From a virus: a DNA stretch of 32,124 nt. A model generated the notes under the pieces. That model made no database searches. It had not been told where the DNA came from and worked only from the letters and a program-made list of their open reading frames with translations. The DNA lies in the IMG/VR virus record IMGVR_UViG_3300037502_001902, positions 1-32,124 of that record; one strand, written 5' to 3'. A program made the position numbers and the translations under genes. Below, one piece after another: positions 1 through 32,124 of the stretch (positions are counted from its first letter, which is position 1; each line of letters begins with the position of its first letter).

Positions 1-294
1 GCTGAACGGATTTTTTGCGTCAAGGTAGCCAGCGGCTTTCAACGCTTTGTAGATCAAAATCGCAAGTTGTACCAGAAGGTAAATGGTCGCCGGGTCCAGG
101 TTGAACTTTCCAAACTTTTCGGAAAGTCCGCTTTGAAATTCATCGTCGCCAAAGAATGCCGCAACGCCGATCGACTCAAAAGCAACTTGATAGGCCGCGT
201 CGATATGCTCTTGTGTCAGACCTTGCCTAACGCATTCGGCCCGCTTGCGACGTACTTTGGCAAGCTCAATAGATTTTTTTAGGCGGTCCAGCAC
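1..294 (-). CDS. Hypothetical protein, open at the left edge (continues at 32071-32124 if circular)
   Basis: A minus-strand frame runs without a stop from a GTG at 292-294 to base 1, 98 codons. The protein is helical, with a basic start (MLDRLKKSIELAKVRRKR) and a hydrophobic stretch near residues 69-82 (TIYLLVQLAILIYKAL). A TGGAG sits 8 bases before the GTG, and a consensus promoter lies just upstream at 330-357. There is no ATG in the frame, and an in-frame TAG about 15 codons upstream limits the start. The frame ends exactly on a codon boundary at base 1. The frame at the right edge of the window is in the same phase and adds 17 residues and a stop, giving 115 aa for a circular molecule. 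I do not recognise the family. Its place just before the terminase genes makes it a possible packaging accessory protein, which is inference. Confidence 0.62.
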   Translation of the reverse strand, partial: MLDRLKKSIELAKVRRKRAECVRQGLTQEHIDAAYQVAFESIGVAAFFGDDEFQSGLSEKFGKFNLDPATIYLLVQLAILIYKALKAAGYLDAKNPFS

Positions 295-329
295 TTCGGC
301 GACTCCAGGTAGAAAAGAGAGTACGCCGG

Positions 330-357
330 ATTCTAGCTAGTTGGCAAACTTTGTCAA
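330..357 (-). promoter_or_regulatory. Strong sigma70-type promoter, likely late operon promoter
   Basis: The minus strand has TTGACA (352-357), a 16-bp spacer and TAGAAT (330-335), 11 of 12 matches to consensus. Transcription would start near base 323, about 30 bases before the GTG of the 294-1 gene. If the molecule is circular, this promoter feeds that gene, then the terminases and all structural genes. Confidence 0.6.
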
Positions 358-361
358 GCGG

Positions 362-874
362 TTAGGATTTCATCCAAACATCACCAAGCCCCTTTTCAAT
401 AAAAATCGGATCAAGAGAACGAACGGCAGTTTTTCCAATAAATCGATATTTGTTTGCAATTGAGGACCTGCCGATCATAACTAAATCCCTGAACGTAACA
501 AGCTTTTCATCTTTTTGCCTTCTCCATGTTGTCTTGACTCGGCTATCTCCCCAAGGGAAAAGATCATTCAGCTTTAGATCGCGTAAGCTTGCTTCTTTTT
601 GCTTTTCGCATAGCTCGGCGACTTCCATCGCCACCGCAGACGCTTCGCAGAGCGAAACCCGCAAATGCCGGATCGTCGCCTCCTGCTCTTCCAGCCGATC
701 GGCGATTTGTGACAACACAGAGTTTTCAAAAGCTTGATCGCTCTTTATGTCGTCGCTGAAATGAATCGTTATCGATACAAGGTTTGCAACGTCGCAATCG
801 GCTTCAAGTGCTCGGCAAGCCTTGATCAGTGTTGCCGTGTCGGTTCGTGTTACTTTTTCCGTTTCTTGTTTCAT
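362..874 (-). CDS. Hypothetical protein with coiled coil and alpha-CTD-like C-terminus
   Basis: This gene encodes 170 aa of unknown function. Its ATG overlaps the stop of the upstream membrane protein (TAATG). Residues about 50-100 are rich in E, A, L and R and probably form a coiled coil (SQIADRLEEQEATIRHLRV). The C-terminus has a pattern of the form TFRDL, then FIGKTAVRSL, then EKGLG. This resembles the helix-hairpin-helix end of the RNA polymerase alpha C-terminal domain (TIGDL, NFGKKSL, LGL). That resemblance is by eye only. If real, the protein could touch host RNA polymerase or DNA. It is the last gene before the promoter at 330-357, so it closes the early/middle transcript. Confidence 0.75.
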   Translation of the reverse strand: MKQETEKVTRTDTATLIKACRALEADCDVANLVSITIHFSDDIKSDQAFENSVLSQIADRLEEQEATIRHLRVSLCEASAVAMEVAELCEKQKEASLRDLKLNDLFPWGDSRVKTTWRRQKDEKLVTFRDLVMIGRSSIANKYRFIGKTAVRSLDPIFIEKGLGDVWMKS

Positions 875-1266
875 TACTCGGCCCTCATTGAAACGCGGCC
901 CGACTCAACGATAGGAATATTTGCTTCTGTCGGCACGTAAATGATTTGCTCGACTTCGCCCGACTTGATCGCATCGGCAAACGCTCCGATAAATTCCTGC
1001 GTTCGGTACTCAGGATACTTTTGCGACATTTCGCCGACGATCTGAATAGCCTCCGCGCGAAGTTTAGCCGATTCTAGCTCTGCCTTCGCTTGCTCGACTT
1101 GAATCTGCTTTTCTTGTTCCGCCTGCATTAACGCCGCTTTGCCTGAAAGGCCGGCACGCCAAACGCCATACGTCGGAACCGCCCATAGCAAAAAACCAAG
1201 AAACGTCGCCGCAGTTGACAAGCAAAACACTATTGCAATTATCGGCTCTTTGTATTCTTTCCACAT
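874..1266 (-). CDS. Membrane protein with SPFH/prohibitin-like tail
   Basis: This 130-aa protein has one strong membrane segment at residues about 8-31 (IIAIVFCLSTAATFLGFLLW). A charged helix follows (QAEQEKQIQVEQAKAELESA), then RAEAIQIVGEMSQKYPEYRTQ, and it ends in a YVPTEANIPI-like strand. The order of an A/E/Q-rich helix, an 'AEAIQIVGE' repeat and a terminal 'PxxANIPI' is what the end of SPFH (band 7, prohibitin, HflK/HflC) proteins looks like. The globular SPFH domain itself is missing. It could mimic or bind host HflKC/prohibitin at the inner membrane, or act in lysis as a membrane protein; both are inference. The start is supported by GAGAGG 7 bases upstream of the ATG. Confidence 0.78.
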   Translation of the reverse strand: MWKEYKEPIIAIVFCLSTAATFLGFLLWAVPTYGVWRAGLSGKAALMQAEQEKQIQVEQAKAELESAKLRAEAIQIVGEMSQKYPEYRTQEFIGAFADAIKSGEVEQIIYVPTEANIPIVESGRVSMRAE

Positions 1267-1268
1267 TT

Positions 1269-1496
1269 TTAAACCTCTCTTTGTTTTTTTGCTTGCTCCG
1301 CCAGTTTTCGTTCTTTCGCTGCTTTTCGCTTTAGCCGATTGCGTTCACGCTCCAAATTTTGCTTTTGCTCATACCAAAGCATCGCCTCGATAGACCAAGT
1401 CGTAAAATTCTTTCGCGATCGCTTTGCGGCCATTTTCAATTGTTGCCAAATGTCGTCAGGCACGCGGCCCACTTGCCGGCACTTGTCGTAGCTCAC
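1269..1496 (-). CDS. Small basic protein, possible ribbon-helix-helix regulator
   Basis: This 75-aa protein starts at a GTG that overlaps the stop of the sliding clamp (GTGA). The longer open frame upstream lies inside the clamp gene and is not needed. Residues about 10-40 (GRVPDDIWQQLKMAAKRSRK, then FTTWSIEAML) follow the strand-helix-helix rhythm of Arc/MetJ-type ribbon-helix-helix proteins. The rest is a highly charged helix rich in K, R, E and Q, probably a coiled coil. Such proteins bind operator DNA as dimers. Coupling to the clamp gene suggests co-expression with replication. The fold call is by pattern only. Confidence 0.68.
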   Translation of the reverse strand: MSYDKCRQVGRVPDDIWQQLKMAAKRSRKNFTTWSIEAMLWYEQKQNLERERNRLKRKAAKERKLAEQAKKQREV

Positions 1497-2584
1497 GGTT
1501 TCCTCTCGTTGCTCATCGGCATAAGGACGTAACTGTAAACACCGCCTGCCGTTATCGCGGTGATCTCGACTGGTGCATTCGACCCGCGGCACTCGATCGA
1601 CACGACGCAATCAGCAGGCAACGCCCGAAGCGGCTCGGTGACATAGAGCGAATCGACTTTTAGCTTCACTGACTTTCCGTCGATCGCTCCATCGGGAATC
1701 ACGATCTCGCTTGATCCAATCGCCGCTGTCTGGCCTTCGATTGTGAGCGTGTTCGCCAGCGAATCGATCGCCACGTCCACCGCCCGTGAATCGCTATCAC
1801 AAACGACCGCCGCTTGACGGATCGCTGTGAGCACTTGACCGGCCGCAATCTTAACGACCGTTGAAGGATCTCCCGCCGGTATAATCTTTCGCCACGCTGG
1901 AAAGCGGCCTTCGACAAGCCGGCACGACAGCGCGAAGCTATCGTGCTTGATAATTGCCGTGTTGGTGTCGGCTGAAATGTCCACGGTGCCTTCGCAATCG
2001 GCCAAGAGCTTGGCCAACACTTGGCAAGCATGCTCAGGGATTATGCAATCGAGATCCGCCAAAGGCTCCGCGTCCTTGACCTCTGCCACAGCAAGCCGCC
2101 TTCCGTCGCTTGCGATCAGGTGCAGCCTATGTTCTGGTCGTGCCTCAAATTTAACCCCGCCAAGTGCGTAGCGGCTCGAATTTGTGTCCGATGCAAACGA
2201 CGTCAACCGCAATGCCTCAAGCAGTTCGGACGCATTTACCCGTAGCGTATCACGTTGCTCAAACGCTACTGTAGGAAACTCCGCCGGATCTTGCGTCGGG
2301 ATCGTGAATTTTGCTCCGCCCGACTTTATCACCGCCGAATCGCCCTTCGTCACGATGTCGACCTCCTCGCCCGACGATTCGCGAAGTACCGCAAGCAATC
2401 TAGCCGCTGGCAACAACAACGTCGGCACTGCTTCGCCTGCGTAGACGCGGATCGCGATTTCGCCATCGGTCGCGACAACGGCAGCCGTGTCAAACAGCAC
2501 GTTTCGCAAGATTTCCTTGACCGGCCTTGCTGGCACGACAGCCGCGGCTAGTTGGACGGCGCGAAGTAGTTTTTGCCTGTTCAT
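1493..2584 (-). CDS. dnaN: DNA polymerase III beta subunit (sliding clamp)
   Basis: The 363-aa product has the length and layout of a bacterial beta clamp (usually 360-380 aa). The C-terminus YSYVLMPMS matches the conserved YVxMPMR ending. Central features include LIASDGRRLAVAEV (family: TDGHRLA) and GRFPAWRKIIP (family: GRFPDYxxVIP), which are clamp landmarks. The clamp dimer encircles DNA and tethers the replicative polymerase. No polymerase gene is present in the window, so this clamp should serve the host polymerase or recruit phage proteins. The ATG overlaps the upstream gene's stop (ATGA). The downstream 75-aa gene starts on its stop. Clamp genes are not common in 32-kb phages. Confidence 0.95.
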   Translation of the reverse strand: MNRQKLLRAVQLAAAVVPARPVKEILRNVLFDTAAVVATDGEIAIRVYAGEAVPTLLLPAARLLAVLRESSGEEVDIVTKGDSAVIKSGGAKFTIPTQDPAEFPTVAFEQRDTLRVNASELLEALRLTSFASDTNSSRYALGGVKFEARPEHRLHLIASDGRRLAVAEVKDAEPLADLDCIIPEHACQVLAKLLADCEGTVDISADTNTAIIKHDSFALSCRLVEGRFPAWRKIIPAGDPSTVVKIAAGQVLTAIRQAAVVCDSDSRAVDVAIDSLANTLTIEGQTAAIGSSEIVIPDGAIDGKSVKLKVDSLYVTEPLRALPADCVVSIECRGSNAPVEITAITAGGVYSYVLMPMSNERKP

Positions 2585-2916
2585 TCCGATGGTGCCTTAT
2601 CTGAAAATGAAATGTTGTAACTGCAAATTATTTTCTTAGTGTCAAAAGCTTCAATGGCCGCGTAATCTTCTCCGCTCACCCAAGCACGCAAGATCCCGCG
2701 ACGCCAGGCCATATTTGAAAAGTACCAACACTCGTCACCCACCCTGTCGGGCCGGCTTGGCTGGGTGGTGCTTTCTTCGCGAAGCTGCTTGATCACAAAC
2801 AAAACGTCCGCAAGTGCCCGTGCTGCTTCGCGCTTTTCCAACGCCAAGCAATTAGCGTGCGTTTTCTGAATTGCGTCAATCAATCCATCTACGTTCGCCG
2901 CCGTTAGTCCGTTCAT
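2581..2916 (-). CDS. Hypothetical protein
   Basis: This 111-aa acidic protein is coupled on both sides: its ATG overlaps the HTH gene's stop (ATGA) and its TGA overlaps the clamp's ATG. The first 50 residues are helical (ANVDGLIDAIQKTHANC, EAARALADVLFVIKQL). The second half is strand-like with several aromatic residues (DECWYFSNMAWRRGILRAWV). I do not recognise a family. Its place between an HTH protein and the clamp makes a replication or regulatory accessory role possible, but nothing in the sequence shows it. Confidence 0.72.
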   Translation of the reverse strand: MNGLTAANVDGLIDAIQKTHANCLALEKREAARALADVLFVIKQLREESTTQPSRPDRVGDECWYFSNMAWRRGILRAWVSGEDYAAIEAFDTKKIICSYNISFSDKAPSE

Positions 2917-3143
2917 GCTGTCACCGCTCCCGAATAAGCGACGACAACCGGAACCGGATGTGACTCAAACAGCACAAAGCCAGCCACCGATCGACCGCTT
3001 AGCTTCCTGACGCCTAGCTTTGCCGCCTTGCGTCGAATCGTCGATCCGCTGACACCCAGACTCTTGGCCGCGTCGCCGACCGTTGGCGACCATGCGGCGA
3101 TTATCTGGCTTCGTTCTTCCACTGTGATCAATCTTGCGTTCAT
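2913..3143 (-). CDS. Small helix-turn-helix DNA-binding protein
   Basis: This 76-aa protein has an HTH at residues about 10-45: ERSQIIAAWSPTVGDAAKSL, then GVSGSTIRRKAAKLGVRKL. The pattern 'DAAKSLGVSGSTIRRKAAKLG' is that of Fis/resolvase-type or TrfB-type helix-turn-helix units. The start is the ATG at 3141-3143 with AGGA about 8 bases upstream. A longer frame exists but would run through the 100-bp control region. The gene is the first downstream of the intergenic region 3144-3244, which carries a TTGT-N4-ACAA palindrome also found at 16158-16169. Autoregulation through these sites is a reasonable inference. Confidence 0.75.
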   Translation of the reverse strand: MNARLITVEERSQIIAAWSPTVGDAAKSLGVSGSTIRRKAAKLGVRKLSGRSVAGFVLFESHPVPVVVAYSGAVTA

Positions 3144-3244
3144 TGTTTTAATCCTGTTCGCGTTGTTGTTGTGTCCGCCCCTTAGTTGTATCGACAATCG
3201 GCGTGCGATGCAATAGCCATGTCGGGCAATTTTTTTGGAAAGTT
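3144..3244 (-). promoter_or_regulatory. Intergenic control region with palindrome and shared box
   Basis: About 100 bp without a gene between rusA and the HTH gene. Two elements recur in the other gene-free region at 16092-16248. The first is a box (minus strand ACTTTCCAAAAAAATTGCCC, 3224-3243). The second is the 12-bp near-palindrome TTGTATCGACAA (plus strand 3186-3197). A weak promoter can be drawn on the minus strand, TTGCAT, 17 bp, TACAAC, with the -10 inside the palindrome. That would fit an operator overlapping a promoter. The promoter call is weak; the repeated boxes are directly visible. Confidence 0.45.
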
Positions 3245-3625
3245 CTAAAATATCGGCCAGATGGAAACGACAATCTGATCCGCGTCGGCCCATTGCTTTT
3301 CGGCGTGTAGATACGCTACTTGCCTGTCATCCTTCCAGGCAACGCCGTTCAGCCCATCGCTGATCGCTTTGACAATGTTGTCTAAATCACCGGCTCCGGT
3401 GTGCCAGAGGGGCTTCTTGACAGTCTTGGGCCGCTTGTAAAAAGCTTTGACGTGCATCGCTAGGGCTCCAGTAAAAATATCATGAAACGGATGTTGTAGC
3501 TTAAATTCCGCCGCAACCGTCAACTCAAAGTTGACCGTTCGCTTCGGCGTGTAGTGATGCCCTCGCTTTGTTGATCGGCTCCGCTCCTTCGGCTGCGGTC
3601 GGGCGTTGATCTGGAACTTAATCAC
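3245..3625 (-). CDS. rusA: RusA-family Holliday junction resolvase
   Basis: The 126-aa product matches RusA in length and in its signature region: GDLDNIVKAISDGLNGVAWK, then DDRQVAYLHAEK. In RusA the acidic residues of 'DxDN' and 'DDxQV' bind the metal at the active site. The N-terminus FQINARPQPKERSR also fits the family (GxPxPKxRPR). RusA cuts four-way junctions and would resolve recombination and replication intermediates made by the RecE/RecT pair, before packaging. Translation starts at a GTG overlapping the previous gene's stop by 8 bases, with GGGAGG 7 bases upstream. Confidence 0.93.
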   Translation of the reverse strand: MIKFQINARPQPKERSRSTKRGHHYTPKRTVNFELTVAAEFKLQHPFHDIFTGALAMHVKAFYKRPKTVKKPLWHTGAGDLDNIVKAISDGLNGVAWKDDRQVAYLHAEKQWADADQIVVSIWPIF

Positions 3626-3890
3626 GGCGACACCTCCCGATCATTTCGTCAATCGCATTTCGAATCGTCGGCCACTCTTGCGGGTCGATGCGTATGCCGT
3701 TTGGAACTAGATCCTGCTTGACGACAACATATTCATACGCCTCGGACTCCGCCTTAATTTCAAGCGACGTCGCCAATTCGCTAAAAATCGGCTCGCCTTC
3801 CGGCACCACGACGATTTTCGTCGTTCGCGTTTCGTACTTGATTTCGTCGCTCATTGCCCTGCCTCGTTTGGTATTAAGTTTTTTAGTCAT
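3618..3890 (-). CDS. Hypothetical protein
   Basis: This 90-aa acidic protein lies between csrA and rusA. The first possible start overlaps the csrA stop (ATGA). A second ATG at 3852-3854 gives 78 aa starting MSDEIKYETR and has a better site (GAGGCAGGGCA before it). Residues 20-60 look like alternating beta strands (TRTTKIVVVPEGEPIF, EYVVVKQDLVPNG). The C-terminus is helical (PTIRNAIDEMIGRC). I do not recognise the family. Coupling to csrA on one side and rusA on the other places it in the same transcript. Confidence 0.72.
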   Translation of the reverse strand: MTKKLNTKRGRAMSDEIKYETRTTKIVVVPEGEPIFSELATSLEIKAESEAYEYVVVKQDLVPNGIRIDPQEWPTIRNAIDEMIGRCRRD

Positions 3891-4087
3891 GTTATCAAGT
3901 CCTCTTCCGTTGCTTTGCCGTTGTCGATTAGCTCCTGCCGTAAAATAACAGTTCCCTCTGGTGCTTTAATTGCAAGTCGCGGCGTTTTGCCAGTGCGGCT
4001 AATCACGACGCAAATGTCGGGACCGATTCGAACCGCCTCGTCTTTTTTGAGCGCGACGACAAGCCACTTGCCTTTTGTTTTAATCAC
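3887..4087 (-). CDS. csrA: CsrA-like RNA-binding regulator
   Basis: The 66-aa protein carries the CsrA pattern: KDEAVRIGPDICVVISRTG (family: KxGExIxIGDDIxVxVLxxxG), then RLAIKAPEGTVILRQEL (family: VRLGIxAPxxVxVxRxEl). CsrA dimers bind GGA motifs in mRNA leaders and block or stabilise messages. The N-terminus is longer than usual (MIKTKGKWLVVAL rather than MLVLxRK), so the first strand is altered and the usual Arg/Lys at the RNA-binding edge differs. It starts at a GTG coupled to the previous gene (GTGA) with GGGAGG 7 bases upstream. In a phage it could redirect host CsrA targets or control its own GGA-rich messages; this is inference. Confidence 0.85.
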   Translation of the reverse strand: MIKTKGKWLVVALKKDEAVRIGPDICVVISRTGKTPRLAIKAPEGTVILRQELIDNGKATEEDLIT

Positions 4088-4356
4088 CGCCCGGCCTCCC
4101 GCTGCTCTTCCAGTTCGATCGCCCGCGTGATCGCGTCCCTCGCTTCGTCAAGATCCGCGATGGTGTCGTTCTTGCCGCGATCGCCGGCCATTAGGACTTT
4201 CTTCAGGGCGTGCGTCCTCGCTGGACAAGTCACGTCAAACGTTTCAGCTACGGCGTAAACGTCGATCTGTTGAGTCGGATCAGGTCCGGTCAAAAATATT
4301 TTGCCGCCCTTGATCGGCCGAAAATATTTGCGGCCGCTTTTGTTGTCGTCGCTCAT
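4084..4356 (-). CDS. Hypothetical protein
   Basis: This 90-aa protein starts at an ATG overlapping the previous stop (ATGA), with AAGGTG 6 bases upstream. The N-terminal half contains short strands (YFRPIKGGKIFLTGPD, then QIDVYAVAETFDVTCPARTH). It ends in a charged helix (DLDEARDAITRAIELEEQRE). The last bases form the ribosome binding site and start of csrA. A region such as 'TFDVTCPARTHALKKVLMAG' followed by 'ITRAIELE' recurs in small phage proteins of unknown role. I assign no function. Confidence 0.75.
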   Translation of the reverse strand: MSDDNKSGRKYFRPIKGGKIFLTGPDPTQQIDVYAVAETFDVTCPARTHALKKVLMAGDRGKNDTIADLDEARDAITRAIELEEQREAGR

Positions 4357-5045
4357 GTCGGCACCTTTTTGAAAGTTACTGGGATTCGTTCGTAAAGCTT
4401 TGTGGTCGGTGGCGGCGGCATGATGGATTCGGCCATTGCCGGCCGCGTGATCGGTGCGGTTATTGGACGGTACTCTATCGCGGTTCGCCGTTCCGGGCTG
4501 TCGCACTCAATCCGCACGACCGGATCAACCAACCGACCGCCAACGCAAGTTTTCTCGCCAAGCCCAATCAGCGGTCGGCAAGCTTCGGGCGATAGCCTGT
4601 CACCGATCGCCGCGTAAGCTTTGAGGAAATTATGCCGTGCCCACTTCTCGGATTCAGCGTCGTTGAACGACTCCAAGAAGTTTGGCCAGCCGCCGAGACT
4701 TCGGATCGTCGCGTTGATGCGTTGATCGGCAAAGTCGATCCACTTATAGGGCCCGGCCGGCACCGCCCGCTGAACGTCGGCCCAAGCTTCTACGGCCTTC
4801 GTGTCTTCGGCAACGTTAACGCCGGCCAGTTCCCGCAGTTCGGCAGGTCGCGGCATTCGCGGAAGCTCGCGGATGGCCCGAAGGACCGCGGCCTGCATTT
4901 GCTCCGGCTCCAGATCAATCATTGCCAAGGAGTAAACGTCCACCATCGCTTCCGTCGGCTCCACTTGGTGGGCCTGCATCAATCCCTCTAACAGCGTTGT
5001 AAAGCGCCTCAAACTTTCCTGACTCTGCGAACTTTTGGAAGACAT
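4353..5045 (-). CDS. Helicase loader-like replication protein
   Basis: The product is 230 aa from the ATG at 5043-5045, with AGGAG 10 bases upstream. Residues about 10-75 (SLRRFTTLLEGLMQAHQVEP, then VDVYSLAMIDLEPEQMQAA, then PRMPRPAELRELAG) resemble the N-terminal helical domain of G39P-type helicase loaders. In that family a helical bundle with a 'LEPExLxxAVxxxI...xFPxPAELRE' pattern binds the replicative helicase. The C-terminal half is less clear. It sits just after the replication initiator, the usual place for a loader. No phage replicative helicase is visible, so the partner would be host DnaB. The gene overlaps the end of the initiator gene by 131 bases in another frame, which is unusual. 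Confidence 0.75.
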   Translation of the reverse strand: MSSKSSQSQESLRRFTTLLEGLMQAHQVEPTEAMVDVYSLAMIDLEPEQMQAAVLRAIRELPRMPRPAELRELAGVNVAEDTKAVEAWADVQRAVPAGPYKWIDFADQRINATIRSLGGWPNFLESFNDAESEKWARHNFLKAYAAIGDRLSPEACRPLIGLGEKTCVGGRLVDPVVRIECDSPERRTAIEYRPITAPITRPAMAESIMPPPPTTKLYERIPVTFKKVPT

Positions 5046-5850
5046 TTTTTGTATTCTCCTCTCTAATCTGTGCAAACGTTTTCGGTTGCGACGGCTTACG
5101 CTCCGCCGCGACTATTCGGTCATTGCTTAACCAATCGGCCTGGAAGCCCTCCCATTGCCGCTCCGCCGCTGTTCGGATCGCCTCGTCTGCAGACATGCCA
5201 GCCTTTGCCGCCTCGCGTCGGATTCGGACTAGGACGGATTCGGTAACCGGCTTGCGTCGGCACGCGGTCCAGTCTCGCCAGTTCGTCTCGGAAATGTCAT
5301 CCGGTCGATCAATGGCAACTGATGGACGTCGCGTTCGCTTTTGAGAAAAAGAAGCAGGCGGCTCTGCCGCAACGTTCCTTTCCTGTTCCTTTCCTATTCC
5401 CTTCCCTTCCTCTTCCTTTCCCTTCCTTTCCCCACTGGGCGCGTAAGCCACGCGTTCGGCACGCGTGGGGCACGCGTCAACCACGCGTGGAATACCAACG
5501 AAATCGTTGGCTTCCGGCGGTTCTGGTAATGTGCTTTGGGCTTCCTTGAAATTAACGACCTGATGCCGTGAAAATCCGGGCACGTAGCCATATTCGACGC
5601 CTTCGGACGCGTAGCGAACGACAAATCCACGCGTGGCCAACGCGTCAAGCACGCGTGAAAAGTCAACGTTATCGTATGGTAGGATCTGTGCTTTGATCGA
5701 TCGCGGCCGCCACTTAAACCGGCCTTCGCGGTCGCAAATCGTCCACAAGCCGATGAACGCCAACCGCACCGGAAGCCCTTCCTTTTCTTCTAGGTCAAAG
5801 AGTTCTTCATGGGTGAAAAACTCCGGCTTGATTGTTCGTATTCGTCCCAT
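4915..5850 (-). CDS. Replication initiator (phage O/DnaD-like)
   Basis: The 311-aa product begins MGRIRTIKPEFFTHEELFDL, typical of phage replication proteins with an N-terminal winged-helix domain. It continues GLPVRLAFIGLWTICDREGR and FKWRPRSIKAQILPYD, through residue about 110. A low-complexity linker follows (KGKEEEGKGIGKEQ), then a C-terminal helical domain (NWRDWTACRRKPVTESVLVR, then GMSADEAIRTAAERQWEGFQ) like the DnaD/DnaT helicase-recruitment module. The protein should bind the origin and recruit loader and helicase. Two arrays of 11-bp iterons lie inside the gene, as lambda ori lies inside gene O. The ATG follows AGGA and a U5 tract that ends the structured leader at 5862-5946. Its 3' end overlaps the loader-like gene by 131 bases. 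Confidence 0.88.
   Translation of the reverse strand: MGRIRTIKPEFFTHEELFDLEEKEGLPVRLAFIGLWTICDREGRFKWRPRSIKAQILPYDNVDFSRVLDALATRGFVVRYASEGVEYGYVPGFSRHQVVNFKEAQSTLPEPPEANDFVGIPRVVDACPTRAERVAYAPSGERKGKEEEGKGIGKEQERNVAAEPPASFSQKRTRRPSVAIDRPDDISETNWRDWTACRRKPVTESVLVRIRREAAKAGMSADEAIRTAAERQWEGFQADWLSNDRIVAAERKPSQPKTFAQIREENTKNVFQKFAESGKFEALYNAVRGIDAGPPSGADGSDGGRLLLGND
5375..5434. repeat. Homopyrimidine/homopurine tract inside the initiator gene
   Basis: About 60 bases are almost only C and T on the plus strand, with TTCCTTTCC-type units repeated and only a few interruptions. On the coding strand it specifies the Lys/Glu/Gly linker of the initiator. It ends two bases before the first iteron array. 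Such tracts can form triplex DNA or unwind under stress, so an origin role is possible. Codon demand of a K/E/G linker alone could also produce it. Confidence 0.6.
5437..5491. repeat. Iteron array 1: five 11-bp units around ACGCGT
   Basis: ACGCGT occurs at 5450, 5461, 5472 and 5483, spaced exactly 11 bp. A one-mismatch copy (GCGCGT) lies at 5439 in the same phase. The unit reads S(C)ACGCGT plus three variable bases on the plus strand. An 11-bp repeat puts each palindrome on the same face of the helix. The array lies in the initiator gene, in the stretch coding for the linker. Together with array 2 it is the best candidate for the replication origin. Confidence 0.75.
5605..5659. repeat. Iteron array 2: five 11-bp units around ACGCGT
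   Basis: ACGCGT occurs at 5607, 5629, 5640 and 5651. The missing phase position at 5618 holds a degenerate unit (ACGACA). So this is again five 11-bp units, the same size as array 1, starting 168 bp away. It lies in the initiator gene where the N-terminal domain is encoded (VDFSRVLDALATRGFVV). Protein coding alone does not explain an 11-bp period. Confidence 0.72.
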
Positions 5851-5861
5851 CGTTTAATCCT

Positions 5862-5925
5862 AAAAAGCCGTCCCCTAGGCGCGTGCTAGGCGGCGCAAGA
5901 TTTGCGCAGAAACCTAGGGGACGGC
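5862..5925 (-). terminator. Intrinsic terminator/attenuator in leader 1
   Basis: A perfect 13-bp G/C-rich stem (5867-5879 with 5913-5925) is followed on the minus strand by TTTTT. It stands between its own promoter and the initiator start codon, so it should attenuate the initiator and also stop read-through from the methyltransferase gene upstream. Confidence 0.7.
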
Positions 5926-5946
5926 GTGGATTGTTAGCCTAGCACG
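5862..5946 (-). ncRNA. Structured leader RNA 1: pseudoknot plus terminator before the initiator gene
   Basis: Reading the minus strand from the predicted start (about 5952), the order is as follows. The C' strand is CGTGCTAGGC (5946-5937), followed by an A/C-rich 11-base linker. The A' strand is GCCGTCCCCTAGG (5925-5913). Hairpin B is GCGCAA-ATC-TTGCGC (5907-5893). The C strand is GCCTAGCACG (5891-5882). The A strand is CCTAGGGGACGGC (5879-5867), then five U (5866-5862). C' pairs with C over 10 bp and A' pairs with A over 13 bp. The two helices interleave, so they form a pseudoknot or two alternative states. Helix A plus U5 is a textbook terminator 11 bases before the ATG at 5850. The same layout recurs at 9228-9315. 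Confidence 0.72.
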
Positions 5947-5958
5947 GCTATTTCGTAC

Positions 5959-5987
5959 ACTATAGCAATCTGTCAACCACTTGGCAA
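5959..5987 (-). promoter_or_regulatory. Sigma70-type promoter for leader 1 and the initiator
   Basis: The minus strand carries TTGCCA (5982-5987), a 17-bp spacer and TATAGT (5959-5964), 10 of 12 consensus positions. Transcription would start near 5952, so the leader begins within a few bases of the outer pseudoknot strand. It overlaps the start of the gap after the methyltransferase gene (stop at 5995). Confidence 0.65.
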
Positions 5988-5994
5988 CTAAAAC

Positions 5995-7023
5995 TCACTC
6001 TACTTCGCGAAAGCTATCGTGCTCCCAAGCGGTATCGTCCGCATCGTCGATCGGCAATAAACTTTCCTGCTCGTCCGATTTTCGCTCGCCGATCGATTGT
6101 AAATTTCTAACCGCTTGAGCGTAGTAGCTCGGCTTTAGTTCGCATCCCCAGCCGATCCGGCCAGCCGACACCGCCCCGTATACCTCGCTGCCAACGCCCA
6201 TAAATGGCGTTGCCACAATGTCGCCTTCATTACTCCACATCACGACCGCCCTGTCGATAACATCAAGCTGTAGCGGGTGCTGGTGCCGTTCATCGCCTTC
6301 GTCCTTGCTTTCTCGGTACGGCAGGACGTTAGACAATCGAATGTCGTCCCAAAAGCACGAAGCATAGTTTCGCCATATCCAATGGCTGTACCTATTCTCG
6401 ATTTGGTTGCCTTTGTGACCTCGGTATCGATGGAGTTCCTTCGGCACCTTTCGGTCGCCTGAGTAGTGTAGCAATCCGTTGGGATGCGTCACCGGTTTCG
6501 GGTTTGTCCCTCTTTTGCGAAATGGGATCAAATAATCGGCCGCCGCAATGTTGGTCAGCGTCGAATCTTCGCAGATTTGACGATGTGCTAACGCCTTGCT
6601 CATCGTGCGGTTCCGCACCGCTAGCGGCTCTTTCCAAATGCAAATCCGCGGAAGCATTTCAAACCCTAGCGACTCATGCAAACGAATGATGTCTCCGGGA
6701 AAGTCGGTATATCCGCAGATGTTTGCACCTTGTTTCGGTACGTCCATGCAGTGCACCGCGGTTATCCTGCCGGGCATCGTTGCCCGTGCGATCTCCTTGA
6801 CGATGTATCGGTAGTGATCGAAAAACTCTTCATAAGTCCGTGCGTTCGACAAGTCGCGAACCGACGAAGAATAATTGTAAAGGCACCCGCCGCCCTCAGT
6901 TGCAAACGGCGGAGAGTAAACCGATAGGCCGATCGACTCATCTGGAAGCGTTTTGATAACCTCCGTTGAATCGCCGTTATAAATCGCGTAGCGGTCGGTA
7001 ATTACTTGGTCGATAACTGGCAT
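5995..7023 (-). CDS. DNA methyltransferase (N4-cytosine/N6-adenine type)
   Basis: The 342-aa product has motif IV as SPPF at residues 37-40 (in the context IGLSVYSPPFA). Motif I-like residues lie near the C-terminus (ATPFMGVGSEVYGAVSAGRI, then GWGCELKPSYY). This order, catalytic motif first and AdoMet-binding motif last, is the beta class of amino-methyltransferases. SPPF rather than DPPY favours N4-cytosine but does not settle it. The middle part would hold target recognition. No restriction enzyme is nearby, so it is probably an orphan modifier that protects phage DNA or marks it. The ATG has GAGG 8 bases upstream; the upstream ParB-like gene ends 4 bases before. Confidence 0.92.
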   Translation of the reverse strand: MPVIDQVITDRYAIYNGDSTEVIKTLPDESIGLSVYSPPFATEGGGCLYNYSSSVRDLSNARTYEEFFDHYRYIVKEIARATMPGRITAVHCMDVPKQGANICGYTDFPGDIIRLHESLGFEMLPRICIWKEPLAVRNRTMSKALAHRQICEDSTLTNIAAADYLIPFRKRGTNPKPVTHPNGLLHYSGDRKVPKELHRYRGHKGNQIENRYSHWIWRNYASCFWDDIRLSNVLPYRESKDEGDERHQHPLQLDVIDRAVVMWSNEGDIVATPFMGVGSEVYGAVSAGRIGWGCELKPSYYAQAVRNLQSIGERKSDEQESLLPIDDADDTAWEHDSFREVE

Positions 7024-7027
7024 TGCA

Positions 7028-7864
7028 TTAGCCTCTCTTGCTTAGGTTGATAACAATTTTTGTAAAGTCTGCGATAGGAAGGTGAGCAGTCTTTCGCATC
7101 TGCCCGCGCTTCCACATTTCATAAGCTGACCACGCTTGGCCGCAAATGTTAATCAGGTTGTCATAGCCTGCCGTTCTTCCTTCGGCTCTCCTAACTTCAA
7201 TATTTCGAGCCAAAGACTCAATGCCATCGTATCCGCTTGATGACTTTACCCCCTCGTTGTTCTCAAGCTTTGTAAAGAACTCACAGGCCTTATCAGCCCC
7301 GTCGTATCGGATTGCCGTAAGCATTACCGAGATTAAAATTGTGTACCTCGACGATAACGCCATCTTGTCTAATTCGACAAGCTCCTTTTTCCATTCCTTA
7401 ACCATCGGGTAAACATCACCTGTAAACCTTTTGCCAGTTGTCGCAATCTTCAACTGAGTAGCGAACTCACATCTTCTAAGCAAATAGGAATCAAGCTTGA
7501 ATCCCATTTCGCGGCAAGCTCCGAAGATGTTATCGGATGGCTTTTTTGACACAGACTGAGCGTCCATCATGTCGTAAATTTGTTTAGCTTCTGCTATGCC
7601 AGAAACCTCAAAGATAACGACTTCAACCTTTCCGTCTGGAGGCGTTTGCAAGTCGCCCTCCTTCCATAGAAGTGCTCTTGTGTGTCCGTCAATCTTGCAA
7701 AGTATTGACCCATCTTTTGACGCAGCAAAGACAACACGATGCGGCTTTTCGTACCTTGAAAGGTGCTTTCGTCGTGCTATTTTCGCCCGTTTTTCGGTAT
7801 CTCGCTGCCGCGGGTTATCTGGAACGTCAATCCAGTCATTAACACTCATTATCATGTAAGCCAT
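7028..7864 (-). CDS. ParB/sulfiredoxin-fold domain protein
   Basis: The 278-aa protein has, near residues 35-65, HRVVFAASKDGSILCKIDGH then TRALLWKEGD. 'IDGHTRALLW' corresponds to the GxxR box of the ParB N-terminal fold. Before it lies the 'DNPRQRDTEKRAKIARR' segment that such proteins use for ligand or DNA contacts. The remaining 200 residues are helical and have no classic ParB HTH that I can see. ParB-fold proteins can bind CTP or act as nucleases; the exact role is unknown. It sits between the helicase and the methyltransferase and overlaps the helicase by 13 bases, so the three are one transcript. An alternative ATG at 7855 overlaps the helicase stop (ATGA). Confidence 0.8.
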   Translation of the reverse strand: MAYMIMSVNDWIDVPDNPRQRDTEKRAKIARRKHLSRYEKPHRVVFAASKDGSILCKIDGHTRALLWKEGDLQTPPDGKVEVVIFEVSGIAEAKQIYDMMDAQSVSKKPSDNIFGACREMGFKLDSYLLRRCEFATQLKIATTGKRFTGDVYPMVKEWKKELVELDKMALSSRYTILISVMLTAIRYDGADKACEFFTKLENNEGVKSSSGYDGIESLARNIEVRRAEGRTAGYDNLINICGQAWSAYEMWKRGQMRKTAHLPIADFTKIVINLSKRG

Positions 7865-9216
7865 TTTGGTAATACCTCTTTTTGTGGGAAACTATCCTGC
7901 GAAACCAATCTCATCGAATCGTTCATATGAGCGACAAGCTCATTAAACATCTTTTCTGTCTGCAGTCGCTTGCGTTGCAAGTTCTGCAAAATCGACGACT
8001 CTCCCTCGCTGCAAACGATTGAAACCGTAACAGCGTTTTTTTGCCCAAACCGATAACACCTCCTTACAAGCTGATAGTATTGTTCGAAAGAATGCGTAGG
8101 AAACGCGACAACGTTAGAGCAGTGTTGCCAGTTTAACCCCCAAGCCCCGATAACCGGCTTGGTGATTAGTCGCTTGATCTGCCCAGTAGAAAACGCGGTC
8201 AACGCTTCCTCTTTCGCATCGTCGGACATTGAACCCGACACCTCAACGCTATCGGGAACAATCTTTCGTAATAGCTCACCTTCCGGGTTCAGTCCGCACC
8301 ACAACACCGTAGGACCGTCGCAATCGGTTGCGATTTCGCAAGCCTTTTCGCAACGTTCTTCGAGTGTGCGGCGTCGCTCTTCTCGCTCTTCCCGCATGTC
8401 CCTTGCCGGCAAGCTAAACAAAAAACCATCGCGAAGCTTATTCGCCTCGACTACGATTTGCCTCTCGATTAACTCAGGAAGTACAAACCGCGAAGCGTCA
8501 AAGCCTAGATCAGACGGCATGCGGCAAGCCCTAGCCCACGAGCAAACCCACGACCAGAACGGCTTTTCGGCGTGGCCACGAAAACGGTACTTTGTGCGGC
8601 CCCAACCGTGATGATCCTTTGACGTTTCTTGCTTAAAAAACTTGGTGATCATGTCGCGAAAGCCAAGCAATCCAAGAGCCTCCGAGGATGTCCCAAGCTC
8701 CCAAAAGTCGTTTGGTGACGGAGTGGCTGTACAAAGTAGGCGGTACTGAATCGTCCGCATAAACTCGACGACAACGCCTTTTCGCTCGCTTTTGAAGTCC
8801 TTGATCGCTGACGACTCATCGGCGACAACGCCAGCAAAATCAGCCGGATTTAGCTTGCTCAATTGTTCGTAATTCGTCACCCAAATACATTTCGAACCGT
8901 CGAAAAATCCGTCCCGCGATCGTTTGGCTTCAATGCCAAAGCGTTCTGCCTCTGCGATCGTTTGAGCACCAACGGCAAGCGGAGTCACAATCAAGACCGG
9001 CTTATTATGACGCTGGATGATCGCGTCGCCCCAAGCTAATTGCATTGCTGTCTTTCCCATGCCGCAATCGGCGAAGATCGCACCGCGACCAATCGCAAGC
9101 GACCACTCGACTAAATATCGCTGAAAGTCGTAAAGCCAATCAGGAAGTCTATCGGCCTTAAATCCGCACCCTGCCGACCACTGCGACTTTGATCGGATGA
9201 ACTCTTCGTAATCCAT
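7852..9216 (-). CDS. SNF2/SF2-type DNA helicase-translocase
   Basis: The product is 454 aa from the ATG at 9214-9216. Superfamily 2 motifs appear in order. Q-like region: LYDFQRYLVEWSL. Motif I: IFADCGMGKTAMQL, residues about 47-60. Motif II: GVVADESSAIKDF. Motif III: LLCTATPSPND. Motif V/VI: QHCSNVVAFPTHSFEQYYQL then VRRCYRFGQ. The 'RCYRFGQ' motif VI and 'DESSAIK' motif II are typical of SNF2-like phage helicases. It should use ATP to move on duplex DNA in replication or recombination. The longer upstream frame runs through the structured leader at 9228-9315, so I reject it. The ribosome binding site is weak (GGTG), which suggests control by the leader. Confidence 0.93.
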   Translation of the reverse strand: MDYEEFIRSKSQWSAGCGFKADRLPDWLYDFQRYLVEWSLAIGRGAIFADCGMGKTAMQLAWGDAIIQRHNKPVLIVTPLAVGAQTIAEAERFGIEAKRSRDGFFDGSKCIWVTNYEQLSKLNPADFAGVVADESSAIKDFKSERKGVVVEFMRTIQYRLLCTATPSPNDFWELGTSSEALGLLGFRDMITKFFKQETSKDHHGWGRTKYRFRGHAEKPFWSWVCSWARACRMPSDLGFDASRFVLPELIERQIVVEANKLRDGFLFSLPARDMREEREERRRTLEERCEKACEIATDCDGPTVLWCGLNPEGELLRKIVPDSVEVSGSMSDDAKEEALTAFSTGQIKRLITKPVIGAWGLNWQHCSNVVAFPTHSFEQYYQLVRRCYRFGQKNAVTVSIVCSEGESSILQNLQRKRLQTEKMFNELVAHMNDSMRLVSQDSFPQKEVLPKWLT

Positions 9217-9227
9217 TAGATAACACC

Positions 9228-9291
9228 AAAAATCCACCGGCGGCGCGGCGTAGCGGGCCAGCCTGAATAGGCACAGAGGCACCGCCGGTGG
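9228..9291 (-). terminator. Intrinsic terminator/attenuator in leader 2
   Basis: A perfect 10-bp stem (9234-9243 with 9282-9291) is followed on the minus strand by ATTTTT, upstream of the helicase start. The loop is long (38 bases) and holds hairpin B and the C strand of the interleaved helix. Confidence 0.62.
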
Positions 9292-9315
9292 TTGTGTTGT
9301 TGTGAGCCCGCTACG
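9228..9315 (-). ncRNA. Structured leader RNA 2: pseudoknot plus terminator before the helicase gene
   Basis: On the minus strand the order matches leader 1. C' is CGTAGCGGGC (9315-9306), followed by an A/C-rich 14-base linker. A' is CCACCGGCGG (9291-9282). A small hairpin follows, GCCT-ATTC-AGGC (9272-9261). C is GCCCGCTACG (9258-9249), followed by a 5-base junction. A is CCGCCGGTGG (9243-9234), then A and five U (9232-9228). The outer helix is again 10 bp and shares CGT....GGC with leader 1, but its middle four bases differ and still pair. That is compensatory change, and it supports the fold. The helicase ATG follows 11 bases after the U tract. Confidence 0.7.
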
Positions 9316-9325
9316 GCTTGTCAAA

Positions 9326-9353
9326 ATCTTACCGCATCGTCAACCGCTGACAA
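9326..9353 (-). promoter_or_regulatory. Putative promoter for leader 2 and the helicase
   Basis: The minus strand has TTGTCA (9348-9353), a 16-bp spacer and TAAGAT (9326-9331), 9 of 12 consensus positions. A start near 9319 would put the outer pseudoknot strand at the very 5' end of the RNA, as in leader 1. The promoter lies over the last codons of the 60-aa gene. Confidence 0.5.
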
Positions 9354-9522
9354 TGCCTCTCGTCTGCCGCATCTGCCTTTCGATCTCTGCCGTCAGCCGG
9401 CCGAAATCCGCCCGCGTCGCCCGTGCCGCCTCATACTCTGCGACCCGCCTCGTCAAGCCGCCGTCGTGCTCGGCGATGGCGGCACGCTCGGCGAAGTGCT
9501 CAGTTATGTCATCATCGGACAT
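9340..9522 (-). CDS. Small hypothetical protein
   Basis: This 60-aa acidic then basic helical protein starts at the ATG at 9520-9522, with GAGG 6 bases upstream. It overlaps the previous gene by 11 bases. The sequence (MSDDDITEHFAERAAIAEHD, then AEYEAARATRADFGRLTAEI) looks like one long coiled coil. The last codons contain the promoter of the helicase leader. No family is recognised. Confidence 0.6.
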   Translation of the reverse strand: MSDDDITEHFAERAAIAEHDGGLTRRVAEYEAARATRADFGRLTAEIERQMRQTRGIVSG

Positions 9523-9901
9523 TGGCGGCCTCGATCTCTTCGGATGTTGCACGGCGAGCATATCTAAAACTCCATCTTGTAAAATCTCTTTTTAGATCAA
9601 CGATTGAAAATCTAAGGTCTACTTCTGGCGGAGCGACGTAAGTAAGAATAAACGGGCCATGCCAAGGCAACAATTTTTTATCACTAACCATCACCCACGG
9701 CCGCTGTTTCGCGTCTTCATCGGTCAAATCCGGCTCGACCCACGGCTTACCGTCGGTTGTGCCGTGTTCAATCATTTTTCGAGCGTGCAAATAATGCGAA
9801 TCGTCGCTTGCAAAAAAACCAAGTTCACATATTCGCTCAAACCAAAGTCTGTAGTTTACTAATGCGTTTGCCTCTTCGTTAGTTATCTTCCGCTGTGTCA
9901 T
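9512..9901 (-). CDS. Hypothetical protein, family with 'TDEDAxQRPWVMV' core (copy 1)
   Basis: The product is 129 aa from the ATG at 9899-9901, with GAGGG 7 bases upstream. It shares an architecture with the 123-aa protein at 14205-14576: an N-terminal helix, then MIEHGTTDGKPWVEPDLTDE, then DAKQRPWVMV, and an aromatic-rich strand region ending RRATSEEIEAAN. The other copy has MIEHNTTDCRPYVEPELTDE and RRATPEEIEAAN. The core looks like a small beta-rich domain that ends in a helix. I know it only as a recurrent phage hypothetical. Two copies and a third shortened one at 14597-14785 in one genome suggest duplication with divergence. Confidence 0.78.
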   Translation of the reverse strand: MTQRKITNEEANALVNYRLWFERICELGFFASDDSHYLHARKMIEHGTTDGKPWVEPDLTDEDAKQRPWVMVSDKKLLPWHGPFILTYVAPPEVDLRFSIVDLKRDFTRWSFRYARRATSEEIEAANVR

Positions 9902-10182
9902 TTCGTTTCCCTCTTTGTTGGTCCGTGTTGTTGTAAAATTTTCGCCCGTACTTTTAACAGCCCGATCGTTCGTTCGCCTCGTTCCCTTGCCCGCTCTGGT
10001 TCGCACCATCGGCAAAGCCATTCGCCTTCGAGCGTTTCTGTCGTCATGTAGCTACCGCACTTGCAAAGCGGGATCGCGTCCATTTCTTCCGGCCCGATAC
10101 TAAAGAACCGGAAGCCCGGCGGCGGCTCCATCGACTTGACGATCACCGCCGCGGGTTTGTCGGCTGGTTGCTTAGGTTTCAT
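9898..10182 (-). CDS. Small zinc-ribbon protein
   Basis: The product is 94 aa from the ATG at 10180-10182; a TTG at 10191 would add three residues. It overlaps the end of recT. A zinc ribbon is visible at residues about 40-62: LCKCGSYMTTETLEGEWLCR then WCEPE, with two C-x-C/C-x2-C knuckles. The first third is proline-rich. The last third is basic and helical (RARERGERTIGLLKVRAKIL). Small zinc ribbons beside recombination genes often act as nucleic-acid or protein adaptors; the specific role is unknown. Confidence 0.72.
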   Translation of the reverse strand: MKPKQPADKPAAVIVKSMEPPPGFRFFSIGPEEMDAIPLCKCGSYMTTETLEGEWLCRWCEPERARERGERTIGLLKVRAKILQQHGPTKRETK

Positions 10183-10912
10183 CGCTTGCAAGCAGCCCCG
10201 CTAGTTCGTCGGCCGTTGTGGTCGTCGGTCCGCGATGCGTCACCGTGCCTTCGATTTCGTCGTCTGCGGCGATCGCGTCGCGGATCTCGGCGGATAGCTC
10301 GCACCACTTGGAGGCCCTGCGGAAGACAGTTTTCTTGGCCATCTCATCGAAGTCCGTAACCCAAGGCCCGGTCTTTCCTGATCGGCTTCGGTCGCGGATC
10401 TTTGTCACCTCGTCAACGGTCATCACTTCACACTTCGTGGCCCCGTCCTGCATCTCGATGATGCAGTAATAGCAGTACACCTCGCCGCGATCACCAATCA
10501 GGATCGGTCGATGCGTTTTTACTTCGCCAAGGTCATAGACGAATTCGTCATTGACGCAAACCTTGTCCGCGTGAATCCGCGATACCTTGCCGGTCCGCAT
10601 CATCAGTTGAACTAGGCCCTTGTAGTCAATGATCAGCGTGCACTTGTCGCCGTATGGGATCAGGTGGGCGTGTCGGCCGTCCGGCTCTAGGCCCCATTGC
10701 GAAAGCTGCATCATGCAATCGAAGAACGATTGTTGGGTGCATTTCGCAAGTGCTGGCGTTCGGCCTAACGCCGCAATGGCAACGCGGGCCATCCGTTCGG
10801 CTGTTACGTGCTTTGGTAAAATCTCTGCGATTGCTGCTCGGAATCCGTCGCCTTGTAGTTGTTCGCGGATCGTCAGTTGTCGTTTTGGTGCCTCTGTGAT
10901 TTCGGTAGTCAT
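10172..10912 (-). CDS. recT: RecT-family single-strand annealing protein
   Basis: The 246-aa product matches RecT in length and signature. It has FFDCMMQLSQWGLEPDGRHA (family: GLxPx....a.liP), then HLIPYGDKCTLIIDYKGLVQ (family: yG....liigykGli.La). Further on come EVYCYYCIIEMQDG and WVTDFDEMAKKTVFRRASKW (family: P...d..eM.kKTvirrl.K). RecT coats single-stranded DNA and anneals it to complementary strands. It works with the RecE-like nuclease encoded directly upstream with no gap (TAAATG). The pair gives the phage its own recombination system for repair, circularisation or concatemer formation. Confidence 0.95.
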   Translation of the reverse strand: MTTEITEAPKRQLTIREQLQGDGFRAAIAEILPKHVTAERMARVAIAALGRTPALAKCTQQSFFDCMMQLSQWGLEPDGRHAHLIPYGDKCTLIIDYKGLVQLMMRTGKVSRIHADKVCVNDEFVYDLGEVKTHRPILIGDRGEVYCYYCIIEMQDGATKCEVMTVDEVTKIRDRSRSGKTGPWVTDFDEMAKKTVFRRASKWCELSAEIRDAIAADDEIEGTVTHRGPTTTTADELAGLLASDET

Positions 10913-11659
10913 TTATGCTCTCCAGTTTGGTAGGAATATAGTTCTCAAATCATTCTCGCCTTGCTCGCTCCAGTCGTTTGCCGCCTTGCGTTGCGCGTAC
11001 TCAGTCAACAGGTCTGCCCGGTCAAACTCCGCTCGCTGCCTGTCAGTGTCGCAGAGTTCGTAGCACCTCACCCGATACGGTGACGACGTTTCGATCGCGA
11101 TAAAAATAAAGCGATCGGCCTTCGTTCCGTCCAAGTAATGAACGGCCTGAAGATCGTAGCGATAGCTCGCAATCGTTCGAGCGAATTGACTTTCGGTCGC
11201 GTCATCGCAAGTCTTGATGTCCGCGATAATGCCACCGGCTCGCCAGTCGATTTTCGCTCGACAATCGACGCCAAGGCTCTCCCATGTGTGCTCTGTCTCT
11301 GCTTCGCCAACGGCCCCGAGGATCGTTGCCGCCGTTTTGCATCTCGCAACCTGACGGCATAGGTGAGCGATTAACGCGGCCTCCGCACTGGTGACCGTCA
11401 ACTTATTGAGGTTGTTTGCCACCCATTCCTTCCATGCTTTCGTTCTGCGATCGCTGCATTCGTCGGGGACAATGGCGTAGGCTTCGGCGTACTTCTCAGG
11501 CTCTAATATCGCCGCGTGGATCGCCGTCCCTAGCCGCATCGCGTCCGTTTCCTTCCGCGATGCGGTTTTTAAAATGTGCTCGGCCTCAAATTGTCGCCAG
11601 CCTTTCGCCATGCTCTTGAGCATTGTGGCGGAGACTTCCGGTCTATCGTGGTAACTCAT
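10913..11659 (-). CDS. RecE-like exonuclease (PD-(D/E)XK, exonuclease VIII C-terminal type)
   Basis: The 248-aa product begins YHDRPEVSATMLKSMAKGWR, the usual 'isaSxLk' start of RecE C-terminal/PD-(D/E)XK proteins. It then has MRLGTAIHAAILEPEKY (family: lGtavH.liLepe.f). The nuclease core is CRAKIDWRAGGIIADIKTCD (family: k.RpD.l....iiDlKTt), with D and DxK as metal ligands. After it comes YRYDLQAVHYLDG (family: YhvQaAfYld). It degrades one strand of double-stranded ends so RecT can anneal. The start ATG overlaps the upstream stop and has GGAGGG 7 bases before it. Confidence 0.92.
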   Translation of the reverse strand: MSYHDRPEVSATMLKSMAKGWRQFEAEHILKTASRKETDAMRLGTAIHAAILEPEKYAEAYAIVPDECSDRRTKAWKEWVANNLNKLTVTSAEAALIAHLCRQVARCKTAATILGAVGEAETEHTWESLGVDCRAKIDWRAGGIIADIKTCDDATESQFARTIASYRYDLQAVHYLDGTKADRFIFIAIETSSPYRVRCYELCDTDRQRAEFDRADLLTEYAQRKAANDWSEQGENDLRTIFLPNWRA

Positions 11660-11889
11660 GGCTTAACCCTCCTCGGATCTGTCGGCAGCTTCCGCCGCGG
11701 TTCGGTTGTTTTTTCAAGGTCATCCATCGTTAATAAAATACTGCCGAAAATATCAATTTGCTGATCTGTCTTTGCCGACTGAACCCACTTGTTTAAAACA
11801 GTTCGCAAGCTTTCCCACCGCTGCTCATGCGGCCGCACTGCTTCGGCTACCTTGTGGTCGATCAGCCGTTGCAATTGTTCATCAGTCAT
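11656..11889 (-). CDS. Hypothetical protein
   Basis: This 77-aa helical protein lies directly upstream of the RecE-like gene and shares ATGA with it. The first part (EQLQRLIDHKVAEAVRPHEQ) and the middle (ESLRTVLNKWVQSAKTDQQI) look like two amphipathic helices. The end is basic and proline-rich. The start overlaps the upstream gene by 8 bases, with GAGGTG 5 bases before. I do not recognise it; operon position suggests a recombination accessory role. Confidence 0.68.
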   Translation of the reverse strand: MTDEQLQRLIDHKVAEAVRPHEQRWESLRTVLNKWVQSAKTDQQIDIFGSILLTMDDLEKTTEPRRKLPTDPRRVKP

Positions 11890-12148
11890 TTTTCACCTCG
11901 ATCTTTTGGGCCTGGCGCTCGGCATTTTGTGCGTAATCAATCAAAGACGCCGCGAGTACTCTCGCCTCATGCGGACCCATGCAAACGCGGAAATCTGACA
12001 CCGCGTCGGCTCTCACGATCTTGGTACCAACAATCCGTGATTTTGCCTCGGAAAAAACCACAACAAGCTCAATGACGGTTTCGATCTCCTTTTCGTCTTC
12101 GGTAAATCCGTGCCTAACGTTGTGCGAACTGCCTTGTAGCCATTTCAT
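11882..12148 (-). CDS. Hypothetical protein
   Basis: This 88-aa protein has an acidic stretch (FTEDEKEIETVIELVVVFSE), strands, and a C-terminal helix (GPHEARVLAASLIDYAQNAE). The ATG overlaps the MazG-like gene's stop, with GAGGTGACAGA before it. The pattern of a short beta sheet then 'CMGPHEARVLAASLIDYAQ' is seen in small phage proteins of unknown role. No function is assigned. Confidence 0.7.
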   Translation of the reverse strand: MKWLQGSSHNVRHGFTEDEKEIETVIELVVVFSEAKSRIVGTKIVRADAVSDFRVCMGPHEARVLAASLIDYAQNAERQAQKIEVKND

Positions 12149-12465
12149 TCTGTCACCTCTTTGACAAACTGCCCGTTGATCATTTCACCTTTGCGGTTTT
12201 TGATTTCTTCAAATGCTGACGAAGCACACTCGCTAAGATACAAGCCAAGCTTTATCGAAATCACCGCCAGCACGACCTGCACGTCGCCGATTCCGTCAAC
12301 CGTTTTGGCCTTGTCGCGTTTGCGGATCGCCGTTATTAGCTCCGCCGTTTCTTCGACAAGCTTGAGCAGTTGGGCCTCAACCGTCGATTTTTCAATCAAT
12401 CCGCGTTCATTCGCCCAGTCTTCGATCGCGTCTTGGAAATCATCGAACGTTTCAAAGTCTTTCAT
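12145..12465 (-). CDS. MazG-like nucleotide pyrophosphohydrolase
   Basis: The product is 106 aa from the second of two adjacent ATGs (GAGG 6 bases upstream; the first, at 12468, is only 3 bases from it). The all-alpha NTP pyrophosphatase motif is present: LLKLVEETAELITAIRKRD then KAKTVDGIGDVQVVLAVI. The EExxE pair and the later DxxxD coordinate magnesium in MazG, MazG-like and dUTPase-2 enzymes. Phage MazG-like enzymes hydrolyse dNTPs or alarmone-type nucleotides; the substrate cannot be read from the sequence. In a phage with a deazaguanine transglycosylase, a nucleotide-pool role is plausible. Confidence 0.88.
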   Translation of the reverse strand: MKDFETFDDFQDAIEDWANERGLIEKSTVEAQLLKLVEETAELITAIRKRDKAKTVDGIGDVQVVLAVISIKLGLYLSECASSAFEEIKNRKGEMINGQFVKEVTE

Positions 12466-12473
12466 CATTTACC

Positions 12474-12869
12474 TCAATTGTTCTCGGTCGCTTTTGGTAT
12501 GTCGACAGTCGTATTGAGCATTTGGCACAAGACGATAAATTCCGCGTCGCTGCACTCAACAGCATAAACCGGTATCGCGTCGATCCCGTTGATTCGACAA
12601 GCTTCCGCCCTATGATTTCCGCCGCAAATGACATGCTTTGCGCGTCCAGAGAATTCGCGAATAACAATTTTCGGTATCGACCTGCCAAGCCGCTGCGACA
12701 TTGCGATAGATTCGGCGTGATCTTTGTTTAGCCGCTCTTCTCTGGCGTTGTTCTTTTGACTTTCTTTGAAATCGATATGATCAATTCTGATCACCGCTTT
12801 TTTGTACGCTATTCCAAGATCGTCCATGATGTCCAATGCGCCAAAATCTTCGCACCAATTAGCATTCAT
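12474..12869 (-). CDS. ParB/sulfiredoxin-fold protein, single-domain
   Basis: The 131-aa product carries a compact ParB-N/Srx domain: KAVIRIDHIDFKESQKNNAR, then LNKDHAESIAMSQRLGRSIP, then HVICGGNHRAEACRINGIDA, then IPVYAVE. 'GGNHRAEAC' is the GxHRxxAa box. The protein ends soon after, so it lacks the central HTH and dimer domains of partition ParB. Single-domain members occur in phages as putative nucleases or NTP-binding regulators. It begins a segment after the terminator at 12901-12933; GAGG stands 6 bases before the ATG. Confidence 0.85.
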   Translation of the reverse strand: MNANWCEDFGALDIMDDLGIAYKKAVIRIDHIDFKESQKNNAREERLNKDHAESIAMSQRLGRSIPKIVIREFSGRAKHVICGGNHRAEACRINGIDAIPVYAVECSDAEFIVLCQMLNTTVDIPKATENN

Positions 12870-12900
12870 ATTTGCCTCATAATTAAAAACGAGAGTAAGT

Positions 12901-12933
12901 TAAAAACCCGGCGGGCGGATGGTCCCGCCGGGT
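12901..12933 (-). terminator. Intrinsic terminator
   Basis: A perfect 10-bp G/C-rich stem (ACCCGGCGGG at 12906-12915 with its complement at 12924-12933) has an 8-base loop. On the minus strand the stem runs into TTTTA, giving five U with the last stem base. It follows the 32-aa membrane gene (stop 12963) and precedes the ParB-like gene start (12869). No promoter is visible between, so some read-through is likely. The span 12870-12962 holds nothing else that I can see. Confidence 0.78.
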
Positions 12934-12962
12934 GCCATCACCAATCGGCGATAGCGGTTGAA

Positions 12963-13061
12963 TCACTGCCCCAACGCCTGCGGAACGTACCGCGCGAGCG
13001 TAAACAAAAACACGGCCAGCCAAAATCCGGCCACGATAAGGAAGTCTGCTTGTTCTTTCAT
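12963..13061 (-). CDS. 32-aa one-helix membrane protein
   Basis: A small gene starts at the ATG at 13059-13061, overlapping the acetyltransferase stop (ATGA), with GAGGTG 6 bases upstream. It encodes MKEQADFLIVAGFWLAVFLF and ends TLARYVPQALGQ. Residues 7-24 form one hydrophobic helix. It is the last gene before a strong terminator. Size and topology fit a small holin-like or regulatory membrane peptide, but nothing proves that. Confidence 0.6.
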   Translation of the reverse strand: MKEQADFLIVAGFWLAVFLFTLARYVPQALGQ

Positions 13062-13486
13062 GCTTGCACCTCGGCGGCTTCAATTGCGTAGGTAAACGTT
13101 TTATGCTTGCCGCCGTAGGCCCTAACGCATTTAAAACCAACGGCGTAAGCAAATCGCATTTGATACTTCCGCTGCCCCGGAAGATGCAGCAGCAAAAACC
13201 GCCGATCTGCCCGCAACCTCTGCCGACACCACGCCACCGCAGCCCGGCCGATGCCCTGTCGCCTAAATGCCGGATCGATCACCAGCCGGATGATGCGGGC
13301 GTCTTGGCTGCTCAGTTGCACAATCAGCAGTCCGACCGTGTGGCCGTCGAGGTCGATCGCTTTGCAGTGTCGGCCTGGTGCTAGCGTCAATTTTGCAAGC
13401 TGCATCGGCGTTATCGAATCCCACGATTCGTGAATTTCCGCCAATCGCCGCAGGTCGTCGTTAGTTGCTGTTCGAATTTCAATCAT
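13058..13486 (-). CDS. GNAT-family N-acetyltransferase
   Basis: The 142-aa product shows the GNAT layout. It begins MIEIRTATNDDLRRLAEIHE. The central strand is HTVGLLIVQLSSQDARIIRL, then VIDPAFRRQGIGRAAVAWCR (motif A, R/Q-x-x-G-x-G/A, binds acetyl-CoA). Near the end a region around YAVGFKCVRAYGGKHKTFTY corresponds to motif B. The substrate is unknown. In phages such enzymes may modify host proteins, toxins or DNA-modification intermediates. It lies at the end of a chain of tiny coupled genes. Confidence 0.9.
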   Translation of the reverse strand: MIEIRTATNDDLRRLAEIHESWDSITPMQLAKLTLAPGRHCKAIDLDGHTVGLLIVQLSSQDARIIRLVIDPAFRRQGIGRAAVAWCRQRLRADRRFLLLHLPGQRKYQMRFAYAVGFKCVRAYGGKHKTFTYAIEAAEVQA

Positions 13487-13674
13487 TTTATCCTCCGTCG
13501 TGCCTTGATTTTCTTGGCAAGTAACCTCTTGCGATCGGCAAGCGGCAACGCTTCCGGCTGAATCACCGGAAGGTAAACCTTCTTTGACTGCGTTGTCTTT
13601 CGATGCACCGCAATGCCTTTGGTGCCGTGCATTGCCAGCATTGCGGACAACAGCATTAGCCCACGATCAATCAC
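13483..13674 (-). CDS. Small basic protein
   Basis: This 63-aa protein starts at a GTG overlapping the upstream membrane gene's stop (GTGA), with AAAGGGG 7 bases upstream. It begins MIDRGLMLLSAMLAMHGTKG and ends with a very basic tail (LLAKKIKARRRIK). The first 15 residues are hydrophobic enough for a short membrane-associated helix. A longer frame upstream would run through the membrane gene and is not needed. Function unknown. Confidence 0.6.
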   Translation of the reverse strand: MIDRGLMLLSAMLAMHGTKGIAVHRKTTQSKKVYLPVIQPEALPLADRKRLLAKKIKARRRIK

Positions 13675-13814
13675 AGCAAGTCCCCTTTGTCGCTGTCGTG
13701 GTACTTCGCGGCGTCGCGGTTGCTTTTGTTGATTGCGTAAACCAAAAACAAAAGCTCGGCCGCAAGTATAGTTGCCGCACCGGCTCCAAACCCTAACCAA
13801 AAAAATACGTTCAT
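13671..13814 (-). CDS. 47-aa one-helix membrane protein
   Basis: The ATG overlaps the previous gene's stop (ATGA). The product starts MNVFFWLGFGAGAATILAAE, with a hydrophobic helix at residues 3-27, and ends charged (INKSNRDAAKYHDSDKGDLL). The layout, short N-out helix and charged tail, is common in phage holin-like or spanin-like small proteins. It is paired with the 37-aa membrane gene just before it. No sequence family is recognised. Confidence 0.6.
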   Translation of the reverse strand: MNVFFWLGFGAGAATILAAELLFLVYAINKSNRDAAKYHDSDKGDLL

Positions 13815-13924
13815 TTAAAAAACCACTTAATAAAACGAATCGCAATCTCGGCAAGCAATCCGCCGATAATCAGTGAAAACGCAATAACAAACAGGTCAGT
13901 AACGTTTGGCCAATCGTCTGGCAT
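13811..13924 (-). CDS. 37-aa one-helix membrane protein
   Basis: The ATG overlaps the upstream 11-codon ORF (TAATG), with GGAGG 10 bases upstream. It encodes MPDDWPNVTDLFVIAFSLII, then GGLLAEIAIRFIKWFFK. Residues 9-27 form a membrane helix and the end is an amphipathic basic/aromatic stretch. That is the look of a small class III/IV holin or another membrane-active peptide. Its coupling to a second membrane gene supports a shared envelope role. Inference only. Confidence 0.58.
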   Translation of the reverse strand: MPDDWPNVTDLFVIAFSLIIGGLLAEIAIRFIKWFFK

Positions 13925-13959
13925 TATCTTGCCGCCTCCGTTTTTCGAAACTCAATCAT
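13924..13959 (-). CDS. Possible 11-aa ORF in the coupled chain
   Basis: An ATG overlaps the stop of the 14-codon ORF before it (ATGA), and its own TAA overlaps the ATG of the 37-aa membrane gene (TAATG). The peptide is MIEFRKTEAAR. The codons carry the GGAGG that serves the next gene. It may only relay ribosomes to the next start; a functional peptide is not shown. Confidence 0.25.
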   Translation of the reverse strand: MIEFRKTEAAR

Positions 13960-14000
13960 TTCACCCACCAAAATTTTTTGTGCCAAGAGTCGCAAATCAC
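13956..14000 (-). CDS. Possible 14-aa ORF in the coupled chain
   Basis: A GTG overlaps the stop of the 67-aa gene (GTGA) and has GGAGG exactly 7 bases upstream, an excellent site. The peptide is MICDSWHKKFWWVK, rich in Trp and Lys. It ends on the ATGA that starts the next ORF. Good initiation signals make translation likely. Whether the peptide matters or the unit is a coupling relay is open. Confidence 0.35.
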   Translation of the reverse strand: MICDSWHKKFWWVK

Positions 14001-14200
14001 TTTACTGCCTCCACTTCGTCCAACAAAAACCGCACCGCACACGTAATCTCATCGGCAGTCGCCACGTCGACACCGACGCGGCACAGCATCCGCCACAGAC
14101 GCGACGGCGTTGTTGCGTTGTACTTTCGCCCGCGGGCTTCGTATTCGCACCAGCCGCGGCCGGCTCGGATGATGCCGCCGCGTATTACTTTCGATCGCAT
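13997..14200 (-). CDS. Small basic hypothetical protein
   Basis: The product is 67 aa from the ATG at 14198-14200 (TAAGG just upstream, AAGG further back). A longer start at 14215 (MPTKQGKAMRSK) would overlap the previous gene. Residues 1-40 are basic with strands (SKVIRGGIIRAGRGWCEYEA, RGRKYNATTPSRLWR). The end is a helix (TADEITCAVRFLLDEVEAVK). Its 3' end contains a strong ribosome binding site for the tiny ORF chain. Possibly nucleic-acid binding by charge; family unknown. Confidence 0.58.
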   Translation of the reverse strand: MRSKVIRGGIIRAGRGWCEYEARGRKYNATTPSRLWRMLCRVGVDVATADEITCAVRFLLDEVEAVK

Positions 14201-14204
14201 GGCC

Positions 14205-14576
14205 TTACCTTGCTTGGTTGGCATTGGCGGCCTCAATCTCTTCCGGCGTGGCGCGGCGGCAATAGCGCCAAACATTAATCCCATCCTGGCATCGTGTCCT
14301 GCACGCATGTCCGCCGTTGGGTAGTTTGTCGACAAAAACAGCCGGGCCGTACCACTCAACAGCGACGCAATCCCGCACCATCACCCACGGCCTCTGCCGT
14401 GCATCCTCGTCCGTTAATTCCGGCTCAACGTATGGGCGGCAGTCGGTTGTGTTGTGTTCAATCATTTGCTCTGCGGCTTCGCAGTCTAAGTTTATGCCGG
14501 TCACCTTGAGCGATTCGGCAAAGCTTACGTGCATTCTCAGCAAGTAGGCTTCGTTTTCTGTCAGTCGTCTTTGCAT
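14205..14576 (-). CDS. Hypothetical protein, 'TDEDAxQRPWVMV' family (copy 2)
   Basis: This 123-aa protein is a clear paralogue of the protein at 9512-9901. It has MQRRLTENEAYLLRMHVSFA, then MIEHNTTDCRPYVEPELTDE, DARQRPWVMVRD, and the ending WRYCRRATPEEIEAANANQA. The two share the order of motifs throughout, though the middle strands diverge. A 62-aa ORF just upstream (14597-14785) has the same N-terminal pattern (MQRQLT) and looks like a shortened third copy. Function unknown. Confidence 0.78.
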   Translation of the reverse strand: MQRRLTENEAYLLRMHVSFAESLKVTGINLDCEAAEQMIEHNTTDCRPYVEPELTDEDARQRPWVMVRDCVAVEWYGPAVFVDKLPNGGHACRTRCQDGINVWRYCRRATPEEIEAANANQAR

Positions 14577-14596
14577 GTTGTCCTTAGGGGGTTGCG

Positions 14597-14785
14597 TTAG
14601 CTTGTTCGATGTGTTGCTGAACTCAATGCCGATCCGCAGACCGCGCCGTTCTTCGCTGTTTGCTGCATATCCGCTATTGCGTCGGAGTGAAGTTTGCAGC
14701 CAAGCCCAGCGGCCTTGACCGCAAGCATCGCGTTAATGGCTAGCTTGATAATCTTTTTTTCTTGTGATGTTAATTGTCGTTGCAT
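14597..14785 (-). CDS. Short paralogue or remnant of the 'TDEDA' family
   Basis: The 62-aa ORF starts MQRQLTSQEKKIIKLAINAM, like MQRRLT of the next gene. It keeps the helical part up to an 'ADMQQTAKNG' stretch that corresponds to 'EQMIEHNTTD'. It then departs into SALSSATHRTS and stops, so the PWVMV core is missing. No good ribosome binding site is visible. It may be a real small protein or a truncated duplicate. Confidence 0.45.
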   Translation of the reverse strand: MQRQLTSQEKKIIKLAINAMLAVKAAGLGCKLHSDAIADMQQTAKNGAVCGSALSSATHRTS

Positions 14786-14794
14786 TTTTTAAAA

Positions 14795-15055
14795 CTACGC
14801 ATAAACCGTTGTCGTGCTATTTTGCGAATGTCGCCCAGCCACTTCGACCATCGCTTCACAGCTCAATTGTTGTTTAATCAATTCCGCTATTTGTTCCTGC
14901 GTCGCTCGCATGCCTCGCACCGAATCCATGACGGATTCAAGATAGTGAACGTCAATCGTGTCTTCGGTTTGGATCGCAACCGTGTAATAATCCCACTGGT
15001 CATGAACGACCAACGGGCATTTTGCATGGATGTCAAACGTATGCTTCGCAATCAT
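14795..15055 (-). CDS. Small protein, possible tunnelling-fold (QueF/QueD-like) relative
   Basis: The product is 86 aa from the ATG at 15053-15055, with GGGAG 7 bases upstream. It overlaps the dpdA-like gene by 23 bases. The sequence alternates strands and helices: FDIHAKCPLVVHDQWDYYTV, then AIQTEDTIDVHYLESVMDSV, then TQEQIAELIKQQLSCEAMVE, ending VAGRHSQNSTTTVYA. The CP...D near residues 14-20 and the following 'LES' faintly recall QueF-type enzymes of 7-deazaguanine metabolism. The spacing differs from the QueF Cys/Asp pair and the protein is much shorter. The neighbour makes the idea attractive, but the call is weak. Confidence 0.6.
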   Translation of the reverse strand: MIAKHTFDIHAKCPLVVHDQWDYYTVAIQTEDTIDVHYLESVMDSVRGMRATQEQIAELIKQQLSCEAMVEVAGRHSQNSTTTVYA

Positions 15056-15674
15056 CTTCAAGCTCCCTGTTATCAAACAACGTTGGGTCTGGTTTTTTGC
15101 TTAGCCCTTTGGCGATGTCGTCTAACATGTGATCATACATAGCGACGCCGCTACCGTCGCAAGTATCGGCGCCCGCATCCGCGAAAAGCTTGTATCGCTT
15201 CAGCGTGTTTACCCTGCCGACGTGTGCGTGCTTCTGCAGTGTCTTGGCCGTCTTTACAATGTCGACGGCTGCTTGGCTGTCTTTCCACGGATCGCGGCCA
15301 CCGATGAAAATTGCGTCAAGCTCGTGCCAGGGAATGTCAAAATCTTCTGCCCCATCTTGAGCGACTAACGCTAACGGCCAGCCCGTAACAATGTCGGCGC
15401 GATGCCGCCAAATCTCAAGCGTCCTTCGAGCTGATCCGACTATGTCGGGAACGACAACAAACAAGCACCTGCCGGCGTTCTGTCGCTCTCGCTCAAGCAA
15501 CGCCAAAAAGCCGGCCCGATTAAACCCACTATAAGCCCCGTTGTCGATCGCGAAAACGCCGCCAAAATTCCTGTAACGTGTCAGTGGTGTCAGCAACTGA
15601 CCGGCGACCAACGACGGATGGAGCGACATTTTGCGCTCGACCTCTTTTGGTGATTTGTCAATCAAGAATTTCAC
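15033..15674 (-). CDS. dpdA: DpdA-like 7-deazaguanine DNA transglycosylase
   Basis: The product is 213 aa from a GTG at 15672-15674; a TTG at 15686 would add four residues. Phage DpdA proteins are short relatives of tRNA-guanine transglycosylase that insert 7-deazaguanines into DNA. Matching features: FAIDNGAYSGF (residues 41-51), FVVVPDIVGSARRTL (72-85), LALVAQDGAEDFDIPW (101-116), AIFIGG (121-126), HAHVGRVNTLKRYK (149-162), GADTCDGSGV (168-177). Asp44, Asp77 and Asp170 are candidates for the active site, by position relative to the family. The enzyme would exchange guanine in phage DNA for a modified base and so block host restriction. preQ0 synthesis genes are not obvious here, so the base would come from the host. 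Confidence 0.85.
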   Translation of the reverse strand: MKFLIDKSPKEVERKMSLHPSLVAGQLLTPLTRYRNFGGVFAIDNGAYSGFNRAGFLALLERERQNAGRCLFVVVPDIVGSARRTLEIWRHRADIVTGWPLALVAQDGAEDFDIPWHELDAIFIGGRDPWKDSQAAVDIVKTAKTLQKHAHVGRVNTLKRYKLFADAGADTCDGSGVAMYDHMLDDIAKGLSKKPDPTLFDNRELEDDCEAYV

Positions 15675-15728
15675 AACAGTACCCAAACTGCCGGAGCCTA
15701 TCCCGGCGTGAGGCGGGGGGGTGCGTTA

Positions 15729-15761
15729 AGTAACGCTGATGACTATGGTCATGCCGTTACT
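15729..15761. other. Interrupted hairpin at the end of the 56-aa gene
   Basis: AGTAACG (15729-15735) pairs with CGTTACT (15755-15761), and inside it ATGAC pairs with GTCAT around a TATG loop. On the plus strand it runs into a T-rich stretch, so it looks like a plus-strand terminator. On the minus strand it covers the stop codon of the 56-aa gene and has no U tract after it. The rest of 15675-15756 holds a G7 run and the dpdA start region, with no clear promoter. Confidence 0.4.
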
Positions 15762-15927
15762 TTTTGTTTCTGTAACCAAACTTTTGATTCCACGCAACGC
15801 GAGAAAACGGGAATCGCAACCAACGCCAAAACGAATTGGTCCCGAAGCGAAACCCTGTTTTTGTAGAGTGCCATTGAAAAATAAAGCTGTTTTTTCGTCG
15901 GTTGCGACGCACCTTTGGATAAAGCAT
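15757..15927 (-). CDS. Small basic aromatic protein
   Basis: This 56-aa protein starts at an ATG overlapping the previous stop (TGATG). It is strongly basic and aromatic: MLYPKVRRNRRKNSFIFQWH, then RFGTNSFWRWLRFPFSR, ending FGYRNKK. That composition suggests nucleic-acid or membrane binding. The upstream site is weak, so expression would rely on coupling. Its stop lies in the hairpin at 15729-15761. No family is recognised. Confidence 0.5.
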   Translation of the reverse strand: MLYPKVRRNRRKNSFIFQWHSTKTGFRFGTNSFWRWLRFPFSRVAWNQKFGYRNKK

Positions 15928-16091
15928 CACGCCACCCACTCGACCGTGTAGGCGTGGTATGTTCCGCGACACTCGCCGCCTTTGTTGATAAGTTCTACGA
16001 TTCTTTCTGCGTTTTGCTTTGTCTTGACGCGGGTGATTTCAATTGCATCTTTTTTTACAATCCAAACCGTTTTCTTCATTGTCTTGATCAT
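15927..16091 (-). CDS. Small hypothetical protein, first gene after the late/early boundary
   Basis: The 54-aa ORF from ATG 16089-16091 starts MIKTMKKTVWIVKKDAIEIT. A second ATG at 16079 would give 50 aa. The product ends with RVKTKQNAERIVELINKGGE and CRGTYHAYTVEWVA: a basic strand, a helix and a last strand. It is the first gene downstream of the control region 16092-16248. First genes of phage early operons are often small host-takeover proteins; that is inference from position. Confidence 0.6.
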   Translation of the reverse strand: MIKTMKKTVWIVKKDAIEITRVKTKQNAERIVELINKGGECRGTYHAYTVEWVA

Positions 16092-16220
16092 TTTCTGCGT
16101 TCCGTTGTTTGAGTGACTGTCGTTGTGACCCCCTGAGAATATCGACCGCCTGTCCCATTGTCGATACAAGAAATGCCCAATCGGGCAATTTTTTGGGAAG
16201 TATTTTCCTGATCAGTTGTC
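16092..16220 (-). promoter_or_regulatory. Control region with promoter, palindrome and shared box
   Basis: The gap between the late operon and the next genes holds the second copy of two elements seen at 3144-3244. One is the box (minus strand ACTTCCCAAAAAATTGCCCG, 16182-16201). The other is the palindrome TTGTCGATACAA (plus strand 16158-16169). A promoter fits on the minus strand: TCGACA (16159-16164), 17 bp, TATTCT (16136-16141), with the -35 inside the palindrome, so a bound protein would block it. A short hairpin, TGCCC-GATT-GGGCA, overlaps the box and may end late transcripts. Confidence 0.5.
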
Positions 16221-16250
16221 AACCATTTTGCTGGCGTCAGCAAAATGGTT
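16221..16250 (-). terminator. 13-bp perfect hairpin at the end of the late operon
   Basis: AACCATTTTGCTG (16221-16233) and its exact complement (16238-16250) enclose a 4-base loop. The hairpin begins inside the TAA of the glycosyltransferase gene. No U tract follows on the minus strand (GACAACTGATC), so it is not a textbook intrinsic terminator. It may stabilise the 3' end, halt transcription with a factor, or be a protein site. It marks the end of the structural gene block. Confidence 0.5.
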
Positions 16251-17406
16251 AGCCGTCGTCGCGGCGGTCTGCAAAGTATTGCCGAATGTCAGCCGCCAGT
16301 TGCCCGAACTGGTCGCGTAGTTCGTAAAGGCCCGAATCCGCTAAGACTAAATCCCGCTGCGGGTCGAAGTCGTGCCGCTTTAAAATCTCGTCCCGGCTTG
16401 TGTACTGCCGGTGTTCGCGATCTCCGTGCCAGAGATGCCGGACAACTCCGGGCACAAAAGCGACAGACGCCCGGCCGGCTCGCTGAACGTAGGCTTGGCA
16501 ATCCGCCCGAAGGTGTCGTGTCTGCCGCTCAACGTAGTTCGTTCGGGCACCCGTCACGGCCTCCAGAAACGTAGCGTCACCGCCTCCGCAGATGTTGCGG
16601 TCGTACACGCCGCCGATCGACCGCAACCACGCGACGGACGCGATCCAAGCCCCTCCCGGTGCCGTGTTGTCGATTCGGCCGCGACGTTGCCACGACGCCA
16701 CACTTCCGGCTCGATCTTCGATCTTATTACCGTCGCGATCGTAATAGGCCACGACGTCGAACAATTGGACGCAATCAGCCCCGCGGTTTATCAGGTCGCA
16801 TCCGATCTCGAGCCAGTCGGCACGCTCAAAAAGTAAATCGTGGTCGATCCAAGAAATGTAACGAACATGCGGCCCGACGCTCGCTAGAGCCAAGTTGATC
16901 AACCTTTCCTTCTGCCAAATTGCCGAATCCGATCGAATGTAAACCGATCCCGCGATCTCTTGGCCGCGGTTGCCAACCTCGTAGCAAGTGTGGCGATGCC
17001 CAAGCTTCGCCGACCAGTGAGCATAGTTCACCCGCAATCGCTCGCGGTTGTGAGCGTTGAAATGATAGGTCACGATTTCGGTACACGATTCCACGTCAAC
17101 GCGATCGCTGCACCCTTCGCAAGCCTGGCCGCGGTAAGTGCTTTTGAGCAGCGGCCGCACTAGGCATCGCTCGTGCCGTTCGCATTGGTAGAGCGTTGCG
17201 TTACCTTCGCACCCGCAATCAATCTTGCGGATCTCTTTGCCGCGGTAGATGCAGGGAAGTTCAACTATCCGGGAATCCCGGATAGTTCGCGAATCACAAG
17301 CCGCGGCCAGTTCGTCGCCGCTGTACGTCTTACCGCAACTACACCGCACCTTTGGCCCTTCGACGTAGCCGCCTTTCCGGCAATTAGGACAACGAAAAAA
17401 AATCAT
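16249..17406 (-). CDS. Glycosyltransferase with N-terminal cysteine-rich (zinc) domain
   Basis: The product is 385 aa from an ATG overlapping the previous stop (ATGA). Residues 1-26 hold a zinc-ribbon-like pattern (FFRCPNCRKGG ... RCSCGK). Residues 45-105 have a second set of Cys/His (PCIYRGKEIRKIDCGC, YQCERHERC, ACEGCSD). From about 110 on it is a GT-A fold: VRYISWIDHDLLFERADWLE with a DxD-type IDHD (187-190), and later GGAWIASVAWLRSIGGVYDR then NICGGGDATFLEAV, as in galactosyltransferase-like enzymes. It could glycosylate virion proteins, host surface or modified DNA; the acceptor is unknown. The Cys-rich unit recalls planctomycete glycosyltransferases, a weak clue to the host. Confidence 0.85.
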   Translation of the reverse strand: MIFFRCPNCRKGGYVEGPKVRCSCGKTYSGDELAAACDSRTIRDSRIVELPCIYRGKEIRKIDCGCEGNATLYQCERHERCLVRPLLKSTYRGQACEGCSDRVDVESCTEIVTYHFNAHNRERLRVNYAHWSAKLGHRHTCYEVGNRGQEIAGSVYIRSDSAIWQKERLINLALASVGPHVRYISWIDHDLLFERADWLEIGCDLINRGADCVQLFDVVAYYDRDGNKIEDRAGSVASWQRRGRIDNTAPGGAWIASVAWLRSIGGVYDRNICGGGDATFLEAVTGARTNYVERQTRHLRADCQAYVQRAGRASVAFVPGVVRHLWHGDREHRQYTSRDEILKRHDFDPQRDLVLADSGLYELRDQFGQLAADIRQYFADRRDDG

Positions 17407-18212
17407 AGCCGTTCGATTTCCGCGGTGAACGTGCCAGCCGTTTTGAACTCGTCTGTGGCCGTGTCGTAGAAGTCGTCTATGCCAATCCATGCTGGATCAT
17501 CGTAGCCGATCACGTCGCCCCAAGTGCCGAATGTTGACTTGTAAAATCGCAGATTGCCGCTGATCGTGTCGGCGACTCGCTTCCCGTCCCACCCAACTCG
17601 GCTCGTATTGTAAACGGCACCGACGTCCGTTGCCTCTCCGTATTGTGCCGAAGTCGGTACAAACTCAATTCCCAATATCGGATGAACCTGACTGGGCGGC
17701 GGCGTCAATGCCCCAGGATTAAAGGTGCCTATGTCTGCAACAATTCCCACCGACAACAGGTTGAAAAAGTTTGACGTAATTGCACCCGATGGCCGCTCTG
17801 ACTTCGCCTCTAGTCGCGTGTTAAGAGTGTACGTGTAATCGTAGGGCAAGTAATTTTCGTAGATGTTGTAAGTGATCTCGACCAACTCGGAATCGTCGGC
17901 CGTCCAAATGCATCCGTATTGCGTTCGTTCGACCGCCAGATACCAAGTGCCATTTAGTCCGCTCATGCCAGTGATATCGGTGTAATATTCGTCAATTTCG
18001 ATCGAGTGAGCGTCATGAATGCCGCTGATAACAAGCTTCACCCGTAAGCCATCACGATAGGCCGCGTAGTCGGTGATCGTATTTACAAGGTTGTTAAAGG
18101 AGTTCGATCCGTTATCGAACCCGCCGCATTTGCAACAACCACAAGAGCCGTGCCGCGTCGTGTTTAGGAAGGCGCTGAGATGCGGCCGCGGCCCGAACCA
18201 TCGCGTCGCCAT
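17403..18212 (-). CDS. Putative tail-tip or minor tail protein
   Basis: The product is 269 aa from the ATG at 18210-18212 (TAATG with the previous gene). A cysteine cluster lies near the N-terminus (HGSCGCCKCGGFDNG), perhaps a metal site. The rest is rich in Tyr, Gly, Thr and Asn with beta-strand rhythm (IEIDEYYTDITGMSGLNGTW, then WTADDSELVEITYNIYENYL). This is what receptor-binding or structural tail proteins look like. It lies in the tail-tip block between the tape measure and the glycosyltransferase. I do not recognise a family. Confidence 0.72.
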   Translation of the reverse strand: MATRWFGPRPHLSAFLNTTRHGSCGCCKCGGFDNGSNSFNNLVNTITDYAAYRDGLRVKLVISGIHDAHSIEIDEYYTDITGMSGLNGTWYLAVERTQYGCIWTADDSELVEITYNIYENYLPYDYTYTLNTRLEAKSERPSGAITSNFFNLLSVGIVADIGTFNPGALTPPPSQVHPILGIEFVPTSAQYGEATDVGAVYNTSRVGWDGKRVADTISGNLRFYKSTFGTWGDVIGYDDPAWIGIDDFYDTATDEFKTAGTFTAEIERL

Positions 18213-18955
18213 TACACGTAGCCCTCTTCGGGATTGCATGCGGCCTGAATCGCAAAGTACTCGCCGCCCTGTGCGATGCAGTAACCCTTCGTACCTGACG
18301 CCATGCCCATAAAGATTGCTTCGGGATCTTTGAGCGTTGCACCGCTGGCAAACGTGGCCCCTGCCATCGTCTTGATCGTCGCCGATACGCTTGTGCCTGA
18401 CGTGTATGCTGCTGTCGTCTCGAATCGGTAGAGCGTTGCACCGCCACCGCCGCCGCCGCCGATCACGCCCCGCACAACGTCAGCCGCTATGTCGTCATCG
18501 CCGATGATCGTAAACAGTTCGCCGCCTAGCTCAATATACCATTGATTAACAACCGGCCTTGCCTTATCGCCGCTGGTCATCGCGGACCCGTCCGTCAGCA
18601 TTCGGCACAACGGCCCGTCGTATGCAATGCCATACCTCTCTTCGCCGCTTGCTGCGATTTCCTCTTGGCCGTTAAATAGATACGCCCCTGCGTCGCCTGT
18701 CGTGTCTGCCGGCTGGTCAACCGTGATATAGTTTTGGCCGCCCACCTCGACCGTTCCCGTCGTCTGCAAGCACGCAAACGGCGGCACGGTGACCCCCGAA
18801 TCGTTTCGCACGTAAATAGGAGCGGCCGGCGGGATGAACTGACCCGCACCCGTTGGTGGCTTCATAATGAAGCCATTTGCGCGAAGATAGCGAACAACTT
18901 CCAAAATCAGTTTGGCGTTGTCTTTGCTAAAATATGCTATCTCTTGATCGGCCAC
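18212..18955 (-). CDS. Putative tail-tip/structural protein with Gly linker
   Basis: The product is 247 aa from the GTG at 18953-18955, just after the previous stop. A longer frame would run into the upstream gene. The first 40 residues are helical (YFSKDNAKLILEVVRYLRAN). A beta-rich region follows (IYVRNDSGVTVPPFACLQTT, then QNYITVDQPADTTGDAGAYL) that resembles domains of decoration or adaptor proteins. A run of seven Gly (VIGGGGGGGATL) links it to a last beta domain. Likely a virion protein of the tail tip or baseplate. Family unknown. Confidence 0.72.
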   Translation of the reverse strand: MADQEIAYFSKDNAKLILEVVRYLRANGFIMKPPTGAGQFIPPAAPIYVRNDSGVTVPPFACLQTTGTVEVGGQNYITVDQPADTTGDAGAYLFNGQEEIAASGEERYGIAYDGPLCRMLTDGSAMTSGDKARPVVNQWYIELGGELFTIIGDDDIAADVVRGVIGGGGGGGATLYRFETTAAYTSGTSVSATIKTMAGATFASGATLKDPEAIFMGMASGTKGYCIAQGGEYFAIQAACNPEEGYV

Positions 18956-18957
18956 GA

Positions 18958-19389
18958 TTACGCCTTCGTTTCGTTGCTGATAATCGGCTGGAAGTCTAGC
19001 AACGCCGTCGAAACCGCGACGCCTAACGCCGTGACGTACTGCCCGGTTGTTATGTCGCCGATCGGGCATATAGCCCCAGCGGTCGCCGATACCGCGTAGA
19101 TTTCGCCCTTGGTTAGCGTCGCTCCGAGGTTAACGCGACTCTGCCCAGGAACCGAAGACGGCAACGCGATAAGGCCGTAGGTGTCCGTGGTCCCTGGCGT
19201 CAATGCAATGCCAGCGACAACCGCTTTTGCGACCCCGTCATTCGCGTCTGTGCGATAGTATTTGCCATCGGTCGCACTTCGATAGACTGGGTTGCCTTGT
19301 GTCACGGTCCCGCCGTATTGAACAGTCCGCGTTGGCGTGCCCTGTGCCCCGATTGCTACGTTTGCGGCAGTTTGCGATAAGTCAGCCAT
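18958..19389 (-). CDS. DUF2190-like beta-rich virion protein
   Basis: The 143-aa product is beta-rich and low in charge. VTQGNPVYRSATDGKYYRTD and VAGIALTPGTTDTYGLIALP, then LTKGEIYAVSATAGAICPIG and TTGQYVTALGVAVSTALLDF. 'GxPVY...' followed by 'KGxxVY' and 'GxxLxxA' steps are typical of capsid cement/decoration proteins of the DUF2190 type, here in a different place from the decoration gene at 25788-26171. It may decorate the tail or adhesin rather than the capsid. Its ATG directly follows the previous stop, with AGGA upstream. Confidence 0.7.
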   Translation of the reverse strand: MADLSQTAANVAIGAQGTPTRTVQYGGTVTQGNPVYRSATDGKYYRTDANDGVAKAVVAGIALTPGTTDTYGLIALPSSVPGQSRVNLGATLTKGEIYAVSATAGAICPIGDITTGQYVTALGVAVSTALLDFQPIISNETKA

Positions 19390-20256
19390 TTAGAAAAATC
19401 CTAGAGCAGAGTAAGGAAGCGCCCGTGTAGTTTCAAATTCTAACCAATGGGCGTTATCGGGATCGTTCTCCCGCGTGCCGTCAGCCTTTAAAAGTATTGG
19501 CCGCGTTACCGGTGTTTTAGTCACTCGATCAAACGCTATTCGCGGCGTTCCGCCCGCAACCGATCGCACTAAAAACCCTTCGTGCCTGACTCGCTTGTAC
19601 CACGTCTTATCCGGCGTCGTGTTGTACGGCTCGCGGAAAATAAACTTGCCGCTGACCTTCCAGAAGCCTGCTACGCCATCAGTAATAACGTTCGTCGCTG
19701 AGTACTCCCAGAATCGAACAGTCCCCGGCGGCCAGCCTAAGAACGTGTCGGAGTTTCGGCTTTTAAGATATTGCGTCAGTCCGTAAGTGTTGATCGAAGC
19801 GAAGTTTTTTTCGATCACCGCAACCTGATCCGGGATGCGCTCCGTCAACCCGTCAATCGGTTCGCCGTTCGCGGTGACAATCGGCTTGCCGTTAATGTCT
19901 TGGTCGATTGCTTCGTCACTTATCTGCCCGCTCCAAGACACTGTCGTCTCGTTTGCAATCGGGCTCGACCCTTCGCCGCTTGGCCCGACCTCGCCAGAGT
20001 AAGTAACGGACACCATCGCAAGCGTAGGGGCTAATCGCTGTGCCGCAAGATTTCGGCAGATTACGAAAAGCGTCCCCGGATATGGATCGCCAACAAGCGG
20101 AAGTCCGCTCGAATAGTAGGCCACCTCTAGCGGGTCTTGTGCCGCGAGCGTCACCGTAAACGCCCTGACCATGGAGACGTTGCGCTGCTTGCCGTCCGGG
20201 CTATCCGCCGTGCCGGTCTGCTTACTCCACATCTCTAGCGCTGGACCCGCTGCCAT
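19390..20256 (-). CDS. Putative minor tail protein
   Basis: The product is 288 aa from the ATG at 20254-20256, which overlaps the tape-measure stop (TGATG). GGAGGTGA stands 7 bases upstream. The TTG three bases earlier is less likely. The sequence has strand-rich parts (VTLAAQDPLEVAYYSSGLPL, MVSVTYSGEVGPSGEG) and a C-terminal region with several aromatic residues (YKRVRHEGFLVRSVAGGTPR, LEFETTRALPYSALGFF). Directly after the tape measure, siphoviruses encode the distal tail protein, so that is the favoured reading. No family motif is recognised. Confidence 0.75.
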   Translation of the reverse strand: MAAGPALEMWSKQTGTADSPDGKQRNVSMVRAFTVTLAAQDPLEVAYYSSGLPLVGDPYPGTLFVICRNLAAQRLAPTLAMVSVTYSGEVGPSGEGSSPIANETTVSWSGQISDEAIDQDINGKPIVTANGEPIDGLTERIPDQVAVIEKNFASINTYGLTQYLKSRNSDTFLGWPPGTVRFWEYSATNVITDGVAGFWKVSGKFIFREPYNTTPDKTWYKRVRHEGFLVRSVAGGTPRIAFDRVTKTPVTRPILLKADGTRENDPDNAHWLEFETTRALPYSALGFF

Positions 20257-21683
20257 CAATTCACCTCCGCAAATCGAATCCGGTTAGCCTGCGGCTGTTG
20301 TTGCTGGCCTCGCTGGTCAATGTTTTCCAAAAGCTTAACTTGCCTTTCGGCCGCTCTGGCAATTCGATCAAGCCCGCTGTCGGATCTCCCGCGGGTCTGT
20401 AATCTCGACTCGACCGCCTGGACTCCAGTTTGCACGCCGGCCAGTTGTTGGGCAGCTTGCTTGCGTTGGTCGCGTTGCTGCTCAATTCGCGTCAGTGCGT
20501 TTTCTTCCGCGACGATTCGCTTCGCAAAATCTTCTGATAGACCACGCTGCATGAGTGCCATCACTTTAGCGGCGTCGGCACCTTTCAATAGCTCGGTCGT
20601 CTTTAGTTTCAGCCGGTCGATCTCTTGCTTTTGTGCGTCCGCTATCTGCTTGGCCGCTTCCTTCTCTTTGTCGATTGTCGCTTGCTTAATGTCGGCCGCC
20701 TTTTGTGCGGCGTCCAGTGCCGCCTCTTCGGATGCGATCCGCCTTGCCGTCGTTTGGTCAAGCCCTTCAAGCTCAAGAGCGTAGGCCCTAGCGGCCTCGG
20801 TCCCTTGCTCAATTGCGATTCGCCGCTCTTCGATTTTCTGCGTTGCGGAGACTTCTAGGTTAATTGCCGCGTCCGTTCGCTGTTTGGTTTTTTCCGCCAG
20901 CCCTGCGATAAACGCTTCTTGTTGCTTGACAAGTTCCGCTTGCTTGGCGAGTTCTTCGCTTTGCTTGGTTCGCTCTGATAACTCTTCGCGGATCACCTCT
21001 AGGTTAGACTTGGCGACTTCTAAAGCCTCTCGCCTGACGTCGACCTCTTTAAGTGCTTGCTCGGCAAATGCCGCCCGATTGCCAAACTTGAACCAAGCGC
21101 CTTGCCATTCTTCCGATTCTCTTCGTGCCGTCTTTAGTCGCCCCGATAGTCCGTCCACTTCTTTGCTTGCACTTTTCAAAACGTCCTCAAGTGCTTTGCG
21201 GCGTTGCTCCGCGTCGGGAAATAACCTTGCCTCAGCAAGTTGCTTGTTAAACTCTTTAACGTTTGCGGCGTTGATCTTTTGATTCAAACTTTCCGCCTCT
21301 TTTCCCGCCTCTGCTAGCTTGTTGTTCCATTTCTCAGTTTCTTCGGTAACGTCTCCAATCGCTTTACCGATCCCGAATCCAATAGAGCCAACCAGTGCGA
21401 CAATGCCGGCTTTAAACGCAAAGGCTCCAGCGGTTCCGGCTTTTGATACTTCCGCAAACTGACTGACCCTCTCCGTCATTTGCGCGAGTTGCGAAGCGTA
21501 GCCGCCTAGTTGACTACCGCCAAGCGTTGTAGCAAGTGTGCCGAAAAACTCCGTCGATGCTTTCGCGTTGCGGCTTACGTCCTTGATCTGATTAACAGAC
21601 CTTTGGACATTGTTGGCCGCACTTTCAAGCACGCGACTAGCGTTATCCTGAGCCTCAATAATGATCGTTGACGATGCGGTCAC
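20256..21683 (-). CDS. Tail tape measure protein
   Basis: The product is 475 aa from a GTG that overlaps the frameshift product's stop (GTGA). The start (STIIIEAQDNASRVLESAAN) is the standard opening of tape measure proteins. A hydrophobic segment lies at residues 85-110 (FAFKAGIVALVGSIGFGIGK). The rest is long coiled coil rich in A, E, K, Q and R. The protein sets tail length and exits at DNA ejection. At about 1.5 angstrom per residue the tail would be near 70 nm, which is short for a siphovirus. That number is a rule of thumb. Position after the G/GT chaperones confirms the call. Confidence 0.92.
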   Translation of the reverse strand: MTASSTIIIEAQDNASRVLESAANNVQRSVNQIKDVSRNAKASTEFFGTLATTLGGSQLGGYASQLAQMTERVSQFAEVSKAGTAGAFAFKAGIVALVGSIGFGIGKAIGDVTEETEKWNNKLAEAGKEAESLNQKINAANVKEFNKQLAEARLFPDAEQRRKALEDVLKSASKEVDGLSGRLKTARRESEEWQGAWFKFGNRAAFAEQALKEVDVRREALEVAKSNLEVIREELSERTKQSEELAKQAELVKQQEAFIAGLAEKTKQRTDAAINLEVSATQKIEERRIAIEQGTEAARAYALELEGLDQTTARRIASEEAALDAAQKAADIKQATIDKEKEAAKQIADAQKQEIDRLKLKTTELLKGADAAKVMALMQRGLSEDFAKRIVAEENALTRIEQQRDQRKQAAQQLAGVQTGVQAVESRLQTRGRSDSGLDRIARAAERQVKLLENIDQRGQQQQPQANRIRFAEVN

Positions 21684-22365
21684 GCTTCCACCTGCTTAGC
21701 TTTTTCGTCTTCACGCTCAAGCGTCGAAGCCGCTTCGATGAACCACACCGATTGATCAAGCGACCCGCCAGCAACCGGCGGCAATCCTTTTTTGAAAAGC
21801 TCGATCAACTCGATTGTCCCCGCGATTTCTTGGCAATACTTGTTCGGGCATCCTTCGACATTAAAGGCACCGTCGCTGCAATGTTCGCACCCTTCGCCGC
21901 TACATTCCGGGCAGTCAATTTCGATCGGCTCTTCGTTTGTCCCGAGATCTCGACAACGACCGCCGCCGCAACTCTTGCAAAGTTTTGCGGCTCTAATCAG
22001 TGCCGCTACTCTGTACTTTTTTTTTCTTTTGGCGTCACGTGCTGGTTGAACATAACCAACCCTAGCAACTCCCTCGCCTCGCTGAACGTCAAAACGTCGG
22101 CAAGCTTTTCGGGTGAGTAGTCAATGCCGCCCATGTTCGACCAATCAACAAGCACTTCGGCCAACGCTTGGCAAGCGTCGCTAAACATCTTTTCGACGCT
22201 TGGTTCCGGCTTTTGATAAATCGAATCGAGTACGTTCGCGATTTGTTGTTGCTTCCGCATCGATTGCGACTTGGCCCAAAACGTTGGCCTCGATTCTTCT
22301 GGCTTGTCTCGGTCGCTTTCAAGGACGACCGGAAATCTCTGACCCGGCTCTAAAAACAATGGCAT
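21680..22365 (-). CDS. Tail assembly chaperone GT, product of -1 frameshift on A9
   Basis: The upstream chaperone frame ends after GAA AAA AAA AGT ACA GAG TAG. The nine A (minus strand, 22025-22017) form a slippery site. A -1 shift there opens a 112-codon frame with no stop, so the fusion is 228 aa and ends at 21680 on the GTGA that starts the tape measure. The extension begins KYRVAALIRAAKLCKSCGGG. It carries a cysteine array (CKSCGGGRC, CPECSGEGCEHC, GCPNKYC) like the DnaJ zinc centre, then EIAGTIELIELFKKGLPPVA and an acidic/basic helix. Gene order (tube, G, GT, tape measure) is that of lambda G/GT. The join is my reconstruction from the sequence. Confidence 0.82.
22006..22365 (-). CDS. Tail assembly chaperone G (unshifted product)
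   Basis: The 119-aa product starts at an ATG overlapping the tail tube stop (TAATG), with GAGGCGG upstream. It is helical and acidic (IANVLDSIYQKPEPSVEKMF, ACQALAEVLVDWSNMG, EKLADVLTFSEARELLGLVM), as G-type chaperones are. It ends in KEKKSTE just past the A9 slippery run. Normal termination makes this protein in excess. Frameshifting makes the 228-aa form. Both bind the tape measure and tube subunits during tail assembly and are absent from virions in lambda. Confidence 0.85.
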   Translation of the reverse strand: MPLFLEPGQRFPVVLESDRDKPEESRPTFWAKSQSMRKQQQIANVLDSIYQKPEPSVEKMFSDACQALAEVLVDWSNMGGIDYSPEKLADVLTFSEARELLGLVMFNQHVTPKEKKSTE

Positions 22366-23309
22366 TAGACCGCCTCTGTGAATATGATCTTCAATTCTTC
22401 ATCATGCGTCGCACCGTTCTTGTTGCACTGAAGCTCTAGTTCGTCAGTCACAACGCCGTTGCGCTCGCCTTCCTGATTGTTCATGATTTGGGCCTCTGGC
22501 GCGTCAAAACTAAGTACCGACGTAGACGGCCCGTCTAAGTCAAGCTCTAGGGCGTGCTCGTCTTGTGCGATCCACGACGCCCACCGATCTTGAGCGGCTA
22601 GCGTCGACGCCTGCGGGTTCAGTGTAATCGTCGGCACTCGGTCAGTGATGTAGGCCGAAATGTAACCGCTGGCCGTGGTCGGGCATTCCCGCATAATCAC
22701 CGTATTGCCGAGGTTGATTGTTGCCTGCTCAACGCATAGATTGACGTCGTTCCATTCGGCCAGCCCGCCAGCAAATCGCAGCGGCTTGGCGGTTGGATAG
22801 GTTGGCGTCAACATCGTCGCGTTCGTCGGTGCGACCCAGCAGCCCGTGAACGTCCAATCGATGTAGCCGGGCCGCCCTGTCGGAAGCGTAACGACCGCCG
22901 TACCCATCGCACCCGCGATCGACTTGCAAACCGTGCCTCCGGCTCCGTTGTCTTGATAGACCGCAATCGTCAACGTTTTGACGTTGGTCCCGGGAACCTC
23001 GCTGCGTGGCGTAAACGTTCCGCCGGTCTTGACCCACCCGCAAGCCGGCAGAAAAGTATCTGCCCATGACGGCTCTGTGGACGTTCCGTCCCACTCTAAG
23101 TAAGTACGGAAGGTGCAAGTGCCAACACGGCCACCCGGCACGCTGGCGAGCATGCCGAAGCCTCCTTGGCCTTGGCGAGCCTCCATCGGAATGCCGGCTT
23201 GGATGATCGGGTTGTAGATGTTGAAAGCCGCGTCAGCCGCTGCAAGCGTCTCCGCCGTCCCGATAACCGACTCAATCTTCGCGGCCAGAACTCTTTTACG
23301 TCGTAGCAT
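22365..23309 (-). CDS. Major tail (tube) protein
   Basis: The 314-aa product is beta-rich. It opens LRRKRVLAAKIESVIGTAET and follows with 'ADAAFNIYNPIIQ', as in phage tail tube proteins that begin with a long helix-poor arm. Later segments (TVCKSIAGAMGTAVVTLPTG, YIDWTFTGCWVAPTNATML) keep that style. The fold would form stacked hexamers around the tape measure. Position right before the G/GT chaperone pair is the standard place for the tube gene. AAGG stands 6 bases before the ATG, and the start overlaps the previous gene by 14 bases. Confidence 0.82.
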   Translation of the reverse strand: MLRRKRVLAAKIESVIGTAETLAAADAAFNIYNPIIQAGIPMEARQGQGGFGMLASVPGGRVGTCTFRTYLEWDGTSTEPSWADTFLPACGWVKTGGTFTPRSEVPGTNVKTLTIAVYQDNGAGGTVCKSIAGAMGTAVVTLPTGRPGYIDWTFTGCWVAPTNATMLTPTYPTAKPLRFAGGLAEWNDVNLCVEQATINLGNTVIMRECPTTASGYISAYITDRVPTITLNPQASTLAAQDRWASWIAQDEHALELDLDGPSTSVLSFDAPEAQIMNNQEGERNGVVTDELELQCNKNGATHDEELKIIFTEAV

Positions 23310-23946
23310 TTTTTACCTTGTGGTTGTCGGGTCTTATCCACCTGCCGTTGATCGCTCGAACACGCCTAGCGATCTCGTTTACCAATCGCCGCTCCGCCTC
23401 TTCGCTGATCGGCTCCGCCTTTTTCTTTTTGACAAACACGCCCCACGGGCTCGGCCCAAACAGTTGAACAATCGGGAGTCGTGCTTTTCCAACTCGTTTA
23501 AAAACCCGCCCTTTCCATTTTGCGTTCATAGCTCCAGGCTTCGGCCCCTGAAAACCTCCAGCAACGAAACCGGCCTTACCGCCTCGCTTAATTCGATAGG
23601 TGACACCGCCACCGACCGCTGCTTTTTTCTTTGTCGCCTTTTTGCCTGCCGTCTGTCGTGCCTTAAAATCGCGAAGCGGTATTCTCGCCTCTTTTTTCAT
23701 TTCGATCACCGCCCGCGGCCGTTCTGGCGTCGGCTCGGCTTTGATCTTGATTGATTTCTTGATCACCTTTTGCGTAGCGTTGATTTCGTCATAAACAGAC
23801 TTCGCCATCTGCGAAACCGTGTAACGACCCGTTGCCCTGACTGCCGTGACAAGTTGTTTCTTTAAGTTTTTTACGTCACCGTCAACCGCATCTAAAAGCC
23901 TTTTAATCTGTGCCGTTTGCATCGTGATCGTAATGGGTGCCGACAT
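23296..23946 (-). CDS. Tail completion protein, gpZ-like
   Basis: The product is 216 aa from the ATG at 23944-23946 (GGAGG 8 bases upstream; the coupled GTG at 23952 adds two residues but sits too close to the site). It is very basic, with KVIKKSIKIKAEPTPERPRA, RDFKARQTAGKKATKKKAAV, and a Gly/Pro/Lys region GFVAGGFQGPKPGAMNAKWK. The late motif LPIVQLFGPSPWGVFVKKK is the 'lPi..l.GPSvp..f' signature of phage minor tail protein Z. Such proteins finish the tail end that joins the head. Confidence 0.88.
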   Translation of the reverse strand: MSAPITITMQTAQIKRLLDAVDGDVKNLKKQLVTAVRATGRYTVSQMAKSVYDEINATQKVIKKSIKIKAEPTPERPRAVIEMKKEARIPLRDFKARQTAGKKATKKKAAVGGGVTYRIKRGGKAGFVAGGFQGPKPGAMNAKWKGRVFKRVGKARLPIVQLFGPSPWGVFVKKKKAEPISEEAERRLVNEIARRVRAINGRWIRPDNHKVKNATT

Positions 23947-23948
23947 GC

Positions 23949-24407
23949 TCACGCCCTCCCGACGAAGGGGTCGTCTTCATCCGTTCGGAACCTGATAAGC
24001 ATCTCGACCGATACGCCCGATGCTGACCCGTCGTCGCTTGTGTAGTCTCTGACGTCGCTGATCACCGTGTCATATGCTAGCCCGCCCCAAGTGTGCCACT
24101 GGTTCGCGTTCGTCGCTGCTTTGACGATCTCACCCCAGAATCGATTCTTGTACCGATCAACCGGCGTCGTGTCGTCATCGCTTGGCTTGACGATTCCTGC
24201 GACGATCGCTTGAAGATCCCAAGCTTGTGCCGGCGGGTTGCCGGGACAGCTCATTTCCTCGTTGCGTGTAATGTCGCCTTGATATATCGCGATCGTTAAA
24301 TCCTTCGGCTGCCATGATGCGATCTTTGGCGAACGATATGACGACGTGTAGGCCGCGAGTCGCGTCCTAACGTTAGCCATGATTTGTTCGACAATCGGTT
24401 CGCTCAT
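23949..24407 (-). CDS. Putative tail terminator (gpU-like) protein
   Basis: This 152-aa protein lies between the head-tail joining gene and gpZ, the usual place of the tail terminator. It starts MSEPIVEQIMANVRTRLAAY, a helix common to such proteins, and continues in strands (DLTIAIYQGDITRNEEMSCP, then GNPPAQAWDLQAIVAGIVKP) with a last strand VSVEMLIRFRTDEDDPF. The ATG overlaps the previous stop (TAATG). It would cap the tail tube. The assignment rests on size and order rather than a motif. Confidence 0.75.
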   Translation of the reverse strand: MSEPIVEQIMANVRTRLAAYTSSYRSPKIASWQPKDLTIAIYQGDITRNEEMSCPGNPPAQAWDLQAIVAGIVKPSDDDTTPVDRYKNRFWGEIVKAATNANQWHTWGGLAYDTVISDVRDYTSDDGSASGVSVEMLIRFRTDEDDPFVGRA

Positions 24408-24757
24408 TACACCACCGAAAAGGACGTCACGCCGCTATCTTGTGCGGTCATCTGCATGATGCTAACCCGTTTCGGTATCGTGTCACCGATCCTGATCAGC
24501 ATCTCGATTTGGTCCTTACCGCTGTCAAGCTCTTTCGATGAAATGCCTGACCGGCAGGAATTGTAAACCCGAATGTTTGCCAACGGAAAAAGACTATTTC
24601 CGGTGACGTCCAAAACGGCGGGAGGGTCGCGGTCGATGATGGCGGTAATCGGCCTCGCCCCCCCGCTGCGTGGCAAGTAGGTAATCGACTCCCCGAACTG
24701 CTCAAGCAGAGCGGGGAAACCCACTGAGGCGAAGTGAGAATCGAAAACCGTTGCCAT
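24407..24757 (-). CDS. Putative head-tail joining protein (gpFII-like)
   Basis: This 116-aa beta-rich protein follows the major capsid gene. It opens VFDSHFASVGFPALLEQFGE, then SITYLPRSGGARPITAIIDR, and ends with IEMLIRIGDTIPKRVSIMQM. The order of an N-terminal helix and then 'GxxITYxPxxGxxRxIxAIIDR' is like lambda FII-type attachment proteins. It should sit at the portal-side neck. AAGG stands 6 bases before the ATG. Confidence 0.75.
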   Translation of the reverse strand: MATVFDSHFASVGFPALLEQFGESITYLPRSGGARPITAIIDRDPPAVLDVTGNSLFPLANIRVYNSCRSGISSKELDSGKDQIEMLIRIGDTIPKRVSIMQMTAQDSGVTSFSVV

Positions 24758-24765
24758 TTCAAACC

Positions 24766-25752
24766 TTAGAGCGTGGTCACGTTGCTAAGCAGGTGACCCG
24801 CTTCGACGTGCAAAATCACTTCCGCGACTTGGTGCCGAACTCGGATCACGTTGCCGCGAACACCTTCTTCGCGATAGCTCTCAACCGTGCCACCAATGGA
24901 TGAACCATCCGCTGACCAGTGGAAGGTCCGGCCGATGCAAGGCTCCCGCATGTCGTTGCCGGTAGCGATCTTGCAAACCATGGCGTACTCGCTGGACCAG
25001 ATTTGTTCTGGCGTTGCGGTAAGCCCTTCGTCCGCTCCGTTCTTCGACGATCCGGCGACGATCACGAAATCCAAATCAAACACCCTCGCCAGCATTTCGG
25101 CAGTGATGTCGCTAGGCTTGCTCGCGTTGCCAGCCCCGGCACTTTCGATCCGCTCGATGATCTGATCAAGGTTGCGAAGGTTTCGAAAAACCTTGCGGTT
25201 GATGATCAACGCGTTAGGCCACAAGCCCGAAGCGTCGTAGACCTTATTGACTGCGGCCTCGACGTCGTTGATCGGAACCGCGTTAGTCGTGTGGTTGGTG
25301 TCCCACTCGTTCGTTATCGCGGTCGTTAAGCTTGCACCGTTCCAAGTCGTCGCGTTGAAGATCGCACTTGCGACCCGCTGTTCGGCACTGCGAAGGACGG
25401 CAGAATAGGCCCTTGCCGTGCAAACTTGTTCAAGGTCGAAGTAGTCCGCATACATTTGGGCTTCGTTGTCGTCCACAACCTCTTCGGCCCCCTGTTCGCG
25501 CGTCGCATAGACTGCGTCGTCGAATTGGAAGTTCCCGCGGTTGTAGTTGCTGCCGGGCGTCCGCAAGGTCTCCCGTTTTTGCAAAAGGTCTTCAAGTTTG
25601 ACTTTCCCGAAGTTGCCGGCGGCGCTCCGCACTTCCATAACCGGAAGCACTCGCGCCGCGACGTAGCCCGAACGGTCGGCCTCCAAGTCGTACTCAAAGT
25701 ACGAGGCGAGGTCAGGCCGAAGGGTGGCTAAGCTAGTGATGGGTGATGCCAT
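24766..25752 (-). CDS. Major capsid protein
   Basis: The 328-aa product has the features of an HK97-fold capsid protein of the lambda E type. ASYFEYDLEADRSGYVAARV, then LPVMEVRSAAGNFGKVKLED opens the protein; GSNYNRGNFQFDDAVYATRE and EVVDDNEAQMYADYFDLEQV form the E-loop/spine part; NALIINRKVFRNLRNLDQII and FDLDFVIVAGSSKNG belong to the A domain. No long N-terminal scaffold domain is present, in line with a separate nested scaffold. AAAGGAG stands 8 bases before the ATG, a strong site that fits high expression. Confidence 0.92.
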   Translation of the reverse strand: MASPITSLATLRPDLASYFEYDLEADRSGYVAARVLPVMEVRSAAGNFGKVKLEDLLQKRETLRTPGSNYNRGNFQFDDAVYATREQGAEEVVDDNEAQMYADYFDLEQVCTARAYSAVLRSAEQRVASAIFNATTWNGASLTTAITNEWDTNHTTNAVPINDVEAAVNKVYDASGLWPNALIINRKVFRNLRNLDQIIERIESAGAGNASKPSDITAEMLARVFDLDFVIVAGSSKNGADEGLTATPEQIWSSEYAMVCKIATGNDMREPCIGRTFHWSADGSSIGGTVESYREEGVRGNVIRVRHQVAEVILHVEAGHLLSNVTTL

Positions 25753-25787
25753 GTTTTAATTCTCCTTTGTGTTGTGTGAAAAGCCGA

Positions 25788-26171
25788 TCAGCTTACGGCG
25801 GTGTCGCCGTGGTTGTACCTAAGCACTTCGATGACCGATCCGTCACCGCTTGCACTCTCCAGTGCCGTGCCGATCAGGAACGCCGTCGAAGCTGCGGTGT
25901 CTTGAACCTTGCCGTTAGCTTCGGTGTAAACCAGTGACCCAACGGACAGGGCTTCAATCGAAACCATCTTGGCGGTGCCCGATGCCGTCCGAAGCCGAAC
26001 GGTGATCGGATCACCAGCGGCATAAGCGGCCGTCTCTGCCGTCCCGATGTCGCGATCGGTCAGGCCCGCAACGGTGACGCGGCCGTCACTGTCAAGCTTT
26101 ACCCGAAGGTGCTGTGCGATTGCCTCGTCTGCGATGAAGCCCCGCAGGTTTCCATCAACGTATTGACTCAT
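25788..26171 (-). CDS. Capsid decoration/cement protein (DUF2190-like)
   Basis: This 127-aa beta-rich protein lies between the protease/scaffold gene and the major capsid gene, the place of lambda D. It has LRGFIADEAIAQHLRVKLDS, then RVTVAGLTDRDIGTAETAAY, then VSIEALSVGSLVYTEANGKV and IEVLRYNH at the end. 'GxxVYTEANGKVxD' and the final 'GxxIEVLRYNHG' are typical of DUF2190 proteins, thought to cement capsids. AAAGGA lies before the ATG. Confidence 0.87.
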   Translation of the reverse strand: MSQYVDGNLRGFIADEAIAQHLRVKLDSDGRVTVAGLTDRDIGTAETAAYAAGDPITVRLRTASGTAKMVSIEALSVGSLVYTEANGKVQDTAASTAFLIGTALESASGDGSVIEVLRYNHGDTAVS

Positions 26172-26204
26172 ATTTCAGTTCCTTTTTGTGGCTTGTGGTT
26201 GTGG

Positions 26205-26666
26205 TCAGCGGGAATTGGCTTCGGCGACTAACGCTTCGGCGAGCCCAGGGTTTTCGCGTCGGGCAAGTGCAACGGCCTTTCGGCGATCGTTGCGACACTT
26301 CGCAAGGGCCGAAGTGACGGCCTCGTCCCACCGGGCACGGGCGGAAATGCCTTCGGTCGACTTAGCCTTGGCAATTGGCTTCACGCCTTTCGCCTTGGCT
26401 TGTGCCATCTCTTGCATTTCTTCCTCTTTTTCTTCTTCGACGACTTCGACTTCCATCGATTTCGCCTTGCCCATCTCTTGCTGCATCGCGGCGATCTGAG
26501 CTTTTAGCTCTTCGTTTTCCCGCATCATTTCTTCGACGGCTGCCGTCGCCACGCTAGCGAGCGGCATTCGCTTCTTAAGGCAAGCCAACACAAAAGCCGG
26601 CTTCGCCTTCGGATAAGCCGCTTCGATTTCTTCGAGAGTTGCGGCGACTGGTTGAGCATCGGACAT
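26205..26666 (-). CDS. Nested scaffolding protein (internal start in the protease gene)
   Basis: Inside the protease frame an ATG at 26664-26666 has TAAGGAG 6 bases upstream, a near-perfect ribosome binding site. Translation from here gives 153 aa, the C-terminal part of the protease. It is helical and charged: MRENEELKAQIAAMQQEMGK then MEVEVVEEEKEEEMQEMAQA. In lambda, scaffold protein Nu3 starts inside protease gene C in the same way. The product would guide capsid assembly and be cleaved by the protease domain. Confidence 0.72.
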   Translation of the reverse strand: MSDAQPVAATLEEIEAAYPKAKPAFVLACLKKRMPLASVATAAVEEMMRENEELKAQIAAMQQEMGKAKSMEVEVVEEEKEEEMQEMAQAKAKGVKPIAKAKSTEGISARARWDEAVTSALAKCRNDRRKAVALARRENPGLAEALVAEANSR

Positions 26667-27275
26667 AGATTTCTCCTTAGTCTTGCTCGATTCTTCGCCG
26701 CTTGGCTTGGCGTTACACAACGCCAAAACAACACCGTACGGCATTGACTCCATTTGGGCCAAAGGTCGGCCCGTGACTGGTTGCTCCGTGATGCGATTGA
26801 CGAAGCCAAGCGACAACGCCTTTTCGGCGTTTAGGTATGTGTCTCGCTTCATCATCTCGCCAATAGCCTCTTCGCTTAGCCCGCTTTTCTTTGCGTAGGC
26901 CGCGGTCATTTTTTGCCGCATGTCGCGAAGCAATTCGGCTTCGTTCGCTAGCTCTTCGTCGTCGCCCTCCGTGCCAAGGTAAGGCCGATGAATCATCAAG
27001 TAGCCGTTTGGCGTGATTTCAATTTCATCGCCGGCCATTGCAATAAACGAAGCGATCGAAAACGCCGAAGACTTAACGGATACTTTCTTAGGCCCCTGAT
27101 AAGCAGAGATCGCGTCATAGGCCGCGAAGCCTTCGATCACGCTCCCGCCTTCCGAGTGAATCTCGATTTCGATCGGCTCGGCGCCGCTCTCCGGCAGTTG
27201 CGACGTGATATAGGACGCCGAAATCTCGCCCGGTCTAGTCCCGATCAGTCCATCGATTTTGATAACCTTAGACAC
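26205..27275 (-). CDS. ClpP-like prohead maturation protease (S49/S14 type)
   Basis: The 356-aa product opens with a ClpP-type fold: EIEIHSEGGSVIEGFAAYDA (residues 36-55), then KSSAFSIASFIAMAGDEIEI (68-87), then YLMIHRP. Ser73 and His96 are the likely catalytic pair, with an Asp in the 'KRDTYLNAEKALSLGF' helix. After residue 200 it becomes a charged coiled coil that works as scaffold. It cuts the scaffold and perhaps other head proteins during maturation. It starts at a GTG that overlaps the portal stop, with GGAGG 10 bases upstream. Confidence 0.92.
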   Translation of the reverse strand: MSKVIKIDGLIGTRPGEISASYITSQLPESGAEPIEIEIHSEGGSVIEGFAAYDAISAYQGPKKVSVKSSAFSIASFIAMAGDEIEITPNGYLMIHRPYLGTEGDDEELANEAELLRDMRQKMTAAYAKKSGLSEEAIGEMMKRDTYLNAEKALSLGFVNRITEQPVTGRPLAQMESMPYGVVLALCNAKPSGEESSKTKEKSMSDAQPVAATLEEIEAAYPKAKPAFVLACLKKRMPLASVATAAVEEMMRENEELKAQIAAMQQEMGKAKSMEVEVVEEEKEEEMQEMAQAKAKGVKPIAKAKSTEGISARARWDEAVTSALAKCRNDRRKAVALARRENPGLAEALVAEANSR

Positions 27276-29055
27276 CTTCGATCACCTCCGGCGTTTCAAC
27301 CTGCCCGTCCTTTGCGTCTGCGATCAATGCGTCTACTGATGCCGGCGATAGACCGATTCCGCCAAGGAAAACACGGGCCGCCGCTTCGCTTGTCGTGCCT
27401 GCGATCATTTCGTCTAGAACGTCCTTGATGGCCTTGCGATTGCGGTTCCATTGCTGGCGAGTGATGCCGGCAAATTCGCCTGTTGGTGCCGTCGCTTCGC
27501 CTTCGCTCCCGGCCGCTGCCTCTTGTGCCGCTACCGCGTTCGGGTCTTGCATTGCCATCGTCGTTCCGGCTGGCATCGCAAGCGGAATAAGGTCTCGCCA
27601 CGTCACCGGCGCTAGCGGGTTGGTCGCGTTGATCTTTGCCGCCGCCTTGTTGGCTCGCTCGATCGCATAGACGTTATCGTCGATGATCTCTTCGGCGATC
27701 GTTTCCCAATCCTTGCCGCGGGCCGCGTGCATTCTTCGCGGACTCGTTAGAGCGTTACGGAGTTGCGTTGCGTCGCCCTCTGCATCTGCTACCGGCTCGA
27801 TATAGGACCACGTAGGCAAGTTCCAAACGTGGCCAAAGATATCAACACCCGACCGCTTCGATGCTCGCCGCATCGCGGGTTCGTTTTCGAGCAAACGCGA
27901 AACCCACCACCGCCAAGCGGGAGAGTGAAGCCGCCGAACTAGGTTCAGTTGATCAGCAACAAAGCCTTTGCGGGCTTCGTCAACGGCACCACGCCAGCCG
28001 CTAAAGTTTGTTTCGCTGCCGTCCATCAAGACCAAGCACAACGGCAAACCAAAGTTGACACCGATGATTTGCAAAATCAATTTGACTTGATCGAAATACT
28101 CCGCGTTCGGCACGCTAGGGCTAAAACCTTGCAACTCTTCGCCCGGCACGCCGTCAATCATCATGCCGGGCTGGATGCCCTCAAGTTGCCTAACGCCGCT
28201 TCCGGTCGGTTGCGTCGAAGCGTCTCCGAACATGCCATCGACGGACGGCAACGCCGGCGATCCTGCGGCGATCTTGCGAAAGATTGCAAAGCACGAAACC
28301 ACTTGCTGTTGAACAAGCTTGGCGAAGTTGATGTCTTCGAGCATCCCAGAGTATGCAAACACCGGCGCGAGTTGCGTAACGCCTCGATTCTGCCTGACCC
28401 GCTTTGGGTTGTAGACGTGGAAAACCTGCCGTAGTCCTTCGCTGTCGCGAACGTCAACCGGTCGCGACTCACCCTTTAAGCCGAACTCATTAAGCTCTTC
28501 AAGAATGTGATATTTGGTCCGCTTACCGAATCGGTCGGTCGTTATGCCGAGAAAGGTGTTTTCAATTCTGCTTTTGGTCTTAATCGAATGAGCTTCGACA
28601 AGCTGAAAAGAGCCATCCTCGGTCCCAAGCACAACGATATCGCCGTCGATCGACTCCGACCGGCACGCTTGCCGCTCCATCTCTTTCCAAGTCAGTTCGC
28701 CCGCTACGTCGCATTGATCGGGATCGTTCGAAAACGATTCCCAGCGGTTGTAGAGTTCGAGGTCTAGCCCCTTGTCGCCCGTTGCCGGATGCTGGACGAA
28801 ACCGCTTTGAACGATGTTGTCGACGCGACGATCAACAAGCGTGCCGACTAGCCCGTCATTACGGTCCATGTCGCGGGCTTGCTCGATGTCCGCGTAGTAC
28901 TTGTCTTCGGTGCGGTAGTGATAATTCGGCCCGGTTCCCTGCGGGTTGACTCCCGTGCGACGACGAATGAACCGGTTTTCCCGGCTCATGTCATAATCGG
29001 CACGGATCTTGTCGAACGTCGCTGCGATGCCTTGCGGATCTTTGTACTTGGTCAT
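27268..29055 (-). CDS. Portal protein (lambda B type)
   Basis: The product is 595 aa from an ATG overlapping the previous stop (TGATG), with GAGG 8 bases upstream. Lambda-type portal features are present: DGLVGTLVDRRVDNIVQSGF near residue 75, then ACRSESIDGDIVVLGTEDGS, and HVYNPKRVRQNRGVTQLAPV (family: H.y.p.R.gq.RGvp.la). Later comes SETNFSGWRGAVDEARKGFV (family: s.mnySs.Rag..e). The C-terminus adds a low-complexity hinge and a helical tail. Twelve copies form the DNA entry ring that binds terminase and the neck. It precedes the protease as in lambda. Confidence 0.95.
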   Translation of the reverse strand: MTKYKDPQGIAATFDKIRADYDMSRENRFIRRRTGVNPQGTGPNYHYRTEDKYYADIEQARDMDRNDGLVGTLVDRRVDNIVQSGFVQHPATGDKGLDLELYNRWESFSNDPDQCDVAGELTWKEMERQACRSESIDGDIVVLGTEDGSFQLVEAHSIKTKSRIENTFLGITTDRFGKRTKYHILEELNEFGLKGESRPVDVRDSEGLRQVFHVYNPKRVRQNRGVTQLAPVFAYSGMLEDINFAKLVQQQVVSCFAIFRKIAAGSPALPSVDGMFGDASTQPTGSGVRQLEGIQPGMMIDGVPGEELQGFSPSVPNAEYFDQVKLILQIIGVNFGLPLCLVLMDGSETNFSGWRGAVDEARKGFVADQLNLVRRLHSPAWRWWVSRLLENEPAMRRASKRSGVDIFGHVWNLPTWSYIEPVADAEGDATQLRNALTSPRRMHAARGKDWETIAEEIIDDNVYAIERANKAAAKINATNPLAPVTWRDLIPLAMPAGTTMAMQDPNAVAAQEAAAGSEGEATAPTGEFAGITRQQWNRNRKAIKDVLDEMIAGTTSEAAARVFLGGIGLSPASVDALIADAKDGQVETPEVIEGV

Positions 29056-29330
29056 CAACGGAACCTCGTAGCACTGAGGAACCGGACGCCATTTCGACCA
29101 CCGCCCGAAGTCGTGCCGTTAGCCGCGACGTAATCTTGAGCACGCCGCATCAGTTCTTGCACGGAGTCTTTGCCGATTGACAAAGACGAAGATTGATTGC
29201 TTGCCGATTCCGGGCGGAGAATAAGCCAACGCTTGGCCGCCGTGATGAATAGATTGGCCCGCGCGACGCTGCCGACCTCTTCAAAGTCGGCGTACTCAAT
29301 TAGATCGGCTTCGATGTCCGCAATCACCAT
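29055..29330 (-). CDS. Small hypothetical protein, possible gpW-like connector
   Basis: This 91-aa protein lies between the terminase block and the portal, where gpW-type joining proteins sit. It is helical at the start (IADIEADLIEYADFEEVGSV), then FITAAKRWLILRPESASNQS, then SIGKDSVQELMRRAQDYVAA. The ATG has no clear ribosome binding site, and a GTG one codon later is possible. The region 29331-29361 upstream carries nothing I can name. Function by position only. Confidence 0.62.
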   Translation of the reverse strand: MVIADIEADLIEYADFEEVGSVARANLFITAAKRWLILRPESASNQSSSLSIGKDSVQELMRRAQDYVAANGTTSGGGRNGVRFLSATRFR

Positions 29331-29361
29331 GCCATGATGCTATGGCACGGAATGCGAATTG

Positions 29362-29670
29362 CTAGATAGATCCGACAAACGGTTTATCGGCACTAGATGC
29401 GATCTTCTCAAGCATCCACTGCACCGCCGAAGTGCAATTTGTCACCGGTCGCCCGTTTTGCAATTGTTCGCCGCGATCCTGTAAGCCTCTAAGCAGTGCC
29501 CGAAGTGTCAAGCACTGATCGCGGCTTAGCTTTACGTCGGCACGCCTTGACACGTAGCCCGACCCCGAAACAACGCCTAGCGGCACTTCAACGATCGCCG
29601 TCGACTCGACCACCTGCGGGGCTTGCGGCTCTTCGTTGTCAACGCTCAAAAGATTTCCACGCTTCGCCAT
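29362..29670 (-). CDS. Hypothetical protein
   Basis: The 102-aa product directly follows the large terminase (TAG then ATG). It has a low-complexity start, then SGYVSRRADVKLSRDQCLTL, RALLRGLQDRGEQLQNG and TSAVQWMLEKIASS. 'LSRDQCLTLRALLRGLQ...NG(R)PV' then 'SAVQWMLE' has the look of a small DNA-binding (ribbon-helix-helix-like) or accessory protein. A role in packaging is possible from position. No family is certain. Confidence 0.7.
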   Translation of the reverse strand: MAKRGNLLSVDNEEPQAPQVVESTAIVEVPLGVVSGSGYVSRRADVKLSRDQCLTLRALLRGLQDRGEQLQNGRPVTNCTSAVQWMLEKIASSADKPFVGSI

Positions 29671-31836
29671 CTACCTACGCTCCGTCACAAGAAAAGGTTG
29701 GCCCCTGCTGTTAAGCAGACGCCGTACTGGTTGTTGTTGCCTCAACTGTTGCGATACTGGCGTCGTCTGCGTCTTCGGCAGAATGCGGACGCCTAACACG
29801 CCCGCTGCTGCACAAGCCAACGCCGCCGCATCTAGGTAGTGGTTGTTTTTTGACAACACTACCCATTTCCTGATCATACCACGACCGTGCACGAATGTCT
29901 CCCGTCGTTCTTCCGCTACGATGTGATGCGAGAATGACAAGTGCCGTTTGCGATCTGTCGAAGCGTAGAGCGACAAAGTGCCGTCATTGAATTGATTTTG
30001 ATCGTCAAATGTCGCGGTAACAAAACGCTCTTGAACCCATTGCTTCCAATGTTCGGTATTGACGTTGTAGAGCCACAGTCTTTCGGTTGGTTGGTGCGCG
30101 GCGTAGGCTTCGATGAACGGCCGCTTGCCCGGTCCCTCGTTTGGCAATCGGAAACGCCCCTGATCCCAGCCCTTGGAAGCCGCAAACGGAGTTCCGCCAA
30201 CCTGCCGAACAAACTCATAAATGGCTTCGGTGTAATCGCCTGAATCGATCAGGCAGAAGTCTAGCTTGCCATCTGCCGTGATGTCCGTTCGCCACTGCAT
30301 AAGCGACGGAACCAACGCCGTCATCACTGCCTTGTCGTTCGTCGCCGCCATCATTCCCGGCGTTTCCATGACGCCATAGTCAACAATGTGACCGATTGCA
30401 TTACCATGCCAACCAATCTTGACCCAGTGAGAATAATACTTGCCGACGTCTAGGCCGACAGTGACGAACTCGGTGTCTGCGTGATAGTCGCCTTGGTTCA
30501 ACCCGCTGACCCGGCTTGCCACCCTGCCAGCGGTCAGCCCGGTCGTTTCTGGTTGCTCTTCCGGGTCGGGATCGTTTTGGTACTCAGTTTTAAATGCGGA
30601 TAGATTTGTGTCGGCAATCTTGTTATAAGCTTGCTGGATGGCGGAAAGCACCATCGGCCGCCCGCTCTCGTCTTCAATCTCTGTGAAGTGGTCCGCGATC
30701 ATCTTGACGCCCGTGTCCATCGCTTCGCGATTCGCGACGTAGAAGCCTACCGCCTCCGCTCCGTGCCGATCGCCTTTTTGCTGCGATGCTTGGCGAATGG
30801 CGATATATTCGTCCCAAAGTTCAAGGTTAGTTGGCCACGACTCTATAAGGCCAAACCGCCGCCCGTTGTAAGCCGGTTTAATCTTCGGATCGGTTAATCG
30901 AGCCGATAGGCAAAAACAATTCTGAGTCGTGGTGATAACCATGATCGCCATGCGGCCATCTTGCGACACAAGCCCCGCGATGTCTTTGTCTAGCGTGTTT
31001 TCGCGGTCTTCGATCTGTAGTTGACTTTTTGCCGATTCCTTCGTTTCCGGGTCGTCGACGATCACAAAGTCGGGTCGGTCGCCGTCGATGTTCACGCCTC
31101 GGAATGCTGCGTCTAGGCCGTAGTAAGCCATTTTGACGCCGCCGTAAGGTGATCCAGGCACGTCGGCAAATCGACAATAATCGCCTGACCAAACGATATT
31201 TGTTTTCACGCCGTCAACGTGCTGCTTGCTTGCCCGTTGCGGGGCTCCGTCTAGGCACCGCACCGGCCAGCATACTTCGGGAAAGTCCTCCAACAGCATT
31301 TCGTTCGTTGCAATCTTTCTCTTAATGTCTTGGTAGAGACGTTCGGCAAGTGCCGTCGTGGCCGCAATCGGCAGGATGAACCGCGATAGGCCCCGCAGCA
31401 TCGAATACAACGCCATGCCCTTGACGATCTCGGTCTTCCCACGGCTCCGAGGAGCGGCCACAGCTTGACGACCGCCCGTTGTAGCGATGTCGAGGATGGC
31501 TCCGATCATGAATCGGTGATCGGTGCCGAAACCTAGCCGGTACACCCGCGGAAAGTATGTTTTCAAGAACCGCTCAGGATCGCCTAGGCAAGCTTCGCGA
31601 CGGGCCGGATTCTTGCATTCTGGAATGACAATCCGGGCCGCTTCGCTGCGTTCCTGACGCTTTCGCTTAATGTCCTTTGACGTCGCATCGTCAATCGGCG
31701 TTAACGACACCGACCGTTTCAACGCCGCCAACGCCGCCGCCGCTTTGTCTTTCGGCAGCTTCGATAAGACTGACCTCAATGCCGAGGTCTCTAGCGATCT
31801 CATCCAATCGATCGTGCTCTGCTCTAAGGCTAACAT
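29671..31836 (-). CDS. terL: Terminase large subunit
   Basis: The 721-aa product has an N-terminal ATPase: VAAPRSRGKTEIVKGMALYS (Walker A, residues 128-136) and PDFVIVDDPETKESAKSQLQ (Walker B, 256-265). The C-terminal nuclease has FVTVGLDVGKYYSHWVKIGW (Asp463) and FCLIDSGDYTEAIYEFV (Asp531), metal ligands of an RNase H-like fold. It drives DNA into the prohead and cuts it. The start at 31834-31836 is supported by AAGGCGG about 5 bases upstream, though it overlaps the small terminase frame by 146 bases. It is longer than many relatives (450-650 aa), with extra N-terminal helices. Confidence 0.95.
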   Translation of the reverse strand: MLALEQSTIDWMRSLETSALRSVLSKLPKDKAAAALAALKRSVSLTPIDDATSKDIKRKRQERSEAARIVIPECKNPARREACLGDPERFLKTYFPRVYRLGFGTDHRFMIGAILDIATTGGRQAVAAPRSRGKTEIVKGMALYSMLRGLSRFILPIAATTALAERLYQDIKRKIATNEMLLEDFPEVCWPVRCLDGAPQRASKQHVDGVKTNIVWSGDYCRFADVPGSPYGGVKMAYYGLDAAFRGVNIDGDRPDFVIVDDPETKESAKSQLQIEDRENTLDKDIAGLVSQDGRMAIMVITTTQNCFCLSARLTDPKIKPAYNGRRFGLIESWPTNLELWDEYIAIRQASQQKGDRHGAEAVGFYVANREAMDTGVKMIADHFTEIEDESGRPMVLSAIQQAYNKIADTNLSAFKTEYQNDPDPEEQPETTGLTAGRVASRVSGLNQGDYHADTEFVTVGLDVGKYYSHWVKIGWHGNAIGHIVDYGVMETPGMMAATNDKAVMTALVPSLMQWRTDITADGKLDFCLIDSGDYTEAIYEFVRQVGGTPFAASKGWDQGRFRLPNEGPGKRPFIEAYAAHQPTERLWLYNVNTEHWKQWVQERFVTATFDDQNQFNDGTLSLYASTDRKRHLSFSHHIVAEERRETFVHGRGMIRKWVVLSKNNHYLDAAALACAAAGVLGVRILPKTQTTPVSQQLRQQQPVRRLLNSRGQPFLVTERR

Positions 31837-32038
31837 CTACCGCCTTATGTTCGTCCGCTTGGTTTTGTGCCTCTGCTGACATTAGTGCCTTCGCCGCCGA
31901 TGTCACCTCCCGCGGCGATGCCAACGGGCTCCTGATAATTCCGCATAGCTTTTCTAGCACCTCTTGACGCATTTCCGCTGTCATCGGCCACCGCTGGCAG
32001 ACCGCCTTTGCCATTAGTCGCGTTTCTCGAACCGTCAA
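31691..32038 (-). CDS. Putative terminase small subunit
   Basis: The product is 115 aa from a TTG at 32036-32038 that has GGGGAGG 6 bases upstream. The helical N-terminus includes WPMTAEMRQEVLEKLCGIIR, then SPLASPREVTSAAKALMSAE. 'SP..SPREVTSAAKALMSAEAQNQ' is the sort of helix pair seen in small terminases or their helper proteins. The C-terminus is glycine-rich (RQSGGGVGGVETVGV). Its place before terL fits a DNA-recognition subunit. The 146-base overlap with terL in another frame is unusual. No HTH is certain. Confidence 0.65.
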   Translation of the reverse strand: MTVRETRLMAKAVCQRWPMTAEMRQEVLEKLCGIIRSPLASPREVTSAAKALMSAEAQNQADEHKAVDVSLRAEHDRLDEIARDLGIEVSLIEAAERQSGGGVGGVETVGVVNAD

Positions 32039-32070
32039 TCGACACCTCCCCCAAACCCCCACTATGGCGA

Positions 32071-32124
32071 TCAATTGGCCGCTATCGCCGGACTGTGTTT
32101 TTCAAGGATCGGGGCTTTCCCGAC
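32071..32124 (-). CDS. C-terminal end of a small protein, open at the right edge
   Basis: From the right edge the minus strand reads 17 codons (GKAPILEKHSPAIAAN after a Val) to a TGA at 32071-32073. The frame begins exactly at base 32124, in phase with the frame that reaches base 1 at the left edge. If the molecule is circular this is the end of that 115-aa gene. As a stand-alone stretch it is too short to prove. Between it and the small terminase (32039-32070) lies the terminase ribosome binding site. Confidence 0.45.
   Translation of the reverse strand, partial: VGKAPILEKHSPAIAAN

Follow-up and report, generated by a model that had tools for sequence, protein, structure and literature searches.

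Does the RNA that precedes a phage helicase gene form a selected fold, and what would such a fold control? The question is raised by a 32,124-base contig of an uncultured virus, which we analyzed over its whole length (the window) and on which the larger reading frames examined all lie on the minus strand. The first-pass annotation of this DNA had described, upstream of the helicase gene, a promoter-proximal leader (leader 2) that repeats with other letters the layout of a leader found elsewhere in the window (leader 1).

Two leaders in one genome share a crossed-helix layout

Direct reading of the sequence confirmed leader 2 (9315-9228, minus strand), including the order of its parts. A consensus scan located its promoter, with a -35 hexamer TTGTCA (9348-9353) that is conserved in the relatives L084-L097 and a -10 hexamer TAAGAT (9326-9331). 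The RNA is predicted to start around 9319-9318, i.e., 2 to 4 nt ahead of helix A. The leader begins with the 10-nt 5' strand of helix A, CGTAGCGGGC (9306-9315), followed by a 14-nt A/C-rich linker, TCACAACAACACAA (9292-9305), and the 13-nt 5' strand of helix B, CCACCGGCGGTGC (9279-9291). Then come a pyrimidine-rich spacer CTCTGT and a hairpin GCCT-ATTC-AGGC (together 9261-9278, the hairpin itself at 9272-9261), the 3' strand of helix A (A'), GCCCGCTACG (9249-9258), a CC junction between 9249 and 9246, and the 3' strand of helix B (B'), GCGCCGCCGGTGG (9234-9246), both 3' strands being recovered by a layout search as well as by direct reading. A U5 tract lies one base (A) past helix B (9228-9232), and the sequence continues with GGTG and the ATG (9216-9214) of the helicase gene (7852-9216, minus strand; phrog_62, E value of 1e-53).

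Leader 1 (5946-5862, minus strand), also read directly, precedes a replication-initiator gene (4915-5850, minus strand, with its ATG at 5850-5848; phrog_16167, E value of 5e-45). The hexamers TTGCCA (-35; 5982-5987) and TATAGT (-10; 5959-5964), found by consensus scan, are followed by the helix A strand CGTGCTAGGC (5937-5946), an 11-nt A/C-rich linker, TAACAATCCAC (5926-5936), the helix B strand GCCGTCCCCTAGG (5913-5925), a spacer TTTCT with the hairpin GCGCAA-ATC-TTGCGC (5893-5912, from the layout search), A', GCCTAGCACG (5882-5891), B', CCTAGGGGACGGC (5867-5879), and a U5 tract that abuts helix B (5862-5866). All four helix strands were obtained by both the layout search and direct reading. 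Within the initiator gene, repeated CACGCGTGG-type units at 5439-5658 are iteron-like and resemble the iterons of replication origins.

The order is the same in both leaders: A, A/C-rich linker, B, pyrimidine spacer, hairpin, A', 2 nt, B', U5, an 11-nt stretch that contains the ribosome-binding site, and the ATG. As had been claimed, each leader has an A helix of exactly 10 bp, the two sharing CGT....GGC and differing in the middle four bases with pairing kept; helix B measures 13 bp in both and includes one G-U pair in leader 2. The geometry had to be corrected, however. Helix A had been described as an outer helix, but B' lies outside A'. Since A' is placed between B and B', helices A and B cross in a pseudoknot layout, and no outer helix surrounds the terminator. 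Each leader is an 80-base RNA with two long crossing helices at the predicted start of a replication-gene transcript.

A sequence-blind search for this layout over the window returned exactly two elements, leaders 1 and 2, with scores of 70.1 and 71.8. The best score in 240 Markov shuffles of the window was 62.9, and none reached 65. In 3.8 Mb of related loci, a search requiring a T tract yielded some 20 to 25 distinct elements above the best shuffled score.

Both helices are maintained by compensatory change

Loci were gathered by using the helicase, the initiator, further initiators met on the way, and the leader 2 strands as queries. The searches relied on strong pairing and on genes neighboring the window as starting points, and the list of types was curated by hand from their output. 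About 22 sequence types carry the layout, all from uncultured phages: the window pair, L083, L090, L346, L016, L005, L008, L249, L237, L162, L243, L010, L045, L007, L035, L046, L066, L057, L075, L031, and L156, with L106 as a weaker candidate.

Across 20 curated types, A pairs with its own A' at 213 of 221 positions (96%) and B with its own B' at 276 of 277 (99.6%), compared to 43.5% (A) and 48.4% (B) when partner strands were swapped between types; these types had been picked for pairing, so that the contrast between own and swapped strands counts, not the absolute percentages. In a MAFFT alignment of 16 rows, all five covariation measures exceeded those of all 500 shuffles, and the covariation score was 0.456, versus 0.106 to 0.223 with slid structures. 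In this alignment, 4 of the 16 rows are one register off in helix A, as are several in helix B, and pair percentages calculated on it are therefore understated. A chance arrangement or a feature acting at the level of DNA is next to negligible as an explanation: it is at odds with the shuffles, contradicted by the covariation, and disfavored by the count of 36 G-U pairs versus a single A-C mismatch, the search itself favoring G-U. We found no point that speaks for it.

The same pattern was seen between close relatives. In the slot of leader 1, the window, L083, and L090 have a promoter in common. Over 120 bases, the initiator gene of L083 has 93% identity to that of the window, but the leaders of the two are only about 60% identical, scarcely more than shuffled sequence (50%, with a maximum of 57%). 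Between L083 and L090, the promoters are 92% identical and the leaders differ by paired double changes, from G-C to A-U in helix A and from A-U to G-C, C-G to U-A, and C-G to A-U in helix B. The initiators of L090-L097 differ from that of the window in their N-terminal part and are related to it in their C-terminal part, a domain exchange behind the same promoter. Leader 2 was found in 39 locus records, some of which overlap on one contig, and in 12 versions; the records were retrieved with A and B fixed, and only the remaining parts are informative. Here, the hairpin stem varies with pairing kept (GCCT/AGGC, GCTC/GAGC, and TCCC/GGGA), the linker varies within A/C/T, and U5 and GGTGT are constant.

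Leaders 1 and 2 alone, from which compensatory change had originally been claimed, do not prove it, because their common descent is not shown; the comparison with other phages bears the claim out. The covariation across phages also supports the proposal of a selected, promoter-proximal RNA fold ahead of two replication genes, the phrog_62 helicase and the phrog_16167 initiator. The first-pass annotation had further held that loss of either helix in phages keeping the genes would speak against such a fold. Every related phage in which the leader was found has both helices, a result that is partly circular since the searches demanded both, and in phages whose helicase no longer opens an operon, the whole leader is absent. 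The A-B-A'-B' order together with compensatory change conserving both helices makes the element a candidate pseudoknot.

Databases returned no counterpart. With Rfam 15 at gathering score, the only hit in the window and 21 related loci was one tRNA in L010, away from the element, and relaxing the threshold for the two leaders produced nothing beyond miRNA, lncRNA, and xrRNA scores at the level of chance. Self-cleaving ribozymes (HDV-like, pistol) were considered and rejected. In HDV-like folds, the P4 hairpin sits between the two 3' strands; such a hairpin is absent here, and no Rfam ribozyme model matched. Ten annotated phages with a related helicase or initiator contained no clear member, giving chance-level matches and a weak one in Mycobacterium phage Guppsters. 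The latter (L322, position 8436) is a crossed-helix candidate in the gap between the major tail and tail assembly chaperone genes and is probably unrelated. The initiator search of bacterial genomes gave just two distant relatives, and the element was seen in neither. On the basis of Rfam 15 and the open-access papers searched, the element is undescribed. We conclude that, very probably, the leader is genuine and acts as a hitherto undescribed control element of early phage genes.

The element belongs to operon starts

Wherever a promoter is recognizable, A starts 6 to 13 nt past the -10 hexamer, and the fold probably starts about 0 to 6 nt from the RNA 5' end. B' is 15 to 27 nt from the start codon in 19 of 20 types. 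In L346, the promoter has been replaced, yet leader 2 is unchanged and similarly placed.

An operator-like palindrome lies on both -35 boxes of the window (9337-9353 and 5971-5987, minus strand; TTGTCAACnGTTGACAA in relatives). The copy spanning the -35 hexamer of leader 2 is imperfect and reads TTGTCAGCGGTTGACGA (TTGTCAACGGTTGACAA in relatives); L346 has it replaced and leader 2 kept. This arrangement suggests that one phage repressor may control both leader promoters.

The closest helicase relatives (about 74% identity, L002-L010) have no such leader before the helicase. In L005, L007, L008, L009, and L010, the element lies at a more downstream site and precedes other genes, replication initiators among them. 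Overall, the first genes behind the element encode initiators of several families, the helicase, HNH proteins, a recombinase-like protein, and proteins of unknown function. Given such unlike first genes, the element belongs to the operon start and not to one gene. The idea that the pair controls replication genes specifically consequently found no support, and the location at early operon starts, with two elements per genome here, argues for control at the level of the operon.

A U-tract is a common but not universal partner of helix B

A GC-rich hairpin with a U-tract lies between promoter and first gene in both window copies, and a U-tract follows B' in about 17 of the 22 types. In a search without T requirement, TTTT or longer was found 0 to 2 nt from B' in about 15 of 20 types, compared to a background of 1.75% of random positions. 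Five types have intact helices but just 2 to 3 T after B' (L162/L009, L243, L245/L010, L007, and L045). Termination is thus a common, not a universal, partner of the fold and cannot be its whole function.

These data bear on whether the leader is in fact a small RNA gene, whose transcripts would end at the U-tract to give a stable RNA of 85 to 90 nt acting in trans, with the downstream gene expressed by read-through like IsrK of Gifsy-1. The strong hairpin and U5 of most types and the IsrK precedent (PMC4825925) are compatible with this, but the helix letters vary almost freely, so that no target sequence is conserved, and five types lack a U-tract; we consider it very unlikely. The related suggestion that the leaders act in trans as decoys was not supported either: the middle four bases of helix A bar full pairing between A of leader 1 and A' of leader 2, or the reverse.

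The U-poor types back the main rival, a post-transcriptional 5'-end element. Here, the pseudoknot, standing shortly before the start codon and with A beginning close to +1, would hide the RNA 5' end and either protect the mRNA from 5'-end-dependent decay or present the ribosome-binding site. We give this reading a rather low probability. It agrees with the fixed place near the RNA start in types with a visible promoter, with the narrow range of distances from B' to the start codon given above, and with the retention of the helices where the U-tract is lost, but it leaves the strong U-tract enrichment unexplained. In leader 2, conservation extends to the 3' end of the linker (AACAC) and to the GGTGTT that follows, two stretches able to pair with each other, which would fit a role at the ribosome-binding site. 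A third helix of this kind, attractive in the window, was rejected as a family feature since it is not family-wide and 52 of 300 swaps reach it.

Folding was then considered in the order in which the RNA would emerge. For RNA up to A' only, with B' still in the polymerase, the predicted probability of A:A' was 1.00 in all but one of the 19 types, where it was 0.81. When B' was added, nested folding, calculated with a program that does not fold pseudoknots, preferred B:B'. Helix energies were estimated at about -18 to -28 kcal/mol for A and -25 to -38 kcal/mol for B, and a joint pseudoknot of A and B would be energetically favorable. The A'-B' junction is 0 to 8 nt long, mostly 0 to 2, and the linkers of the 20 curated types are 84% A+C. 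Such a short junction and an unpaired linker would suit a continuous stack of hairpin, A, and B, in which the RNA 5' end would lie where A meets B.

We favor, with a probability of about 0.45, a cis-acting leader of the attenuator type, which would fold cotranscriptionally and set the passage of polymerase from the early promoter into the operon. Transcriptional control is preferred because the layout is found at operon starts whatever the gene and because the U-tract is strongly enriched. Transcription would begin about 0 to 6 nt ahead of A, as judged from the promoters. A is predicted to pair with A' once the latter emerges, so that the loop encloses B and the hairpin. B' would then emerge beside the finished A helix and pair with the looped-out B to form a crossed, possibly coaxially stacked, pseudoknot; the pairing of A and of B is established by covariation, and both helices would form simultaneously. 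In most members, B:B' abuts a U-tract and thus also looks like an intrinsic terminator hairpin, placed immediately ahead of the ribosome-binding site, and termination may occur there. The maintenance of both helices by compensatory change across about 22 types, the leader retained in L346 despite its swapped promoter, and the presence of other hairpin and U-tract leaders before the same kinds of genes in the related phages L021, L259, and L183 support the attenuator reading; the five types with intact helices and just 2 to 3 T speak against it.

Some loci carry leaders of other builds. Upstream of the initiator or helicase, L259/L260 and L021 have a terminator-like hairpin whose loop is complementary to an upstream strand (CTACCAG/CTGGTAG; GTAGAAG/CTTCTAC), which gives the same A-B-A'-B' topology. 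Just upstream of the initiator, L172, L180, and L181 have a different structured leader, a hairpin GTAGG-TCTCTCACCTT-CCTAC; its loop CACCTT could base pair with AAGGTG, the ribosome-binding site. In L120, L127, and L128, a long structured leader upstream of the initiator ends with CACCCACC..GGTGGGTGTTTT before the start codon. Rfam scans of L172, L180, and L120 gave no match.

Comparison with known leader RNAs

Intrinsic-terminator attenuators resemble the leaders in having a promoter-proximal GC-rich hairpin and a U-tract ahead of the start codon. In contrast to them, the terminator helix B has no strand in common with helix A, the A/A' and B/B' strands being separate throughout the curated types. 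This speaks against a classical either/or attenuator, and the helices cross without excluding each other by sequence.

The nascent putL and putR RNAs of HK022 are about 70 nt long, belong to early phage transcripts, occur twice per genome, and act in cis, with putL just past the promoter (PMC9378689). Number per genome, location near a promoter, early transcripts, and the proposed action in cis are points of likeness. However, the put RNAs share their sequence and two noncrossing stem-loops, whereas here the helices cross, their letters vary freely, and types share little helix sequence; we set the two apart on these features, without base-by-base comparison, and antitermination is known for put only.

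As a further explanation, the element may serve an RNA-binding protein of the phage or of the host as an operator, in an autogenous or put-like manner; it would be read through spacer and loop on a variable scaffold. Judged by eye and with no statistical test, most types have a run of pyrimidines (YTCT, for example) separating B from the hairpin, and the hairpin loop reads AUUC, ACUC, AAUC, or AUCU in most cases. These letters recur while the helices vary, and two elements of about 75 to 80 nt at early promoters resemble the putL/putR arrangement (PMC9378689). Nevertheless, the reading lacks a candidate protein, the loop follows its consensus only loosely (with deviations in L046, L066, L075, and L007), and the variety of first genes speaks against simple autoregulation, making such an operator unlikely. 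In the attenuator-type leader that we prefer, the recurring spacer and loop would be the likely contact points for a factor.

The pseudoknot of T4 gene 32 mRNA, which binds gp32, lies 67 nt upstream of the start codon of one gene (PMC3014915). In both cases, a phage replication gene has a pseudoknot in its leader, but the present fold is 15 to 27 nt upstream, near the RNA start, and before many unlike genes (helicase, initiators, HNH, and others) instead of the gene of its own single-stranded-DNA-binding protein. P4 CI RNA and IsrK-type prophage leader RNAs pair antisense in trans (PMC4825925). They are likewise short leader RNAs that tie replication or early-gene control to premature termination or read-through, but here all pairing partners lie inside one 80-nt RNA. 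The HK022, T4, and P4/IsrK systems follow a similar logic, but membership in each fails on at least one tested feature or would be putative at best.

Finally, the ESAS of Cluster K mycobacteriophages consist of 17-bp repeats that have a consensus in common and are associated with a 13-bp sequence (PMC3203893). Like the leaders, they place inverted repeats just upstream of the start codons of several genes, and mycobacteriophages carry a distantly homologous helicase. Here, in contrast, there is no shared sequence, the helices cross, and the 13-bp sequence GGGATAGGAGCCC was seen by eye in neither leader.

The leaders might also represent an undescribed class of phage leader, with a 5'-terminal crossed-helix fold, free helix sequence, and semiconserved spacer and loop. 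It would be a common start module of early operons that RNA polymerase or some other general factor recognizes, allowing early RNA to be marked or metered without a phage protein; we consider this broader idea doubtful. Conserved, structured leaders are well known for bacterial genes, but few have been described for early phage operons. Should the element govern how replication operons are entered, many uncultured phages would possess a compact switch that tolerates sequence change, and the presence of two copies in a genome would allow a natural test of whether a pseudoknot can time or meter phage replication genes.
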